From Ferrovibrio terrae (GTDB lineage: Bacteria; Pseudomonadota; Alphaproteobacteria; Ferrovibrionales; Ferrovibrionaceae): DNA of 64,000 nt. Location: positions 1,214,001 to 1,278,000 of the forward strand of contig NZ_CP041636.1 of the NCBI RefSeq assembly GCF_007197755.1. Direction: 5' to 3'. The notes below the pieces were generated by a model. That model ran no database searches, was not told the origin of the DNA, and was given only the letters and a program-made list of their open reading frames with translations. Both the position numbers and the translations under genes were made by a program. This document shows, piece by piece, positions 1 through 64,000 of the stretch; position 1 is the stretch's first letter, and every line of letters begins with the position of its first letter.

Positions 1-1424
1 AAGGCGATCTCGTCGATCAGGCCGACGATCGTGCTGATCTGCTCGGCCGACTGTTCCAGCGCACCCATCGCCGACGTCACCTCGCTCATGATCCGGCCGC
101 CGTCGTTGGCGGCAGCGGTGGCTTCGGTGGCACGCTGGTTGGCGGTATTGGCGTTTTCCGAATTCTGTCGCACCGTCTGCGTCACTTCATGCATGGTGGC
201 GGCAGTCTCTTCCACCGTGGCGGCCTGGCTTTCGGTGCGCTGCGCCAGATCTATGCTGGCGGTCATGATCTCGTTCGACGCCGAGGTGATGGTGGTGGAG
301 ACCGCCATGATGGCGCGAATCGCCAGGGCCTGAGCCGTGATGTCGGTGGCGAATTTCACCACCTTGAACGGCTTGCCGTTCATGTCGCGGATCGGGTTGT
401 AGCTGGCCTGAATCCAGATTTCCCGGCCAGCCTTGCCGACGCGCTTGTACTGGCCGGCATCGTAGTCGCCGCGACCGAGCTTGGTCCAGAAGGCACGATA
501 CTCGGCCGTGTTGGCCTCGGCCGGTTCGACGAACATGCGGTGATGCTGGCCCTTCACCTCGGCAAGGTTGTAGCCCAGCGTGTCGAGGAAATTCTGGTTG
601 GCATCAAGGATATTGCCCTGCAGGTCGAACTCGATCACGGCCTGCGATTTGCCGATGGCGTCAATCTGGCCTGCGTAATTGGCGTTGGCCATTTTCTGCG
701 CGGTGATGTCGGTGGCGAATTTCACCACCTTGAACGGCTTGCCGTTCATGTCGCGGATCGGATTGTAGCTGGCCTGAATCCAGATTTCCCGGCCGCCTTT
801 GCCAAAGCGCTTGTACTGGCCGGCATCGTATTCGCCACGGCCGAGTTTGTCCCAGAAGGTGCGATAGTCGACACCGGCGGCTTCGGCGGGATCGACGAAC
901 ATGCGGTGATGCTGGCCCTTCACCTCGTCGAACCGGTAACCCATGGCATCGAGGAAATTCTGGTTGGCCGTCAGGATATTGCCCTGCAGGTCGAACTCGA
1001 TCACGGCCATCGCCTTGCTGATCGCGGCGATCTGGCCTTCGAAATTGGCGTTGGCGGCCACCTGCGCGGTGACGTCAGTGGCGAACTTCACCACCCTGGA
1101 CGGCTTGCCCAGCGCATTCAGGATCGGATTGTAGCTGGCCTGGATCCAGACATCCTTGCCGGTCTTGGTAATGCGGCGGTACTGGCCGGCATCGTATTCG
1201 CCGCGCGACAGCTTGTCCCAGAAGGCGCGATACTCCGCACTCTGCGCGTAGGCCGGATCGACAAAGATGCGGTGATGCCTGCCCTTGATCTCGGCCAGGC
1301 TGTAGCCAAGCGTCTTCAGGAAATTTTCGTTGGCATCGAGAATGTTGCCATGCAGATCGAATTCGATCACCGCCATCGAGCGACCGATCGCAGATTCCAT
1401 GCCGTTCTTACCAAAGATCGCCAT
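1..1424 (-). CDS. Methyl-accepting chemotaxis protein with three tandem PAS domains (3' end outside window)
   Basis: Reading leftwards from the ATG at 1424, the protein has no signal peptide or membrane segment. It carries three PAS modules of 122 residues each, every one containing FVDP or FVEP, a GEYDAGQY-type motif, a WIQASYNPI core and a closing VVKFATD(I/V)TAQ. A receptor signalling region then begins ([17 protein letters not shown], then [14 protein letters not shown]), which the window edge cuts off. This is the architecture of cytoplasmic, often heme- or flavin-sensing, chemoreceptors that act on CheA/CheW; the ligand is unknown. An AGGAGG lies 9 nt from the ATG at 1424 and only 3 nt from an ATG at 1430, so 1424 is preferred. 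The repeats are regular: 366 bp in DNA. Confidence 0.9.
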   Translation of the reverse strand, partial: MAIFGKNGMESAIGRSMAVIEFDLHGNILDANENFLKTLGYSLAEIKGRHHRIFVDPAYAQSAEYRAFWDKLSRGEYDAGQYRRITKTGKDVWIQASYNPILNALGKPSRVVKFATDVTAQVAANANFEGQIAAISKAMAVIEFDLQGNILTANQNFLDAMGYRFDEVKGQHHRMFVDPAEAAGVDYRTFWDKLGRGEYDAGQYKRFGKGGREIWIQASYNPIRDMNGKPFKVVKFATDITAQKMANANYAGQIDAIGKSQAVIEFDLQGNILDANQNFLDTLGYNLAEVKGQHHRMFVEPAEANTAEYRAFWTKLGRGDYDAGQYKRVGKAGREIWIQASYNPIRDMNGKPFKVVKFATDITAQALAIRAIMAVSTTITSASNEIMTASIDLAQRTESQAATVEETAATMHEVTQTVRQNSENANTANQRATEATAAANDGGRIMSEVTSAMGALEQSAEQISTIVGLIDEIA

Positions 1425-1465
1425 GTTCATACTCCTCCTGCAGTTTCCCGCTTTTTTGGCCAAAT

Positions 1466-1477
1466 GCCCATATGGGC
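1466..1477. promoter_or_regulatory. 12-bp perfect palindrome upstream of the triple-PAS receptor
   Basis: GCCCATATGGGC lies about 42 bp upstream of the receptor start, inside the 189-bp gap before the HemY-like gene. It could be an operator or part of the promoter. No regulator is identified, so the role is inference. Confidence 0.3.
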
Positions 1478-1613
1478 TATTTTGACGCAGGCACCGATAG
1501 AGGTTGAGTGAAAATCTGATTACCCGCCGCAGTAATCCAAATACATGTGTAGGCAATCGGGCGCGGACCGCATGGGCTGGATATGCGGATTTTATGGTGG
1601 TTACTGGATTGCC

Positions 1614-2939
1614 CTACTGACGCTGCGTTGACAGCAGCGGCCGGGCCGGGGCAGCGAGCGGCAAAGCTTCGCCAAGCCGGGTCGGATCGAGCGTGTCGAA
1701 ACTGCCACAGGCCGCGCAAAGCAGGGTCCAGTCAGCAGCACCATTGCCGCAATGGCCGCATTGCCAGGGCGCATGCCGGCCGGCGATGCCATGCCAGTGA
1801 TCGGCCGCCGCCGCATCGCCTTCACTGTCTTCCGCCAGCTTCGCCAGCAGACGCGCTGCCCAGGCACCGCCCGACAGTCCCGCCCTGTTGAGCGCTGCGC
1901 GCGCCACGGTGAAGTCGCGGATCTGCAGCGCGGCAGCAGCCAGCAGCAGCTGGCTCGCCACTTCCGGCTTGCGCTCGGCAACGAACTCTTCCGCCCTGGC
2001 CATCAAAGTCTCGGCCGGCGTCGCACGCTGCAGCATCAGCCAGGCCTCGGCCAGCGCTTCCGATGGCATGCGCGCAAAGGCGCGCTTGAGATGGAAGGCG
2101 GCGGCCTCCCGCGCATTGTGATGATCCGCCGCGCGCGCCATCAGCACCGGCGGCGCCGGATGATCGGGCAGGACTTTCGCGGCACGTTCGGCCCATTGCC
2201 GCGCCATGCGCTGGTCGTTGCGTGCCAGCGCAGCCTGTGCCTCGGCCAGATCGAGCCGCGCCGACAACGCCGTGGCAGCGTCACGCGTGACGGCTTTCTT
2301 CTTGCGCGCGAGTTCGAGCCGCTTGCGCGCGGCGTCCCAGTCGCCGGCTTCGACCAGCAGCTGCAGCTCGGCCTCGGCGGCAAAGGGCGATGACGGCCTC
2401 AAGCGCGAGGCGCGCTGCGCCTGCTGCAGCGCGTCCGCGCGATCGCCCGTGCGACGTGCGTCAGCCAAAAGCCCGCGCGTGCCGAGAAACGCCGTGCCGG
2501 GATCCTGGCTGAGCGCCAGGTAAGCCTCATGCGCCAGCGCCGCATCACCCTTCAGTTGCGCCGCATGCGCCACCAGCAGGCGCGACAGCGCCGGATCGTC
2601 GAGCTGCTTGCGTGCCTTGTCGGCCAGGCTGAGCGCGCGGTCGGCTTCACCAGCGGCGACCGCCACCATGCCGGCGGCGAAATTGGCATAGCCCTTCTGC
2701 TGGCGCTTCAGCCGGCGGCGTTGCGGCAGGGCCGCGGCCCAGGCCAGCACCCAGGTCAGCATGAAGGCGCCAAGCCCGAGCAGCAGAAGCCCGAGCGCCA
2801 GCAGCGGCGCCGGCGCTGCGATCTCATAGCCGAACCAGGTGATGGCGACGCGGCCCGGCTGGTCGGCGATCCAGGCCGCCGCGCCAGCCAGCGCCATCAG
2901 CGCGATCAGAACCAGCGCGCCGCGCAGCAGACGCATCAT
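1614..2939 (-). CDS. HemY-like TPR membrane protein with C-terminal four-Cys knuckle
   Basis: The 441-residue product has two N-terminal membrane segments (about 5-27 and 40-72), then helical TPR-like repeats in the periplasm, as in the HemY N-terminal family. The C-terminus carries a CGHC...CAAC four-cysteine motif (about residues 392-413) resembling the rubredoxin-type metal knuckle of LapB/YciM. HemY sits in hem operons of proteobacteria and its exact biochemical role is unsettled. It is not the protoporphyrinogen oxidase also called HemY in Bacillus. It is the last gene of hemC-hemD-mitofilin-hemY and begins one base after the stop of the preceding gene, so it is probably translationally coupled. 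Confidence 0.85.
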   Translation of the reverse strand: MMRLLRGALVLIALMALAGAAAWIADQPGRVAITWFGYEIAAPAPLLALGLLLLGLGAFMLTWVLAWAAALPQRRRLKRQQKGYANFAAGMVAVAAGEADRALSLADKARKQLDDPALSRLLVAHAAQLKGDAALAHEAYLALSQDPGTAFLGTRGLLADARRTGDRADALQQAQRASRLRPSSPFAAEAELQLLVEAGDWDAARKRLELARKKKAVTRDAATALSARLDLAEAQAALARNDQRMARQWAERAAKVLPDHPAPPVLMARAADHHNAREAAAFHLKRAFARMPSEALAEAWLMLQRATPAETLMARAEEFVAERKPEVASQLLLAAAALQIRDFTVARAALNRAGLSGGAWAARLLAKLAEDSEGDAAAADHWHGIAGRHAPWQCGHCGNGAADWTLLCAACGSFDTLDPTRLGEALPLAAPARPLLSTQRQ

Positions 2940-2940
2940 G

Positions 2941-4014
2941 TCACTGTACCGTCAGATGCGCGCGCAAAGCCGCGCCATAAGCATCCAGAGCCGCATCCAG
3001 CTTCAATCGCGCCTGCGCCTGCTCGCGCCATTCGGTCAGTGGACCCACCAGAGTCAGCCCATCGAGGTCTGCGACCGCCGCTTTCAGATCGCCCTGCGCC
3101 AGCGCGGCAGCTGCGAGATCGAGCCGGCCATCGATGGTGGCGGCATCGGGTGCGCCGGTGCGGCGGATGCTGACCAGGCCGCTCAGCTTGTCGACCGCGC
3201 GCTGCCACCAGGCCTTGTCGGTTGCGGCCGTGGCATCCGCCGTTGCTGGCGTGGCGCGCTGCTGTTCAGCCAGTGCAGCAAACCGCGCGGCAAGCGCTGC
3301 CGTCGACGGCGCCGGCTGTTCGGCGAAAGGCTGCAGACCGGCAAAGGCGGTTTTCAGGTTGCCGCCCTGCGCCTCGGCATAAGCGCCCAGTGCGGTGGCT
3401 TCGCGCGGGAAGCTTTCGCCGCGGCGGGCATGTTCGCGCAGCTCGCTCCAGCCGATCAGCTGCACCAGCGGCTCGCGCAAACTCGACAGGCGCGCCTCGC
3501 TCAGCGCTGTCATGCGTCCTTGCAACTCTGCGACCTGGCTTTGCAGCGCTGCACGCTGCGTCGCCGAGGTTTCCAGGGCGGCGCGCAGCGCCAGCACCTG
3601 CTGCTCGATCTCATGCAGCTTCTGCGGATCGACAGCGTTCGCTGCCGGCAGCTGCTGCAGCCGTTCCAGGCTGGCGGTCAGGCTGGAGAAGCGGCTTTCA
3701 AGCTGGTCGAGCCGGGCATCGCGCGTCGACATCGGCACGACGGATGGCGCGGGGGTCGGCGCTGCGGCCGAAGGCGCCGGCGTCGGTGCCGGTTCTCCAG
3801 CGCGCGGTGCAGCGGATGATGGCGCAACACTGCCCAGCAGATCGTCCAGCCGGCCACTGACCGCGAAATGATAGCCGATGGCAATGGCCACCGAGAGCAC
3901 CACGGCGGCGAGCAGATAAAGCACGATGCGCAGGTTGCGGCCCGATCCGCTGCCGGCATTGCCGATCGGTTCGGCCTCGGCGTCGATGATCTTTTCCTGC
4001 GGCTTCTCGCTCAT
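2941..4014 (-). CDS. Mitofilin-family inner-membrane protein
   Basis: This is a 357-residue protein with a short cytoplasmic head, one membrane segment (about residues 29-51), a Pro/Ala-rich linker and a coiled coil (about 100-170, rich in Leu, Gln, Arg and Glu). A C-terminal helical region ends in the conserved ARLKLDAALDAYGAAL-type tail. The arrangement matches the alphaproteobacterial Mic60/mitofilin relatives encoded between hemD and hemY. By family knowledge these shape or organise the cytoplasmic membrane, and Mic60 homologues make contact-site-like structures in alphaproteobacteria. The position inside the heme block is the conserved one for this family. Residue-level function cannot be read from the sequence. 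Confidence 0.8.
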   Translation of the reverse strand: MSEKPQEKIIDAEAEPIGNAGSGSGRNLRIVLYLLAAVVLSVAIAIGYHFAVSGRLDDLLGSVAPSSAAPRAGEPAPTPAPSAAAPTPAPSVVPMSTRDARLDQLESRFSSLTASLERLQQLPAANAVDPQKLHEIEQQVLALRAALETSATQRAALQSQVAELQGRMTALSEARLSSLREPLVQLIGWSELREHARRGESFPREATALGAYAEAQGGNLKTAFAGLQPFAEQPAPSTAALAARFAALAEQQRATPATADATAATDKAWWQRAVDKLSGLVSIRRTGAPDAATIDGRLDLAAAALAQGDLKAAVADLDGLTLVGPLTEWREQAQARLKLDAALDAYGAALRAHLTVQ

Positions 4015-4024
4015 CAGAACTCCG

Positions 4025-4738
4025 TCACTGAAGCAGCGCGACCAGATCGGCCTCGCCGGGACTCTGCGCCACCTTCACGTCCCGCCAGGGCAGGACGGAG
4101 GCTTCGCGCGCGACATTGTCGCTCAGGCACCAGGCGGTGGCTACCGCCGCGCCGCCGGCAATGCCGGCCGCCTGTGCTAAATTAACAAATGTTGCCGCCG
4201 TGCGGGGAGAGAAAAACAGCACGCCGTCATAGCCTTTCGCCGCGAAACGCGCGGCCACCGCAGGCGGCAGTTGAATCGCCGTCTCGGCATCGTAGAGCAC
4301 CGCGCGGCGCACGTCATAGCCATCCTGTTGCAACATGGCCTGCAGATCGCCGGCCCGGGCCGAGCCGGCCGCATGCAGTAACGCTCCAGCCGCGCGGGAG
4401 TGCCGTGCGCGCACCATTTGCGCCAGCAGATCGACATCACCGCCCGCCGCCTCGACCCGGGTGAAGCCAGCCGCCTTTGCTGCCAGCGCACTGGCGGGAC
4501 CGACGGCGTAGACGATGAAATCCCGCTGTGGCTCGGCATCGGCAAAGGCGCGCACGCCATTGGCCGAGGTGAACAGCAAAGCCGTGACGCCATCCAGCGC
4601 CGCCCGCAGCCCGTCGCCGGCATCATGTTTCTGCCGGATCGCCAGCATGGGCGCGGCATCGACAACATGGCCCATCGCCTGCAGCCTGTCACGCAAGCTT
4701 TGCGATTCTGCCTCGGGCCGTGTCAGCAGCAGCTGCAT
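4025..4738 (-). CDS. hemD: Uroporphyrinogen-III synthase
   Basis: This 237-residue HemD-family protein starts MQLLLTRPEAES and contains LLFTSANGVRAF and VLFFSPRTAATFV, the poorly conserved but diagnostic sites of the two Rossmann-like lobes. It cyclises hydroxymethylbilane with inversion of ring D to give uroporphyrinogen III, the branch-point precursor of heme, siroheme and cobalamin. Its ATG overlaps the TAA stop of hemC (TAATG at 4736-4740), so translation is coupled to the enzyme that makes its unstable substrate. Length is normal for the family. Confidence 0.92.
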   Translation of the reverse strand: MQLLLTRPEAESQSLRDRLQAMGHVVDAAPMLAIRQKHDAGDGLRAALDGVTALLFTSANGVRAFADAEPQRDFIVYAVGPASALAAKAAGFTRVEAAGGDVDLLAQMVRARHSRAAGALLHAAGSARAGDLQAMLQQDGYDVRRAVLYDAETAIQLPPAVAARFAAKGYDGVLFFSPRTAATFVNLAQAAGIAGGAAVATAWCLSDNVAREASVLPWRDVKVAQSPGEADLVALLQ

Positions 4739-5688
4739 TATTCTTTGAAGAAATCCGGACCGATGCGGCTTTTCAGTTCCGCGCCGGCATCCTGGCCCAT
4801 GCTCACGCCGTCGCGCGCATTGCCGCGGCGCTCGATCTCGATCAGCTCGCTGCCATCGGGCCGCGCGATGGCCCCGCGCAGGCGCATGCCGACGCCGTCG
4901 AGTTCGGCCAGCGCGGCAATCGGCGTGCGGCAGGAGCCATCCAGTACGGCGAGCAGCGCACGCTCGGCTTCGACGCGCATGCGCGTCGCGGCGTCATCCA
5001 ATGGTTTCAGATAGGCCATCACCCGCGCATCGCCCTGGCGGCATTCAATGCCGATGGCGCCTTGTGCCACGGCGGGCAGCATCTCGTCGGTCTGCAGCAC
5101 GCGCATGCCCGGCGGCGCGATCTTCAGGCGATTGAGACCGGCCATGGCAAGGAAAGTGGCGGCAACGTCGCCGGCTGCCAGCTTGCGCAAACGGGTCTGC
5201 ACATTGCCACGGAAGGTGACGACCTTGAGGTCGGGCCGCCGCGCCAGCAAAAATGCTTTCCGCCGCAGCGACGCCGTGCCCACGGTGGCGGCCTGCGGAA
5301 TCTCGGCGAGATTCATCGGTTCTATTGCCAGCAGCACGTCGCGCACATCCTCGCGCGGCAGATAGGCGCCCATCATCAGCCCGGCGGGCAAGGCCGTCGG
5401 CATGTCCTTCATCGAATGCACGGCGAGGTCGATTTCGCCGCTCAGCAGCGCGTCCTCGATCTCCTTGGTGAACAGCCCCTTGCCGCCGGCCTCGGCCAGC
5501 GCGCGGTCCTGGATCTGGTCGCCGGTGGTCTTGATCACCCGGATGGCGATCTGGTCTTCGCGCAAGCCCGGATGCGCTCTGAGCAGCCGGTCACGGGTCT
5601 CATGCGCCTGGGCCAGCGCCAGCGGCGAGCCGCGCGTACCGATGCCGAGTACGGGCTTTTCCGGCTTCACTTGCTGGCTTGGCGTCAT
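4738..5688 (-). CDS. hemC: Hydroxymethylbilane synthase (porphobilinogen deaminase)
   Basis: The 316-residue protein has the family landmarks: GTRGSPLALAQA near residue 17, VHSMKDMPT near 90, TASLRRKA near 138, and the dipyrromethane-cofactor cysteine in DGSCRTPIAAL (Cys253). It polymerises four porphobilinogens into linear hydroxymethylbilane in the cytoplasm. It is the first gene of the leftward heme block and is divergent from tsaD with only 50 bp between start codons, so the two promoters must share or overlap that interval. Confidence 0.96.
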   Translation of the reverse strand: MTPSQQVKPEKPVLGIGTRGSPLALAQAHETRDRLLRAHPGLREDQIAIRVIKTTGDQIQDRALAEAGGKGLFTKEIEDALLSGEIDLAVHSMKDMPTALPAGLMMGAYLPREDVRDVLLAIEPMNLAEIPQAATVGTASLRRKAFLLARRPDLKVVTFRGNVQTRLRKLAAGDVAATFLAMAGLNRLKIAPPGMRVLQTDEMLPAVAQGAIGIECRQGDARVMAYLKPLDDAATRMRVEAERALLAVLDGSCRTPIAALAELDGVGMRLRGAIARPDGSELIEIERRGNARDGVSMGQDAGAELKSRIGPDFFKE

Positions 5689-5738
5689 AATGTTAAGGCC
5701 TACTCGATTGATAGTCTGACGGAGCGGATGATCTGACG

Positions 5739-6809
5739 ATGCGCGTGCTCGGCATCGAAACCAGTTGCGACGAAACCGCCTGCGCCGTGGTTACGGATGC
5801 AGCCGACCCGTCGCGCCGCATCCTCAGTCATAGCCTGTTCTCGCAAATGAGGGAACACGCGCCCTATGGCGGCGTGGTGCCCGAAATCGCCTCCCGCGCC
5901 CATATCGAGCATCTGGACGGGCTGGTGGCCGAGGCACTGGCCGAGGCCGGGCTGGAGCTGGCCGATCTGGATGCCATCGCCGCCACCGCCGGGCCCGGCC
6001 TGATCGGCGGCGTCATGGTTGGTCTGATGACCGCCAAGGCGCTGGCCTATGCGAGCGGCAAGCCGCTCATTGCGGTGAATCACCTGGAGGGCCATGCGCT
6101 CTCGGTGCGGATCAGCGATGACGTGCCCTTCCCGTATCTCCTGCTGCTGGTCTCGGGCGGGCACTGCCAGTTCCTGATCGTGGAAGGCGTCGGCCGCTAT
6201 CAGCGCCTCGGCACCACCATCGACGACGCGGCCGGCGAGGCGTTTGACAAGACCGCGAAACTGCTCGGCCTTGGCTATCCCGGCGGGCCGGCCATCGAAC
6301 GCATTGCGAAACAGGGCGATGCCGCGCGCTTCAGCCTGCCGCTGCCGCTGAAAGGCAAGCCGGGCTGCGATTTCAGCTTCTCCGGTCTCAAGACTGCCGT
6401 GCGGCTGGCGCTCGAAAGCTGCGGACCGTCTCCCTCTGAACGGGACAAGGCCGATCTCGCCGCCAGTTTCCAGCAGACCGTCATGGCGGTGATCCTGGAC
6501 CGCGCCCGGAATGCCATCGCACTGTTCGATGCGGCGCATGGTGCCGCAGGCAAACATTTCGTCGTCGCCGGCGGTGTTGCGGCCAATGCGACCCTGCGCG
6601 CAGGGCTGGTCGATCTCGCCGCCGACCACGGCATGCGCTTCACCGCACCGCCGATGAAGCTCTGTACGGATAATGGCGCGATGATCGCCTGGGCTGGCCT
6701 CGAACGCTTTCGTCTCGGCATGATCGATGATCTTGAAGCACCGGCCCGCGCGCGCTGGCCGCTGGATACGCTGGCCGCTCCGAAACCCTATGCCGGAGTC
6801 AAAGCATGA
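5739..6809 (+). CDS. tsaD: tRNA N6-threonylcarbamoyladenosine transferase catalytic subunit
   Basis: The 356-residue Kae1/TsaD ASKHA-fold protein starts [18 protein letters not shown]. The metal-binding histidines fall in NHLEGH (His115 and His119), and [25 protein letters not shown] and [12 protein letters not shown] follow in the usual order. It transfers the threonylcarbamoyl group to A37 of ANN-decoding tRNAs with TsaB, TsaC and TsaE, and it is essential in most bacteria. The stop overlaps the start of gpsA by 4 bp (ATGA at 6806-6809). Pairing with hemC on the other strand is common in Alphaproteobacteria. Confidence 0.97.
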
Positions 6810-7792
6810 AGCGCATCGGCGTCATAGGCGGCGGTGCCTGGGGCACGGCGCTGGCGGCACTCAGCGCTGAACAAGGCGACACGATCCTGTGGGCGCGCAA
6901 TGCCGATGTGGTCGACAGCATCAACACCGCACATGCCAATCCGCTTTACCTGCCCGATGTGAAACTGCCGGCAGCCCTGAAGGCAACCGGCGATCTGGCC
7001 GCGCTGCAGGACTGCGATGCGCTGGTGCTGGCCGTGCCGGCGCAGACCTTGCGCACATTCGCCGAGGCGATCCGCATGGCTCTGCCGCTGAACGCGCCCA
7101 TCGTGATTGCCGCCAAGGGCATCGAGATCAGCACCGGGCTATTGCCGAGCGACGTGCTGCACGAACTGCTGCCGGGCCGGGTGCTGGCAATTTTAAGTGG
7201 GCCGAATTTCGCCAGCGAAGTCGCACGTGGCTTGCCGGCTGCCAGCACGCTGGCCTGCGCCGATGAGGCTTTGGGTGCGGCGCTGGTACAGCGCCTCGGC
7301 CGGCCGACCTTCCGGCCGTATCTGTCGGATGACGTGACCGGCGCGCAGATCGGCGGCGCAGTCAAAAACGTGCTGGCGATTGCCTGCGGTATCGTGATCG
7401 GGCGTAAGCTGGGCGACAATGCGCGCGCCGCGCTGATCACGCGCGGCCTGGCGGAAATGTCGCGGCTCGGTCTCGCGCTCGGCGCAAAACGCGAAACCCT
7501 GATGGGCCTGTCGGGCCTCGGCGATCTGGTGCTGACCTGCTCTGGCACGCAGTCGCGCAATCTCTCGCTCGGCATTGCGCTCGGCGAAGGCAACACGCTT
7601 GAGCAGATCATGGGCACGCGCCGCACGGTGGCGGAAGGCGTGCATACTGCGCGCGCCATCGAGGCACTGGCCGGCAAGCACGGCGTCGATATGCCGATCT
7701 GTGCGGCGATCGACGCTGTGCTGCACAAATCCAGGGAAATCGACGATACGCTGGCGGCGTTGCTCGCCAGACCCTTCAAGACCGAGGCATGA
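6806..7792 (+). CDS. gpsA: Glycerol-3-phosphate dehydrogenase [NAD(P)+]
   Basis: This 328-residue enzyme has an N-terminal Rossmann motif, [14 protein letters not shown] (about residues 6-19), then [16 protein letters not shown], the catalytic-lysine segment [13 protein letters not shown], and the C-terminal helical domain with [12 protein letters not shown] and RRTVAEGV. It reduces dihydroxyacetone phosphate to sn-glycerol-3-phosphate for phospholipid synthesis. It is translationally coupled to tsaD by an ATGA overlap and is followed 2 bp later by the EVE-domain gene, so the three probably form one transcript. Confidence 0.97.
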
Positions 7793-7793
7793 C

Positions 7794-8207
7794 ATGAACT
7801 ACTGGCTGATGAAATCCGAACCTTCCGCCTGGTCCTGGGACCAGCAGGTGAAGAAGAAAATCGAGACCTGGAACGGCGTGCGCAATTACCAGGCCGCCAA
7901 CAACATGAAGGCGATGGCGCTGGGCGATCGCGCCTTCTTCTACCATTCGGTGGACGAGAAGCAGATCGTCGGCATCGTCGAGATCTGCAAGCTGTATCAC
8001 CCCGACCCGACCGACGAGACGGCTAAGTTCGGCATGGTGAGCGTCAAGGCGCTGATGCCGCTGAAAACCCCGGTCACGCTGGCGCAGATCAAGGCCGAGC
8101 CGAAGCTGCAGGGCATGGCGCTGCTGAAGCAGTCGCGACTTTCCGTGCAGCCGGTCGATGCGGCCGCCTGGAAAATCATCTGCAAGATGGGTGGCGTGAG
8201 CGTGTAG
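7794..8207 (+). CDS. EVE (PUA-like) domain protein
   Basis: The 137-residue single-domain protein begins MNYWLMKSEPSAWSWDQ, with TWNGVRNYQAANNMKAM and GDRAFFYHS following. These are hallmark segments of the EVE domain, a PUA-superfamily fold that binds modified bases in DNA or RNA. Free-standing EVE proteins next to housekeeping genes are widespread in proteobacteria and their substrate is generally unknown. The start lies 2 bp after gpsA, so this is the tail gene of tsaD-gpsA-EVE. The inverted repeat immediately downstream may act as the 3' end of the message. Confidence 0.88.
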   Translation: MNYWLMKSEPSAWSWDQQVKKKIETWNGVRNYQAANNMKAMALGDRAFFYHSVDEKQIVGIVEICKLYHPDPTDETAKFGMVSVKALMPLKTPVTLAQIKAEPKLQGMALLKQSRLSVQPVDAAAWKIICKMGGVSV

Positions 8208-8215
8208 ACAAAGAT

Positions 8216-8324
8216 TGTCATGGCCGGGTTTGACCCGGCCATCCACGTGGCTGGATTGCGTGCAATGGTTGGCGAGATTCAAAAAGATAAGGCGTGGATG
8301 GCCGGGTCAAGCCCGGCCATGACA
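8216..8324. repeat. Inverted pair of palindromic REP-like repeats (REPIN-type unit)
   Basis: Two 32-bp copies, 8216-8247 and 8293-8324, lie in opposite orientation and match at 31 of 32 positions when one is reverse-complemented. Each copy is itself a hairpin (GGCCGGGT...ACCCGGCC type stem), and 45 bp separate them. Sequence of the form ATGGCCGGG..GACCCGGCCAT is a familiar intergenic repeat of Alphaproteobacteria. When translated it gives the spurious tail MAGLDPAIH, which can be seen here in false antisense frames. It sits between the EVE and Rieske genes and may act as a terminator or mRNA stabiliser. Confidence 0.85.
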
Positions 8325-8344
8325 GCTTTTGGGTTGGATGCGCC

Positions 8345-8704
8345 ATGACCACCCGCCCCAACCAGCCCGCACCCGGCACGAAACTGCTGCGTTTCGACGA
8401 ACTGGGCGAGACCGACGCCAAGGGTTTCAGCTTCGGCGAGGGCAAGGAGCGCTTCCAGTGTTTCGTGGTGCGCTGGATGGGCGGCGTGTTCGGCTATGTC
8501 AACGAATGCCCGCATGTGCGCACGCCGCTGGACTGGCAACCCGACAAGTTTTTCAACCTGCGGCGCGACGCCCTGCAATGCGGCACCCATGGCGCGCTGT
8601 TCACCATCCATGACGGCATGTGCTTTATCGGCCCGTGCAAGACCAAGGCGCTGGAGCCGTTTGCCGTCAAGCTCGATGGTGAAGGCTGGGTGATCGCCGC
8701 CTAG
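8345..8704 (+). CDS. Small Rieske [2Fe-2S] protein
   Basis: This is a 119-residue soluble protein with the two Rieske ligand boxes CPH (in NECPHVRTPLDW) and CGTH (in LQCGTHGALFTI), a C-x-H / C-x2-H pair 21 residues apart. Such stand-alone Rieske ferredoxins pass electrons to oxygenases or other redox enzymes, but no partner gene is adjacent. The second box reads CGTH rather than the common CPWH, a tolerated variant because both ligands are kept. The ATG at 8345 is chosen because upstream in-frame codons fall inside the palindromic repeat. No signal peptide is seen, so it is cytoplasmic. Confidence 0.85.
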   Translation: MTTRPNQPAPGTKLLRFDELGETDAKGFSFGEGKERFQCFVVRWMGGVFGYVNECPHVRTPLDWQPDKFFNLRRDALQCGTHGALFTIHDGMCFIGPCKTKALEPFAVKLDGEGWVIAA

Positions 8705-8720
8705 GCTGCTGAAACGAAAA

Positions 8721-8756
8721 GCGGCCGGGATGCGCGAGGGACGCATCGCCGGCCGC
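8721..8756. terminator. Strong GC hairpin between convergent genes
   Basis: GCGGCCGG-GATGCG pairs with CGCATC-g-CCGGCCGC around a 7-nt loop. It lies directly after the Rieske stop and downstream of the minus-strand small ORF, so it can serve both. No T-tract follows on either strand, which lowers confidence in intrinsic termination. Confidence 0.5.
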
Positions 8757-8815
8757 AGATCGGCAGCAGGCAGGGTGGGAGGAGCTGCCGCCGACCACTT
8801 CTGAATCCCTGGCGC

Positions 8816-8926
8816 CTAACCGGCGCGGGTGATGACCCGGATATCGCGACAGGCGTCCGCCAGGCCAAGCAGGGCCTGGCCGAGCATGCTGAGCGGTGTC
8901 TGGCGACGCGTAACCTTGCGAGACAT
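8816..8926 (-). CDS. Putative 36-residue small protein behind a Fur-box-like site
   Basis: The ATG at 8926 has an AGAGGC 6 nt upstream and opens a 36-codon frame. The product is basic at the N-terminus (MSRKVTRRQTP), has an amphipathic Leu/Ala-rich middle (LGQALLGLADACRD) with one cysteine, and ends in RVITRAG. About 90 bp upstream is an AT-rich segment containing a good match to a Fur operator, and a transcription terminator isolates this unit from the next gene. I do not recognise a family. It could be an iron-responsive small protein or a chance frame. Confidence 0.4.
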   Translation of the reverse strand: MSRKVTRRQTPLSMLGQALLGLADACRDIRVITRAG

Positions 8927-9015
8927 GGTTTTGCCTCTTCAGCCGGAGCACATCACAGGATGGCAAACCGTCGCCGGCCCGCCATGGACAGAGCCTACCG
9001 GGCGGCCGATATAAA

Positions 9016-9036
9016 TGCAAGTAAGAATTATTATCA
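9016..9036 (-). promoter_or_regulatory. Fur-box-like operator
   Basis: Read on the minus strand the site begins TGATAATAATTCTTACTTGC, close to the GATAAT-rich Fur/iron-box pattern seen in front of iron-uptake genes. It sits in a short AT-rich island in otherwise GC-rich DNA, about 90 bp upstream of the 36-codon ORF and just after the terminator of the 73-residue gene. The assignment rests on motif resemblance only. Confidence 0.5.
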
Positions 9037-9048
9037 TATATAAACCTG

Positions 9049-9079
9049 AAAAGACCGGGCAGGATTGGCCTGCCCGGTC
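9049..9079 (-). terminator. Intrinsic terminator of the 73-residue gene
   Basis: A perfect 11-bp stem, GACCGGGCAGG / CCTGCCCGGTC with a 5-nt loop, is followed on the minus strand by TTTT. It ends 21 bp after the stop of the gene at 9100-9321 and separates it from the Fur-box promoter region. Confidence 0.8.
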
Positions 9080-9099
9080 GGGGACTACAGGCGCGGGGC

Positions 9100-9321
9100 T
9101 CAGGCCGACGCGTCGAGGTCGCGAGCCTCGTCCTGGCGTCGCGCGCTGGCCTGGCGCAGCCGCGTGGCCAGGCGGCGGATCTCCGCCTCCTGCACGCCAT
9201 CGCGCCGCATCAGCAGCTGGGTCATGGGATCAGCCAGCATGTCGTTGAGGGCGGGTTCGGCGGCGAGCCAACACACTTCCGTCCCACCGATCAGATGAAT
9301 GGCAGTGCTGCGCGTGTTCAT
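9100..9321 (-). CDS. Small uncharacterised 73-residue protein
   Basis: The frame has an excellent AGGAGGGG Shine-Dalgarno 4 nt before the ATG at 9321 and its own intrinsic terminator 21 bp after the stop, so it is very likely a real monocistronic gene. The product has a short beta-like N-terminus (HLIGGTEVCWLAAEPAL), a central LADPMTQLLMRRDGV segment and an Arg/Ala-rich helix at the C-terminus. The LADP...LLMRRDGV pattern resembles short hypothetical proteins of Rhodospirillales that carry a degenerate recognition-helix-like motif, but I cannot name a family. It is cytoplasmic, with no membrane segment. Confidence 0.65.
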   Translation of the reverse strand: MNTRSTAIHLIGGTEVCWLAAEPALNDMLADPMTQLLMRRDGVQEAEIRRLATRLRQASARRQDEARDLDASA

Positions 9322-9664
9322 TGGCCCCTCCTTCCTCTGCGCTGCCGTTCCGGTTCGTGCCGGCGGCAACGCATACAACAACTTGGTCCGTTTCCCGTAC
9401 GCGGGCCGTATAACGGCGCTCGCGTTTGATCTATGGCGCTCACCATACTTCGGCAAGCATGCCCGGCGTGTGACGAGAAAGCGGTATTTTCGTGACGCGT
9501 GATTCAGGACTGCGCGAACGGGTGTATGAGTGTGCAGTGCAGCGCAATCACGCGCTTGTGGTCGCAGCTGACGACGCCAATCGCGGAAACTGCTGCCGTC
9601 GTCACAGATTGCTTCAACTTCGATCCGGCAGGATGGGATATTGCGCAACGAGGGACCGAATTTC
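9322..9664. other. Intergenic region between divergent genes, no gene seen
   Basis: These 343 bp separate the leftward 73-residue gene from the rightward cyclase and must contain both promoters. Only short frames without ribosome-binding sites are present. No tRNA-like fold or clear repeat was found by eye. Confidence 0.5.
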
Positions 9665-11014
9665 ATGGCCGAGGCCGACCACGCCGCATCCCGCTTCACC
9701 GGCCGGCTCGGCCGCGCCATCGCTGACGAGGAACAGCGCGGGCTGGTCTTCGCCTTCCGCGCGCGCCTGATCGCCGTCGCGGTGGTGATGGCCTATCTGC
9801 TGCTGGCGATCGATGGCCAGCGGCAGTTCTACTACATCGGCGTCGCCGCCGTATTCCTGCTGCTCGGCTGGGTGCCGCATCTGCTGCGGCGACACCGCCA
9901 TGCCGTGCCGGTACGGCTTGGCTTCGTGGTGCTGGACGCCATCCTGGTGACGGCGGTGGTGATCCTGCCGCCGCCGGGCGCGCTGGATTACGGCTTTCCG
10001 ATCCAGATGCGCGTGCGCGGCCCGGAATTCCTCTATCTCGTGCTGCTGATCGTCGGCTCGGCGCTGTCCTATTCGCCGCTGCAGGTGATCTGGACCGGCC
10101 TGTGGTCGATCCTGGCCTGGTCGGCCGGCATGGTGATGGTGGCGATGCGCAGCGACACGCTGACCACCCCGCCGGGCATCGGTGCCTCACCGCAGGCGCT
10201 GCTGCAGCTGATCACCAATCCTTACTATGTCGGCTATTTCCAGCTGCTGAACCAGGTGGTGCTGACCGCCATCGCCACCGCCGTGCTGGCAGCCGCCGTC
10301 TGGCGGTCGCGCGCATTGCTGCTGCGCCATACCCGCGCCGAGATCGCGCGCGCCGACCTGGCGCGCTATGTCGCGCCCGATGTCGCCGATGCGATCATGG
10401 ACGATCCGGCCACGGCCGAGAGTTTCGGCACGCCGGCCAACCGCAATGTCGCGGTGCTGTTCGCCGATGTCGTCGGCTTCACCGGCCTGTCGGAACATAT
10501 GGCGCCCGACCGCGTAGTGCGGTTGCTGAAAAGCCTGCATGAGCGCGGCAGCGGCGTGGTCTTCGCCCATGGCGGTTCGCTGGACAAATATCTCGGCGAC
10601 GGTTTCCTCGCCACCTTCGGCGGCATCCGCAGCCAGCCCGATGCGGCCGCGCGCGCCGTGCGCTGTGCCGTGGCGTTACAGGCCGAGGTCGAACGCTGGA
10701 ACGCCAAGCGCCAGAGTCGCGGCCATGCGCCGTTGCGGCTGTCGGTCGGCGTGCATTACGGCCCGGTTGTGGCGGCCAATGTCGGCAGCGCGCAGCGGCT
10801 GGAATTCACCGTGGTCGGCGACACCGTCAACATCGCCAGCCGGCTGGAGACGCTGACCCGCGCGCTGGATTGCCGCATTGCCGTGTCGGATGCGGCGCTG
10901 AGCGAGTCACGACTGCATGACGCGAGCCTGCCGCCGTTTGAAGCCGCCGGCGACCGCCGCCTCGAGGGCCGCGAGCAGACGCTGTCGGTGCATACCTGGC
11001 CGGTTAGAACTTAA
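9665..11014 (+). CDS. Membrane-bound class III adenylate/guanylate cyclase
   Basis: The first 200 residues of this 449-residue protein form about six membrane segments (for example LIAVAVVMAYLLLAI and FLYLVLLIVGSAL). A class III cyclase catalytic domain follows, with VLFADVVGFTGLS (metal Asp268), KYLGDGFLATFGG (Asp312) and GDTVNIASRLETL near the end. It should make cAMP or possibly cGMP in response to a membrane-sensed signal. The ATG at 9665 has a GAGGGA about 9 nt upstream and is preferred over an in-frame TTG at 9641. Its stop is 10 bp from the convergent oxygenase stop. Confidence 0.9.
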   Translation: MAEADHAASRFTGRLGRAIADEEQRGLVFAFRARLIAVAVVMAYLLLAIDGQRQFYYIGVAAVFLLLGWVPHLLRRHRHAVPVRLGFVVLDAILVTAVVILPPPGALDYGFPIQMRVRGPEFLYLVLLIVGSALSYSPLQVIWTGLWSILAWSAGMVMVAMRSDTLTTPPGIGASPQALLQLITNPYYVGYFQLLNQVVLTAIATAVLAAAVWRSRALLLRHTRAEIARADLARYVAPDVADAIMDDPATAESFGTPANRNVAVLFADVVGFTGLSEHMAPDRVVRLLKSLHERGSGVVFAHGGSLDKYLGDGFLATFGGIRSQPDAAARAVRCAVALQAEVERWNAKRQSRGHAPLRLSVGVHYGPVVAANVGSAQRLEFTVVGDTVNIASRLETLTRALDCRIAVSDAALSESRLHDASLPPFEAAGDRRLEGREQTLSVHTWPVRT

Positions 11015-11024
11015 CCGGGCGGGC

Positions 11025-11720
11025 TTAACCGGCGTCGTGGAAGATCACACCGAGCGTGTGGCGGCTGCCCGAGTGCAACGTCGAGACGCCGTGGCGCATG
11101 GCGACGCGGTAGCTGCCGCGCGTGCCCTGCACGGGACGCTGGTTGACGGCGAAGATCACCGCCTCGCCCTGCTGTAGACGCACCACTTCGGCGCGGCTCT
11201 GGCTGCGCGGCTTGTTCTCGACCAGCACGAACTCCCCGCCACTGAAGTCTGACGGATCACTGAGCAGCAGGGTGAGCTGCAGCGGAAACACCATCTCGCC
11301 GTAGAGATCCTGGTGCAGGCGGTTGTAATCGCCGGGACCGTAACGCAGCAGCAGCGGTGTCGGCCGCGACTGCCCGGCGGCATGACACTGCGCGATGTAA
11401 TCCTGATGCGCCGCCGGAAATTTTTCGGCCTGCTGCCAGCGGTTGGCCAGCACTGCTAAGCGCGGATAAATCCTTTCGCGCAGCGTCTGGATCGCATCGG
11501 GGAGCGGATATTTGAAATAGCGGTATTCGCCCTGGCCGAAGCCGTGCCGCGCCATCACCACGCGGTTGCGGAATGGCGCCGGATCGTCATACAGCGCCAC
11601 GAGTGCAGAGCATTCGTCGGCTGAGAGCAAAGGCCCGGTAGTGGCGAAGCCCTGTTGATCCAGCCGCTGCAGCAAAGCGGACCAGTCGAGCGCGTCGAGA
11701 CGGGAAGCGAGCGATGTCAT
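11025..11720 (-). CDS. 2-oxoglutarate/Fe(II)-dependent oxygenase family protein
   Basis: This 231-residue protein contains the jelly-roll oxygenase facial triad. HQD in RLHQDLYGEMVFPLQ supplies the first His and the Asp, the distal His is probably in GVSTLHSGSRHTLGVIFHD, and an Arg binds 2-oxoglutarate two residues later in the same motif. FSGGEFVLVEN lies between them as expected. The family is an uncharacterised prolyl-hydroxylase-like group, so the substrate is unknown. The ATG at 11720 follows a GC-rich leader. Upstream in-frame codons are ignored because they give a low-complexity basic tail outside the fold. Confidence 0.82.
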   Translation of the reverse strand: MTSLASRLDALDWSALLQRLDQQGFATTGPLLSADECSALVALYDDPAPFRNRVVMARHGFGQGEYRYFKYPLPDAIQTLRERIYPRLAVLANRWQQAEKFPAAHQDYIAQCHAAGQSRPTPLLLRYGPGDYNRLHQDLYGEMVFPLQLTLLLSDPSDFSGGEFVLVENKPRSQSRAEVVRLQQGEAVIFAVNQRPVQGTRGSYRVAMRHGVSTLHSGSRHTLGVIFHDAG

Positions 11721-11760
11721 GCGCCTGATATAGCGGAGCGGCCGCGCGGCGGCTTCCCGT

Positions 11761-12156
11761 TTATTGCGAAGATAGCAGCGCCGCAAAGGCGGCCGTGTCG
11801 GTATAGACGCGGTATTCGGCGATCAGGCCATCGCGGAACCGGAAGGCATTGGTGCTGCCGACGCGGATCTCGCGGCCGCTGCTGCGGGCGCGCCACACCC
11901 CGCGCCCCATCATCACGATCCACTCGCCCTCGGTCACGGTGGCGTCGGGCACCATCTCGACCAGCTCCAGTGCCTCGCGCACCAGCGTGAGAAAGCGCCG
12001 GTAGCCGGCGAAACCGTCATGCCGCCCGCTCCAGGGCAGCACATCCGCCGGGCCGTCATACTGCACGCAGACATCGGGCGTCAGCAGCCGTTCCAGCGTG
12101 GCGAAATCGCCGGCGCGTAACGCTGCATAGTAGCTGTCAAGAACGGCCCTGCTCAT
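11761..12156 (-). CDS. SnoaL/NTF2-like protein
   Basis: The 131-residue product begins MSRAVLDSYYAALRAGDFATLERLLTPDV, the standard entry helix of the NTF2-like cone fold, and continues with GEWIVMMGRGVWRARSSGREI and a C-terminal YRVYTDTAAF strand. Members include ketosteroid isomerase-like and polyketide cyclase-like enzymes, plus many of unknown use. The start codon overlaps the TAA of the creatininase gene (TAATG), so the two are translationally coupled and may share a catabolic function. Confidence 0.8.
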   Translation of the reverse strand: MSRAVLDSYYAALRAGDFATLERLLTPDVCVQYDGPADVLPWSGRHDGFAGYRRFLTLVREALELVEMVPDATVTEGEWIVMMGRGVWRARSSGREIRVGSTNAFRFRDGLIAEYRVYTDTAAFAALLSSQ

Positions 12157-12902
12157 TATGCGCCGATAAACGCCTTGTAGCTCTCGGCCAGTTCCGGCAC
12201 GACGGCATCCATGATGGTCTTGCCATGCGCGGCCGTGGCCAGCGCCGGATTCGAACCGATGCGGCCATCGGGGAAGCGGCCGCGATAATCGGCGGCATCG
12301 GTGAAGCCGCCAAACGGCGCGACGCGCGGGCTCATCTCGGCCTGCTTGATCGCTTCGGGGTAGGCATGGAAGGTGACGCTGACCTCGCTCGGCGTGGCAT
12401 GACTGCCTTCTTCACCCGGGAACAGGCTGTTCGACAAACGCTTGGCGCTCGGCGCTTCCCACCAGTTCTTGATCATGCAGCGCACGCTCGGCAGGTTATG
12501 ACCGGGCTGGGCCAGCGAGGCCTCCGCGTAGATTTCTGAAAACGCCGCCGTGGTGGTGGCGATGTTGCCGCCATGGCCGTTGAGGAAAAAGAAGCGGTCG
12601 AAGCCGTGACGGCTCAGGGAGGCCACCCAGTCGCGGATCACCGCGATCATGGTGGAGGGCCGCAGGGTCATCGAGCCCGAGAAAGCAAGATGATGCTGCG
12701 CCATGCCCACAGAGAGCGTGGGCGCGACCATCGCCTCGGCGACCTTGCCGACCTCGCGGGCGAAGACTTCGGCGCAGATCGCGTCCGTCCCGACCAGACC
12801 GTTCGGACCATGCTGCTCGGTCGAGCCGATCGGGATGATGATGCCGGTCGAGCGCTTCAGATAGGTCTCGACTTCGGCCCAGGTGGACAGATGCAACTGC
12901 AT
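12156..12902 (-). CDS. Creatininase-family amidohydrolase
   Basis: This 248-residue creatininase-fold enzyme has the metal ligands in PIGSTEQHGPNG and GTDA near residues 24-40, FFLNGHGGN near 100, and EEGSHATPSEVS near 164. The family hydrolyses cyclic amides such as creatinine or the formamide of riboflavin and F420 precursors. Substrate cannot be assigned, and the creatine-pathway enzymes are absent nearby. It leads a two-gene leftward operon with the SnoaL-like gene. The next gene upstream, a WYL regulator, is 77 bp away on the same strand. Confidence 0.85.
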   Translation of the reverse strand: MQLHLSTWAEVETYLKRSTGIIIPIGSTEQHGPNGLVGTDAICAEVFAREVGKVAEAMVAPTLSVGMAQHHLAFSGSMTLRPSTMIAVIRDWVASLSRHGFDRFFFLNGHGGNIATTTAAFSEIYAEASLAQPGHNLPSVRCMIKNWWEAPSAKRLSNSLFPGEEGSHATPSEVSVTFHAYPEAIKQAEMSPRVAPFGGFTDAADYRGRFPDGRIGSNPALATAAHGKTIMDAVVPELAESYKAFIGA

Positions 12903-12979
12903 GACGGCTCCGCGTGAAAAGCACTGCCGTCATAGGAAGGGCAGCACGCCAAAAAGTCTAGGGCTGGAAAAGTCCGGAC

Positions 12980-13732
12980 TCAGGCTGCCGCTTCATCCTT
13001 CTCGGGCAGTGAGGCCACGGCCGCCGCCGCCTCTGCCTCGCACTGCGCGCGCCGGATGGCCTCTTCCTCGCGCCAAGCCTTCATCAGCGCGGCGCGGCGC
13101 TTCGGATAACGCTGCGGGATCGGCGTCAGCGTCACGATGCGGTCGGTGCGGAAATGCCGGAAGGCCTGGCGCAGCTCGCACCATGCCACCACCATGCGCA
13201 CGCTCTCGAAGAAGGCCAGCGCGAATGGCCAGACGACACGCGTGCTGTCGCGCTCGTTCTCGTCGCGATAGGCCATCTGCATCTTGTGTTCGCTGCGGAT
13301 CAGCTGGCGGATGGTGGCGAGTTCGGCATCGCCCGCCGCAATCACCGGCGCGCCGGCGATGAACAGGCTTTCGCTGTCGAGTGCATCGCGCAGGTCCACC
13401 GGCAGCACCGCGCCGATCCGCGCGATGGCATTGCGTGCCGCAGCGCCCAGCCGCGCATCGGCGCGTTCGGCGACCCAGCGCGAGCCGAGCAGCAGGGCTT
13501 CGAGCTCTTCTTCCGAGAACATCAGCGGCGGCAGCATGAAGCCCGGCCGCAGCACATAGCCCACGCCGGGCTCGCCATCGATGCTGGCGCCCTGCGCCTG
13601 CAGGCTGGCGATGTCGCGGTAGAGCGTGCGTAAGGAGATGCCGAGTTCGTTGGCGAGGTTCTGGCCGCTGACCGGCTGGCGGTGGCGGCGCAGGCACTGG
13701 ATCAGGGCAAGCAGGCGTTCGGCGCGGGACAT
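12980..13732 (-). CDS. YafY-type HTH and WYL-domain transcriptional regulator
   Basis: The 250-residue protein begins SRAERLLALIQCLRRHRQPVSGQNLANELGISLRTLYRDIASLQAQG, a DeoR/HTH_11 winged helix. A WYL domain (about residues 130-210, VVWPFALAFFESVRMVVAWCELRQAFRHFR) would bind a ligand or nucleic acid. The tail is Ala/Glu rich. It probably controls the downstream creatininase/SnoaL genes or itself. CTGYCAG heptamers lie 50 bp and more upstream, beside a phased TTCG array, and are candidate binding sites. Confidence 0.88.
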   Translation of the reverse strand: MSRAERLLALIQCLRRHRQPVSGQNLANELGISLRTLYRDIASLQAQGASIDGEPGVGYVLRPGFMLPPLMFSEEELEALLLGSRWVAERADARLGAAARNAIARIGAVLPVDLRDALDSESLFIAGAPVIAAGDAELATIRQLIRSEHKMQMAYRDENERDSTRVVWPFALAFFESVRMVVAWCELRQAFRHFRTDRIVTLTPIPQRYPKRRAALMKAWREEEAIRRAQCEAEAAAAVASLPEKDEAAA

Positions 13733-13782
13733 TGTCTTTCACCCGTCTGGGGAGGCCCCGGTGGGGGCGAATGAACCACAGT

Positions 13783-13992
13783 CTGCCAGATTATACTGCC
13801 AGTTCCTGTCAGGATGGTTGGAATTCCCGGAGGATCGGTTCGGCTTCGCAGGTGTTCGCGGCGCTTCGCGCGTGTTCGTGGGTGTTCGCAGCGGTTCGTT
13901 TTGCTTCGTACGGGTTCGCTGGCGTTCGTAGCGGTTCGTGAGCGTTCGTGGCGGTTCGCCAATAACAGAGCCTGGCTGCCATATTCTGTCAG
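13783..13992. promoter_or_regulatory. CTGYCAG heptamer repeats flanking the TTCG array
   Basis: CTGCCAG occurs at 13783-13789 and 13796-13802, CTGTCAG at 13806-13812 and 13986-13992, and CTGCCA at 13976-13981. The unit CTGCCA-N4-CTGTCAGG at 13796-13813 is repeated at 13976-13993 with 15 of 18 bases equal. It therefore brackets the TTCG array like direct repeats. Position in front of the WYL regulator suggests operator sites, but this is inference. Confidence 0.4.
13841..13960. repeat. Helically phased array of twelve 10-bp units with invariant TTCG
   Basis: From 13841 to 13960 every consecutive 10-bp block has TTCG at its positions 5-8, twelve times without slippage. The base before TTCG is G nine times and C three times, while the other positions vary. 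The period equals about one DNA turn, so every TTCG faces the same side of the helix. The array is non-coding: no ribosome-binding site, and both strands give only low-complexity Arg/Thr/Glu frames. It lies between the WYL regulator start and the rpsD promoter. Confidence 0.85.
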
Positions 13993-14114
13993 GCATACCC
14001 GCCGGGACCGTCCCGGCACCCGGCGGATTATAGAACATTATGTGAACATTTCCAAGGGCGGATCTTGCCGGCCAGGGCCCGGAAGCGGGACGGGAAACCG
14101 GATGGCATCCGCGC

Positions 14115-14142
14115 TTGACGGGGGGTCGGTTCTCCCTATGAT
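14115..14142 (+). promoter_or_regulatory. Probable rpsD promoter
   Basis: TTGACG (14115-14120), a 16-bp spacer and TATGAT (14137-14142) form a good sigma-70-type promoter about 108 bp before the rpsD start. Transcription would begin near 14149. Confidence 0.6.
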
Positions 14143-14153
14143 GCGCCCGCCCT

Positions 14154-14172
14154 CTCCGGTTCCTCACCGGAG
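14154..14172 (+). promoter_or_regulatory. Leader hairpin at the 5' end of the rpsD mRNA
   Basis: CTCCGG and CCGGAG pair around a 7-nt loop at the very start of the predicted rpsD transcript. S4 represses its own mRNA in other bacteria, so the leader could be a regulatory target. That link is inference. Confidence 0.35.
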
Positions 14173-14250
14173 GGATCGGCATTCCTTGCATGGACCGGGT
14201 CGTCGTGGCTGCCGTCCGACCATGCGCCGAAATTCAGGACTACAGACAGA

Positions 14251-14865
14251 ATGAGCAAGCGTCAGGAATCCAAGTACAAGATTAATCGCCGCCTCGGCGA
14301 AAATCTCTGGGGTCGCGCCAAGAGCCCGATCAACAAGCGCGAATATCCGCCGGGCCAGCATGGCCAGAAGCGCAAGAAGCCGACCGACTACGGCACGCAG
14401 CTGATGGCGAAGCAGCGCCTGAAGGGCTACTACGGCAACATCACCGAGAAGCAGTTCCGCCGCGTCTATGCCGAAGCCAACCGCCGTCGCGGTGATACGT
14501 CGGAAAACCTGATCGGCCTGCTGGAGCGCCGCCTCGACGCCGTCGTCTACCGCATGAAGGTGGTGCCGACCGTGTTCGCCGCCCGCCAGTTCGTCAACCA
14601 TGGCCACATCCTGGTCAATGGCAAGCGCGTCACCATCGCCAGCTACCAGGTGAAGATCGGCGACGTGATCGAAGTGCGGAGCGCCGCCAAGGACTTCACC
14701 TTCGTGCTCGAATCCGTGAAGTCGAGCGAGCGTGAAGTGCCGGACTACATCGAGTTCGAAGAGAACAAGCTGCGTGGCACCTTCAAGCGCGTGCCGCTGC
14801 TCGCTGACGTTCCCTACCCGGTGAAGATGGAACCGAACATGGTCGTCGAGTATTACTCGCGCTAA
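14251..14865 (+). CDS. rpsD: 30S ribosomal protein S4
   Basis: The 204-residue S4 starts [26 protein letters not shown] and includes the alphaproteobacterial [19 protein letters not shown] loop. The S4 RNA-binding domain is at about residues 93-155 ([34 protein letters not shown]). It nucleates 16S rRNA assembly and helps decoding fidelity. Here it is monocistronic, with its own promoter, leader hairpin and a strong terminator, rather than in the alpha operon with rpsM-rpsK-rpoA. That placement is usual for Alphaproteobacteria. Confidence 0.98.
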
Positions 14866-14892
14866 TTGGTTCGGATCTCTTCCGAGACATCA

Positions 14893-14922
14893 AAGGCCGC
14901 TCTCACGAGCGGCCTTTTTTTT
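14893..14922 (+). terminator. Intrinsic terminator of rpsD
   Basis: AAGGCCGCT / AGCGGCCTT stem with a 6-nt loop followed by eight T residues, 28 bp after the rpsD stop. Confidence 0.95.
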
Positions 14923-15047
14923 GCGCGGTGTCACCACGACGATGCGTCTTTCCTGAGCCGCAACCATCGCGGGCAGAAGATGCTGCGCTTTACTTGCCCT
15001 GATTAATCGCTGAGAATGCGGCGAGCGATCTCTTCTCCGCCCGGCTC

Positions 15048-18000
15048 ATGTCATTCCTTCGCCATTACGCCCTGCCGATTGCCGCCGCCGCCATCGTGGT
15101 GGTGCTGGGCCTGCTGCTGGCGCTCGTGCTGCATCGCCAGCAGGAGGAGCGGCTGGTGGCCGATGCCGAGGCCGGGCTGAACCGGATCGCGCAGCAGATT
15201 TCCGCTTCGCTCGATGATCTGTTCGAACCGGCCATCACCTTCACCAACACCGTGAATGATGCGCGGCTGTTCGAGACCTCCGGCACTGATACCGCGCGGC
15301 TGCTGTTCGCACTGGGCGGCAATCCGCTGCGCCGCCTGCCGCAGGTGAACGGCATCTATCTCGGCTTTCCCGATGGCGCCTTCCTGCAGATGCAGCAGTT
15401 CGTGCCCGAGCCGGTGCGCGATGCCACGACCGGGCTGATCGATGCGGCGATGGGCACGCGCCGCATCCTGCTGCCGCGCGCGCAGGACGGCAGCAATGGC
15501 GACGACCGCTGGCTGTATTTCGACCGCACGGCGGCCGCGGGCCAGGAATGGCGGAAGGCCAGCGTGATGCCGCCGCCCTACGATCCGCGCCTGCGGCCGT
15601 GGTATCTGCAGGCGCTGGTCAGCGACCTGCCGGTCTGGACCGATCCTTATGTCTTTGCCTCGACCGGCAAGCTGGGCGTGACCTATGCCACCAAGATCCT
15701 GAAACCCGACGGCGAGCTGTGGGCGGTGCTGGGCATCGACCTGAGCATCGAGGCGCTGTCGCGCATCCTGCTGCAGCATGAACGGCGGCATGCCGGATTC
15801 GACGGACTGGTCTTCGCCACCGACCATCTCGGCAACGTGCTGGCGCATCCCGATGTGGCGGCGCTGATCGACCGCACGGATCTCAACCTGAGCACCTTCC
15901 TGCAGCGTTACCAGCATCCCAGCACCTTCGAGCGCCAGATCATCGCCACGGTGAAACAGGCCGGCCCGGTCTATCGCCTGCGGTCTGATGGCGTGGACTA
16001 CATCCTGTCGCGCGCCGATCCGCGCGGCAGCAATGCCATGCCGCTGCGGCTGCATATGGCGCAGAACCTGGACAGCGTGACCGCGGCGGCGCGCAAGACG
16101 CTCGGCCGCAACCTCCTCTATCTGGTGATCGGCGCGGTGGCGCTGGGCGCCGGCATCGCCTATGCCGTGAAGCTGAGCGTGGAAGTGGGCGCGCGCAAAC
16201 GCGCCGAGACCGAGCTGATCGGCGCGCGCGACCAGGCCGAAGCCGCGACCAAAGCCAAATCCGATTTCCTCGCCACCATGAGCCACGAGATCCGCACGCC
16301 GATGAATGGCGTGATGTCGATGGCCGAGATGCTGGAGCTGACCCGGCTGGATGCCGACCAGCAGCGCATGGCCAAGGTGATCCGCGAGTCTGGCGGCGCG
16401 CTGCTGACCGTGATCAACGACATCCTTGATTTTTCCAAGATCGAGGCCGGCAAACTGGATCTCGAACAGATCGCCTTCTCGCTGGGCGATGCGGTGGATG
16501 GCGTGGGCGAATTGCTGGCGGCGCGCGCCGACGACAAGGGGCTGGACCTGCTGGTCGAGATCGACCCCGCGCTGCCCGACCAGCGGCTGGGCGACCCGAC
16601 GCGGCTGCGGCAGGTACTGCTCAATCTCGGCGGCAACGCGATCAAGTTCACCGAACGCGGCCATGTGCATATGAGCGTGCGCGAGACAGGCGATGGCCTG
16701 CTGCACTTTGCCGTGCGCGATACCGGCATCGGCCTGACGCCGGAACAGCAGGCCAGGCTGTTCCAGCCCTTCATGCAGGCCGACTCCTCCACGGCGCGCA
16801 AATTCGGCGGCACCGGGCTGGGGCTTTCGATCTGCCATCGGCTCTGCGAGATGATGGGCGGCCGCATCGGCGTGGACAGCACACCGGGCGAGGGCTCGGT
16901 CTTCTGGTTCGAACTGCCGCTGCCGGCAGAGGCGGGCGCCACCGCGCCGGCGCCGCCGGCCGAGATTTCAGGCGACTTCAATCACGGCGGCATTGCCGGC
17001 ACGCGCGCGCTGCTGGTCGGGCTGCCCGACAGCATGGCAGACGTGGCGACGCGCTATCTGGAGGCGGCCGGCATCGCGGTGGCGGCACGCGTCGACACGC
17101 TGGAGGCCGCCGCCGCGCAGCCACCGGGCAGCCATGACCTCGCGCTGGTGGATGCGCGCTGCTCGGATTACGTGATGCAGGAGGCCGCCGACCTGCTCGA
17201 TCCCGGCCTGCCACGCATCCTGCTGGCCTCGCGCTATCTGGTCTCGACGCTGGATGCGGCGGCCCATCCTGACAAGCAGGGGGCCAGCTTCCGCGCCACG
17301 CTGACCTATCCGCTGCATCGCATCAGCCTGTGGCGCGCGGTCGCGCTGGCGCGCGGCCTGACTGTGCCCGAACAGGCCGCCGCCACGCGCGACGACATGG
17401 ATTTCACTCCGCCCGACTTCACCGAGGCTGCCGCCGCGCAGGCCATGATCCTGGTTGCCGAAGACAATCCGACCAACCAGATGGTGATCCGCCAGATGCT
17501 GTCGCGCATGGGTTTTGCCTGCGACATCGCCGCCGATGGCGCCGCGGCGCTGCGGCAGTACGAAGCCGAGCGCGGTTCCTATGGCCTGCTGCTGACCGAT
17601 TTCCATATGCCGGAGATGGATGGCTTCGCGCTGACCGCCGCGATCCGCGCGCAGGAAGCGCAACGCGGCGCTCCACGTTTGCCGATCATTGCGCTGACCG
17701 CCGATGCGCTGAGCGGCACCGAACAGAAATGCCTCGCAGCCGGCATGGATGCCTATCTGACCAAGCCGATCGACAGCCGCGCGCTTGGCCGCATGCTGGC
17801 GCACTGGCTGCCGCGGGCATTGCCGCTGCGGCGCAGCGCCGAGAGCGTGGCCGCTGCAGCGGCACCGGCAAAGCCGAAGCCACCGACGGCGGCCGCCTGG
17901 GACACCGATATCTTTGACGCCACCAAGCTGGCCGAGAGTTTCGGCAGCTTCAACGACATGGCCAAGCAGCTGTTGCAGGATTTCCTGCGCGATGCGCGGG

Positions 18001-18242
18001 ACCGGCTGGATGAGGTCAACGCCGCGCTGGCCGCCGGCGATCTCGCGCAGCTGCGCCATCTGGCCCATGCGCTGAAAGGCGGCGCGCTCACCATCGGCGC
18101 CGGGCGGCTGGGCCATCTCGCCGGTGATCTGCAGGATGCCTGCGATGCGCAGGATGCCGACACCGCCGCGCTGATGGCGGAACTTCTGCCGCCGACCCTG
18201 GACGAACTGACCGCCACCCTTCCCCTGATCCTGAAGGCCTGA
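15048..18242 (+). CDS. Hybrid sensor histidine kinase with Cache-type sensor, degenerate and true receivers, and HPt
   Basis: The order in this 1064-residue protein is: a membrane segment (8-28), a large periplasmic Cache-like sensor (about 30-345), a second membrane segment (about 352-372), HisKA with phospho-acceptor His413 in [13 protein letters not shown], and HATPase ([15 protein letters not shown]). A degenerate receiver without the acidic pocket (about 652-770) follows, then a full receiver with Asp851 in [13 protein letters not shown], and an HPt domain with His1007 in [10 protein letters not shown]. This is a complete intramolecular phosphorelay. The CheY-like gene 5 bp downstream is the likely output partner. 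The sensor ligand is unknown. Confidence 0.92.
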
Positions 18243-18247
18243 CCGAG

Positions 18248-18661
18248 ATGAGCGACGACAAAGACAAGTATCAAAAACTGCGCATCCTGGTGATCGAGGA
18301 TGAATCCTATACGCGCCTGATGATTGTCGGTCTGCTGCGCCAGATCGGCTTCAACCTCATCGGCGAGGCGGCCGAGGGCGAGGCCGGCTTCAAGGAGACG
18401 GTGCGCACGCGGCCGCAGGTGGTGCTGTGCGACGTGCATATGGCGCCGATGGACGGGCTGGATTATCTGGGCAAGCTGCGCGGCTTTGCCAACCAGGCGA
18501 TTGCCGCCACGCCGGTGGTGTTCCTCACCGCCGACAAACAGCAGGAGACCGTGCTCTCGGCCAAGCAGCTCAAGGTCGATGGTTATCTGGTCAAGCCGGT
18601 GTCGCTGCAGGTGCTGAAGCAACGCCTCGACGGGCTGTTGAAATTCCACAACCTGCTCTGA
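18248..18661 (+). CDS. Single-domain CheY-like response regulator
   Basis: The 137-residue receiver-only protein has the acidic pair in VIEDESYTR, the phospho-acceptor Asp62 in VVLCDVHMAPMDGLDYL, the conserved Thr in VVFLTADKQ and the Lys in GYLVKPVSLQVL. With no DNA-binding domain it must act through protein contacts, for example as the receiver of phosphate from the HPt domain of the kinase encoded 5 bp upstream. The co-transcribed pair ends at a symmetric terminator 20 bp downstream. Confidence 0.92.
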   Translation: MSDDKDKYQKLRILVIEDESYTRLMIVGLLRQIGFNLIGEAAEGEAGFKETVRTRPQVVLCDVHMAPMDGLDYLGKLRGFANQAIAATPVVFLTADKQQETVLSAKQLKVDGYLVKPVSLQVLKQRLDGLLKFHNLL

Positions 18662-18680
18662 GGGTAGATATCCGCGCATG

Positions 18681-18711
18681 AAAAAGCCGCCGGGGCGATC
18701 CGGCGGCTTTT
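18681..18711. terminator. Bidirectional intrinsic terminator
   Basis: AAAAGCCGCCGG / CCGGCGGCTTTT stem with a 6-nt loop. It has a T-tract on both strands and sits between the convergent CheY-like gene and hxlR-family gene. Confidence 0.9.
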
Positions 18712-18740
18712 GGTTTGTCGCAGCGATGAGGTCGCGGGAC

Positions 18741-19127
18741 TTACTCCGCCGCGGCCTTCGCGGCCGCACCCTGTACTGCGGCCTGCGCGTCTTCCTTCTG
18801 CCAGCGCAGCGCGATGTCCTTCAGCGCATCCAGCATCGGATTCAGTTCGGCGCCACGCGGCGCCAGGCTGTAGGTCACCTGCGGCGGGATCGTCGCCTGG
18901 TAGTCGCGATGCACCAGCCGCGCGTCTTCCAGCATGCGCAGCCGCTCGGTCAGCACCTTGGCCGAGATGCCGCCGACCTCGCGTTTCAGTTCGCCGAAGC
19001 GGCGCGGGCCCTGCGTGCGCAGGATGTAGAGGATGTAGGTGGTCCAGGGCCCCATCAGCAGCCGCAGCACGGCATCGATCGGGCACTCATTACGCCCGGA
19101 AGCGGACTTGTCGGCGGGACTGACCAT
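18741..19127 (-). CDS. HxlR-family transcriptional regulator
   Basis: This 128-residue winged-helix protein has NECPIDAVLRLLMGPWTTYILYILRTQGPRRFGELKREVGGISAKVLTERLRMLE, the full HxlR signature. The start of the signature carries the single redox-sensitive cysteine (Cys15) typical of the QorR/YodB-type branch. Such regulators respond to quinones, aldehydes or disulfide stress. It is divergent from a WrbA-like flavodoxin gene with a 149-bp intergenic region rich in AGTTACTT/ACCTGA repeats, so it very probably represses that gene and itself. The tail is Ala-rich. Confidence 0.92.
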   Translation of the reverse strand: MVSPADKSASGRNECPIDAVLRLLMGPWTTYILYILRTQGPRRFGELKREVGGISAKVLTERLRMLEDARLVHRDYQATIPPQVTYSLAPRGAELNPMLDALKDIALRWQKEDAQAAVQGAAAKAAAE

Positions 19128-19156
19128 CGGGGAAACTCCGGTTCAAATTCATACCA

Positions 19157-19237
19157 GTTACTTTTAAGTACCTACTTTACTCAGGAAATCAAGGGGACAT
19201 ATTAATAGTCACCTGAAGTAACCTGCTTGCCTCAGGT
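19157..19237. promoter_or_regulatory. Operator region between hxlR-family gene and flavodoxin gene
   Basis: The near-palindrome GTTACTTTTAAGTAC (19157-19171) and the inverted pair ACCTGA (19211-19216) ... TCAGGT (19232-19237) lie in an AT-rich intergenic stretch that also holds several AGTAACCTG/AGGTAATC variants. Their position between a divergent HxlR regulator and its likely target supports operator function. Confidence 0.6.
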
Positions 19238-19276
19238 AATCTACTTTTTTTTACTGCAAAACAGGGACTTAACGAC

Positions 19277-19879
19277 ATGACCCAGTCCAAATCGACCATT
19301 GCGGTGGTCTATCACAGCGGTTACGGCCATACCCAGAAACAGGCCGAGGCCGTGGCCGATGGCGCTGCCGCCGGCGGCGCACAGGTTCTGCTGGTGCCGG
19401 TGAGCGAGGCCGAGGCCCGCATTGCCGAGATCAATGCCGCTGACGCGATCATCTTCGGCGCGCCGACCTACATGGGCAGCGTCTCGGCGCCGTTCAAAGC
19501 CTTCATGGATTTCAGCTCCGGCGTCTGGTTCACCCGCGGCTGGAAGGACAAGATCGCCGCCGGCTTCACCAACTCGGCCTCGCAGTCGGGCGACAAGCTG
19601 AACTCGCTGCAGCAGCTTTCGGTCTTCGCCGCACAGCACGGCATGGTCTGGGTCGGCCTCGACCTGCTGCCAGGCAACAACAATTCCAAGGGCAGCGTGA
19701 ACGACCTCAACCGCCTCGGCAGTTTCCTCGGCGCCATGGCGCAGTCGAACAGCGACGAAGGCCCGGACAAAGGCCCGATCGCCAGCGACCTGGAGACTGC
19801 GAAGTATCTCGGCAGGCGCGTGGCGACGCTGACCGCGCAGTTCGTGGCCAGCAAGCAGCGCGAACTGGTCGACGCGTAA
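19277..19879 (+). CDS. WrbA-like flavodoxin / NAD(P)H:quinone oxidoreductase
   Basis: The 200-residue flavodoxin-fold protein starts with a phosphate-binding loop, VVYHSGYGHTQKQAEA (about residues 11-26), then ADAIIFGAPTYMGSVSAPFKAFMD and the WrbA-like segments FTNSASQSGDKLNSLQQL and GMVWVGLDLLPGNN. By family it uses FMN to reduce quinones by two electrons and avoid semiquinone radicals. Control by the adjacent Cys-containing HxlR regulator fits a quinone- or electrophile-stress unit. It ends in its own terminator. Confidence 0.88.
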   Translation: MTQSKSTIAVVYHSGYGHTQKQAEAVADGAAAGGAQVLLVPVSEAEARIAEINAADAIIFGAPTYMGSVSAPFKAFMDFSSGVWFTRGWKDKIAAGFTNSASQSGDKLNSLQQLSVFAAQHGMVWVGLDLLPGNNNSKGSVNDLNRLGSFLGAMAQSNSDEGPDKGPIASDLETAKYLGRRVATLTAQFVASKQRELVDA

Positions 19880-19899
19880 TCGACTGGCTCCGGCATGTT

Positions 19900-19931
19900 A
19901 AGGCTCCGGTCCTCGCGACCGGAGCCTTTTG
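19900..19931 (+). terminator. Intrinsic terminator of the flavodoxin gene
   Basis: AAGGCTCCGGTC / GACCGGAGCCTT stem closing a short loop, followed by TTTT, about 20 bp after the stop. The leading AA also allows use from the minus strand for the convergent SnoaL-like gene. Confidence 0.85.
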
Positions 19932-19940
19932 CATGCGGCC

Positions 19941-20369
19941 CTAGTTGCTGAACAGGTGACTGCCGGAGTCGGGATGCGCATCCAGCATGTCCGACACGCG
20001 CGTCACTTTTCCATCGCGGATTTCAAAGATCGCACCGGCCGGCAGGCTGTAATTCTGGCCTTCCGCATCGGGCAGGCCGTCTTCGGTTTCGAGATAGACG
20101 CCGAGCAGGGTGAATTCCGCTTCGGCGCGCGTGCCGTCTTCGCTGGCGATAACAAACAGATCGACGGCCTTTTCCTCGTAGCAGCGCGCAGTCTGGTCGA
20201 GCCAGGCGCGGAAGGCGGCCTTGCCGGCCTCGCTGCGGCCATCGCCATGCATGCCCGACAGATCATGCACCACATCGTCGGCCAGCAGGCTGAGGCAGCC
20301 ATCGACATCGCGCGCATTGAGCGCGTCGAAGTAGCGCTTGACCAGTCCGGCAGAGTCTCTGTCGCTCAT
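19941..20369 (-). CDS. SnoaL/ketosteroid-isomerase-like protein
   Basis: The 142-residue NTF2-like fold protein opens with LVKRYFDALNARDVDGCLSLLADDVVHDLSG and ends with GAIFEIRDGKVTRVSDMLD, a typical pattern for the SnoaL-like group that includes polyketide cyclases and ketosteroid isomerase relatives. Catalytic assignment is not possible by eye. It lies 23 bp downstream of the TetR gene on the same strand, so it is probably co-transcribed and part of that local response. Confidence 0.8.
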   Translation of the reverse strand: MSDRDSAGLVKRYFDALNARDVDGCLSLLADDVVHDLSGMHGDGRSEAGKAAFRAWLDQTARCYEEKAVDLFVIASEDGTRAEAEFTLLGVYLETEDGLPDAEGQNYSLPAGAIFEIRDGKVTRVSDMLDAHPDSGSHLFSN

Positions 20370-20392
20370 CTCTATGTCGCCCCCGCGCCAGA

Positions 20393-20998
20393 TTAGGCCG
20401 CGCGGCCGGCCTTGCCCAGCACAAGGTCGATTGTATGGGCCGCGATGTTTCGCAACTGCGGCTCGTCGTCGAAGGCGCGTTCCAGCACGGCGAGGCCACG
20501 CGTCACCGTGGCGATCTGCCAGGCGGCCGCAGCTGCATCGCCGCTGAACTCGCCGCGTGCCGCAGCGCGCACAAAGGCGGCTTCGATCAGCGCGGTGATG
20601 CGCGTGACCAGCGCCGCGAAAGCGTCGCGCGCCTGGTGGTGCAGCGCAGCGTCAGCGGAAGAGTCGAGTTCCATCAGCCCGCGCGTGGTGGGACAGCCGC
20701 GCGGCGGCGTGCCGGAGCGGAAATTGCGGATCGTCATCTCGAAAAACGCCGTCAGGCTGTCGCGCAGATTGCCGCCGCCCAGCGTCTGTTCGACAGCGGC
20801 CAGATAGTCGCCGGCATAGCGGTCATAGGCGGCGAGGAACAGCGCCTCCTTGCTGCCGAAGGCGTTGTAGAGGCTGCCGCGCTGCACGCCGGCCTCGCGC
20901 GCGATATCCGACAGCAAGGCGCCGCGCAGACCCTTGCGCCAGACCTGGTCGAAGGCGATGCGCAGCAGGGCATCGTTGTCGAATTCGCGTGGTCGCAT
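20393..20998 (-). CDS. TetR/AcrR-family transcriptional regulator
   Basis: The N-terminal helix-turn-helix of this 201-residue protein is LLRIAFDQVWRKGLRGALLSDIAREAGVQRGSLYNAFGSKEALFLAAYDRYA. The middle has the RGCPTTRGLMELDSSADAA segment of the YcdC/NemR-like C-terminal class. The ATG at 20998 with GGGAAAA upstream is preferred; earlier in-frame codons would run into the operators. It is divergent from a YdhR-like gene, and two matching palindromes lie between them. Confidence 0.9.
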   Translation of the reverse strand: MRPREFDNDALLRIAFDQVWRKGLRGALLSDIAREAGVQRGSLYNAFGSKEALFLAAYDRYAGDYLAAVEQTLGGGNLRDSLTAFFEMTIRNFRSGTPPRGCPTTRGLMELDSSADAALHHQARDAFAALVTRITALIEAAFVRAAARGEFSGDAAAAAWQIATVTRGLAVLERAFDDEPQLRNIAAHTIDLVLGKAGRAA

Positions 20999-21034
20999 AT
21001 CGGTTTTCCCGGGATACAGGCATAAACATAGTAT

Positions 21035-21074
21035 TTGACATAGCGTCAATAACATGGTTTCTCGACATCGTGTC
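21035..21074. promoter_or_regulatory. Two TetR-type operators
   Basis: TTGACATAGCGTCAA (21035-21049, TTGAC-N5-GTCAA) and GACATCGTGTC (21064-21074, GACA-N3-TGTC) are palindromes of related sequence in the 99 bp between the divergent TetR and YdhR-like genes. They should allow one repressor to shut both promoters. Confidence 0.7.
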
Positions 21075-21097
21075 AAAAACTATTGAAGTGATAGCCC

Positions 21098-21424
21098 ATG
21101 ATCACCGCCCTGACCAGCTTCACCCTGCCCGCACCGATCAGCCGGGAAGATGCCGTCGCCATCTTCCGCAGCACCGCGCCGAAATACCGCAACGTGCCGG
21201 GCCTCTATCGCAAGACCTATGTACTCTATCCCGATGGCGTCACCGTCGGCGGCATCTATCTGTGGCAGACCCGCGAAGCGGCCGAGGCGATGTACACCGA
21301 CGCATGGCGCGACTTTGTGCGCGGCAAATACGGCTGCGAGCCGAGCGTGACCTATCTCGACAGCCCGGTGGTGGTCGATAACGTCACGCAGCAGACCGTG
21401 ATCGATGATTTGGGCGAGGCCTGA
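21098..21424 (+). CDS. YdhR-like ABM-fold protein (putative monooxygenase)
   Basis: The 108-residue dimeric alpha/beta-barrel type protein reads SREDAVAIFRSTAPKYRNVPGLYRKTYVL, then GGIYLWQTREAAEAMYTDAWRDFVRGKYG, which matches the YdhR/ABM family placed near antibiotic-biosynthesis monooxygenases. The family has no assigned physiological substrate. It is the first gene under the TetR operators and is followed immediately by a GFA-domain gene, suggesting a small detoxification operon. Confidence 0.75.
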   Translation: MITALTSFTLPAPISREDAVAIFRSTAPKYRNVPGLYRKTYVLYPDGVTVGGIYLWQTREAAEAMYTDAWRDFVRGKYGCEPSVTYLDSPVVVDNVTQQTVIDDLGEA

Positions 21425-21425
21425 G

Positions 21426-21833
21426 TTGTCGAACCGCGAAGGCGGCTGCCTGTGCGGCGCCGTACGCTATGTGCTGAAAGCCGAGCCGCGACCGGGCGTA
21501 CTGTGTCACTGCACGCATTGCCGCAAGCAGAGCGGCAGCCTGTTCTCGTTCAACATCGTGCTGCGCGAGAGCGACTACGAACAGCAGGGCGAGACGAAAG
21601 TGTTTGTCGATACCGGCGACAGCGGCCAGCCGGTGAACCGCCATTTCTGCGGCAACTGCGGCGCGCCGATCCTGGTGAAGATCGCGGCAGCACCAAAGCA
21701 TGTGGTGATCAAGGCCGGCTCGCTGGATAATCTCGGCGGGCTGACCGCGACGACGGAAATTTATTGCGATCATGCCGCCGACTGGCTCGCGCCAGTGGCG
21801 GGCGCGGCGCGATTCCCGCAGAACCAGTCATAA
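21426..21833 (+). CDS. GFA-family zinc protein (glutathione-dependent formaldehyde-activating type)
   Basis: The protein of about 135 residues carries the zinc ligand sets GGCLCGAVRY, CHCTHCRKQSGS and CGNCGAP, and FNIVLRESD in between, as in Gfa and centromere-protein-V-like folds. The biochemical role of most members is unproven. A TTG at 21426, one base past the stop of the previous gene and behind GAGG, places GGCLC at the usual distance from the N-terminus. An ATG at 21405 would overlap the previous gene by 20 bp and lacks a Shine-Dalgarno. The gene is probably co-transcribed with the YdhR-like gene. Confidence 0.85.
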   Translation: MSNREGGCLCGAVRYVLKAEPRPGVLCHCTHCRKQSGSLFSFNIVLRESDYEQQGETKVFVDTGDSGQPVNRHFCGNCGAPILVKIAAAPKHVVIKAGSLDNLGGLTATTEIYCDHAADWLAPVAGAARFPQNQS

Positions 21834-21870
21834 AAAAGGCGCTGCCGGCTTGCGCTGGCAGCGCCTTGTT
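21832..21870. terminator. Bidirectional intrinsic terminator
   Basis: AAGGCGCTGCC / GGCAGCGCCTT stem with a 10-nt loop, preceded by six A residues and followed by TTGTT. It serves the convergent GFA and grxD genes. Confidence 0.85.
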
Positions 21871-21890
21871 ATTCGCGGTGAAGCGGAAGC

Positions 21891-22232
21891 TTACGCTTCC
21901 TGGACGGCGACGCCCTTGTCGGTGAGATACTGCTGCAGCTCGCCGTTCTGGTACATCTCTTTCACGATGTCGCAGCCGCCGACGAACTCGCCCTTCACAT
22001 AAAGCTGCGGGAAGGTCGGCCAGTCGGAGAATTCCTTGAGGTGCGTGCGGATCGCCGGGTCCGACAGAATGTCGATGCCTTTGAACTTCAGGCCAAGGCG
22101 CGACAGCACCTGCACGGTGACGGCCGAGAAGCCGCATTGCGGAAACACCGGCGTGCCCTTCATGAACAGCACGACCTCGTTGCCGGCAAGCTCTTCGCGG
22201 ATACGCTCGAAAGTCTGTTCCTTCTCGCTCAT
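21891..22232 (-). CDS. grxD: Monothiol glutaredoxin, CGFS type
   Basis: The 113-residue Grx4-type protein has its active site in FPQCGFSAVTVQVL (Cys33), KGTP upstream and WPTFPQLYVKGEFVGGCDI for glutathione binding. It carries a bridging [2Fe-2S] cluster with glutathione and pairs with BolA proteins in iron-sulfur trafficking. The bolA-family gene is directly upstream on the same strand, 26 bp away, matching the conserved bolA-grxD arrangement and the known physical complex. Confidence 0.96.
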   Translation of the reverse strand: MSEKEQTFERIREELAGNEVVLFMKGTPVFPQCGFSAVTVQVLSRLGLKFKGIDILSDPAIRTHLKEFSDWPTFPQLYVKGEFVGGCDIVKEMYQNGELQQYLTDKGVAVQEA

Positions 22233-22258
22233 GGCGATCGTCCTCTGGTCGTTATTCG

Positions 22259-22489
22259 TTATGGCGTCTGCGTGGTGAGCTGCAGGGCATGCAGCTGGCC
22301 GCCCATGCGGCCCTTGAGTGCGGCATAGACCATCTGGTGCTGCTGCACCCGGGTCTTGCCGGCAAACGCGCTGGAGACCACGGTGGCGGCGTAATGGTCG
22401 CCGTCGCCGCGCAGGTCGTCGATGCGCACCTGGGCATCGGGCAGCGCGTCCTTGATCATGCTCTCGATTTCGCTGGCATCCATTGCCAT
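22259..22489 (-). CDS. BolA-family protein
   Basis: This 76-residue compact BolA-fold protein starts MDASEIESMIKDALPDAQVRIDDLRGDGDHYAATVVSSAF and ends with a short helix plus MVYAALKGRMGGQLHALQL. The conserved cluster-ligand His is in RVQQHQMVYAAL. It resembles the short IbaG/BolA2-like group that forms heterodimers with CGFS glutaredoxins. Two ATG codons six bases apart are possible starts. It sits between purL and grxD on the same strand. Confidence 0.92.
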   Translation of the reverse strand: MAMDASEIESMIKDALPDAQVRIDDLRGDGDHYAATVVSSAFAGKTRVQQHQMVYAALKGRMGGQLHALQLTTQTP

Positions 22490-22516
22490 TTTGTCAGCGT
22501 CCTTTTTGACCGATAT

Positions 22517-24718
22517 TCACTGTTTACCGGCCATGAAGCCCGGCAGCCAGCCCTCATGGGCCGACTTGAGCTGCGCCACCGATATGGTGCCAAGGCCGGC
22601 AAAGGTCAACGCGTCGCCGCCGGTCAGGCCGAGCTTGGCGACCGGCGCCCCGGCAGCTTCCATCGCTGCGATCACCGCCTCGGCCTTTTCCGCCGGGCAG
22701 GTCAGCACATAACGGGCCTGATCCTCGCCGAAACCGATCTCGAATTCGTCGCCCGAGGGCAGTTTCACCTCGGCGCCGAAGCCGGCCGCCATGGCCATCT
22801 CGGCCAGGGCGATGGCCAGACCGCCGTCCGAGCAGTCATGCACCGCCGAGACCATGCCCTTGCCGATCAGCATCCGCACGGCATCGCCATTGGTGCGCTC
22901 GACCTTCAGGTCGACCGGCGGCGGCGGGCCGGCTTCCTGGCCGCAGATGTCGCGCAGGTAAACCGACTGGCCGAGATGGCCGTTGGTCTTGCCCACCAGC
23001 AGGATGGCTTCGCCCGGCAGCTTGAAGGCCAGCGTCGCCATCTTGGTCACGTCATCCAGAATACCGACGCCACCGATGGCGGGCGTGGGGAGAATCCCCT
23101 TGCCGTTGGTCTCGTTATAGAGCGACACGTTGCCCGACACGACCGGGTAGTCGAGCGCCAGGCAGGCTTCACGGATGCCTTCGACGGCACCGACGAACTG
23201 CCCCATGATCTCGGGGCGTTCCGGGTTGCCGAAATTCATGTTGTCGGTGATGGCGAGCGGACGCGCGCCCACCGCGGTGAGGTTGCGCCAGGTTTCGGCC
23301 ACTGCCTGCTTGCCGCCCTCGACCGGGTCGGCAAAGACATAACGCGGCGTGCAGTCGGTGGTCATGGCGAGGGCCTTCTTCTCGTTGCCCTCGATGCGCA
23401 CCACGGCCGCGTCGCCGCCCGGCACCTGTGCCGTGTTGCCACGGATCAGATGGTCATACTGTTCCCAGATCCAGCGGCGTGAGCTGAGATCCGGCGAACC
23501 GATCAGCTTGCCCAGCGCCTCGACAAACGGCAGCGGATGGTTGACGCGGCCAAGCGGCTTCTGCGGCGGCGTCTTCACCCACGGCCTGTCATACTCCGGC
23601 GAGGCAGCGGCGAGCGGATCGATCGGCAGGTCGCCGACCTGCTCGCCGTTGAAGCGCAGCACCATGCGGCCGGTATCGGTGAGATGACCGATGACGGCGA
23701 AATCGAGTTCCCACTTCTTGAAGATCGCCTCGGCCTGCGGCTCGCTGCCCGGCTTGAGGATGATCAGCATGCGCTCCTGGCTTTCGGAGAGCATGAATTC
23801 GAACGGCGTCATGCCGGTTTCGCGCGCCGGCACCTTGTCAAGATCGATGACGATGCCCATGCCGCCCTTGGACGCCATCTCGAAGGACGAAGACGTCAGA
23901 CCGGCCGCGCCCATATCCTGGATGGCGACGATGGTGTCGGTGTTCATCAGTTCGAGGCAGGCCTCGATCAGCAGCTTTTCGGTGAAGGGATCGCCGACCT
24001 GCACGGTGGGCCGCTTCTCTTCGCTGTCCTCGGTGAATTCAGCCGAGGCCATGGTGGCGCCATGGATGCCGTCGCGGCCGGTCTTGGAGCCGACATAGAC
24101 GACGGGATTGCCCAGGCCCGCGGCGGCCGAATAGAAAATCTTGTCGGTTTTCGCGAGACCGACCGTCATCGCGTTGACCAGGATGTTGCCGTTGTAGCTC
24201 GGGTGGAAATTCACCTCGCCGGCCACCGTCGGCACGCCGACGCTGTTGCCGTAGCCGCCGATGCCATGCACCACGCCCGAGACCAGATGGCGCGTCTTGG
24301 CATGATCGGGCGAGCCGAAGCGCAGCGCATTCAGGTTGGCGACGGGACGCGCGCCCATGGTGAAGACATCGCGCAGGATGCCGCCCACGCCGGTCGCCGC
24401 ACCCTGATAGGGCTCGATGAAGGAGGGATGGTTGTGGCTTTCCATCTTGAAGATGGCGGCATAGCCGTCACCGATATCGATCACGCCGGCATTCTCGCCC
24501 GGACCGCAGATCACCCACGGCGCTTTCGTCGGCAGGGTCTTGAGCCACTTCTTCGACGACTTGTAGGAGCAGTGCTCCGACCACATCACCGAGAAGATGC
24601 CGAGTTCGACCTGGTTGGGCTCGCGGCCCATGATCTCCAGCACCAGATCGTATTCGGCCTTGCTCAGGCCCATCAGATCCTTGGGATACTTCGTCTCACT
24701 CACGCCGGTCTTGCTCAA
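22517..24718 (-). CDS. purL: Phosphoribosylformylglycinamidine synthase subunit PurL
   Basis: The 733-residue small-type PurL, used with separate PurQ and PurS, includes [38 protein letters not shown], the ATP-binding [18 protein letters not shown] and [16 protein letters not shown]. It makes formylglycinamidine ribonucleotide from FGAR with ammonia from PurQ. The start is a TTG that overlaps the purQ stop (TTGA), with GGAG about 8 nt upstream. A GTG five codons later is an alternative. Confidence 0.97.
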
Positions 24719-25410
24719 GACAGGGACTCCGCAATCGATTCAAACAGGCCGAGACCATCGGTGCCGCCGCAGACCGGGTCGGTGGCGTTTTCCGGATGCG
24801 GCATCAGGCCAAGCACGGTCTTCTTCGCGTTATAAATGCCGGCGATATTGGACACAGAGCCGTTCAGGTTGGTGCTGGCTGCGACATTGCCGAGGCTGTC
24901 GGCATAGCGGAAGGCGACAAGGTCGGCATCTTCCAGACGCTTCACGCTGTCGGCGTCCAGCGTGTAGTTGCCATCGTGATGCGCGACCGGCACGCGGATG
25001 GTCTGGCCCTTGCGGTATTTCTGCGTGAACTGGCTGGCGGTGGTCTCGACGCGCAGGTTCACTTCGCGGCAGATGAACTGCAGGCTGGCATTGGTCATCA
25101 GCGCGCCAGGCAGCAGGCCCGCCTCACACGCAATCTGGAAACCGTTGCACACGGCCAGCACGCGCGTGCCGGCCTCGGCGCGCTTTTTCACTTCCTGCAT
25201 GATCGGCGAATTGGCCGCCATGGCGCCGCAGCGCAGGTAATCGCCGTAGGAAAAACCGCCCGGCAGCACGATCAGGTCGATGTCTTTCGGCAGTTCGCTG
25301 TCGCCATGCCACACGTCAACCGGCGGCTTGCCGTTGTTGACCTTGGTCAGCGCCATGCGCATGTCGCGCTCGCGGTTCGATCCGGGGAAGGTGACGATGG
25401 CAGCCTTCAT
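24715..25410 (-). CDS. purQ: Phosphoribosylformylglycinamidine synthase glutaminase subunit PurQ
   Basis: The 231-residue class I glutamine amidotransferase begins [17 protein letters not shown]. The catalytic Cys is in [22 protein letters not shown], and the His/Glu pair is in [12 protein letters not shown]. It supplies ammonia to PurL through the PurLSQ complex. It is spaced 3 bp after purS and overlaps purL, so subunit synthesis is coupled. Confidence 0.98.
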
Positions 25411-25413
25411 TGA

Positions 25414-25668
25414 TCAGCCCACCAGTTCGACGGAGAAATTCTCGATCACGGTGTTGGCCAGCAGCTTCTGCGCCATGTCCTTCACGGCGGCCTCGATCTC
25501 GGCCTTGGGCTTCGCGGCCAGCGCGCCGGTCAGTTCGAGTTCGATCAGCTTGCCCTGGCGCACATCGGCGACATCGGCGAAGCCGAGGCCATGCAGCGCG
25601 TGATTGATCGCCTTGCCCTGCGGGTCGAGCACGCCGTTCTTCAGGGAAACATGTACGCGGGCTTTCAT
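25414..25668 (-). CDS. purS: Phosphoribosylformylglycinamidine synthase subunit PurS
   Basis: The 84-residue PurS starts MKARVHVSLKNGVLDPQGKAINHALHGLGF and ends KLLANTVIENFSVEL, typical of the dimeric scaffold that bridges PurQ and PurL. The ATG at 25668 is chosen because homologues begin MKARV and a longer frame upstream encodes a non-conserved tail. It is third in the leftward purC-purS-purQ-purL operon order, 81 bp after purC. Confidence 0.95.
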   Translation of the reverse strand: MKARVHVSLKNGVLDPQGKAINHALHGLGFADVADVRQGKLIELELTGALAAKPKAEIEAAVKDMAQKLLANTVIENFSVELVG

Positions 25669-25749
25669 CGTCTCTTCGTCCTTCTGAAAAAGCAGCGGCG
25701 GCCCTTGCTCTGGCCGCCGCTTCAAGTCACGGCGCCTGTTGTGCGCCAG

Positions 25750-26514
25750 TTACTGCATGGTGTCGGGACCCTTGATGTCGCGCGGGCCGCCTTCGGGAAG
25801 AATCCCGAGCCGCCGCGCCACTTCCTGATAGGCCTCGGCGACATTGCCGAGATCGCGGCGGAAGCGGTCCTTGTCCATCTTTTCGTTGGTCTTGAGGTCC
25901 CACAGACGCGCAGAGTCCGGGCTGATCTCGTCGGCCAGGATGATGCGCATCTCGTCATTCTGCCACCAGCGGCCGAATTCCAGCTTGAAGTCAACGAGCC
26001 GGATCCCGATGCCGAGGAACAGGCCGGAGAGGAAATCATTGATGCGCAGCGCGAGGTGCATCAGCTCATCGATTTCCTGCGGATTGGCCCAGCCGAAGCA
26101 GGTGATGTGCTCTTCCGACACCAGCGGATCGCCCAGCTCGTCGTTCTTGTAATAGAACTCGACGATCGAGCGCGGCAGCATGGTGCCTTCGGCAACGCCC
26201 AGGCGGGTGGCCAGCGAGCCGGCGGCGACATTGCGCACGACGACTTCGAGCGGAATGATCTCGACTTCCTTGATCAGCTGCTCGCGCATGTTCAGCCGGC
26301 GCACGAAATGCGTCGGAATACCGACCTCGCCAAGGCGGGTCATCAGGTATTCGGAAATCCGGTTGTTCAGGACACCCTTGCCGGTGATGGTGCCCTTCTT
26401 CTTGTTATTGAACGCCGTGGCGTCGTCTTTGAAATACTGTACCAGAGTGCCCGGCTCGGGACCCTCGAAGAGGACCTTCGCCTTGCCCTCGTAAACCTGT
26501 CTGCGGCGCGTCAT
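25750..26514 (-). CDS. purC: Phosphoribosylaminoimidazole-succinocarboxamide synthase
   Basis: The 254-residue SAICAR synthetase starts with [84 protein letters not shown] and [14 protein letters not shown] supply the CAIR- and ATP-binding sites. It joins aspartate to CAIR in de novo purine synthesis. It is the first gene of the leftward purine operon, divergent from the zeta-subunit gene with a 237-bp shared promoter region. Confidence 0.97.
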
Positions 26515-26751
26515 GGCACACCTGTCCGGCTATAGGGAAAGCTCGCGCCCTAGATACCGCAAGGGGGTTCGCGCCGCAATGCGCCCAAGAGCATTTAGGG
26601 GACACAGGAAACAGTGGAAAAGCATCGCCGCGAAACTACGCATATCGCCCGGTTTTCCGTCATAAATCCCTGACCGGCCGGACACTTGCGGCCGGGGGGG
26701 ACGCACCCCTATATATCGGACACCTTTCTCCCCGTTTGCGACGAGGCCCGG

Positions 26752-27069
26752 ATGACCACTTTTGATGACCGCAAGGACGCCTTCGAGAAGAAGCATGCCC
26801 ATGACGAGGAGCTTGCCTTCAAGGCGGTCGCGCGGCGCAACAAGCTGCTCGGCCTGTGGGTCGCCGAACAGATCGGCCTGACCGGCGAAGCCGCCGATGC
26901 CTATGCCAAGGACGTGGTGGCCGCCGATTTCGAGGAAGCCGGCGACGCCGACGTGATCCGCAAGGTGCAGGCCGACCTGAAGGCCAAGAATGTCGAGGTT
27001 TCCGACCACCGCCTGGCCGCCAAGCTGGCCGAGCTGCTGGACGTGGCCAAGAAGCAGCTTTCCGCCTAA
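26752..27069 (+). CDS. F1-ATPase inhibitory zeta subunit (DUF1476 family)
   Basis: This 105-residue helical protein starts MTTFDDRKDAFEKKHAHDEELAFKAVARRNKLLGLWVAEQIGL. That is the signature of DUF1476, shown in Paracoccus denitrificans to be the zeta subunit that blocks ATP hydrolysis by F1-ATPase through its N-terminal segment. The remaining part is the four-helix body with DHRLAAKLAELLDVAKKQL. The ATG at 26752 follows GAGG. Whether the inhibitory N-terminus is active in this species is unknown, since potency varies among alphaproteobacteria. Confidence 0.92.
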   Translation: MTTFDDRKDAFEKKHAHDEELAFKAVARRNKLLGLWVAEQIGLTGEAADAYAKDVVAADFEEAGDADVIRKVQADLKAKNVEVSDHRLAAKLAELLDVAKKQLSA

Positions 27070-27087
27070 ACCACGGAATTTTATATA

Positions 27088-28500
27088 TTATTTGACACTG
27101 ACGGTCGCCATCATCCCGGCGGCCTGATGCTCCAGGATATGGCAATGGAGCATCCAGTGGCCGGGGTTGTCGGCCACCAGGGCGAGCTGCGCCTTCTCAT
27201 TGGGCTGCAGCAGCACCGTGTCGCGCCAGGGTTTGCCCGGCTGGGTCAGCACGCGGAAGACATGGCCATGCAGATGCACCGGATGCGGCCATGACGTCTC
27301 GTTGCTGGCCTCGATCAGGTAGGAGCGTCCGCGCTTCAGGCTGAACAGGGTGTTGTGGCCGAGATGGTCCGAATGTTCGGTCATCGCCTCGCCGTTCAGG
27401 CTCCAGGCCATGCGGTGCCGGTCCCAGGCCTGCCGCATATCCAGCTTCGCCCCGCCATCGACCTTCAGATCGTAAGGCACGCCCATACCGCCGCCCAGCA
27501 CCAGCGGCAGGCGCTCGGCCTTCGCGGCATCGAACGCGCCGACCGGATTGGCGGCGAGTGTGGGTGCATCTTGCGACCCCGACGCCCTTGCCGGTGCATC
27601 GCCGTAAGCCAAATCGGTCAGGCGATGCTCGCGGCCCTGGAAGTCGCGATCGAAGACCGAATAGCGCGTGGCAGGATTGCCGGTGAGGTCAACGATGAGA
27701 TCGGCGCGCATGCCGGGGCCGAGCGTGACGCGATCCCGCGGCCCAAGCTGCAGCGGCGTCTCGAGCGGATGGCCGTCCAATGCTACGATCCAGGGCGCGT
27801 GATCGGAAAAGCGCAGATCGAAGATGCGCGCATTCGCGGTGTTGACCAGACGCAGGCGGATGCGTTCGCCGGCCGTCACCGCGAAAGGCTGCACCAGCTT
27901 GCCGTTGTTGAGCGCGACATTGCCGAGCCGCCCGGCATGGGTGAGATCCATGAAGTTGCCGAAATCGGGCGTGATCTGCGCGTCTTTATTCAGGCGCAGA
28001 TCGCTCAGCACCCAGGCGACATCGCGATCCACCGGCGGCGGGTTCGGTTCATCGACAATGAGAAGACCGTAGAGACCGCGGCCGACCTGCTCGGGATTGC
28101 CGGCGTGCGGGTGATACCAGAAGGTGCCGGCATCCTGGCAGGCGAAGTCGTAAGTGAAGCTGGCGCCGGGCCTGACCGGTTTCTGCGTCAGGCCCGGCAC
28201 GCCGTCCATCGCATTGGGCAGGCGGATGCCATGCCAGTGAATCGTGGTGTCCTGCGTCAGGTTGTTTTTCAGCACGGCGCGCAGGCGGTCGTTCTGCTTC
28301 AGGCGCAGCACTGGTCCGGGCAGGCTGTTGTTATAGGCCCAGACAGCCGTGTCCTGCTGGTTCGGCATCACCGGCCAGGTGGCAGGCGCCGGCATCAGCG
28401 TGACATTCGTCGTCGCAGCCGACGCAACCTTCGGCAGCGCCACGAAGGCGACAGCGGCGACGGAAGAGGCGGCGGTGAGGAAATGGCGGCGCGTGATCAT
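27088..28500 (-). CDS. Tat-exported multicopper oxidase
   Basis: The 470-residue protein has a twin-arginine signal, ITRRHFLTAASSVAAVAFVA, then three cupredoxin domains. The copper motifs are IHWHGIRLP, TFWYHPHAGNPEQVGRGLYG, HPVHLHGHVF and HCHILEHQAAGMM. The last of these holds the T1/T3 ligands with a Met as axial residue, indicating a higher-potential type 1 site. Similar enzymes oxidise cuprous copper or phenols in the periplasm. No copper regulator or CopB is adjacent, and the MAWSLNGEAMTEHSDH stretch is too short to be a CueO-like Met-rich lid. Confidence 0.92.
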   Translation of the reverse strand: MITRRHFLTAASSVAAVAFVALPKVASAATTNVTLMPAPATWPVMPNQQDTAVWAYNNSLPGPVLRLKQNDRLRAVLKNNLTQDTTIHWHGIRLPNAMDGVPGLTQKPVRPGASFTYDFACQDAGTFWYHPHAGNPEQVGRGLYGLLIVDEPNPPPVDRDVAWVLSDLRLNKDAQITPDFGNFMDLTHAGRLGNVALNNGKLVQPFAVTAGERIRLRLVNTANARIFDLRFSDHAPWIVALDGHPLETPLQLGPRDRVTLGPGMRADLIVDLTGNPATRYSVFDRDFQGREHRLTDLAYGDAPARASGSQDAPTLAANPVGAFDAAKAERLPLVLGGGMGVPYDLKVDGGAKLDMRQAWDRHRMAWSLNGEAMTEHSDHLGHNTLFSLKRGRSYLIEASNETSWPHPVHLHGHVFRVLTQPGKPWRDTVLLQPNEKAQLALVADNPGHWMLHCHILEHQAAGMMATVSVK

Positions 28501-28571
28501 GCGGGCATGCTAGCGCGGGACAACCTCCCGCGCACCTTACCATGTGGCAAGGCGCAGACGACTTGTGTTTT

Positions 28572-29465
28572 TCAGGCCTGCTTCTGGGGTCGCAGTGCCA
28601 GCCACAGCCCCGCCAGCACCACCGCCATGCCGGCGAGTAACGGTCCCGTGAGCGGCTCGGCCAGCAGCAGCGCGCCGACGATGCCGGCCGTGATCGGGCT
28701 TAAGCCAAGAAAGACCGTGACCTGTGTGGGCGGCGCATGGCGCAACGCCCAGAGCCAGCCGAAATAGCCGATGCCGCTGCTGAGGCCGATGAACACCACG
28801 GCGAGCCAGCCGGTGGTGCTGTAGCCCGGCCAGCCGGTGAAGGCACCTTCCCACACTGCGAGAAAGATCAGGAAGGCGACGCTGGCCAGCATCGAATAGG
28901 CCCCGACGCTGAGCGTGGGGTAGCGCTGCAGATAGGGCTTGAACAGCACGCTGCAGAGCGCGCCGCAGAAGGCGGCCAGCAGCACGGCGCCTTCGCCCAG
29001 AAAACTATTCGGCCAGCTGTCTGCGCTGGCGCCGTCGAAAATCTTTTCACCGAGCGCGAGCCCAACGCCGAGGATGGTGAGCAGCACACCTGCGGATTTC
29101 AGCAGGGTGAGCTTTTCACGGCCAAGAATGGCGGCGATGATCATGGTCATCAGCGGGAAGCTGGCAAACAGAAGTGCCGCGCGCGCGGCGGTAATATGCG
29201 CCAGGCCATAATTGATCAGCACGATCAGGATGCCGAACTGCAGGATGCCGAAAATGGCGATCGGCAGCGCATCGCGCCAGGCGAAACGCATCGGCATGCG
29301 CAGGTGAGCCATCACCGGCAGCAGGCAGGCGGCGCCGATGGCATAGCGGAACATCGCCAGCGTGCCCGGGCCGCTTTCGCCGACGGCATAGCGCGTGGCG
29401 ACCAGCGCCAGCCCGACCTGCACGCCGACGCCGGCGGCGACGGCAATGGGCGCCCAGCTTTTCAA
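28572..29465 (-). CDS. EamA/DMT-family transporter
   Basis: The 297-residue protein consists of ten predicted membrane helices in two EamA repeats. The first includes GESGPGTLAMFRYAIGAACLLPVMAHL and the second includes GLSPITAGIVGALLLAEPLTGPLLAGMAVVLAGLWLAL. Members export amino acids, metabolites or drugs; the substrate is not deducible. The start is a TTG overlapping the stop of the MarR-GNAT gene (TTGA), so it is translationally coupled to that regulator/acetyltransferase. An acetylate-and-export function is a reasonable inference. Confidence 0.87.
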   Translation of the reverse strand: MKSWAPIAVAAGVGVQVGLALVATRYAVGESGPGTLAMFRYAIGAACLLPVMAHLRMPMRFAWRDALPIAIFGILQFGILIVLINYGLAHITAARAALLFASFPLMTMIIAAILGREKLTLLKSAGVLLTILGVGLALGEKIFDGASADSWPNSFLGEGAVLLAAFCGALCSVLFKPYLQRYPTLSVGAYSMLASVAFLIFLAVWEGAFTGWPGYSTTGWLAVVFIGLSSGIGYFGWLWALRHAPPTQVTVFLGLSPITAGIVGALLLAEPLTGPLLAGMAVVLAGLWLALRPQKQA

Positions 29466-30436
29466 AGCTTGAGATCCCAGGTCTCGCCGATCAGCTTCTG
29501 GCCGAAACTGTCATGCGGTTCGCTCTGCACCAGCCTGAAGCCGGTCTTTTCGTAGATGCCGCGCGCGGCGACCAGAATACTGTTCGTCCACAGCGTGATC
29601 TTGCGATAGCCTTTCAGCTTGGCGAAATCGATACAGGCCTGTACCAGCGCCTTGCCGACGCCAAGGCCGCGTGCCTTCGGGTCGACGATCAGCACGCGCA
29701 GCTTGGCCACCGTGGCAGACTTGCGGATCAGGAAGACACAGCCGACGCGTTCGCCGCTGTCGAGTTCGGCGATCCAGGCATTCTCCCATGCGGGATCGAA
29801 GTCGCGCAGGAACTGCGTGCCGACCTCGGCGGCCAGCGCCTCGAAGCTGCTGTCCCAGCCATATTCGGCGGTGTAGAGCTCGCCATGCTTCTGCACCATC
29901 CAGCCGATATCGCCGGGACGATGCGGGCGCAGATGGAAACCCGGCTTGGCAGCCGGTTTTTCTTCCGACAGCAGCTGCGTGATGGTGTCCATCGCCTCGA
30001 CCAGCCGGGCGCGATCTTCCGCCGGCAGCCGCTCGATCAGCGGGCTGAGCACACGACGCGACACATCCTCCTGCGGCGCGAAGGCCTTGCGGCCGGCAGC
30101 GGTGATGGTGAGCACGCTCTGGCGCGCATCTTCCTTCGCCGCCTTGCGGGTGATCAGCCCCTGTTTCTCGAAGCCGCGCAGCATGCGGCTCAGGTAGCCG
30201 GCATCCATCCCCAGATCACGCACCAGATCGGACGCCGTGACGCGGTCGCGATGCGCGAGTTCATAGAGCACGCGGGTCTCGGCCAGCGAGAAGGGATCGT
30301 AGAGCCTGCTGCCCTCGAGCAGGCCGATCTTATGGGTATAGAAGCGGTTGAAGGACCGCATGCGCTCGACCTGAGCCGCGACATCGGCGGCAAGGGCGGA
30401 CTTCGGGCTTTTGCGGGCGGCAGCAGGCTTCGTCAT
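29462..30436 (-). CDS. MarR-family regulator fused to GNAT acetyltransferase
   Basis: Residues about 15-160 of this 324-residue protein form a MarR winged helix (VTASDLVRDLGMDAGYLSRMLRGFEKQGLITRKAAKEDARQSVLTITAAGR). Residues about 170-324 form a GNAT domain with the acetyl-CoA loop in VDPKARGLGVGKALVQACIDFAK and ILVAARGIYEKTGFRLV. The fusion is known from several proteobacteria but its substrate is unclear. A GGAGG lies about 10 nt before the ATG at 30436, and a perfect TTGACTAAGTCAA palindrome lies 37 bp upstream, consistent with autoregulation of this gene and the coupled exporter. Confidence 0.92.
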   Translation of the reverse strand: MTKPAAARKSPKSALAADVAAQVERMRSFNRFYTHKIGLLEGSRLYDPFSLAETRVLYELAHRDRVTASDLVRDLGMDAGYLSRMLRGFEKQGLITRKAAKEDARQSVLTITAAGRKAFAPQEDVSRRVLSPLIERLPAEDRARLVEAMDTITQLLSEEKPAAKPGFHLRPHRPGDIGWMVQKHGELYTAEYGWDSSFEALAAEVGTQFLRDFDPAWENAWIAELDSGERVGCVFLIRKSATVAKLRVLIVDPKARGLGVGKALVQACIDFAKLKGYRKITLWTNSILVAARGIYEKTGFRLVQSEPHDSFGQKLIGETWDLKL

Positions 30437-30472
30437 GGGGCGCGTTCCTCCGCGCCCATCCTGCCTCAATAC

Positions 30473-30485
30473 TTGACTAAGTCAA
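30473..30485. promoter_or_regulatory. Probable MarR-GNAT operator
   Basis: TTGACTAAGTCAA is a perfect 13-bp palindrome 37 bp upstream of the MarR-GNAT start. It lies 17 bp from the stop of the leftward otsA gene, so it controls only the leftward regulator-exporter unit. Confidence 0.7.
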
Positions 30486-30501
30486 CTATCTATTCGCCTG
30501 G

Positions 30502-31935
30502 CTAATCGGCCGCCCCGGCGAGGTTGTCATCCCCGCGACCGGCTGGGTTGCCCTCGGCCTGCAGGGCGGCGAGGTAGTTTTCCCGCCAGTGCGAAATGGT
30601 ATTGACCTTCAGCACGCCCATCATCGATTCCCAGCGCTGGCGCCGTTCCTCCAGCGGCATGACCAGCGCGCGGTGCAGCGCGTCGGCGATATGCTCGGTG
30701 TCGTAAGGGTTCACCAGCAGCGCGCCTTTCAGCTCGCGCGCGGCACCGGCAAAGCGCGACAGCACCAGTGCCCCCGGATCGGCCGGATCCTGCGAGGCGA
30801 CATATTCCTTGGCCACGAGGTTCATGCCGTCGCGCAAGGGCGTGACCAGGCCGACGCGGGCATGGCGGTAGAAACCGGCCAGCGTGTTGCGGGCAAACGA
30901 CTTGTTGAGATAGCGCACCGGCACCCAGTCGAATTCGGCGAACTTGCCGTTGATGCGCCCGGTGAGCGCGTCGAGCTCGTTGCGCAGTTTGCGATACTGC
31001 GCCACCTCGCCGCGCGAGATCGGCGCGATCTGCATGAAGGTGACCTTGCCGCGATGTTCGGGCCGGCTGCCGAGCAGATGCTGGAAGGCCTCGAAGCGCT
31101 GCGGGATGCCCTTGGAATAATCGAGCCGGTCGACACCGACCACCAGCGCACGGCCGGCGAGGCTTTCGGTGAGGCGCTGGGTTTCGTCGCTGTTGGCGCC
31201 CTCGGCGGCGATCTCGGCGAAATCCTGCGTGTCGATGCCGATCGGGAAGGTGCCGACGCGCAGTTCGCGGCCAAACGCGCCGATACGCACATCGCCCTCG
31301 CCGCTGTTGCCGATCACGGTGCCCTCGGCTTCATGCAGGATGTATTCGGTCAGCGCGCGCACGTCGCCACGGGTCTGGAAGCCGACCAGATCATAGGCGC
31401 AGAGATCGCGCACCAGCCGCTCGTGGCCGGGCAGCGCCGCCAGCACTTCGGGCGCCGGGAAAGGAATATGCATGAAGAAACCGATGCGGTTCTGCACGCC
31501 GCGCCGGCGCAGTTCGGCAGCCAGCGGAATGAAATGGTAGTCGTGGATCCAGATCACGTCGTCGGGCCTGAGCTCGGTCGCCAGCTGGTCGGCAAAACGC
31601 GCATTGACGGCGAGATAACTGTCCCAGGCCGAACGGCGGAATTCGATCAGGCCGAGCCGGTAGTGGCAGAGCGGCCAGAGCATGCCGTTGGAGAATTCGA
31701 GATAGAAGCCCTTGTGTTCCTCGGTGGTGAGGTCGAGCACGGCATAGTCGACGCGGCCCTGGCGGGTGCGGCGCGGCTCAGGCGATGGCGCGTCGTTGAT
31801 CTCGCCGCTCCAGCCGAACCACAACCCGCCATGCTGCTGCAGCGATTCACGCAGGGCCACGGCGAGGCCGCCGGCACGGCCGGCGCGGTCACGCGGCATG
31901 GCGACGCGGTTGGAAACGACTACGAGCCGCGCCAA
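30502..31935 (-). CDS. otsA: Trehalose-6-phosphate synthase
   Basis: The 477-residue GT20 enzyme begins [16 protein letters not shown]. It contains [11 protein letters not shown] for UDP-glucose/phosphate binding, [38 protein letters not shown] and [28 protein letters not shown]. It joins UDP-glucose and glucose-6-phosphate. The start is a TTG at 31935 with GGGAGG 7 nt upstream, and the gene overlaps the preceding GH15 gene by 16 bp. It is the last gene of otsB-GH15-otsA. Confidence 0.95.
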
Positions 31936-33737
31936 AACGCTTCCTCCCAGCTTTTGGACAGTCGCATCGCGCAAACGATCAAACCAACCATCGAATAGGT
32001 CTGCGGGAAATTTCCCCATAGCTCACCTGTCGCCGTATCAATGTCTTCCGAAAGCAGTCCGAGATGGTTGCGCGAGGCGAGCAGCCCTTCGAACATCTGC
32101 CGCGCCTCGTCGCGCCGGCCGGTGGCGGCCAGTGCATCGACATACCAGAAGGTGCAGATCGAAAACGCGTTGTGCGGCAGGCCGAAATCGTCGGGCGCGA
32201 TATAGCGCATCAGGTGGCTGCCGCGTTTGAGATGCTTGCCGATCGCATCCACGGTGCCGAGGAAGCGCGGATCGTCGGCGGCCAGGAAACCGATCTCCTG
32301 CAGCAGCAGCAAGGAGGCATCGAGATCCTCGCCGTCGAAACTCTCGACGAAGCTGTTCAGCTTGGGATTCCAGGCATGTTCCAGAATGGCCTTGCGGATG
32401 CGTTCGGCATGGTCGCGCCAGTAGCCGGCGCGCGCCTCCAGCCCGAGCAGGCCGGCGATCCTGGCAAGACGGCGGCAGGCCGCCCAGCACATGGCGGCGG
32501 AATGCGTGTGCACCCGCGCGCGGCCGCGGAATTCCCATAATCCCGCATCATCGGTGAGCGCCAGCGCGGCGGCTTTTTCGCCCAGGCCTTCCAGCTGCTC
32601 GAACAGCGCGATGTCGCCACGGCGCGGCAGGCGCTTGTCGAAGAACATCTGCGCCACCGCCAGTACGATAGACCCATAGGTGTCGTTCTGGCGCTGCGAG
32701 AAGGCGGCATTGCCCTTGCGCACCGGACCCATGCCGCGATAGCCGGCGAGGCCCGGCATGGTCAGTTCTTCCAGCGACGCCGCCGGGTCGAGGCCATAGA
32801 CCGGCTGCAGCTCGATATCGGGATGCAGCGCCACGGTGGTGGTGATATAGCGGAGGAAATCCTCCATCGTCTTGGTGGCGCCCAGGCGATTCAATGCCTG
32901 CACGACGAAATAGGCATCGCGCATCCAGCAGAAGCGGTAATCCCAGTTGCGCGGCGTGTCGGCGGCTTCGGGGATCGAGGTGGTCAATGCGGCGAGAATC
33001 GCGCCGGTTTCCTCATAGGCGCAGAGTTTCAGCGTGATGGCGGCGCGGATCACCGCCTCCTGCCATTCGAACGGCACCGAGAGATAGCGCACCCATTCGA
33101 TCCAGTATTCGATGGTGCGTTCCTGGAATTCACGCGCCATATGGGTGAGCGAGGCCGTGAAGCTTTCGTCGGGCCCGAGCACCAGGGTCATGGGATGGGT
33201 GAGCGCGAATTCACTTTCGGCATCCACAAACGCAATCGGCGCGTCGGTGGTGAGGCGGAGCGCGGCGCCCGGTGCGGTGAAACGGATATGGTTGGAGCCC
33301 AGCGTACGGCTCGGCTGCGTCATGCCGTAATCGAATAATGGCCGGATGCGCACGCGCACCACCGGCGTGCCGCTGACCGGCTCGATGCGGCGGATCAGCA
33401 TAGCCGGGCGGTAGGTGCGGTCATACTGCTTGAAGCGCGGGCAGAAGTCGGTGATGCGGATGCTGGCACCGTTGGCATCGGTCAGCACCGTCACCAGCAC
33501 GGCGGTATTCTCGACATAGTGCTGCGAGGTCTGCTGCAGTCCGCGCAGCTCGACGGCGAAGATGCCCTCGCCCTCGATCTTGGGCGACAGCAGGTCGCAG
33601 AAGACCGGATCGCCATCCAGCCTGGGCGCGCAATGCCAGACGATCCGCGCCTGACGGTCGATCAGGGCGGCGATCACCGAGTTGCCGATGATGCCGAGAT
33701 CGAGCGAATTGCGATGTGCTGCTGTCGTTGTCGTCAT
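31920..33737 (-). CDS. Glycoside hydrolase family 15 protein (glucoamylase/trehalase-like)
   Basis: This 605-residue protein has the family's N-terminal beta-sandwich (LGIIGNSVIAALIDRQARIVWHCAPRLDGDPVF) and an (alpha/alpha)6 barrel with AADTPRNWDYRFCWMRDAYFVVQALNRLG. The acid is probably in the GLWEFRGRARVHTHSAAMCWAAC region, and SICTFWYVDALAATGRRDEA comes late. GH15 members hydrolyse alpha-1,4-glucans or trehalose. Its position between otsB and otsA, with an ATGA overlap to otsB and a 16-bp overlap to otsA, suggests action on trehalose or a related glucan. Confidence 0.9.
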   Translation of the reverse strand: MTTTTAAHRNSLDLGIIGNSVIAALIDRQARIVWHCAPRLDGDPVFCDLLSPKIEGEGIFAVELRGLQQTSQHYVENTAVLVTVLTDANGASIRITDFCPRFKQYDRTYRPAMLIRRIEPVSGTPVVRVRIRPLFDYGMTQPSRTLGSNHIRFTAPGAALRLTTDAPIAFVDAESEFALTHPMTLVLGPDESFTASLTHMAREFQERTIEYWIEWVRYLSVPFEWQEAVIRAAITLKLCAYEETGAILAALTTSIPEAADTPRNWDYRFCWMRDAYFVVQALNRLGATKTMEDFLRYITTTVALHPDIELQPVYGLDPAASLEELTMPGLAGYRGMGPVRKGNAAFSQRQNDTYGSIVLAVAQMFFDKRLPRRGDIALFEQLEGLGEKAAALALTDDAGLWEFRGRARVHTHSAAMCWAACRRLARIAGLLGLEARAGYWRDHAERIRKAILEHAWNPKLNSFVESFDGEDLDASLLLLQEIGFLAADDPRFLGTVDAIGKHLKRGSHLMRYIAPDDFGLPHNAFSICTFWYVDALAATGRRDEARQMFEGLLASRNHLGLLSEDIDTATGELWGNFPQTYSMVGLIVCAMRLSKSWEEAFWRGS

Positions 33738-34534
33738 GCCGCAGCTCCATCGCGCATGGCAAAATCGGACAGCCATTTGCGCACCTGTGTCGGTGTAGCA
33801 AAGGCCACGATGGGCTTTCCCTGGGCGCGTCCGCGTTTCAGCGCCAGCTGGCCGACCGGAATGGCAAGTCCGCCATGTTCTTCCACGGCATGGAAACCGT
33901 CTTCATCCGTGCGGTCGTCACCGATGAACACCGCGACGCGATCGGCAAAAGCCGGCTGACGCATGAACAAATTCACCGCCGTGCCCTTGGACTGCTGCGC
34001 ATCCTTGATTTCCCACACGGCCTTGCCGTGCAGCAGCATCAGGCCGTCGAAGCCCGCCATCGCGGCCGCCAGGCGACCGCCGATCTCAGCGCCGAAATCC
34101 GGCGCGTTGCGATAATGCACGGCGAGCGCATGGGTCTTGCGTTCCACCACGATGCCGGGATGCAGGTTGCCGAGTTTCGCGGCCGCTTCATGCAGGCCGG
34201 CGGGCAGTGGCGCTTCGGACACGGATTGCGTTGCGGCGCCGGGCACCGGCCGCCATTCGCTGCCATGCTGGCCGCTGGCCGCGAGCTTCAGGGGATCGAA
34301 CAGTTTGTCGATTTCCGAGATCGGACGGCCGGAGACCAGCGCCAGCGCGCCGCTGAGCTTCTTCTCGGCGGCCTGCAGATCGTCGAGCAGGCGCGCCGGC
34401 ACCTGCACGCGATCCGGCGTGTCCGCGATATCGAGCAGCGTACCGTCGATATCGAGAAACAAGGCCCAGTTCGGTTGCGGCGGCGGCGGCGGCTGCAGGG
34501 CAGCCATCTGCCCCGGTGGCATAGAGTCGGTCAT
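33734..34534 (-). CDS. otsB: Trehalose-6-phosphate phosphatase
   Basis: The 266-residue HAD-superfamily phosphatase has motif I ALFLDIDGTLLDIADTPDRV (the two Asp of DxD), motif II ALVSGRP, and motif III/IV VAVFIGDDRTDEDGFHAVEEHGG. The C-terminus adds the cap used by OtsB. It removes phosphate from trehalose-6-phosphate, completing trehalose synthesis for osmotic and desiccation protection. The ATG at 34534 starts the unit. The 145 bp upstream holds AT-rich sequence and probably the operon promoter, since the next gene upstream is a separate hydrolase. Confidence 0.95.
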   Translation of the reverse strand: MTDSMPPGQMAALQPPPPPQPNWALFLDIDGTLLDIADTPDRVQVPARLLDDLQAAEKKLSGALALVSGRPISEIDKLFDPLKLAASGQHGSEWRPVPGAATQSVSEAPLPAGLHEAAAKLGNLHPGIVVERKTHALAVHYRNAPDFGAEIGGRLAAAMAGFDGLMLLHGKAVWEIKDAQQSKGTAVNLFMRQPAFADRVAVFIGDDRTDEDGFHAVEEHGGLAIPVGQLALKRGRAQGKPIVAFATPTQVRKWLSDFAMRDGAAA

Positions 34535-34679
34535 CCGTGTCTGCTTCCCCCGCCCCGAATGGGCAGGAATCATGTATTTTCTCGGTTTTCCGAGAAATAT
34601 ATAGAAAGCTAAACGACCGATTACAACCCCGGTTCCCTCCGCAGTCACAGGATGGAACGTATACGGCGGATTTAGGGGA

Positions 34680-35546
34680 TCAGCCGGCCCAGCGCAGGCC
34701 GCGGCGCGCCACCTGGGTGGCGATGTCGAGGAAGTCGACCAGCAGCGGATTGACCAGATCGGGCTGCTGCAGGGGTGCCATATGGCGGCCGCCCGCCACC
34801 TCAACGAAACGCGGCGCAGGCAGCAGCCGGCGCAGTTCGGCGACCACGCCGCGCGCCGCAATGGTGGTGTCGCTGCCACAGAGCAGCAGCACCGGCATGG
34901 TCAGCCGGCTGAAATCCGGCGGCGCATCGCGCCGACGCAGCACTTCACGGAATTCGTCCGCCACCTTGGGCATGCCGGCGGCGACCGTCTCCTGCATCGC
35001 CTCGGGCATCGCCTCGAATCCGCCGGGCGCGGTCCAGTAGCCGATGAAATGCGACGCCGCAGCGCGCAGGTTGCCGGCGGCGACCAGATCGACCAGACGC
35101 TGCGCCACCTGCGCGATCTCGCTCCAGGCCGCCTGCTGCTGGCTGTCGCGCAGCAGGGCGAACATCACCGGTTCATACACCGCCAGCGCTGCGATGCGTT
35201 CGGGATGCAGCAGGGCCAGTTCGATCCCGATGGCGCCACCATAGGAGTGGCCGACGACATGCACCGGGCCATCGACCTGCTGCAGCAGCGCACCGAGCAG
35301 ATCCATTTCATCCTGCACGATGGAGCGGCGCGCCGATGGCGCTGCTTCCGGCATCGGCGCATCGCGATAGCCGAACAGGTCGGGCGCGAGGATGCGCCAG
35401 CTCTGGCCGAGCTGCCCGACGAGCTGGCGCCACTGCCGGTGCGAGGCACCGCTGGAATGCAGCAGCAGCAGGGTGGGCGCACCGGCATCCGCGACGCCGT
35501 TGTCGAACCAGGACAGCCGGCCGGCGGTGGTTTCGAGCGTGGGCAT
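34680..35546 (-). CDS. Alpha/beta hydrolase
   Basis: This 288-residue protein has an oxyanion-hole stretch (LLLLHSSGASHRQW), nucleophile elbow HVVGHSYGGAIGIELALLHPERIAALAVYEP (Ser in GHSYGG), acid strand MPVLLLCGSDTTIAARG and a C-terminal His in VAGGRHMAPLQQPDLVNPLLVDFL. All triad positions are present, so it should be active as an esterase, lipase or C-C hydrolase; the substrate is unknown. It lies 11 bp downstream of the MddA-like gene on the same strand and so belongs to a three-gene unit starting at 37263. Confidence 0.88.
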   Translation of the reverse strand: MPTLETTAGRLSWFDNGVADAGAPTLLLLHSSGASHRQWRQLVGQLGQSWRILAPDLFGYRDAPMPEAAPSARRSIVQDEMDLLGALLQQVDGPVHVVGHSYGGAIGIELALLHPERIAALAVYEPVMFALLRDSQQQAAWSEIAQVAQRLVDLVAAGNLRAAASHFIGYWTAPGGFEAMPEAMQETVAAGMPKVADEFREVLRRRDAPPDFSRLTMPVLLLCGSDTTIAARGVVAELRRLLPAPRFVEVAGGRHMAPLQQPDLVNPLLVDFLDIATQVARRGLRWAG

Positions 35547-35557
35547 GACGTGTCTCC

Positions 35558-36301
35558 TCAGACCTTGAAACCGGGGATCAGCGCCGGCACGCGGCTGCGA
35601 TAGGCACGATAGCGGTCGCCGAACGTGGCGATCAGGTCGCGCTCCTCGCAGATGATGCCGACCAGGATGTAGGCGGACATGCCGATCGCGAACAGCAAAT
35701 GGCTGACGCTCATCTGCGGTGTGGCCCAGAAGGTGATGAGCCAGCCGGTGTAGATAGGATGCCGCATATAGCGATACGCATAGACCATGCGGAAGTCACT
35801 GGCCGGTGCGGGCTTGCCGCGCCAGTGGCGCCAGGCCTGCGCCAGGCCGAAGAGTTCGAAATGATCGATCATCCAGGTGGCAGCCACCAGCAGCAGCCAG
35901 CCGGCACCAAACAACGCCCAGAGCAACAGCGTGAGAATGTCGTCGTCACTGCGCCAGACCATGCCGGGCAGCGGCTGCCAGAACAGCAGTACCGTCAGCA
36001 GTGCCGGAGAGCTGACAAACATATACGTCGCGCGCTCCAGGTGCGGCGGCACAAAGGTGGTGAGCCAGCGCTTGAAGCCCGGCCGCGCCATGACGCTGTG
36101 CTGCAGGCCGAACAGCGCGATCAGGCCGAGATCGACGGCACCGGCCAGCCAGGGCGACAACGGCGGCCAGATCGAGGAATCGACCGTGATCGGCAGCTTA
36201 AACCCGGCAATCTCGGGCAGGCCGGTGAGGAACAGCGCCAGCGCGCCAGTGACGAGGTTGAAGCAGAGATAGGCGAAAGCGGCGAATGACAAACCGGCCA
36301 T
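35558..36301 (-). CDS. MddA-like integral membrane methyltransferase (isoprenylcysteine methyltransferase superfamily)
   Basis: The 247-residue protein has about five membrane helices. Conserved segments are LIALFGLQHSVMARPGFKRWLTTFVPPHLERATYM, MIDHFELFGLAQAWRHWRG and YRYMRHPIYTGWLITFWATPQMSVSHLLFAIGMSAYI. The last carries the RHPxYxG SAM-binding signature of ICMT-like enzymes. The LFGLQHS...ERATY pattern matches methanethiol S-methyltransferase (MddA), which makes dimethyl sulfide. NnrU-like relatives are an alternative. It is flanked by alpha/beta hydrolase genes at 2 bp and 11 bp, so it is almost certainly co-transcribed. Confidence 0.75.
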   Translation of the reverse strand: MAGLSFAAFAYLCFNLVTGALALFLTGLPEIAGFKLPITVDSSIWPPLSPWLAGAVDLGLIALFGLQHSVMARPGFKRWLTTFVPPHLERATYMFVSSPALLTVLLFWQPLPGMVWRSDDDILTLLLWALFGAGWLLLVAATWMIDHFELFGLAQAWRHWRGKPAPASDFRMVYAYRYMRHPIYTGWLITFWATPQMSVSHLLFAIGMSAYILVGIICEERDLIATFGDRYRAYRSRVPALIPGFKV

Positions 36302-36303
36302 GG

Positions 36304-37263
36304 TCAGAACTCCTGATGCTGGGGAAGAGATGAAAGGAAGGCGAGATAATCGGCAGCGACAGTGTCGGGTGCCTCGATCATCGGCAGATGTCCGCCCGGC
36401 AGCAGCAGCAAAGACGCATTCGCCAGGTGGTCGACCAGCAGCGTGGCGCCCGAAACGTGCCAGATGCGATCACGCTCGCCCCAGACGATGCGGGTCGGCA
36501 CCGTCATACCGTTGAGGCTGTGTTCCAGCGATACGGTCTCGTGGGCGAAAGCGTCGAAGACACTGCGATGGAAATCCGCCTTACCGAGCGCGCGTTCGGC
36601 CATGGCGTGTTTCACCGGTGCCGGGATGCGCGGCGGCGCGGCCATCAGCCAGTGCAGATAGGCGTCGAAGGCATAGATGCTGCGGATGAAGAGCGGATTG
36701 TCGCCGCCGGCTTGCAGATGGCGCTGCAGATCGCTGGGTGCAGCCGACAGCACGCCGCTTGGCCCCGGCAGCCACAGACTGCGCACGCGGCGCGGATGAG
36801 CTGCTGCATAGAGCGCGGCCACGCGCGCGCCCATGGAATTGCCGCCCAGATGCAACTGCTGCAGCCCGAGCGCATCGATGATCGCGGTCAGCGCCGCGAC
36901 CTGGTCGGCCAGACCGATGCCATGGCCAATCCAATGTGGACTGTCGCCGAAACCGGGCAGATCAATGGCGATCACGCGATGCTGCGGCGTGAGGAAGCGT
37001 GCAACGCGATTCCAGTTATCCTTTTCACCGCTGCTGCCATGCAGCAGCAGAATCGGCGCGGGGTCGGTTGCCGCACCGCCATCGAGATAGGCGATAGGCT
37101 GACCGCCGGCCGTGACGGTTTTCGCCACCAGGCCGGCGCGCTGGCGCTCAGCAGCCGTGACGACATCACGCCACGTCGCCGTGGGGAGAAAGAACCAGGC
37201 GGCCGCGCCGGTGAGAGCCAGCGCGGCCAGTGTGCAGACAAGGATAAACATGATGCGGTGCAT
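36304..37263 (-). CDS. Membrane-anchored alpha/beta hydrolase
   Basis: The 319-residue protein has an N-terminal hydrophobic anchor (about residues 4-27), then an alpha/beta hydrolase core with ILLLHGSSGEKDNWNRVARFL, VIAIDLPGFGDSP and the elbow LHLGGNSMGARVAALYA (Ser in GNSMG). TRIVWGERDRIWHVS supplies the acid strand, and LLLPGGHLPMIEAPDTVA the catalytic His. It heads the leftward unit hydrolase / MddA-like / hydrolase. Two copies of the 17-bp palindrome TATCAAT-N3-ATTGATA lie just upstream, so it is likely repressed by the nearby MarR protein. Confidence 0.88.
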   Translation of the reverse strand: MHRIMFILVCTLAALALTGAAAWFFLPTATWRDVVTAAERQRAGLVAKTVTAGGQPIAYLDGGAATDPAPILLLHGSSGEKDNWNRVARFLTPQHRVIAIDLPGFGDSPHWIGHGIGLADQVAALTAIIDALGLQQLHLGGNSMGARVAALYAAAHPRRVRSLWLPGPSGVLSAAPSDLQRHLQAGGDNPLFIRSIYAFDAYLHWLMAAPPRIPAPVKHAMAERALGKADFHRSVFDAFAHETVSLEHSLNGMTVPTRIVWGERDRIWHVSGATLLVDHLANASLLLLPGGHLPMIEAPDTVAADYLAFLSSLPQHQEF

Positions 37264-37294
37264 GGACCCGGTCGCCTCGGAACGGCGAGGAATA

Positions 37295-37329
37295 TATCAA
37301 TGTTATTGATATTATCAATATAGTTGATA
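37295..37329. promoter_or_regulatory. Two copies of a 17-bp palindromic operator (TATCAAT-N3-ATTGATA)
   Basis: TATCAATGTTATTGATA (37295-37311) is perfect, and TATCAATATAGTTGATA (37313-37329) has one mismatch. They lie 32-66 bp upstream of the hydrolase start in an AT-rich promoter island. The same site occurs upstream of the MarR gene at 38214. Confidence 0.75.
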
Positions 37330-37360
37330 TATCGCCGCCGCCGCGGGCTGGTTCTGGCCA

Positions 37361-38065
37361 CTAGCTTTTTGAAATCATTGCCATTTGTTGCAATGGCGCC
37401 GCCGCATACCGGCTCAGCGCGCAGGGTGTTTCGACATGCTCCTCGCGATCGAGGTGATGCAGCACGAGATGCCACCAGTTGTGGAGCGCCATGAAATTCT
37501 CGAGCGCGCCCGGCGCGCGCGGATCGACATTGCGGCTGTGGCGGCCCGCCGGCTGCTCCAGCCCGAAGGCCAGCATGTGGAGCATCGCATGAAGATGCGG
37601 CAGCGCCGCGCTCCAGGCCGGCAGTATGCGCCGCACGCGCACATGCAGGCTGCGCATGTCGCCACGATGGAAATCGATCAGATGCGCCATCTGGAGGGCC
37701 AGGCTGTCGCGCGGGTTGGCGATCAGGACGTCGTCGAAACATGCAGCGGCCGCCGCCAGACGGCCGCCGGCCCAGGCTTCCGCCGCCAGCACATGCAGCG
37801 TCTCGCGTTCGGTCCAGGCGAGGCGACGGGCCGTTGCAAGGCTCCGCTGCCCCGGCGCGATGCCGGAGACGTCCATGCGCGACAAATACAGATACGCGCG
37901 CAACAGATGCGCCATGGCGAAATCCGGCGCGGCCGCGATGGCCGCATCGGCCGCCTGCAGCGGATTGCCGATCAGGCAATGCAACTGAGCCAGTGCGGTC
38001 TCGAACGACGCCAGGGCTTCGACAGTCGCGCCGCTGACGGGGTGACCGGTCCGATCGTGAAGCAT
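37361..38065 (-). pseudogene. Truncated, internally deleted copy of a TTC38-family TPR gene
   Basis: The 234-codon frame reads MLHDRTGHPVSGATVEALASFETALAQLHCL and follows the intact paralogue at 38856-40199 almost residue for residue for 170 residues (APDFAMAHLLRA.LYLS.M, LATARRLA.TERETLH). It then loses about 60 residues, rejoins at the ALHNWWHLVLHHLDREEH motif and stops, lacking the C-terminal half of the family. A deletion plus loss of the C-terminal repeats suggests a decaying duplicate. It remains open, so a short product is possible. No clear Shine-Dalgarno is seen. Confidence 0.75.
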
Positions 38066-38213
38066 CTAGCAGCCGGACAGGAGAGACGGACCGCAGCGCA
38101 TGGCGGGAGCAGAAGGCTTCGCAAGCTGCCGAATATGCAGCGGGGAGTAACTCGACATGCCCTATCGTCGCCATGCGCCGTGGAAACCAGCATTGAAGGC
38201 AGCGTGTGAATAG

Positions 38214-38230
38214 TATCAATATAATTGATA
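38214..38230. promoter_or_regulatory. Third copy of the 17-bp MarR-type operator
   Basis: TATCAATATAATTGATA is a perfect TATCAAT-N3-ATTGATA palindrome, 98 bp before the MarR start. The 35 bp that follow (TATATCCCC...GGTTCTGGCCGCTAGC) repeat the sequence after the operators at 37330-37366, showing a duplicated promoter segment. Confidence 0.75.
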
Positions 38231-38327
38231 TATCCCCGCAGTGCGCCCCGGTTCTGGCCGCTAGCCCTGCGGGGTCATTCCTGTATGCTGCGCAGACGCT
38301 TCCGCCCCGGTTCCGGATTCCCGCCCC

Positions 38328-38831
38328 ATGACGGCCACCCAGAAATCCTCGTCTCCACGCAAGCCGGCGCCGCGCCAGACCCTCCTCGAGTCGGCGCGCG
38401 GCTCGGTGGATGAGACCATTTCGCTGTTTTACCTGGGCTACCGCGCCGGCGTGGCCGGGCCGAAGAAAGTGCTCGACAAACTGGCCTTCGGCCGGCCGCA
38501 TCACCGCATCCTCTATGTGGTGGCACGCCGGCCCGGCATCGCGATCGCCAACCTGATCGACCTGCTCGAGGTCTCGCGCCAGGCGCTGCACCGTCCCATG
38601 CGCGATCTGATCGCGCAGGGCTATCTGGTGCAGAAGCCGGCGCCGACCAATCGCCGGCTGACGCTGCTGTCGCTGACGCCCAAGGGCGCGGCGCTGGAAA
38701 GCCGGCTGACCGATCTGCAGTACGACGCCTTCGCCAAAGCTTTCTCCGTCACCGGACCAGAGGCCGAGCAGCAGTGGAAAGCCGTGATGCGCGCACTGGC
38801 CGAACAGGTGCGTCCCGCCTTTACCGTTTAG
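38328..38831 (+). CDS. MarR-like winged-helix transcriptional regulator
   Basis: The 167-residue protein has a winged helix at about residues 50-120: RPHHRILYVVARRPGIAIANLIDLLEVSRQALHRPMRDLIAQGYLVQKPAPTNRRLTLLSLTPKGA. The N-terminal tail is Lys/Pro/Ser rich. The TATCAAT-N3-ATTGATA palindrome upstream, also found twice before the hydrolase operon about 1 kb away, is the likely binding site. The protein would then control itself and the hydrolase/MddA-like unit. It is convergent with the intact TTC38-family gene, the two stops being 24 bp apart. Confidence 0.88.
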   Translation: MTATQKSSSPRKPAPRQTLLESARGSVDETISLFYLGYRAGVAGPKKVLDKLAFGRPHHRILYVVARRPGIAIANLIDLLEVSRQALHRPMRDLIAQGYLVQKPAPTNRRLTLLSLTPKGAALESRLTDLQYDAFAKAFSVTGPEAEQQWKAVMRALAEQVRPAFTV

Positions 38832-38848
38832 GCGCACCATCCGGATAC

Positions 38849-38867
38849 GTCGCGGTCAAGCCGCGAC
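38849..38867. terminator. Hairpin covering the stop codon of the TTC38-family gene
   Basis: GTCGCGG / CCGCGAC stem with a 5-nt loop. It lies in the 24 bp between the convergent MarR and TPR genes and includes the TPR stop codon. No T-tract is present, so the terminator role is uncertain. Confidence 0.35.
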
Positions 38868-40199
38868 GCGGTCGTTCGACAGCGCGAGATAGCGCAACGC
38901 CAGCGGACTTTTCGGCCGCGCATGCAGGCGTTCGGCGGTGAGGGCGCGCAGCAGGTTGTGATCGTCGGCGCGCCGCGCTGCTTCGAGCAGCGTGAGATCG
39001 AGCAGATCGCGCTGCGCATGGCTGCCGCCAAAGCGGTGCGCGATCGTGCGCATGCCACGCAGGCGTGCGATGCAATCCTGATACTCGCCATCCATGAACG
39101 AGGTCAGCGCCTTGGCCACAGGCAGGCCGACCTGCGAGGTCATCGCCGCATTGCTGAAATTGCTGCGCTCGGCCGAGCGGTGCAGTGTCTCGAGCTGGCG
39201 CGCGGCGAGATCCGTGCGGCCGGCGCCCAGATACGCGATCAGGCCATGCACGTCGTTGAAGGCATAGACGCCGTCATCGGCGGTGCTCGACCAGGCCTCG
39301 GCCAGTTCAGTCCAGCGTGCCGTGCCGATCTCGACGCCGCGCAGGTGAAGCCGCCACAACATGGCGGAAGCATCGACGAGATCGAGGATCACAGTGGAAC
39401 CGCCGCCGCGCACCTTGTCGTCGTACAGACGCAGCACCTGTGCATGATCGTCGTGCTCCAGGTGATAGAGCATCAGATGCCACCAATTGTGCACCGCCAT
39501 CATGTTGTCGGGTGCCCAGTGCTGTTCGCGCGTGGTGGCCCAGCGGATGCCATCTTCGACACGACCCTGCATTTCCATCACATGCAGCACGGCATGGTGC
39601 GCCCAGGCATCGCGCGGATTGAGATCACAGGCGCGGCGGCCGGCGGATTCCGCCGCCGCGTAATCGCCGGTTTCCTCCAGGCCGAAGCCGAGCATGCCAA
39701 GGACCGCGTGATGATTCGGCAAGTTCGCGCTCCACGATGGCAGCACGCGCAGCACGCGATCGCGCAGATTGCGCGCATCGCCGCGATAGAAATCGAGCAG
39801 GTGACCCATCTGTAGCGCAAGACTATCGCGTGGCGCAGCGAGCAGGATATCGTCGAAGCGTTCGGAGGCTGCCTCGAAGCGGCCGCCAGCCCAGGCCTCG
39901 GCCGCGACAGTGTGCAGGGTTTCGCGTTCCGTGCTGGCCAGACGGCGCGCGGTGCTGATGCTCTGCAACGCCGGCACGATACCGGGCGCTTCCATGCCCG
40001 AGAGATAGAGATGCGCGCGCAGCAGATGCGCCATGGCGAAGTCGGGTGCCGCCGCAATGGCAGCCTCAGCGGTCTCGAGCGGGTTGCCGGTATAGGTGTG
40101 AAACTGGCCCAGCGCGGTCTCGAACAGCGCCAGCGCCTCGTCCGTGGCGCCGCTGAGGCCATGACCGGCCTGATCGTGCAGCATGACTATGGTCTCCAT
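38856..40199 (-). CDS. TTC38-family tetratricopeptide-repeat protein
   Basis: This 447-residue all-helical TPR protein has the family's hallmark MAVHNWWHLMLYHLEHDDHAQVLRLYDDKVRG (about residues 230-262). Preceding TPRs include AAPDFAMAHLLRAHLYLSGME and YAAAESAGRRACDLNPRDAWAHHAVLHVMEMQGR, and AFNDVHGLIAYLGAGRTDLAARQLETL comes late. There is no signal peptide or membrane segment. TTC38-like proteins are widespread in bacteria and eukaryotes with no assigned biochemical role. A broken paralogue lies 0.8 kb downstream. A GACTAGTC-centred site upstream may bind the TetR protein encoded divergently at 40404. Confidence 0.88.
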   Translation of the reverse strand: METIVMLHDQAGHGLSGATDEALALFETALGQFHTYTGNPLETAEAAIAAAPDFAMAHLLRAHLYLSGMEAPGIVPALQSISTARRLASTERETLHTVAAEAWAGGRFEAASERFDDILLAAPRDSLALQMGHLLDFYRGDARNLRDRVLRVLPSWSANLPNHHAVLGMLGFGLEETGDYAAAESAGRRACDLNPRDAWAHHAVLHVMEMQGRVEDGIRWATTREQHWAPDNMMAVHNWWHLMLYHLEHDDHAQVLRLYDDKVRGGGSTVILDLVDASAMLWRLHLRGVEIGTARWTELAEAWSSTADDGVYAFNDVHGLIAYLGAGRTDLAARQLETLHRSAERSNFSNAAMTSQVGLPVAKALTSFMDGEYQDCIARLRGMRTIAHRFGGSHAQRDLLDLTLLEAARRADDHNLLRALTAERLHARPKSPLALRYLALSNDRVAA

Positions 40200-40209
40200 C
40201 TTGAAACTA

Positions 40210-40223
40210 ACAGACTAGTCGGT
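40210..40223. promoter_or_regulatory. TetR-type operator candidate
   Basis: ACAGACTAGTCGGT is a near-palindrome around GACTAGTC, 11 bp upstream of the TTC38-family start. A related ACCGACCAGCCCGTATAA lies just before the divergent TetR gene. Both are followed by TATAA-like sequence, consistent with promoter-overlapping operators. Confidence 0.5.
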
Positions 40224-40403
40224 ATAAATAAGACGCACCAATCCCGTCAAGGTATACATTGCACCCGTACAACAACTTGCCATATTAGGAGTTTAGCCCT
40301 TGAATTATCTATAACTTCCAGGGGTTATGCGGTCAGTTGCTCACAGCCTTGTGAAACCGACCAGCCCGTATAATAATCCGCTCACCATCCACTGGAGGCC
40401 GCT

Positions 40404-41078
40404 TTGCCCCGCGACGGCAGCATCACCCGGAAGGCCATCATGGATGCGGCCCAGGGCCTGATCCTGGAGACCGGCTATTCGGCCGCCTCGCTGGATGCGG
40501 TGATCGGCCGGGCCGGCATCACCAAGGGTGCGTTCTTCTATCACTTCAAGAGCAAGGCCGAGCTGGCGCTGGCGCTGGTGCAGCGCGATGCCGATGCCGA
40601 TGCCGCGCATCTTCAAAGCGTGCTGGATCGCGCCGAAGCCTTGAGCCGCGATCCGCTGCAGCAGCTGCTGATCTGCATCGGGCTGTATGAGGAAGAGACC
40701 GCGAAACTCACCGCGCCGTATCCCGGCTGCCTCTATGCCTCCTTCATCTATGAATCGCAGCTGTTCGACGACGTAACCATGACGGTGGTGCGCGAGGTGT
40801 TCAGCCACTGGACCCGGCGCATCACCGGGAAACTGGAGGCGGCGATGCGGCTATATCCGCCGCGCCTGCCGGTGGACGTGCGCACACTGGCCGAGATGAG
40901 TCTGGCGCTGGCCGAAGGTGCCTTCATTCTCTCAAAAGTGCAGCGCGATGCCGGCGCGATGGCGGCGCAGTGGCGGCATTACCGCAACTATCTCGAACTG
41001 CTGTTCTCGCCGCAGATTCCCGAACCTGACACAGGCGTGAAGCGCGGCAAGCTGGACGCGGCCGTATCGGCCGCCTAG
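40404..41078 (+). CDS. TetR/AcrR-family transcriptional regulator
   Basis: The N-terminal HTH of this 224-residue protein reads SITRKAIMDAAQGLILETGYSAASLDAVIGRAGITKGAFFYHFKSKAELALALV. The C-terminal ligand domain includes YPGCLYASFIYESQLFDD, like TetR_C_6/YcdC relatives. The start is a TTG at 40404 with GGAGG 5 nt upstream. It is divergent from the TTC38-family gene and 12 bp upstream of the ferredoxin-cyclase gene, so it may regulate both. Confidence 0.9.
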   Translation: MPRDGSITRKAIMDAAQGLILETGYSAASLDAVIGRAGITKGAFFYHFKSKAELALALVQRDADADAAHLQSVLDRAEALSRDPLQQLLICIGLYEEETAKLTAPYPGCLYASFIYESQLFDDVTMTVVREVFSHWTRRITGKLEAAMRLYPPRLPVDVRTLAEMSLALAEGAFILSKVQRDAGAMAAQWRHYRNYLELLFSPQIPEPDTGVKRGKLDAAVSAA

Positions 41079-41090
41079 GCTGAAACCATC

Positions 41091-42821
41091 ATGGCGGCGG
41101 GCGCACGCTTCGAGGAGATCTACAGCCGGACCAAGCTGGCCTCGGGCCTGGTGCTGTTCACTTTCCTTGCCACGCATCTGATCAATCATACGTTCGGTAT
41201 CGTGTCGCTGCAGGCGATGGATGCCGGCTCGGGCGTGTTCAAGTTCATCTGGCGCAGCTGGCCGGGCACGGTGCTGCTCTACACGGCTGCGATCACGCAT
41301 CCGCTGCTCGCCCTGTTCAACTGGCTGCGACGCGGCCATTACCGCGGCATTCAGTGGCAGGGCTGGATGCAGCTGGCGCTCGGCGTCTGCGTGCCGCCGC
41401 TGGTGGTCGATCACGTGATCGGCACGCGCGGCCTGCATGAAGCACTCGGCGTGAACGATACTTACGCCTATGTGCTGATCGTGCAGTTCGTGCAGGAGCC
41501 TCTCATTGGCCTGCGCCAGAATATCCTGATCCTGATCGCCTGGGGCCATGGCTGCTTCGGCGTATATTACTGGCTGCGGCTGAAAGCCGTGTCCGAGCGC
41601 GTCTGGCCGTTCCTGTTCGGGGCGGCTTTGCTGCTGCCGATGCTGGCGACGATGGGCTATCTCTCGGCCGGACGCGCCGTGCTGCTGGCGATGCAGCAGC
41701 CCGAATGGATGGAGGCTTTCCGCGCCAGCCTCAACTGGCCCGGACCTGCCGCCAATGATTTCGGCATGCGCAATGTCGGCCTGGCCTACCAGACGATGAT
41801 CGGCCTGCTCGGCCTCGGCCTGTTCGGCCGCCTGCTGGCGGCAGCGCTGCGCCGGCGGCGCGGCATCGTCACCGTCAGCTATCCCGATGGCCGCAAATTC
41901 CGCGGCCTGGCCGGCAGCCTCACCGTGCTGGAAGCCAGCCGCGCGATCGGCTATCCGCATGCTTCGGTCTGCGGTGGCCAGGGCCGCTGCTCGACCTGTC
42001 GCGTTCGTCTGAGCGGTGCGGGCGCGGCCGATCTGTCGCCGCCCGATGCCGCCGAGCAGAAGGTGCTGGATCGCGTCAAGGCGTCGCCGGGTGTGCGGCT
42101 CGCCTGCCAGGTGCGGCCGCAGGGCGATGTTGCCGTGCTGCCACTGCTGCCGGCCGGCGTGCAGAGCAGGATCGCCTACGGCAATACCAGCTACGCACAG
42201 GGCTCCGAACGCCGCATCGCCATCCTGTTCGCCGACCTGCGCGGCTTCACCAAACTGTCGGAAGGCAAACTGCCCTACGATGTGGTGTTCGTGCTGAACC
42301 AGTATTTCAAGGCGATGGGCGAGGCGGTCGATGGCGCCGGCGGCAAGCTCGACAAGTTCATCGGCGACGGCGTGATGGCGCTGTTCGGCATCGATGAAGG
42401 GCCCGACGAAGGCTGCCGCCGCGCCCTGGATGCCGCGCGCCGCATGGCGGCGGCGCTGGTGCAGCTGAACGACGCGCTGAAGATGGACCTCGACCAGAAA
42501 CTGCGGATCGGCATCGGGATTCACTGCGGGCCGGCCATCGTTGGCGAGATGGGCCATGGCAGCGCCATGCACCTGACCGCGGTGGGTGACGCGGTGAACA
42601 CCGCCAGCCGGCTGGAAACCGCCACGAAAGACTTCGGCGCCGAACTGGTAATCTCGGCTGAAGTGGCCGATCGCGCCGGGGCGGCCGCCATGGCCGGCAT
42701 GAGCTGGCAGCGCGAAAGCGTGGCTTTGCGCGGCAAATCGGAAAATATCGAGGTGCTGGTGGCCGGGCATATCGCGCCGGCCGAAGCCGGCATGAGCGCA
42801 ACGGTCGCCGCCACGTCTTGA
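41091..42821 (+). CDS. Membrane adenylate/guanylate cyclase with built-in [2Fe-2S] ferredoxin domain
   Basis: The N-terminal about 250 residues of this 576-residue protein form a multi-helix membrane module rich in paired histidines (ATHLINHTFG, AAITHPLLALFNW, VVDHVIGTR), reminiscent of succinate dehydrogenase cytochrome b. A ferredoxin domain follows with Cys294-x5-Cys300-x2-Cys303 and Cys339, the adrenodoxin-type spacing. Last comes a class III cyclase domain with metal Asp382 (ILFADLRGF) and Asp426 (FIGDGVMALFG). The layout suggests electrons from the membrane or quinone pool gating cyclic nucleotide synthesis. Related proteins occur in Rhizobiales but the activity is inferred here. Confidence 0.9.
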   Translation: MAAGARFEEIYSRTKLASGLVLFTFLATHLINHTFGIVSLQAMDAGSGVFKFIWRSWPGTVLLYTAAITHPLLALFNWLRRGHYRGIQWQGWMQLALGVCVPPLVVDHVIGTRGLHEALGVNDTYAYVLIVQFVQEPLIGLRQNILILIAWGHGCFGVYYWLRLKAVSERVWPFLFGAALLLPMLATMGYLSAGRAVLLAMQQPEWMEAFRASLNWPGPAANDFGMRNVGLAYQTMIGLLGLGLFGRLLAAALRRRRGIVTVSYPDGRKFRGLAGSLTVLEASRAIGYPHASVCGGQGRCSTCRVRLSGAGAADLSPPDAAEQKVLDRVKASPGVRLACQVRPQGDVAVLPLLPAGVQSRIAYGNTSYAQGSERRIAILFADLRGFTKLSEGKLPYDVVFVLNQYFKAMGEAVDGAGGKLDKFIGDGVMALFGIDEGPDEGCRRALDAARRMAAALVQLNDALKMDLDQKLRIGIGIHCGPAIVGEMGHGSAMHLTAVGDAVNTASRLETATKDFGAELVISAEVADRAGAAAMAGMSWQRESVALRGKSENIEVLVAGHIAPAEAGMSATVAATS

Positions 42822-42945
42822 GTGCCGCCGACGAACCGGGTTCAATACCCCGGCCCGGAACCTTCCGGTCAGGACAACGTTTCGGTTTTGTTACCCGGCG
42901 CCTCGGCGTCCCAGCATGCCAAGGGGCTGCAGTTTCGGGGGAAGC

Positions 42946-44871
42946 ATGACGGCGGACCTGCCGTTGAAGACAGCCATCACCGACGACCGGCGCTATCGCC
43001 TGATGGTCGATTCCATCACCGACTATGCCATCTACATGCTGGATACGACCGGCACGGTGGTGAGCTGGAATGCCGGCGCGCAGCGTTTCAAGGGCTACAC
43101 CGCCGACGAGATCATCGGCCAGCATTTCTCCCGCTTCTATACCGAGGAAGACCGCGCCACCCATCTGCCGCAACGCGCGCTGAAGACGGCTGAAACCGAA
43201 GGCCGCTTCGAAGCCGAGGGCTGGCGCCTGCGCAAGGACGGCTCGCTGTTCTGGGCGCATGTGGTGATCGATCCGATACATGATGACGCCGGCGGGCTGA
43301 CCGGCTTTGCCAAGATCACGCGCGACCTGACCGCACGCATGCTGGCACAGGAGGAACTGCGTCGCAGCGAGGAGCAGTTCCGCCGCCTGGTGCTGAGCGT
43401 GACCGATTACGCGATCTACATGCTGGATCCCGACGGCCGTGTGGAAAGCTGGAATGCCGGTGCCGAGAAGATCAAGGGCTACACCGCCGACGAGATCATC
43501 GGCGCGCATTTCTCGCGCTTCTACACCGACGAGGACCGTGCGCAGAACTTGCCCGAGCGTGGCCTGGCAACGGCGGCGCTGGATGGCCGCTTTGAAAAGG
43601 AAGGCTGGCGTGTCCGCAAGGATGGCACGCTGTTCTGGGCGCATGTGGTGATCGACGCGATCCGCAACGAGGCCGGCATGCTGGTCGGCTTCGCCAAGGT
43701 CACGCGCGACATGACCGACAAGGTGAAAACGCAGCAGGCGCTGGAGCGGGCGCAGCAGGCGCTGTTCCAGTCGCAGAAGATGGATGCCATCGGCCAGCTG
43801 ACCGGCGGCGTGGCGCATGACTTCAACAATCTTCTCATGGCGATCATCGGCAGCATCGAACTGCTGAAAAAACGCATCCCCGAACATCCGAGGGTGACGC
43901 CACTGCTCGAAAACGCCATGCAGGGCGCCAGGCGCGGCGCCGCACTGACCCAGCGCCTGCTGGCCTTTGCGCGCAAGCAGGACCTGAACCTGCGCAGCAT
44001 CGACCTGCCGGCACTGGTGCGCGGCATGACCGACCTGCTGCGTCGTACGCTGGGGCCATCGATCACCATCGACACACAGCTACCTGAGACGCTTGCCTCG
44101 ATCCAGGCCGATGCCAACCAGCTGGAACTGGCGCTATTGAATCTGACCATGAATGCGCGCGATGCCATGCCGCAGGGCGGCAGCATCGTGATCGCGGCAC
44201 GCGAGGAAACCGTGCCGGATGGCGCTCCGGCGGGCCTGCTGGTGCCGGGCCGCTATGTCTGCCTTTCGGTGGCCGACAGCGGCGAAGGCATGGACGAGGC
44301 GACACTGAAACGCGCCGCCGAGCCTTTCTTCACCACCAAGGGCATCGGTAAGGGCACCGGGCTCGGGCTTTCGATGGTGCACGGCCTGGCCGAGCAGTCC
44401 GGCGGTCGGCTGGTGCTGAAAAGCGAAACGGACAAGGGCACCACGGCCGAACTCTGGCTGCCGCTTGCGCATGCGACGGCGGTCCGGAACGAGGCGTCGC
44501 CGGCCGGTGCGGCGCAGTCGGCGACGCGACCGTTGACCGTGCTGGCGGTGGATGACGACCGGCTGGTGCTGATGAACACCGTCGCCATGCTCGAGGAAAT
44601 GGGCCATACCGTGCTGGAGGCGACCTCGGGCCCGCAGGCCCTGGAAATCCTGCGCCAGCATGCCACGGTCGACCTGCTGATCACCGACGAGGCGATGCCG
44701 CAGATGACCGGGCTGCAGCTTGCCAAAACCGTGCGGATCGAACGACCCAATCTGCCGATCATCCTGGCCACTGGCTATGCCGAGGTGCCGCGCGACGCGA
44801 TGTTGCCGAAACTGTCAAAGCCGTTCTTCCAGGAAGACCTGGCGCGCGCGGTGGCGGCGGCGGTGAGCTAG
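42946..44871 (+). CDS. Soluble hybrid histidine kinase with two near-identical PAS domains
   Basis: Two PAS modules (about residues 15-130 and 137-252) share long stretches such as SVTDYAIYMLD, WNAGA, KGYTADEIIG, HFSRFYT and LFWAHVVID. A HisKA/HWE-like dimerisation segment follows with His291 in LTGGVAHDFNNLLMAI, then HATPase (GIGKGTGLGLSMVHGLAEQSGG) and a receiver with Asp581 in LLITDEAMPQMTG. No membrane segment is seen, so it senses cytoplasmic redox, light or ligand cues. The ATG at 42946 has GGGGGAA 5 nt upstream and is preferred to an ATG at 42916. The total is 641 residues. Confidence 0.92.
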   Translation: MTADLPLKTAITDDRRYRLMVDSITDYAIYMLDTTGTVVSWNAGAQRFKGYTADEIIGQHFSRFYTEEDRATHLPQRALKTAETEGRFEAEGWRLRKDGSLFWAHVVIDPIHDDAGGLTGFAKITRDLTARMLAQEELRRSEEQFRRLVLSVTDYAIYMLDPDGRVESWNAGAEKIKGYTADEIIGAHFSRFYTDEDRAQNLPERGLATAALDGRFEKEGWRVRKDGTLFWAHVVIDAIRNEAGMLVGFAKVTRDMTDKVKTQQALERAQQALFQSQKMDAIGQLTGGVAHDFNNLLMAIIGSIELLKKRIPEHPRVTPLLENAMQGARRGAALTQRLLAFARKQDLNLRSIDLPALVRGMTDLLRRTLGPSITIDTQLPETLASIQADANQLELALLNLTMNARDAMPQGGSIVIAAREETVPDGAPAGLLVPGRYVCLSVADSGEGMDEATLKRAAEPFFTTKGIGKGTGLGLSMVHGLAEQSGGRLVLKSETDKGTTAELWLPLAHATAVRNEASPAGAAQSATRPLTVLAVDDDRLVLMNTVAMLEEMGHTVLEATSGPQALEILRQHATVDLLITDEAMPQMTGLQLAKTVRIERPNLPIILATGYAEVPRDAMLPKLSKPFFQEDLARAVAAAVS

Positions 44872-44890
44872 AGCCAGGCCGCTGATCATT

Positions 44891-44912
44891 CGCCTGCAGC
44901 TTCATGCAGGCG
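44891..44912 (+). terminator. Hairpin after the double-PAS kinase gene
   Basis: CGCCTGCA / TGCAGGCG, a perfect 8-bp stem with a 6-nt loop, 19 bp after the stop. There is no T-tract, so it may be rho-assisted or a stability element. Confidence 0.45.
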
Positions 44913-44957
44913 CGGCATCAGAACTGAACACCATCGTATTCAACACCCTCTGACATT

Positions 44958-44974
44958 TTTTCTGTCGCAGAAAA
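44958..44974. promoter_or_regulatory. 17-bp palindrome upstream of the protease pair
   Basis: TTTTCTG-TCG-CAGAAAA lies 68 bp before the trypsin-like gene start in an AT-richer stretch. It is a candidate operator for the protease operon; the cognate regulator is unknown. Confidence 0.45.
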
Positions 44975-45042
44975 TTCGACTCGCGCCCCGCAACACTGCG
45001 GACTACGGTGAGGAAGAGATCGTTTTCAGACAGGGGGTGGTC

Positions 45043-45870
45043 ATGAAATCGGGTCTTTTTACCATCTGTATACTGTCGCTTCTGAGTCTGCTGCCTGTCT
45101 GCCATGCCGGCGCACAGGAGAAAAAGCCGTCATTCACCGTATTGCCAGCCGAGCCTTCGGCCGCCAGTCCCAAAATCATCGGCGGCGAGCAGGCGGAGAC
45201 CGCCAACTGGCCGGCGACTTTCTATTTTGTCGCCAACAATCAGGCCTGCACCAGCACTGCCATCGGCAGGCAGGTCATCCTGACCGCCGCGCATTGCATC
45301 AATGACGGCGCCGTCGGCGAGATCAACCCGAACACGCCAGCTGCGGTCAGCGTCACCTGCAGCCATCATCCGCGCTACAATCCGCAATACGAGAATTACC
45401 ACCAGTATGATGTCGCGCTCTGCCTGGCCTCCAAGCCCATTCCTTTGCCGGACGGACAGCGCTATGAGCGGATCTCGCTCGCCGCCCAGACGCCACGCCG
45501 CGATTCAGACGTGATCCTGCTGGGATTCGGCTGCCGGCAGGATGGCGGCGGCGGACCGATGGGTGTTCTGTATCGCAGCGAGAAAGACGCCGTGAAGGCA
45601 GTGCGGATCGATGGCGCCTATGTGGTTGCCAAGGGCAGGTCGTCGCTCTGTTTCGGCGACAGCGGCGGCGCTGCCTATACCGGCACCGAGATCGCGGCCC
45701 GTGCCATCATCGGCGTCAATTCGCGCGGCTGGATCAAGCAGTTCGAAGAATCCTACCTGTCGCATCTCGGCAATCCGGCCATCGCGTGGTTTGTGGCCGA
45801 CTGGGCCGACAAACATGCCGTGCGCATCTGCGGGTTGAACGAGAGTGGCGCCAATGTCTGCCATCCGTAG
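45043..45870 (+). CDS. Secreted trypsin-like (S1) serine protease
   Basis: The 275-residue protein has a Sec signal (hydrophobic ICILSLLSLLPVCHAGA, cleavage near AGA-QEK) and a short propeptide. The mature N-terminus motif KIIGGEQAETANWPATFYF is the classical zymogen activation site. The catalytic triad is His84 (LTAAHCI), Asp123 (YDVALCL) and Ser207 (CFGDSGGAAY). Cysteines are placed for chymotrypsin-fold disulfides. AGGGGG before the ATG at 45043 favours it over a GTG at 45037. It overlaps the subtilisin-like gene by 17 bp, so the two proteases are made together, possibly one activating the other. Confidence 0.9.
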   Translation: MKSGLFTICILSLLSLLPVCHAGAQEKKPSFTVLPAEPSAASPKIIGGEQAETANWPATFYFVANNQACTSTAIGRQVILTAAHCINDGAVGEINPNTPAAVSVTCSHHPRYNPQYENYHQYDVALCLASKPIPLPDGQRYERISLAAQTPRRDSDVILLGFGCRQDGGGGPMGVLYRSEKDAVKAVRIDGAYVVAKGRSSLCFGDSGGAAYTGTEIAARAIIGVNSRGWIKQFEESYLSHLGNPAIAWFVADWADKHAVRICGLNESGANVCHP

Positions 45871-48172
45871 CGCATCCTGCCTTGCCGCTGTCACCGGCGC
45901 GCTGCTGGCGAGTGTCGCATTTCCTGTCGCCGCCCAACCCACCGATACCGGCAGGACTGCCGGGCCGGAACGGCTGAATGTCCGTATTGGACAGCAGGTG
46001 TCTCCCGTGCTTGCCATGACCATCGCGGAGGTCGGCGCCAGCGAGATGATGGATCTGCCCCCGGGCGCCAAGATTTCTGACGAGATCCAGCGCCGCTGCG
46101 GCAGTCTCGATCCGACGGTCGGCCGGCTGCTGCTCGAGCGGAATGAGCAGCGCGGCCTGAAAGGGCTGTCGTTGACGGCCGCGCAGAAGGCGCCGCTGAC
46201 GGTGGAGTTCCCCGCCTGCGCCCGGTCGCCGGGGCCAAAGCGTATCCTCGTCCAGGATCGCGATACGCTGGAAAAGCTTTTCGTCAGGGTCGGCGAAGCC
46301 ACTGCCGTTGCCGCGCCGCCGCCGGTCAACCGGACTGTGCCAACCACGTCGAATACCCAGACCGACGCCGGCTATGAAAAGCTGGTCCGTGACAACCTGA
46401 AACTCGGCACCGAGACCGACGCCTGGCGCAATATGGTGAGCCAGTATTATTCCAACCTGAACTTCGATCAGGTCTTTGCGCTGAACAGCAATCTGACCGA
46501 TATCAACCGCCTGGCAGCCAACCAGGAACTGACGATCCCGGGCAAGGAACCCTTCTGGTCAGAGATCAGGCTCAAGGACGGCATCTCTTCCGCAGAAGCC
46601 ACCGCCAAGGTGCAGGCCGCCCAGATGCGGGACGAGGCAACACTCCTAAGCAAGCCGGTCAACCGCGCCGTTTCAAATGTGCCGAACAATGTCGAGCAGG
46701 GAGAAGCGGCTCTTCTGGTGACAGCTTCCACCATCGACACCAGCGCGCCGGCCTGTGGAAAGGCCTCCGAACTGCGCGCCGACTGGCCATTATCGGCCAT
46801 CGATCTGGTTGCCCAGATCGGACGCAACAGGGTGCTCAATCCCAACCGCCAGCCGGGCGATGCCGTGACGCGCGGACGGATCATGGTGCTGGATACCGGA
46901 CTGGATATCGCAGAAAACCATGCGCAGACCTTCCCGAAAGAGTATTTCGCCAGGATACGCGCGCTTCCCGATATGCGGACCAGCGCGCCGCCCAAAGTGC
47001 GAATCGTCGAGGGCCTCAACCTGGCGACGAACGTCAACGCGGCCACAACGCCCGCCATGCTGGGCGCGCGGCCTGACCGCTGGCATGGCCTTGCCGTCGC
47101 CAGCGCTGCGCTCGGCTCGCGCGTGATGGACGACCTGCGCCATGTTGTGCCCTTACCCGTCTCGATCATTCCAGTCAGTCTGGTCGGCAAGGAGATCGGC
47201 GATCCGCTCACGCTCAGTGCGCCGCAATTGCCCGGAGCGGTCCAGGCCGCCGCGGAAGGCGAGAAATTTCCGATCATCAACATCAGCTTCGCCACGCCGA
47301 TGCGGGCGAAATACTTTAGCGATGCGCTCGCGCATGCGAAGAATCACAGCATTCTGCTCGTCGTTGCCGCTGGGAACGATGGCGGCGACGACAGCACCGG
47401 GCAATGGCCCTCCATGCTCGGCGGCGACCCGGCGCGTGCAGATGGCGCCATCGTGGTCACGGTCGGCGCCCATGATGCCGACGGACAGATCGCGAAATTC
47501 TCGCGGCGCGGCTGGCGCGCTGTCGATCTGCTGGCCCCGGGCTGCGACATCCCGGTCCACACCATGAAGATGCCGGATACCGGAGATCGCCTCACACTGG
47601 CACCGGCCAATCTGAGCGGCACCTCGTTCGCGGCGCCGCTGGTCTCGTTCATGTCGGCACTGCTGTATTCCGAAGGCCTGCCGCCGAAAGATATCAAGGC
47701 CCGCCTGATCAGTTCGAGCGATCCGTCACATGGCTTGCGCAGCCTGACCTATTCAGGCGGCCGCCTGAATGCGATGAAGGCCCTGTCCGTCTGGGAAGAT
47801 GTCGTCGAAATCGCGGTCGATGCAAACACCGCAGCCGGCGACCGCGCGGCGAAAGGCAAGCCGTCCTCAACCGTCGTGCTGCGAGGCGAAGTCACGGATA
47901 CGCAGGCCGCAGTCAAGTTCTGCGGCAAGGAGCGACTGCTCGATCATTTTGAAAAACTGTCGATCGTGAAGGACGAGAAAACCGGGCAGCGTTTCTGGCA
48001 GTTCTGGACGCGCAGCGACCGGAACGAAGACCCGCACCTCATGAAGCGCGAGGACCTCTGCCCGGTCGATATTGATGACAAGGTGGAATTCAGCCTGCGT
48101 CAACGCGACTCCGCCGTCGCCGTGACGGTGACGCCGGCAAACCTGATCGACTTCGTGCCGAAACGACGCTGA
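45854..48172 (+). CDS. Secreted subtilisin-like (S8) serine protease with long N-terminal region
   Basis: The 772-residue protein has a signal peptide (ASCLAAVTGALLASVAFPVAAQ), a non-catalytic N-terminal half of about 320 residues, then an S8 domain. The catalytic residues are Asp347 (IMVLDTGLDIAENH), His411 (RWHGLAVAS), oxyanion Asn508 (VVAAGNDGGDD) and Ser591 (LSGTSFAAPLVSFMSALL). The N-terminal half has LysM-like half motifs (RILVQDRDTLEKLF; INRLAANQELTIPGK) that could bind cell wall or serve as an inhibitory pro-region. A C-terminal tail of about 130 residues follows the protease domain. It overlaps the trypsin-like gene by 17 bp. Confidence 0.9.
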   Translation: MSAIRSASCLAAVTGALLASVAFPVAAQPTDTGRTAGPERLNVRIGQQVSPVLAMTIAEVGASEMMDLPPGAKISDEIQRRCGSLDPTVGRLLLERNEQRGLKGLSLTAAQKAPLTVEFPACARSPGPKRILVQDRDTLEKLFVRVGEATAVAAPPPVNRTVPTTSNTQTDAGYEKLVRDNLKLGTETDAWRNMVSQYYSNLNFDQVFALNSNLTDINRLAANQELTIPGKEPFWSEIRLKDGISSAEATAKVQAAQMRDEATLLSKPVNRAVSNVPNNVEQGEAALLVTASTIDTSAPACGKASELRADWPLSAIDLVAQIGRNRVLNPNRQPGDAVTRGRIMVLDTGLDIAENHAQTFPKEYFARIRALPDMRTSAPPKVRIVEGLNLATNVNAATTPAMLGARPDRWHGLAVASAALGSRVMDDLRHVVPLPVSIIPVSLVGKEIGDPLTLSAPQLPGAVQAAAEGEKFPIINISFATPMRAKYFSDALAHAKNHSILLVVAAGNDGGDDSTGQWPSMLGGDPARADGAIVVTVGAHDADGQIAKFSRRGWRAVDLLAPGCDIPVHTMKMPDTGDRLTLAPANLSGTSFAAPLVSFMSALLYSEGLPPKDIKARLISSSDPSHGLRSLTYSGGRLNAMKALSVWEDVVEIAVDANTAAGDRAAKGKPSSTVVLRGEVTDTQAAVKFCGKERLLDHFEKLSIVKDEKTGQRFWQFWTRSDRNEDPHLMKREDLCPVDIDDKVEFSLRQRDSAVAVTVTPANLIDFVPKRR

Positions 48173-48175
48173 GCC

Positions 48176-49147
48176 TCAGGCTGCCTGCGTGACGCAGGCC
48201 TGAACATCCTTCGGGAAATCCGTGATTGTCATCAGGCTGGAAGACCCGAGCGCGGCACTCAGCGTACCGACCGCGTCATTCAGCTCCTTGGTCGCCGTCG
48301 TGCTGTCAGTGGGGTCGGCCGCCACCGGGAGCGGCAACGTCGCAGGTGCCGGGCGCAGGGCCTGGCGGGCCGTATCGATGGCCGCGCGGCTGGTCGCCGC
48401 CTCCTGAATCGCCGACGTCAGACGCGAGGTGAAGCTGCCGAGAGTGACATCCTGAATCGTCGCCATGTATTTGGTGTTGGTGTGCGACCAGATGTCGGAA
48501 TACCCGCGATACGCCGTCTTCACCGCCTCGCCGTCGGTTTTGCGCAACTCACGTACGGCTGTCAGCGCCGTATTGGCCGCCACGATCGCATCGTTCAGCC
48601 TGCTCAGGCGGCCGGAATCCTTGTCGACGGCAACGAACCCGCGCGCTGTCGCCAGCCGGCCCGAAACCGTGTTGGCCGCCGTGATGACGGCGGTGTATTC
48701 GGTCGAGGAGACTACGGCCTGCATCTGCGCCGAGGCCTGCGCCAGGCAGGACATGGCTTTGCTGCCCTGTCCGAGAATATTCGCGCGTCCGATCGGATTG
48801 AAATACCATTTGCCGGTTCCCACGGCGCCGCCGAACAGCGCGCTGCCGATGATGAAATCGGGATGCGCCTTGTAGACCAGCCCGGTGACCATGGCCGCCG
48901 CGGATGCAAACAGGCCGGCATCGTAATAGCGCGCCGACGAGACCAGATCCCCTGCGGCATCGTCCCAAAGCGTGACTGTGGCAGTTGCCTTGTTCGCCAC
49001 CATGGGCAGTGAAGTTGGCAGCGGTTGCTGTCCCGCGGCGGCTTCATCCGCAGCAGACGGCTTCGGCAGACGGAAATCTGTCGAGGCGCAGCCGCCCAGA
49101 ACGACAGGCATGACGGCAAGCAGACGCAATGTCCTGGTCAAGGTCAT
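48176..49147 (-). CDS. Lipoprotein of unknown function convergent with the protease pair
   Basis: The 323-residue protein has a lipobox signal peptide (LLAVMPVVLGGC, lipidated Cys near residue 20) followed by a mostly helical, Ala/Thr/Ser-rich body. Two short hydrophobic stretches (DAGLFASAAAMVTGLVY and FIIGSALFGGAVGTGKWYFNP) precede helices with heptad-like spacing (NTVSGRLATARGFVAVDKDSGRLSRLNDAIVAANTALTAV). No family is recognised. Its stop lies 3 bp from the subtilisin gene stop on the opposite strand. The tight convergence suggests a conserved neighbourhood, and it could be a substrate, anchor or inhibitor of the proteases (inference). Confidence 0.75.
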   Translation of the reverse strand: MTLTRTLRLLAVMPVVLGGCASTDFRLPKPSAADEAAAGQQPLPTSLPMVANKATATVTLWDDAAGDLVSSARYYDAGLFASAAAMVTGLVYKAHPDFIIGSALFGGAVGTGKWYFNPIGRANILGQGSKAMSCLAQASAQMQAVVSSTEYTAVITAANTVSGRLATARGFVAVDKDSGRLSRLNDAIVAANTALTAVRELRKTDGEAVKTAYRGYSDIWSHTNTKYMATIQDVTLGSFTSRLTSAIQEAATSRAAIDTARQALRPAPATLPLPVAADPTDSTTATKELNDAVGTLSAALGSSSLMTITDFPKDVQACVTQAA

Positions 49148-49366
49148 GGATGTATCCCCCCGTCACACACGGCGCGGAACTGACACACACACTCTGAAGC
49201 CGCCGTGATGACGCCGTTGTTGTTGTGAAACTGCCTCTGGAACCCCGGCTGCATTAAACACGCCGGCGAAGAGAGGTCAAAGCGGTTTCGGGAATCTCCG
49301 GTCTGATTCTCGAGCAGCAGGCAAGACTCGACTACGGGTGTATTCGTGCGTCTGCGGATGCATTTT
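49148..49366. other. Intergenic region between lipoprotein start and receptor stop
   Basis: These 219 bp hold the lipoprotein promoter and the 3' end of the receptor gene. Short CACACA-rich and GTTGTTGTTG tracts are visible. No gene or strong terminator was found. Confidence 0.4.
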
Positions 49367-51328
49367 TCAGAATGTCACGCTGCCACCGAGCCGCACTTCA
49401 CGGCCGCGGATCGGCGCCTGCTCCTTCAGCATCGATGTGTGCAACCGGCCCTCTTCGTCGGTCAGGTTGCGGCCCTGCAGCAGCAGCGCCACGTTGCGGT
49501 TTTCCGAAAACGGCCGCCAGGTGACGGCTGCGTTGATCACGCGATAGCCGTCGGTGGTGGTTTCATTGGCCCCCGCGCGGTCCTGCCGCGCGACGCCGGC
49601 CAGCTCGAGTCGGAAACCGATATCTTCCTGTTCGGCGACAAAACCCAGCCGATAGCCGAGCGGCGGAATCAGCGGCAGATTGGCGCTGTTGCTGCGGTCT
49701 TCGGCGCGGACAAAATCCACGCCGCCATCGATGCCCATACGGCGTTTCTTCGTCGGATCGCGCCAGAAGTTCCAGGCTGCATCCACTTCGACACCGCGGA
49801 AGTCGGCATCGGTCTGGCTGATCTGCAGCTCGTTCAGATCGTCCTGCTGGTTGCCGGTGAAGGCGCCATAGATGTAGTCCTTGTAGCGCGTGGCGAACAC
49901 ATTGATGCCGCCGGTGAGATCGCCCTGCACCTTGCGCAGCGAAACTTCCGAATGCCAGGCGGCTTCCTTGCCAAGATTGACATTGCCGATTTCAAAGCTG
50001 CGCGTCGCCAGATGCGCGCCGTTGGCATAGAGCTCCTCCGCCGTCGGTGCGCGTTCGGTGTAGGACACGGCCGCGCCCGCCTGCCAGCCGGGTGTGAAGC
50101 GCCAGGTGGCGCTGGCCGAGAGACTGGCCGGCGTGTAGTCACGGTCGTTGGTGTCGCTCAGATTGTCGATCTCGACATGCTCGATGCGGCCACCGAGCGC
50201 GAACAGCCACGACCCGGTATCAAAACGTTCGAGCAGGAACAGCGCGTTGCTGTCGGTCACGTTGGCCGGCAGATAGGCCTCTTCGCCGCGCGCCGAGAAA
50301 TCGCGCCGGCCGGTCTGCACGCCGATCACGCCGTCATTGCCGCCGAACAGCGGCGTGTGGATCGCCTCAAGCCGCGCCTCCCAGCTGTCGTTGTCGAAGC
50401 GCGTCGCCGGCTGGCCATCAGGCTCGATCTCGTCATGCAGGTAGTTCGCATAGCCGACTTTCAGCTTCACTTCCTCCAGGACCGGCAGCGGATCGTAGAG
50501 GCCGAAGCGCGTATCGAGGCGGGTCTGCTGCAGGTCGATATGCACGGCCTCGTCGCCGGGGATGCCATAATAGCTGCTGAGACGGCTGAGGCTGGCGCCG
50601 GCATAGCCGCTGTCGCCCAGGTAAGACGCGCCGATCGCGCCGTTCTGGCTGCGCATCGCCGAGTTGTCGATCCTGCGGCCACCACCGGCTCTGTAGTCAT
50701 CGGCCGTGAGCGCACCGGCCTCGCCATGCACCACGAACTTGTCCGTCACTGCGGCGTCGATGCCGGCGAAGCCGCTTTTCTCCTGCGCCGCCGAACCATA
50801 GTCGAGACGCGCCCGTCCTTCGATTCCTGGGCCGCTGACGCCGTTCTTCGGCACGGAGTCCGGGATGCGGCCGTCGATCACATTGACCACGCCGCCAATC
50901 GCCGACGAACCATAGAGCAGGGTGGACGGCCCGCGCAGCACCTCGACGCGCTGCACACCGCCCATAGGTGCTGCCACCGCGTGATCGGGACTGACGGTGG
51001 CGGCATCGAAGGTGTCGAGGCCGTTCTGCATCACGCGCACGCGCGGTCCGCCCTGGCCGCGGATGATCGGCCGGCCGGCGCCCGGACCGAAGGCCGACGA
51101 CGACACACCGGGCAGACCCTGCAGGGTTTCGCCGAGCGTCGCCGCGCGGCGGCGGTCGAGCTCTTCACCTGTCAGCACGCTGCTGCCCTCGACCAGATCG
51201 GCCTGGCTGGTCTGCGGCAGCGGCGCGGTGACGACGACGGGGGACAGTTGCGCCGCCTCCTGGGCAAAGGACGGAAACGGCAGCAGGATGGTGCCGAGCA
51301 GCAGGCTGCGACGGAAAACGGATGACAT
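49367..51328 (-). CDS. ZnuD-like TonB-dependent outer-membrane receptor (probable zinc uptake)
   Basis: The 653-residue protein has a signal peptide ending at SFAQE, a plug domain with TLGETLQGLPGVSSSAFGPGAGRPIIRGQGGPRVRVMQNGLDTFD and VEVLRGPSTLLYGSSAIGGVVNVIDGRIPDSVPKNGVSG, and a 22-strand barrel ending in a terminal aromatic (GGSVTF). The DGRIP..VP.NGVSG segment and AVAAPMGGVQRVEVLRGP match ZnuD-type receptors. The start is preceded by a 34-bp palindrome made of two Zur-type boxes, supporting zinc-starvation control. No periplasmic or inner-membrane zinc transporter gene is adjacent. Confidence 0.88.
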   Translation of the reverse strand: MSSVFRRSLLLGTILLPFPSFAQEAAQLSPVVVTAPLPQTSQADLVEGSSVLTGEELDRRRAATLGETLQGLPGVSSSAFGPGAGRPIIRGQGGPRVRVMQNGLDTFDAATVSPDHAVAAPMGGVQRVEVLRGPSTLLYGSSAIGGVVNVIDGRIPDSVPKNGVSGPGIEGRARLDYGSAAQEKSGFAGIDAAVTDKFVVHGEAGALTADDYRAGGGRRIDNSAMRSQNGAIGASYLGDSGYAGASLSRLSSYYGIPGDEAVHIDLQQTRLDTRFGLYDPLPVLEEVKLKVGYANYLHDEIEPDGQPATRFDNDSWEARLEAIHTPLFGGNDGVIGVQTGRRDFSARGEEAYLPANVTDSNALFLLERFDTGSWLFALGGRIEHVEIDNLSDTNDRDYTPASLSASATWRFTPGWQAGAAVSYTERAPTAEELYANGAHLATRSFEIGNVNLGKEAAWHSEVSLRKVQGDLTGGINVFATRYKDYIYGAFTGNQQDDLNELQISQTDADFRGVEVDAAWNFWRDPTKKRRMGIDGGVDFVRAEDRSNSANLPLIPPLGYRLGFVAEQEDIGFRLELAGVARQDRAGANETTTDGYRVINAAVTWRPFSENRNVALLLQGRNLTDEEGRLHTSMLKEQAPIRGREVRLGGSVTF

Positions 51329-51345
51329 GCGGACCCCCGGGGAGA

Positions 51346-51379
51346 GAATGTTATTCTATAACGTTATAGAATAACATTC
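51346..51379 (-). promoter_or_regulatory. Double Zur box in a perfect 34-bp palindrome
   Basis: GTTATTCTATAAC (51350-51362) and GTTATAGAATAAC (51363-51375) abut. Each has the form GTTAT-N3-ATAAC, like alphaproteobacterial Zur sites. Together with flanking GAAT/ATTC they make a perfect 17+17 palindrome 18 bp upstream of the receptor start. Confidence 0.85.
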
Positions 51380-51404
51380 CCCAGCCGCAAGCCCTGGCCA
51401 GCAC

Positions 51405-51435
51405 GAAAAAAGCTGGCGGGTTTTGTCCCGCCAGC
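51405..51435 (-). terminator. Intrinsic terminator of the his/HIT operon
   Basis: On the minus strand GCTGGCGGG / CCCGCCAGC forms a stem with a 6-nt loop followed by TTTTTT, 27 bp after the HIT-protein stop. Confidence 0.92.
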
Positions 51436-51461
51436 CCTGGAAAACCGGGAAATCTGGAAAG

Positions 51462-51836
51462 CTACTCGCGGTCCGTCTTCAGCATGCGGCCCAGCACGCG
51501 GCCGCCGAAGATATGGACATGCAGGTGCGGCACTTCCTGGTTGGCATTGGCGCCGCAGTTGCTGAGCAGCCGGTAGCCATCGGCATCGACGCCGACTTTG
51601 CGTGCCGCATCGCCGATCGCCTTCACGTAATCGGCGATCTCGTCATTGCTGGCCTTGGCCGAGAAATCGTCGAAGCCCACGTAAGGCCCCTTCGGGATCA
51701 CCAGCACATGAACGGGCGACAGCGGGTTGATGTCGTGGAAAGCCAGGCTGTGCGCGGTCTCGTGCACCTTCTTGCACGGAATCTCGCCGCGCAGGATTTT
51801 CGCAAAGATGTTGTTGCTGTCGTAGGCGGCAGCCAT
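51462..51836 (-). CDS. HIT-family (HinT-like) purine nucleotide phosphoramidase
   Basis: The 124-residue histidine-triad protein starts with AYDSNNIFAKILRGEIPCKKVHET. It contains HDINPLSPVHVLVIPKGPYVGFDDF and the triad motif VPHLHVHIFGGRVLGRML (H-x-H-x-H). It hydrolyses AMP-lysine or AMP-amidates as a homodimer. Alphaproteobacterial his clusters often end in this gene; here it is 27 bp after hisE on the same strand and is followed by the operon terminator. Confidence 0.94.
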   Translation of the reverse strand: MAAAYDSNNIFAKILRGEIPCKKVHETAHSLAFHDINPLSPVHVLVIPKGPYVGFDDFSAKASNDEIADYVKAIGDAARKVGVDADGYRLLSNCGANANQEVPHLHVHIFGGRVLGRMLKTDRE

Positions 51837-51863
51837 CGCTGGTCTCTCCCGGAATGAATCTGA

Positions 51864-52193
51864 TCAGGTAAGCTGGCGGGCCTTCTTTTCCTCGATGCCC
51901 GAGAGGCCTTCGCGGCGGCGCAGCTCGGCGCGCACATCCTCGATGGTCACGCCGCATTCGGCCCACAGCACCAGCAGGTGGAAGACCAGGTCGGCGCTTT
52001 CCGAGATGACTTCCTCACGCGTCTCGGCGACGGCGGCAATCGCCAGCTCGACGGCTTCCTCACCCATCTTCTGCGCGATCTTGGCGCGGCCCTTGGCGAA
52101 GAGTTTGGCGGTATGCGACACGGCCGGGTCGCCGCCCTTGCGCGATTTGATCGTCTCGTACAGCCGTTCCAGCGTGTCGCGGTTCTCGCTCAT
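51864..52193 (-). CDS. hisE: Phosphoribosyl-ATP pyrophosphatase
   Basis: This 109-residue all-alpha MazG-like enzyme has TLERLYETIKSRKGGDPAVSHTAKLFAKGRAKIAQKMGEEAVELAIAA and SADLVFHLLVLWAECGV. The GEEAVE and ESAD acidic helices bind magnesium. It removes pyrophosphate from phosphoribosyl-ATP in step 2 of histidine synthesis. It is separate from hisI, as usual for Alphaproteobacteria, and hisI is not in the window. Confidence 0.96.
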   Translation of the reverse strand: MSENRDTLERLYETIKSRKGGDPAVSHTAKLFAKGRAKIAQKMGEEAVELAIAAVAETREEVISESADLVFHLLVLWAECGVTIEDVRAELRRREGLSGIEEKKARQLT

Positions 52194-52211
52194 CGCCGTT
52201 TCATCTCCCTG

Positions 52212-52973
52212 TTACAGCCGGACCGGAATGCCGGCGGCGGCCATGTGCTGTTTCGCTTCGCCGATGCTATGCCGGCCGAAGTGGAAAATCGAGGCTGCCA
52301 GCACGGCCGAGGCATGGCCTTTAGCGACACCCTCAACGAAGTGATCCAGATTGCCGACGCCGCCCGAGGCGACCACCGGAATGGAAATCGCATCCGCCAC
52401 GGCACGGGTCAGGTCGAGGTCGAAACCCTTCTCGGAGCCGTCGCGGTCCATCGAGGTGAGCAGGATCTCGCCGGCACCATAGGACGCCATACGCTGCGCC
52501 CATTCCACCGCATCCAGCCCGGTGCCGTTGCGGCCGCCATGGGTGAAGACTTCCCATTTGCCGGACGACACCTGCTTGGCATCGATGGCCACCACCACGC
52601 ACTGGGCACCGAATTTCTCGGCTGCCTCGCGTACGAATTCGGGGCGGTTAACGGCAGCCGTGTTGATCGAGGTCTTGTCGGCGCCGGCCAGCAGCAGCTT
52701 GCGCACATCCTCCACCGTACGCACGCCGCCACCAACGGTGAGCGGCATGAAGCAACGCTCGGCGGTGCGCGCCACCACATCGAACAGCGTGTCGCGCGCC
52801 TCCGACGAGGCCGTGATGTCGAGGAAGGTGAGTTCGTCAGCACCCGCAGCATCATAGACCGTGGCCTGCTCGACCGGATCGCCGGCATCGCGCAGGTTGA
52901 CGAAGTTCACGCCCTTGACGACGCGGCCGTCCTTCACGTCGAGACAGGGAATGATGCGGACCTTGAGAGTCAT
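52212..52973 (-). CDS. hisF: Imidazole glycerol phosphate synthase cyclase subunit
   Basis: The 253-residue (beta/alpha)8 barrel starts [32 protein letters not shown], with catalytic Asp in CLDVKDGR and in [18 protein letters not shown], plus phosphate loops [10 protein letters not shown] and [11 protein letters not shown]. With HisH it turns PRFAR and ammonia into IGP and AICAR, the latter feeding purine synthesis. It is 18 bp upstream of hisE and 9 bp after the small unknown gene at 52983. Confidence 0.98.
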
Positions 52974-52982
52974 GGTCGTTTC

Positions 52983-53330
52983 CTAGAGCAGCAGCGCGGC
53001 GAGACGCCGCGCCAGCGGGTGACTGTCCTGCAGATCGGCCAGTTCGGCATTGATCACGTCGAGCAGGCCGAAGGTCCGCGTCGCGCCATCCATCCACGGC
53101 CGCGAAAACGACAGCGACAGGATGACGATGCGGCCATCGCGGTCCTCGTAGCTGCCGCGCATCTCAAGCGGATGCTCTTCACCTGCGAGCAGCAGCGTGG
53201 CCGAGATCGCCCTGGTGCGACGGTCGATGGCGACGCGGTCGACCTTGGCCCAGTCGAGCTGCTGCCGGTCGAATACCAGTCGTGCCACCTTGGTCGCCAT
53301 CCAGCCGGTCGCCTTATCGAGGATCGCCAT
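52983..53330 (-). CDS. Uncharacterised 115-residue protein between hisA and hisF
   Basis: The product begins MAILDKATGWMATKVARLVFDRQQLDWAKVDRVAIDRRTRAISATLLLAGEE and has predicted mixed beta strands and a C-terminal helix (FGLLDVINAELADLQDSHPLARRLAALL). There is no cysteine, signal peptide or membrane span. It starts 6 bp after hisA and ends 9 bp before hisF, so it is translated within the his operon. I cannot assign a family. The pattern of amphipathic strands is reminiscent of small membrane-associated or lipid-binding domains, but that is a guess. Confidence 0.75.
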   Translation of the reverse strand: MAILDKATGWMATKVARLVFDRQQLDWAKVDRVAIDRRTRAISATLLLAGEEHPLEMRGSYEDRDGRIVILSLSFSRPWMDGATRTFGLLDVINAELADLQDSHPLARRLAALLL

Positions 53331-53336
53331 TTCGCA

Positions 53337-54074
53337 TCATGCTGCTTCCCTGAGCGCTGCGGCGGGATCGATGCGGCCGTCATACAGCGCGCGTCCGAGG
53401 ATCGCGCCATCAATGGCGGCGCCGTTGGCGGCTTCGTGCTTCAGCGCGACGAGATCCTCGATGCCGGCCAGACCACCGGACGCGATCACCGGGATCGGCA
53501 CGGCGCGCGCCATCGCGGCCGTGGCGGCGACATTCACGCCCTTGAGCAGACCGTCGCGGTCGATGTCGGTGTAAACGATGGCGGCGACGCCGGCATCGAC
53601 GAATTTTTTCGCGAGATCGATGGCATCGAGGTCGCTGGCTTCGGCCCAGCCTTCGACCGCCACGCGGCCCGAGCGCGCATCGATACCGACCACGACACGG
53701 CCGGGCCAGCGTTTCGCCGCCGCCCTGACCAGATCGGGATTGCGCACGGCAATGGTGCCGAGGATGACACGCGAAATGCCGGCGTTGAGCCAGCTTTCGA
53801 TGGTGGCTTCATCGCGGATGCCGCCGCCAAGCTGGATCGGCAGCCGGATCGCCTGGCGGATCGCCTTGACGGCCGCGACGTTGGCCGGCTTGCCGGCGAA
53901 GGCACCGTCAAGATCGACAAGATGCAGATATTTGAACCCGGCATCTTCCCAGGCTTTCGCCTGCGCCGCCGGATCGGAATTGAAGACGGTGACGCGCGCC
54001 ATGTCGCCCTGCTGCAGGCGCACGCATTCGCCGTTCTTCAGGTCGATGGCGGGATAGAGATTGAGCGCGCTCAT
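53337..54074 (-). CDS. hisA: ProFAR isomerase
   Basis: The 245-residue (beta/alpha)8 barrel starts [32 protein letters not shown], with the catalytic Asp in PAIDLKNG and in [14 protein letters not shown], and GGGIRD and ASGGLAG phosphate loops. It isomerises ProFAR to PRFAR. The ATG overlaps the stop of the upstream GNAT gene (ATGA at 54071-54074). Confidence 0.98.
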
Positions 54075-54619
54075 TCGGCCACCAGACTCTTGGAATAGAA
54101 ATAGCCGTCGACATAGACGCCATCGACCAGCGCATAGCGCGGCTTGGTGCCCCAGCGCTGATAGCCCGCGCCTTCGGCCAGCTGGATCGCGGCCTGCTGG
54201 CTGGCACGCATGTCGAGATCGATCTGGCGATAGCCGCCATCGCGCGCGATGTCTTCCGCCAGCCTGATCAGGCCGCGCGCCAGGCCGAAACCGCGTGCGC
54301 CGGGCGCGATGAAGAAGGAGGTGATCTGCGCCGAATGCGCCTGCGCCTCGTTGTTCGGCGGCGGGCGCAGCAGCTGGCTGGAACCGACCACGGCGCCATC
54401 GAGCCGCGCCACGAACAGATCGCGCTGCGGCATCAGCAGCACGCCCCGCCAGTAGCGTTCCAGCACGGTGCGCGAGGGCGCCTTGAGCCAGCCGAAACCG
54501 TTGCCATCGAGGATCGCCTTCTCGGCGGCGTCGCACAGCTCGTCGAGTTCGTCGTCGTTCAGCGCCTCGACCTTTTCGATCACGGCATTCGGCGCGGTGG
54601 TTTTCACTTTGGCATTCAT
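54071..54619 (-). CDS. GNAT-family N-acetyltransferase inside the his operon
   Basis: The protein of about 182 residues has acetyl-CoA motif A in [59 protein letters not shown]. The N-terminal region contains [30 protein letters not shown]. The family is conserved in this position between hisH and hisA in many Rhodospirillales, but no substrate is known. The ATG at 54619 is used; a TTG four codons earlier is possible. It is coupled to hisA by ATGA. Confidence 0.88.
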
Positions 54620-54664
54620 GCTCGCATCCAACTCAAAAGACTGGCCCGACTCGAAAGACGCAAC

Positions 54665-55312
54665 TTAGGGGCGCCATCGCAGGAAGTTCGCCAGCAGGCG
54701 CAACCCGGTGGCCTGGCTCTTTTCCGGATGGAACTGCGTGCCCACCATATTGTCGCGGCCAATTGCGGCCAGAACCGGGCCGCCATAGTCGGCCTCGGCG
54801 AGCACATTGCCGCGGTCCTGCGCCGCAAAATGATAGCTGTGCACGAAATAGGCATGATCGCCGGAATGAATGCCGGCCAGCACCGGATGCTGCGGTTGCC
54901 GCAGGTTGAGCTGGTTCCAGCCCATATGCGGAATCTTCAGTGCAGCGTCAGACGGCTTGAGCAGTTCGACGGCGCCGTCGATCCAGCCCAGCCCCTTGTG
55001 TTCGCCATGCTCGCGGCCGACGCTGGCCATCAGCTGCATGCCGACGCAGATACCCAGAAACGGTTTCGCTTTTGCGATGACCTGATCGTTCAGCGCGTCG
55101 ATCATACCCCCCAGGCTGCTGAGACCCCGGTAGCAATCGGCAAAGGCGCCGACGCCGGGCAGCACGATGGCATCCGCTGCCGTCACATCCTCGGTCTTCG
55201 CCGTCACCCTGAGATCGAGCGCAATCGCGTTCTCATCGGCGGCACGCTGGATCGCCTTGGCGGCGGAGCGCAGATTGCCGGAACCATAATCGATCAATGC
55301 GACGCGTTTCAT
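54665..55312 (-). CDS. hisH: Imidazole glycerol phosphate synthase glutaminase subunit
   Basis: This 215-residue class I glutaminase starts [25 protein letters not shown]. The nucleophile Cys is in [17 protein letters not shown], and the His/Glu are in [25 protein letters not shown]. It feeds ammonia to HisF. The start overlaps the DUF2628 gene stop by ATGA. The hisH-hisF subunits are here separated by GNAT, hisA and an unknown gene. Confidence 0.98.
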
Positions 55313-55782
55313 AACAGCCTCGGAAAGGCTTCGTTGCCGCGTGCAGATGGCGGCATGGCGGGCGGGAAAGTCTGCGGCAGGGGCGCAACACTGACGGCCG
55401 CGCTGCTGCCGGCGCCTCGACTGCGGATATAGAGATCTTCGGCATCGACCGCCGCGTCGACGCGCAGCACGGCGACCAGCCGCCAGCCGCGCCGCTCCAG
55501 TGTCCAGCGCCAATAGTCAGCCGCACCGAGTCCGATCAGCAGGCTGACCGCCAGGCCAATGGCCGTCGCCGCCGGTTCGGCAACGTCACCCAGCGCAAAG
55601 GCCACGCCGAGCGCGACGCTGAACAGCAGATAGAGCGCGACGCCGAGCCAGAGCCGGTGCCACAGCAGCCAGACGATTGGCGCGATCGCGGCCCACCAGC
55701 GGAAGCCCGAGGCAATCGCCAACACCTCTGCGTCGCCGCCGGCTGTCTGCGCGGGGCGCTCATGGATGGTGTAAAATCGCAT
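55309..55782 (-). CDS. DUF2628 membrane protein
   Basis: The 157-residue protein has two or three membrane segments ([38 protein letters not shown], then [30 protein letters not shown]), with conserved W/R residues near the ends, which is the DUF2628 pattern. The N-terminus reads MRFYTIHER, also typical. The function is unknown. It is encoded between hisB and hisH in many alphaproteobacteria, here 9 bp after hisB and overlapping hisH by 4 bp. Confidence 0.88.
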
Positions 55783-55791
55783 GAACGCCTC

Positions 55792-56382
55792 TTAGAGCTT
55801 GCCCTTGGTCGACGGCACCGCATGCGGGCTGCGGGCGTCGAGCGTAATGGCGTGTCGCAATGCGCGCGCGACGCCCTTGTAGCAGGACTCGACGATATGG
55901 TGATTGTTCTCACCATAGAGATTCTCGACATGCAAAGTGATGCCGGCATTCTGCGCAAACGCCTGGAACCACTCCTTGAACAATTCAGTGTCCATGTCGC
56001 CAAGCTTGGGCTTGGTGAAGTTCACCTTCCAGATCAGGTACGGACGGTTCGACACGTCCATGGCGACGCGGGTCAGCGTCTCGTCCATCGGGATCAGCGC
56101 ATCGGCATAGCGCGTGATGCCCTTGCGGTCGCCGAGCGCCTTGGACACGGCTTCGCCGATGGCGATGCCGGTGTCTTCGGTCAGGTGGTGGAAATCGATA
56201 TGGATGTCGCCCCTGGCCTGGACCTCAAGGTCGATCAGGCTGTGCCGCGAAAGCTGCTCGAGCATATGGTCGAGGAAACCGACGCCGGTCGACACCTTGT
56301 AGGTGCCCTGACCATCGAGGTCGAGCTTGACCGAGATCTCGGTTTCGTTGGTTTTCCGCGCAACGCTGGCCGTACGGGCCAT
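55792..56382 (-). CDS. hisB: Imidazoleglycerol-phosphate dehydratase
   Basis: The 196-residue monofunctional HisB has the metal-binding histidines in [17 protein letters not shown] and [17 protein letters not shown], plus [19 protein letters not shown] at the C-terminus. It dehydrates IGP to imidazole acetol phosphate. It starts the leftward operon hisB-DUF2628-hisH-GNAT-hisA-unknown-hisF-hisE-HIT. The 168 bp upstream is the operon promoter region. Confidence 0.98.
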
Positions 56383-56550
56383 GGACGCTCTCCTTCTACA
56401 CCCCGCTCCGGTACCGGGACCTGAAGCCCCGGCCGGGATCGGGCGCGGTATAGCAGGAACCGGCAGCGGTGACTACCGGGCTTTTGCCACACGTCTGGCC
56501 CACCAATCGCCGGGTTTTTGCAGTCCGTTTTCGGGGTTTAGCGCTGTTTT

Positions 56551-57039
56551 TCAGGGCACCGGAATGCTGGCCGGCGGGCGCAGCGGCGGGCCGGACGGCG
56601 GCGGGTCCGGCGCGTCATGGCGCCGGGCCATGGCCGCGGCATCCTGGCGATACTGTGTCAGCCGCGCGCTGTAGGCCGAGACATCGGTCGGCTGCAGGAC
56701 GAGCAGGCGGCGCTCCAGCGCCTCGAGATCGATCAGCAGCGGCCAGATCAGGCCGAGCTTGATCACCGGCGACAGGTTGCTCAGGCAGGTGAGCGGCAGG
56801 CCTTCGATCATGCGGTTAAAGGCGCGGACCACGCGTTCGCCGCGCGTTTCATAGGCCGTCGGCGCCGCCAATGCGGCGCCTGGCTGCGGCTGGGGCTGCG
56901 GCCGCAGCAGTGCCACCGCCTGCTTCAGGTTGCCCAGGGTGATCATCCACTGGCCGGTGCGAGCCGGGTTGTCGATCAGGTCGAGGGGAAATGGGGTCGC
57001 CTGCAGCAGCGCCAGCACCCGCCCCAGCCGGTCACCCAT
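56551..57039 (-). CDS. Uncharacterised 162-residue protein
   Basis: The product starts MGDRLGRVLALLQATPFPLDLIDNPARTGQWMITLGNLKQAVALLRP. A Pro/Gln-rich linker and a helical part (ERVVRAFNRMIEGLPLTCLSNLSPVIKLGLIWPLLIDLEALERRLLVL) follow, and a Pro-rich tail ends it. A GGAGG 5 nt before the ATG at 57039 decides the start over an ATG at 57063. No family is recognised. It is separated from hisB by 168 bp and from the chemotaxis receptor by 352 bp. Confidence 0.6.
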   Translation of the reverse strand: MGDRLGRVLALLQATPFPLDLIDNPARTGQWMITLGNLKQAVALLRPQPQPQPGAALAAPTAYETRGERVVRAFNRMIEGLPLTCLSNLSPVIKLGLIWPLLIDLEALERRLLVLQPTDVSAYSARLTQYRQDAAAMARRHDAPDPPPSGPPLRPPASIPVP

Positions 57040-57391
57040 ATCGTCCTCCGGCTCAGCCGTCATGCCGCCCGCACCGACCGGACCAAGGGGTCCGGAGACG
57101 GGCAGAGCAGCGATGATTGGAAAAGTTTCCTTGGCGCACGGCTATGGGCAGTCTGCTGACGATGGCGGTTGTAGGAGTGGCAAAAAACCCTTTAATTACA
57201 AGCAATCGGACTCGCTCTGCGAGTCCAGACTAGATCGACTACTCGTTTTTGGCGAGCAGAAAACATTCACGATACCGCTTTTTGTCTACATTGTCGAATA
57301 CAAGTGCATTCGATCAGGAATGGAAATAGAACTCTCCCGCTCGCTATTCGCGGTATGGTTAATAGTCCCGCCGAGGAGCCCGAAGCGAGGC
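57040..57391. other. AT-rich intergenic region with hairpins
   Basis: The region is visibly AT-richer than its surroundings and holds the perfect hairpin GGACTCGC-TCT-GCGAGTCC near 57208-57226. A GAGCC...GGCTC stem just after the chemoreceptor stop may end its message. No coding frame with a ribosome-binding site was found. The composition suggests acquired or relaxed DNA. Confidence 0.5.
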
Positions 57392-59683
57392 TCAGCCGAT
57401 CCTGAAGCGCGCCACCTGCGCCGCCAGCTCGCCGGCCTGGTTTGCCATGGCCTGGGCGGAGGCGTTGGTCTGTTCGACCAGCGCCCCGTTGCGCTGCGTC
57501 ATCTCGTCCATGTTCACCACCGCGCCGTTGACCTCTTCCAGACCACGCGCCTGTTCGCTGCTGGCAGCGGCGATCTCGGCCACGATATCCGACACCTTCT
57601 TCACCGAAGTCACGATCTCGGCCAGCGCCGCGCCGGTCTGGTTCACCAGGGCCGCACCCGTCTTCACCTGCGTGTTGGAGGCCTGGATCAGGCCCTTGAT
57701 CTCCCGGCTGGCATTGGCCGAACGCTGCGCCAGCGCGCGCACTTCCTGCGCCACCACGGCAAAGCCCTTGCCGGCCTCGCCTGCCCTCGCTGCCTCAACG
57801 CTTGCGTTGAGGGCGAGAAGGTTGGTCTGGAAGGCGATCTCGTCGATCAGTCCGACGATGTCACTGATCTTGCGCGCGCTGTCCTCGATCTGGGTCACCG
57901 CCGTGACCGCGTCGGCCACCACGCTGCCGCCCTTCTCGGCGGTGTCGCGGGCCGCCACCGCCAGCTGGTTGGCCGCCTGCGCGTTGTCGGCATTCTGCTT
58001 CACGGTGGCCGTCACCTCGTGCATCGAGGCCGCCGTCTGCTCAAGTGCCGCGGCCTGGCTCTCCGTGCGCTGCGCCAGATCCTGGCTGCCGGTCGAAATC
58101 TCCGCCGAAGCGTCCCGGACGGTATTGGCACTCTGCGCGATCTGGCGCATCGCATCGGCCAGCGTCTCGCCCGCCATGTTCACATCGCCCTGCAGCTTGG
58201 CGAAGACACCGTGATAGTCGCCATCGACGCGCCGCGTGAGATCGCCAGACGCAAGGCCTGACAGCACGCCGCCGACATCGGCGATGGCACCGCTGATCGC
58301 ATCGAGCAGGCGATTGATGCCATCGCCCAGACGGACGGCGACACCATCGAGCGGCGCGGTGTCGATGCGGTGCTGCAGGTCGCCGGCGGCAGCCGCCGCC
58401 ACAATCTCGCCGACCGCACGATCGAGCAGCGCATCCTGTTCACCACGCGTCTGTTCGGCGCTGCGCCGTTCCAGGTCCACGGCCTGGCGCAGCTGCTCGT
58501 TCTCGGCACCGTTCTGCTTGAACACCGCAACGGCATTGGCCATGCGGCCGATTTCGTCGCCGCGCTGCAGACCCGGCACGATGGCGCTGAAATCGCCACG
58601 CGCCAGCACCGACATCGCCTGTGTCAGCGCCACGATGGGATTGGCGATGTTGCGGCCGATCAGCCAGGCAAAGATGATGCCGATCGCCAGTGCCACCAGC
58701 GACACGGCCAGCACGGTGGCAAATGTCGTTTCCAAGACGCTGATGGCGCCGTCGCGTTCGCGCGCAAGCGTGGCACCCTGGCTGGTCTTCACCTGATCGA
58801 TCTTCTCGACGATCTGGGCGATCTCCTGTTCGATCTCCTGATAGACCAGTCGATTGATGTCGCCTGCAGCCGCAGCGGCAGCCAGGATTCCGGCTTCGTA
58901 CTGCTTGGCGAAGCCTTCGGCCTCGGCGGCGAGTTTCTGCAGCGCTTCATCATCCAGCACGGCCTTCAGATCTTCGATCATGTCGACGAAGGTGCCGACC
59001 TTGCCACGCGCCTCGTTGGCCATCGCCATGTCGCCCTTGCCAACAAAGCGCGTGGCGGCAATGCGGATTTCGGAAAAGCCGTCGAGCACCAGGCCGGCTT
59101 CGCTGGCGGAAACGAAATCCTGTTTCTTGTTGGCGGCCTTCACCAGTTGCACCAGGCTGTCGCGCGCCCGCGGGCCATAAACATCGAGCTGGCTGCCGGT
59201 GACGGATTTCAGCGTGTTGCGCGCCGTGATCGCCTGCGCCAGCTTGGCGAAGGCGCTCTTCAACTGCGGTGCAGCCTCGGCCAGCATCGCCTTGCGCTGC
59301 GGATCACGCACGCCGGCAACCAGAGTGTCGAGCGTTTCGGTCATCTGCGGTTCGAGCCGGCGTGTGGCGAGCAGGCCGCGCGGATCGTCGCGCTCGATGT
59401 ACAGCAGCAGATTGCGGCGCAGATCCAGCATGTCGCGCTCGAACTGCTGCAGACGCTGGTTGTTGCCGGTGATGCGATCATAAGTGCCGAAAGCGCTGCG
59501 GCCGGCCTGCACGCCATAGACCGACGCGGCCGAGACGATCACCAGCAGGCCGAGGGCAATGCCGAAGCCGATGGCGATGCGGGCACGGATGCCGAGGCGG
59601 CCGAACCAGGCGGCCAGCGGCGGCTTGCGGGATTCCGTTGCGGGTTGGGGGATGAGATCGGTGGCGGCTTCGGAAACGGCCAT
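57392..59683 (-). CDS. Transmembrane methyl-accepting chemotaxis protein
   Basis: The 763-residue protein has TM1 near residues 40-60, a periplasmic helical sensor of about 300 residues resembling bimodular four-helix ligand domains, and TM2 ([22 protein letters not shown]). Two HAMP-like stretches follow, then the signalling hairpin [49 protein letters not shown] with flanking methylation helices. It should modulate CheA through CheW. The ATG at 59683 is used, with GGAG about 10 nt upstream. No CheB/CheR-binding pentapeptide is at the C-terminus (ends ARFRIG). Confidence 0.94.
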
Positions 59684-59760
59684 CGCTGGAAACTCCATAA
59701 ACTGGGCCGGAATGACCGGCCTGCCGGCGGCGCTGGATTGCGGAACAGGAAGAGCTGGGA

Positions 59761-59844
59761 TCAAGCGGCCAGAGGGCCGGCGGACTGGGCAGCAGCGGAG
59801 GGACAGGTCGGCGGACAGGGGGGCGGGCAGATCGTGCAATCCAT
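59761..59844 (-). CDS. Putative 27-residue Cys/Pro-rich peptide upstream of the chemoreceptor
   Basis: An ATG at 59844 with GAGGAG 8 nt upstream opens a frame starting [20 protein letters not shown] and ending 77 bp before the receptor start. Four cysteines lie within 12 residues (positions 3, 6, 10 and 14), spaced by Pro. This could be a metal-binding or redox-active leader peptide, or its translation could control the downstream gene. It could also be chance, as the region is GC-rich. The strong Shine-Dalgarno is the main support. Confidence 0.4.
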
Positions 59845-60220
59845 ACGGGAAACTCCTCAGTCACAGCTTGGCGACCTGTCTTGGCAGGCCTGATGCCCTG
59901 TTCCGGCGTTTCCCGGACTCACACTCGCCAGAGCCGACACGACGGTCAAGTCGCTTCACCAGCGCTGGGTTATCGAAATTTTAGAATAGCGTCGCGCCGC
60001 GCGAAAACGGCTTGAACACGCCCTGACGTCATGGTTGTCTTCCGGGGTAAGTCATTCTCGCGACAGGCGGAATCGGCAACGCCGAATGCCCGGTAAGTCG
60101 AGGAAATGCGGTGCTTTTAGTCCGAAATGCAAATTTGCAACCGGGTAGCAGCCGCTGGCAACTAATGGTAAAAACACTACATCGAATGCTTGTAAAGCTT
60201 CACTTGTGATGGAGACGTTC
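59845..60220. other. Divergent promoter region of chemoreceptor unit and XRE regulator, with palindrome
   Basis: This 376-bp region contains no gene. The perfect palindrome TGCAAATTTGCA at 60128-60139, about 80 bp before the XRE gene, is a candidate autoregulatory operator. The segment becomes AT-richer towards the XRE start. Confidence 0.5.
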
Positions 60221-60694
60221 ATGCGTAAACCGAACCCTTATGACGCCCATGTCGGGGCCCGGCTGCGCGCTTGCCGTACCCTTGCCGGTTTCAGTCAGGA
60301 ACGCCTGGGTACGTCGGTCCAGCTGAGCTTCCAGCAGATTCAGAAATACGAGAAGGGCCTGAACCGCATCGGCGCCAGCCGCCTGCAGCAGTTCGCCCAG
60401 ATCCTGAATGTGCCGCCGTCCTACTTCTTCGAGGACATGCCCGGCATCGAGCAGCAGCCCACCGCGCGGCCCGAACATGCCGTCGTCTCGGAAATCGAGC
60501 AGGACAAGAGCCCGGTATCGCGCCGCCAGGCGCTCGAACTGGTGCGTAATTTCGGCAAGATCACGGACTCGATGGTGCGCGACCGCATCTTCCAGCTGAT
60601 CAAGGCCGCTGCCGCGTCTTACAGCGGCAAGCCCGAAGGTGAGGAAGGCGGCGAAACTCCCGCTGTCGCGGCCACACCGGCGACCGAAGCGTAA
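60221..60694 (+). CDS. XRE-family helix-turn-helix regulator
   Basis: The N-terminal HTH of this 157-residue protein is HVGARLRACRTLAGFSQERLGTSVQLSFQQIQKYEKGLNRIGASRLQQFAQILNVPPSYFFEDMPG, the typical alphaproteobacterial SinR/XRE type. The second half has a helix (SRRQALELVRNFGKITDSMVRDRIFQLIKAAAASY) and an acidic tail. The ATG at 60221 with GGAG 7 nt upstream decides the start. The gene is monocistronic, ended by a strong terminator, and is probably autoregulated through the upstream palindrome. Confidence 0.92.
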   Translation: MRKPNPYDAHVGARLRACRTLAGFSQERLGTSVQLSFQQIQKYEKGLNRIGASRLQQFAQILNVPPSYFFEDMPGIEQQPTARPEHAVVSEIEQDKSPVSRRQALELVRNFGKITDSMVRDRIFQLIKAAAASYSGKPEGEEGGETPAVAATPATEA

Positions 60695-60718
60695 AACGCA
60701 GTCCGACCGATACGATTG

Positions 60719-60746
60719 AACCGGGCCCGCAAGGGCCCGGTTTTTT
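60719..60746 (+). terminator. Intrinsic terminator of the XRE gene
   Basis: AACCGGGCCC / GGGCCCGGTT stem with a GCAA tetraloop followed by a T-tract. Confidence 0.95.
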
Positions 60747-60985
60747 CATGCCTGCATTTCCGTGACCGCGGCCGTCGATCCCGACAGCGCCGTTGCACCT
60801 CGCCTGCAGCAACCGCTGCAGGTTCACTCCTGAAATAAATTCCATCCATCGCGCGGAGACTGACAGCGCAATGGATATTCGCGTGTGCGGCGCGCCGTGC
60901 ATTGCAACCATAGTTAGTCGCTCCGCCGCTTCCTTAACCTCAGGTGTATAACCTGTCTCCGTTAACCAAAGCCAAGGAGGCAGAC

Positions 60986-61798
60986 ATGACCTATCAATCA
61001 CGCATCAATACCGGTACCGCTTTCCGGCGCCTGCCGGATCAGATCACCGTGCAGCATGGCCCGCGCGAAGAGCTTGGCCATTTCTTCCTGACCGCCGACA
61101 AGGCGGCACGGGAGCGCGGCGTCAGCTTAAGCCTGAATGCCGATTTCGATTACCTGCGCAACGTGAACAACGCCAACAAGGACAGCTGGGACAGTCTGGC
61201 ACCCAGCTTCAACAACAGCCTGAGCGATATCGACGCCAGCAACGGCTTCTGCATCATCGGCCGCAACGAGGCCGGTGATGTGGTGTCGACGCAGGCAGCG
61301 CGCGTCTATGACCTGACCGGCAGTTCGCTGGCGGAGTGCGTTTCCAGCTTCCGCTTCTTCTATGCCGATCCGAAGCAGATGTGCGAGCCGGGTGAGACCT
61401 GCAGCTTCACCTCGCCGAGTGCGACGAAGCTGAGCGGTCGCATCGTGTTTTCCGGTTCGACCTGGATCCATCCCGACTATCGCAAGCGTGGCCTGCCGGC
61501 GATCCTGCCGCGCATCAGCCGTGCGCTGGCGCTGACGCAGTGGAATACCGATTACACGATCAGTTTCGTGAAGTTCATCCTGGTGGAGAAGGGCGTGGCC
61601 AAAGCCTATGGCTACAGCAACGTGGAACCGGCGCTGGAATGGCGCGCGCCGGACGGCAAGATGCGCTATCAGGGCGCGCTGATCTGGATGGACCGGCAGG
61701 AACTGCTGGCCGACATGCAGCGCTTCCCGGACCTGATCGCGCCGAAGGACGAACATGTCGCACCGGTTACGGGCGAGATTCGCGCAGCATTGAATTGA
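60986..61798 (+). CDS. GNAT-fold-like protein of unknown substrate
   Basis: The 270-residue protein has a central FSGSTWIHPDYRKRGLPAILPRISRALALTQWN stretch that resembles GNAT motif A (R-x-x-G-x-x/A acetyl-CoA loop). Strand-rich parts precede it (GFCIIGRNEAGDVVSTQAARVYDLTGSSLAECVSSFRFFY) and ISFVKFILVEKGVAKAYGYSNVEPALEW follows. It is longer than most GNATs. AAGGAGG lies 6 nt before the ATG at 60986. It is convergent with the PAS-like gene at 61926; both flank the his/hsl locus and could belong together. Confidence 0.6.
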   Translation: MTYQSRINTGTAFRRLPDQITVQHGPREELGHFFLTADKAARERGVSLSLNADFDYLRNVNNANKDSWDSLAPSFNNSLSDIDASNGFCIIGRNEAGDVVSTQAARVYDLTGSSLAECVSSFRFFYADPKQMCEPGETCSFTSPSATKLSGRIVFSGSTWIHPDYRKRGLPAILPRISRALALTQWNTDYTISFVKFILVEKGVAKAYGYSNVEPALEWRAPDGKMRYQGALIWMDRQELLADMQRFPDLIAPKDEHVAPVTGEIRAALN

Positions 61799-61829
61799 TG
61801 CGTCGCGGGTAATTTTCGCAGAGGTGAAA

Positions 61830-61850
61830 GCCGGCCGAGAATCAGCCGGC
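61830..61850. terminator. Hairpin between convergent genes
   Basis: GCCGGC-N9-GCCGGC lies in the 127 bp between the GNAT-like and PAS-like genes. The stem is only 6 bp with no T-tract, so it is a weak terminator candidate. Confidence 0.35.
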
Positions 61851-61925
61851 GATTACCTGACCGCTGTTTCTGTCAGTAAAATTCAGCGCAGCCCGAAAAG
61901 TCAGCCCAGAAGCCTGGCCAGAAAC

Positions 61926-62795
61926 TCAGCTCTGGGGCTTGCTGTCGAACGACAGCGGGATCGCCAGCTGCATATTCACCAGCGAACTGCCGGTCAGCAT
62001 CCGACTGCCATCGGTCTGCCGCCAGGGCAGAATCATGCGCTGGTAACGGCGCCGGCGCGGATCGTGATCCGGTTCCTCGATGATCGCATCAACATCATCG
62101 AGCGCGGGCCGGCCGCTTTCGAGGCAGGTGCGGTAGCTGTTTTCGACCCAGGCGCCATAGGCGCGGTCGGGCTGGTCGGACACGCGGCGACCGGCAACCT
62201 TCTGCATCTGGAAATTGTCATAGATGGTGAAGCCGCCGCCGGTGGCGTTGACGAAGAGTTCGTTGTTGCGCGGTTCGACGAACACCGTGCGCTCGATCAG
62301 ACCACTGCTGCTGAGATAGCGCTGCACCGGATCGGAATAGGTGCCGCCCTCGAAGCGCCAGAGTTCGAACAGGCTGCTGAGATGATGATGTGCATGATAC
62401 AGCCATTCGCTCGGCTGGTGCGCATGTGCAATGAACTGGTCGCGCATGCGCGGCTCGCGCAGCGGCGCCAGTTCGTCCAGACGCGCCAGCAGACCGTTCG
62501 GCTCGACGAACACTTCCTCGAGCCAGCCGGTGGCATAGAAAACCAGCGCGACCGGCTTGGACAGCACGGCCTTGCGCAGATAAGGCTTGAGCGAGTTCAC
62601 AATCGCCTGGCTGACCATGCCGGCGCGGAACTGCATCAGCGTGACCTCGTCTTCGATCACCAGCCAGACATAGCCGAGATTGCGCGCGGCATAGGCGGCG
62701 AGATCGAAATCGGGATCGGTATGGCCGAGCCGTTCGGCCAACGTTGCCGACGGCCAGCGCCACCAATGCCCTTGCGGGTCGATCAGATAATTCAT
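61926..62795 (-). CDS. Uncharacterised protein with C-terminal PAS_5-like segment
   Basis: The N-terminal part of this 289-residue protein ([72 protein letters not shown]) has no recognised domain. The C-terminal half contains [21 protein letters not shown] and finishes with [35 protein letters not shown]. That resembles the end of alphaproteobacterial PAS_5-type sensor domains (YxRLxLPL...). There is no HisKA, EAL, HTH or membrane segment, so any output is through partner proteins. It is convergent with the GNAT-like gene. Confidence 0.6.
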
Positions 62796-63036
62796 TCAAT
62801 ACCCCTGCCGCGCCTGCCTGCGGCGACAGATAAATTTTAGGGCAGCGCCTGAGCTAAGTCGAGGGGGCTGGCCGCAACCCGGAGGCCACAACTGGGCGCT
62901 GCTACCGCGGTTGCGTAGACTGCTGGTTGTGCCGGGCGTCACAGGTCGTCTCATTGCAGTGCGATGGAGCCGGCTTGCAGCCCGGCCTGCGCGCCCCTAC
63001 ATGAAGGTCCGTTTCGATGCCGAGGATTTCCCGATC

Positions 63037-63558
63037 ATGACGACAATTATTGCTGTCCGTAAGGGCAACCAGATCGTTCTCGCCGGTGACGGGCAGGTCA
63101 GCCTGGGCCAGACGGTGATCAAGTCGAATGCGCGCAAGGTGCGCCGTCTCGGCGACGGATCGGTGGTGGCCGGTTTCGCCGGAGCAACCGCCGATGCCTT
63201 CACGCTGTTCGAGCGACTGGAAGCCAAGCTGGAACGCTATCCCAACCAGCTGGCGCGCGCCTGCGTGGAGCTTGCCAAGGACTGGCGCACCGATCGCTAT
63301 CTGCGTCGCCTGGAAGCGATGATGGCGGTGGCTGACAAAGCCGTGTCGCTGGTGCTGACCGGGACCGGCGATGTGCTGGAGCCCGAGGACGGCCTGATCG
63401 GCATCGGCTCGGGCGGCAATTACGCACTCGCCGCCGCGCGCGCGCTGATCGACCGCGACGACATGGATGCCGAGGCGATCGCGCGCAAGAGCCTGAAGAT
63501 CGCCGCCGATATCTGCGTCTACACCAATGGCAACATCATCGTAGAAAAGCTGTCATGA
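63037..63558 (+). CDS. hslV: ATP-dependent protease peptidase subunit HslV
   Basis: This 173-residue T1-family peptidase has [28 protein letters not shown] at the N-terminus, where Thr2 becomes the catalytic nucleophile after Met removal, then [20 protein letters not shown] and [16 protein letters not shown]. It forms the double-hexameric proteolytic core with HslU. The ATG at 63037, with GAGGA about 10 nt upstream, leaves no propeptide beyond Met. An ATG at 63001 would add 12 residues and has no ribosome-binding site. The stop overlaps hslU by ATGA. Confidence 0.96.
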
Positions 63559-64000
63559 CCTCTTTCTCGCCGCGTGAAATCGTTTCCGAACTCGACCGCT
63601 ACATCGTCGGCCAGCACGATGCCAAGAAGGCGGTCGCCGTCGCATTGCGCAACCGCTGGCGCCGCCAGCAGCTGCCCGAAGGCTTACGCGAGGAAGTGCT
63701 GCCCAAGAACATCCTGATGATCGGCCCCACCGGCGTCGGCAAGACCGAGATTTCACGCCGCCTGGCCAAGCTGGCCAATGCACCCTTCCTGAAGGTGGAA
63801 GCCACCAAGTTCACTGAAGTGGGCTATGTCGGCCGCGATGTTGAGCAGATCGTGCGCGACCTGCTGGAAGGCGCGCTGACCATGATCCGCGAGAGAAAGC
63901 GCAAGGACGTTTCGGCCCGCGCGGAGCTTGCAGCGGAAGAACGCCTGCTGGATGCGCTGGTTGGCGACAAGGCCAATGTCGAGACGCGGCAGAAATTCCG
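63555..64000 (+). CDS. hslU: ATP-dependent protease ATPase subunit HslU (3' end outside window)
   Basis: The 148 residues visible match the HslU N-terminus: [37 protein letters not shown], Walker A GPTGVGKT (about residues 57-64), then [35 protein letters not shown], the conserved pore region GYVG. It unfolds and feeds substrates to HslV. The coding region continues beyond 64000. Confidence 0.97.

Follow-up and report, generated by a model that had tools for sequence, protein, structure and literature searches.

What is the run of evenly spaced TTCG motifs that lies between rpsD and a gene for an HTH_11+WYL regulator? We analyzed the 64-kb stretch of DNA that contains it (the window) along with the rest of the genome and its relatives. 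Twelve TTCG motifs start at 13845, 13855 and so on to 13955, in exact 10-bp register, as the original prediction had described, and the neighbors are the regulator and the ribosomal protein S4 that it had named. By chance, just 0.01 runs of three TTCG motifs at this step are expected per 64 kb (from 100 dinucleotide shuffles; the largest shuffle count was 1), versus 10 overlapping matches found, all within the array. An extra TTCG, at 13839, falls outside this register. The array does appear to be non-coding, and the 18-bp imperfect direct repeats that were said to bracket it are present; we saw these by eye, and they are missing from the automated repeat listing. The repeats of a CRISPR array are about 20-50 nt long and are separated by unique spacers. 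Here the units are 10 nt and spacers are absent, which agrees with the earlier statement that this is not a CRISPR. Comparing 13500-14400 to Rfam gave nothing at E ≤ 1. There are no inverted repeats in 13500-14300, so at this locus the terminal inverted repeats of a MITE or an insertion element are absent. We also note two other repeats in the window: a 366-bp tandem repeat at 329-1379 (2.9 copies, 81% alike), and an imperfect 18-bp AT-rich tandem repeat, TATCAATATAATTGATAT, at 37291-37330, in a genome that is GC-rich.

From the sequence, we propose that the array is probably the transcribed body of a small non-coding transcription unit under LexA (SOS) control, one of more than 20 in the chromosome (with a rough probability of 60%). 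The main feature, which was absent from the original prediction, is a LexA-box promoter on the CGAA strand that is directed into the array (Table 1). This predicted sigma-70-type promoter has the form TTGGAA-17-TATAAT, and its spacer is filled by an exact LexA-type box. The array region has 3 promoter-like sites, versus 0.1 expected. The box is the sole exact copy of GTTC-N7-GTTC in the window, but 1.2 copies are expected by chance, so it is not significant alone. According to excerpts of two papers, GTTCN7GTTC is the published LexA site of Alphaproteobacteria and of Caulobacter (PMC3091678 and PMC12700426). In the window genome, an exact GAAC-N7-GAAC precedes the start of lexA itself by about 100 bp, and recA has one with a single mismatch. 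The recA-alaS interval of another genome (G008) has neither an array (by eye) nor a box.

Table 1. Features of the array locus, in window coordinates.
Feature	Position	Strand	Remark
HTH_11+WYL regulator gene	12980..13732	-	first gene behind the array
18-bp imperfect direct repeat, far-side copy	13796..13813	.	read by eye
Array	13845..13958	-	twelve cores at a 10-bp step; CGAA on the minus (presumed RNA) strand, TTCG on the plus strand
Presumed 5' leader	13959..14020	-	placed from the -10 hexamer; start probably near 14020
18-bp imperfect direct repeat, promoter-side copy	13976..13993	.	read by eye
Predicted -10 hexamer TATAAT	14027..14032	-	promoter prediction
Exact LexA-type box GTTCACATAATGTTC	14033..14047	-	within the 17-nt promoter spacer; matches GTTC-N7-GTTC
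Predicted -35 hexamer TTGGAA	14050..14055	-	promoter prediction
rpsD (ribosomal protein S4)	14251..14865	+	divergent from the array unit

Similar arrays are found across the window genome (G000; one contig of 4,264,634 bases), which has 161 (91 + 70) matches to four units of TTCG-N6; the reversed control has 0. There are at least 21 arrays, on both strands, with 7-15 cores each. Among nine other congeners, four genomes have 32-55 four-unit matches, two have 1 each, and three have none. Six of 386 genomes from the class (completeness of at least 80) have a match: two Ferrovibrio with many and four others with one each. Short phased runs of some core are also found elsewhere, as the reversed control gave 5 and 4 matches in two unrelated genomes. 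Scanning 400 kb of the window genome by lag gave 3 arrays at lag 10, one at lag 13, and none at lags 7, 8, 11, 14, 16, 17, or 19; lags divisible by three were common, as coding DNA would give. In 800 kb of G003, lag 10 gave 2 arrays (one a real AATAAG array), which is not above the other lags (0-3). In G010, which is from another genus, 5 of the 6 sampled contigs had a lag-10 array; these contigs were chosen for their known arrays. Similar arrays scattered at random as simple-sequence noise would have counted against the original prediction; a lag-10 scan of 77 WYL loci from other genera (511 kb) found none. Plasmids gave no match to the array patterns. In viral contigs, two array patterns match 84 and 62 stretches, and the best 18 of 227 matches are near-identical simple repeats without a LexA box.

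Several repeats of other kinds were seen at related places. In G014, from another genus, the recA-alaS interval contains an 11-bp GCCGATCCGGC array (L208); in the window genome, a CGAA array lies in that interval. In G006, short 15-nt repeats, GGGCCGGTCACCTGT, lie upstream of rpsD at the place of the window genome's array (L074), and a CRISPR-like array lies downstream of recA (L202; repeat of about 37 nt, GCTGCGGTTTGCGGCC..., with spacers of about 30 nt). The AAGC arrays of G010 at L180, L186, L189 and on contig C22 are of near-constant length, have units that match position by position, and start and finish with AAGCCTAAAT.

The LexA box is associated with the arrays as a group, and most loci have a promoter-like element that carries the box and is directed into the array. 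We searched the CGAA strand for GTTC-N7-GTTC or GAAC-N7-GAAC with at most one mismatch, and 18 of the 21 arrays in the window genome had such a dyad within 200 bp upstream, versus 2 of 21 downstream (shuffles: mean 2.6, maximum 6). Exact boxes were upstream of 8 arrays and downstream of 0. The gap matters as well: a gap of 7 gives 18 arrays, and eleven other gaps (2-13) give 1-8. Members of a LexA regulon should carry the clade's box in their promoters, and this is what we found, exactly at the window array and with at most one mismatch for 18 of 21 arrays. The three arrays with no box within 200 bp are L010, L012, and L027; L012 sits within a predicted ORF of 262 amino acids. Across five species and 61 arrays, which include sister loci and so are not independent, the box was upstream of 50 and downstream of 6 (22 versus 0 for exact boxes). 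In G001 alone, 7 of 12 arrays had a box; the GACCTGA repeats there push it further off. The distance from CTTG(A/C) to the box is 16-19 nt in 24 of 34 cases, and the leader ahead of the array is 14-237 nt where a box was found (22-153 nt in the window genome). Some loci carry the box in the GAAC orientation, so we did not take direction from the box. Most of the AAGC arrays of G010 lack the box, so the link to LexA may be a trait of Ferrovibrio.

The association also holds in the other search direction. A pattern that is blind to the arrays (CTTG-N9..16-GTTC-NNNWWWN-GTTC) has 35 exact sites in six Ferrovibrio genomes and 0 in the reversed control. Among the 30 sites that we fetched, 16 have an array at lag 10, 11, 20, or 21 within 320 nt and 5 more have at least three ATAAG, for a total of 21 of 30; in random windows, these rates are 0.5% and 0.1%, respectively. 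(The five unfetched sites were left out of the count; three of them fall in array loci that were already in our set.) The other 9 of 30 did not qualify as arrays, and they include sites at a BacA/UppP gene (G003), a FitA-like antitoxin, and an IS1595 transposase. The antitoxin gene (L451 in G008) lies about 200 nt behind its SOS-type promoter, and the IS1595-type transposase gene (L460 in G005) is directly behind its own. In sister genomes, a very similar promoter is followed by repeats, ahead of a gene that we took by eye to be mnmA. We also applied the pattern to 18 more genomes (four array-poor Ferrovibrio, eight from the family, and six from the class), which gave 13 sites, versus 4 in the reversed control, so some of the 13 are due to chance. 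One precedes uvrA, and another precedes an ORF of 118 residues that matches the C-terminal end of an error-prone polymerase model. None of the 13 sites has an array, versus 21 of 30 in the six Ferrovibrio genomes, so the coupling to arrays belongs to the array-bearing Ferrovibrio clade.

Could the arrays instead encode repetitive peptides? Frames on the CGAA strand are mostly free of stops (17 of the 21 arrays in the window genome are open in all three frames), some arrays are preceded by a Shine-Dalgarno-like AAGGAG, and two arrays are in an open frame with folP (L011) and cmk (L019). However, T is rare at the variable positions of the presumed RNA strand (4-6%, versus 19-23% in the flanks), and T-poverty by itself opens frames. 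Also, the AATAAG and GACCTGA arrays contain stops, and the start codon is not conserved. We give peptides almost no weight. We also note that the TTGGC arrays are not T-poor, that there is no consistent terminator behind the arrays, and that Rfam searches of 14 of the 20 fetched loci gave no match other than tRNAs.

Another alternative is that the gene behind the array is expressed less, or differently, when SOS transcription passes through the array, which would serve as a sense leader or as antisense. The neighbors are often housekeeping genes (those that we could name include folP, clpB, cmk, purB, trxB, rplM, alaS, ppa, and ndk), and the next gene is co-directional at 14 of the 19 classified loci (13 proteins and one tRNA). 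But it is convergent at the other 5, and two loci (L014 and L015) are unclassified, so there is no single arrangement; and the 10-nt step is left unexplained. We consider such damage-induced leaders to be unlikely.

We discarded several other ideas about what the arrays have in common. Shuffling the letters at variable positions hinted at RNA structure in G000, but shuffling the order of the units gave a mean z of 0.01. CGAAC contains the LexA half-site GAAC, and G follows CGAA in 18-31% of units in G000, G001, G002, and G005, so the arrays might have been decoys; but G follows CGAA in 0 of 19 units in G008, and the other cores do not contain GAAC. One G003 array has almost no C, which does not suit a Rho-utilization site, and an array of pause sites suits CGAA only. 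The GC skew was too weak to consider a replication-strand bias.

How are the arrays maintained? Conservation in sister species was proposed as a check on the original prediction, and the array locus passes it: for 18 of the 21 loci, at least one sister species has an array locus with matching flanking DNA, and the phase is kept. (The shared segments are 66-93% identical, mostly 75-91%. As we compared only fetched sister arrays, 18 is a lower bound.) The content is not kept. The best ungapped identity of orthologous versus non-orthologous arrays is 0.717 versus 0.710 for G001 (8 and 202 pairs; one pair has 0.89), 0.691 versus 0.695 for G002 (14 and 280 pairs), and 0.676 versus 0.677 for G005 (8 and 223 pairs); arrays inside the window genome have an identity of 0.758 to each other (210 pairs). 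Arrays under 60 nt were excluded. On average, an array resembles its orthologue no more than it resembles unrelated arrays: the address and the step persist and the content is rewritten. Each species has its own vocabulary of units. In the window genome, neighboring units agree at 0.371 of variable positions and units two apart agree at 0.511, and 0 of 2000 permutations reach this alternation; in G001, G002, and G005, it is not significant, as the observed value is attained by 493, 103, and 184 of 2000 permutations, respectively. Pairs of arrays that share a run of at least 24 nt are near the unit-shuffle null in the window genome (17 versus 11.3) and above it in G005 (14 versus 2.1).

The core changes too. 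CGAA, AATAAG, TTGGC, and GACCTGA replace each other between species and loci, even at one locus, at a constant step of 10-10.5 nt. AAGC or AATAAG cores are found in G010 and G003 and also in G000, G001, and G002; TTGGC and GGATCGAAC cores are found in G005 and G008; and G000 has an AAACAGG array near 288,880. The GACCTGA... arrays have a 21-bp step (10 + 11), with 42 matches in G001, a few of which are chance matches elsewhere. At the cmk locus, the core is CGAA in G000, TTGGC in G005, and GGATCGAAC in G008 (cmk was identified by eye in the latter two).

These results bear on the original reading of the array as a multivalent DNA platform for a sequence-specific protein, or as an analogue of iteron or DnaA clusters. 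CGAA is the core in five species and the step is about one helical turn, as such a platform might have. However, other cores occupy the same step, the same promoters, and the same loci, and because the core differs between species even at cmk, neither the platform nor the iteron/DnaA analogue is supported. The conserved unit of iteron, DnaA-box, or ParR-parC arrays is not seen here. The idea that all the sites lie on one face of the DNA is only approximately correct: the helix has about 10.5 bp per turn, so twelve units at exactly 10 bp fall out of phase with it by nearly half a turn and do not all face the same way. Nor is predicted curvature shared, as it is above 95% of shuffles in 1 of 20 arrays here, though it is in 7 of 12 in G002 and 6 of 10 in G005. 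A sequence-specific platform now seems very improbable.

The strongest rival to a LexA-controlled unit is neutral or selfish turnover, in which minisatellites expand by tandem duplication at a 10-nt step and are copied among the leaders behind SOS promoters, with no role in the cell. This would fit with the complete turnover of content between orthologues, with its sharing within a species, and with the switching of cores at one locus. On the other hand, addresses are kept between species, and the alternation of units in the window genome also counts against it. Also, the 21 arrays have 237 intact cores and 8 broken ones while their variable positions agree at only 46-48%, although this invariance is partly ascertained, as the CGAA core was our search key (the lag scans and the reverse search are free of this bias). 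Overall, we think that neutral or selfish turnover is rather unlikely.

If the array is a LexA-controlled unit, then LexA would repress its promoter, DNA damage would release it, and RNA polymerase would read through the array to give an untranslated, U-poor RNA. Least certain is how the array might act. Only the step (about 10 nt, or one helical turn) is constant, so we suspect many equal, sequence-tolerant contacts about 10 nt or bp apart, on either the damage-induced RNA or the DNA itself, rather than recognition of one motif. A broader and quite tentative idea is that in part of Ferrovibrio, most exact LexA-type promoters have been turned into drivers of non-coding 10-nt arrays, which keep their one-turn step and their address while their content is rewritten throughout the genome in concert. 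The arrays would then be a damage-linked class that is coded by period and not by sequence, with its own process of copying or conversion. If this is true, then one bacterial group has many SOS promoters that drive arrays of a non-coding kind and not repair genes, and selection sees the spacing of the arrays and not their sequence. It would raise the questions of what reads a 10-nt step without a motif and why it does so after DNA damage. It would also provide a bacterial system in which dispersed repeats evolve in concert, at more than 20 loci and with several sister species available for comparison.

The arrays of Ferrovibrio are probably an undescribed class of non-coding element, since the spacing of the repeats persists while their sequence changes between species. 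The original prediction knew of no named element with this structure, and we found none of this build in the open-access literature that we searched. Cyanobacterial STRR heptamers and REP/BIME elements are dispersed intergenic repeats of unclear role, but their units are built differently, and we know of no link between them and LexA. CsrB-type sponge RNAs carry many copies of a short, conserved motif in one RNA. The arrays also have many repeats of a short motif in one (presumed) RNA, but their core changes. ParR/parC-type centromere arrays and iterons have units of 10-11 bp, as here, but they lie beside the gene for their own protein and the unit is kept, whereas the Ferrovibrio arrays are dispersed (more than 20), have no partner gene, and switch cores. 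Porphyromonas gingivalis has a minisatellite within a MITE, which, as described in an excerpt of PMC4596501, is likewise a dispersed element that holds tandem repeats; the Ferrovibrio element lacks terminal inverted repeats (at the window locus) and is tied to LexA boxes. The closest match is to the LexA/SOS promoters of Alphaproteobacteria, which, in the excerpted text of PMC3091678 and PMC12700426, have the same box and spacing (GTTCN7GTTC), here within a sigma-70-type promoter. The known targets of those promoters are genes, but the exact sites in Ferrovibrio mostly lead into non-coding arrays (21 of 30).
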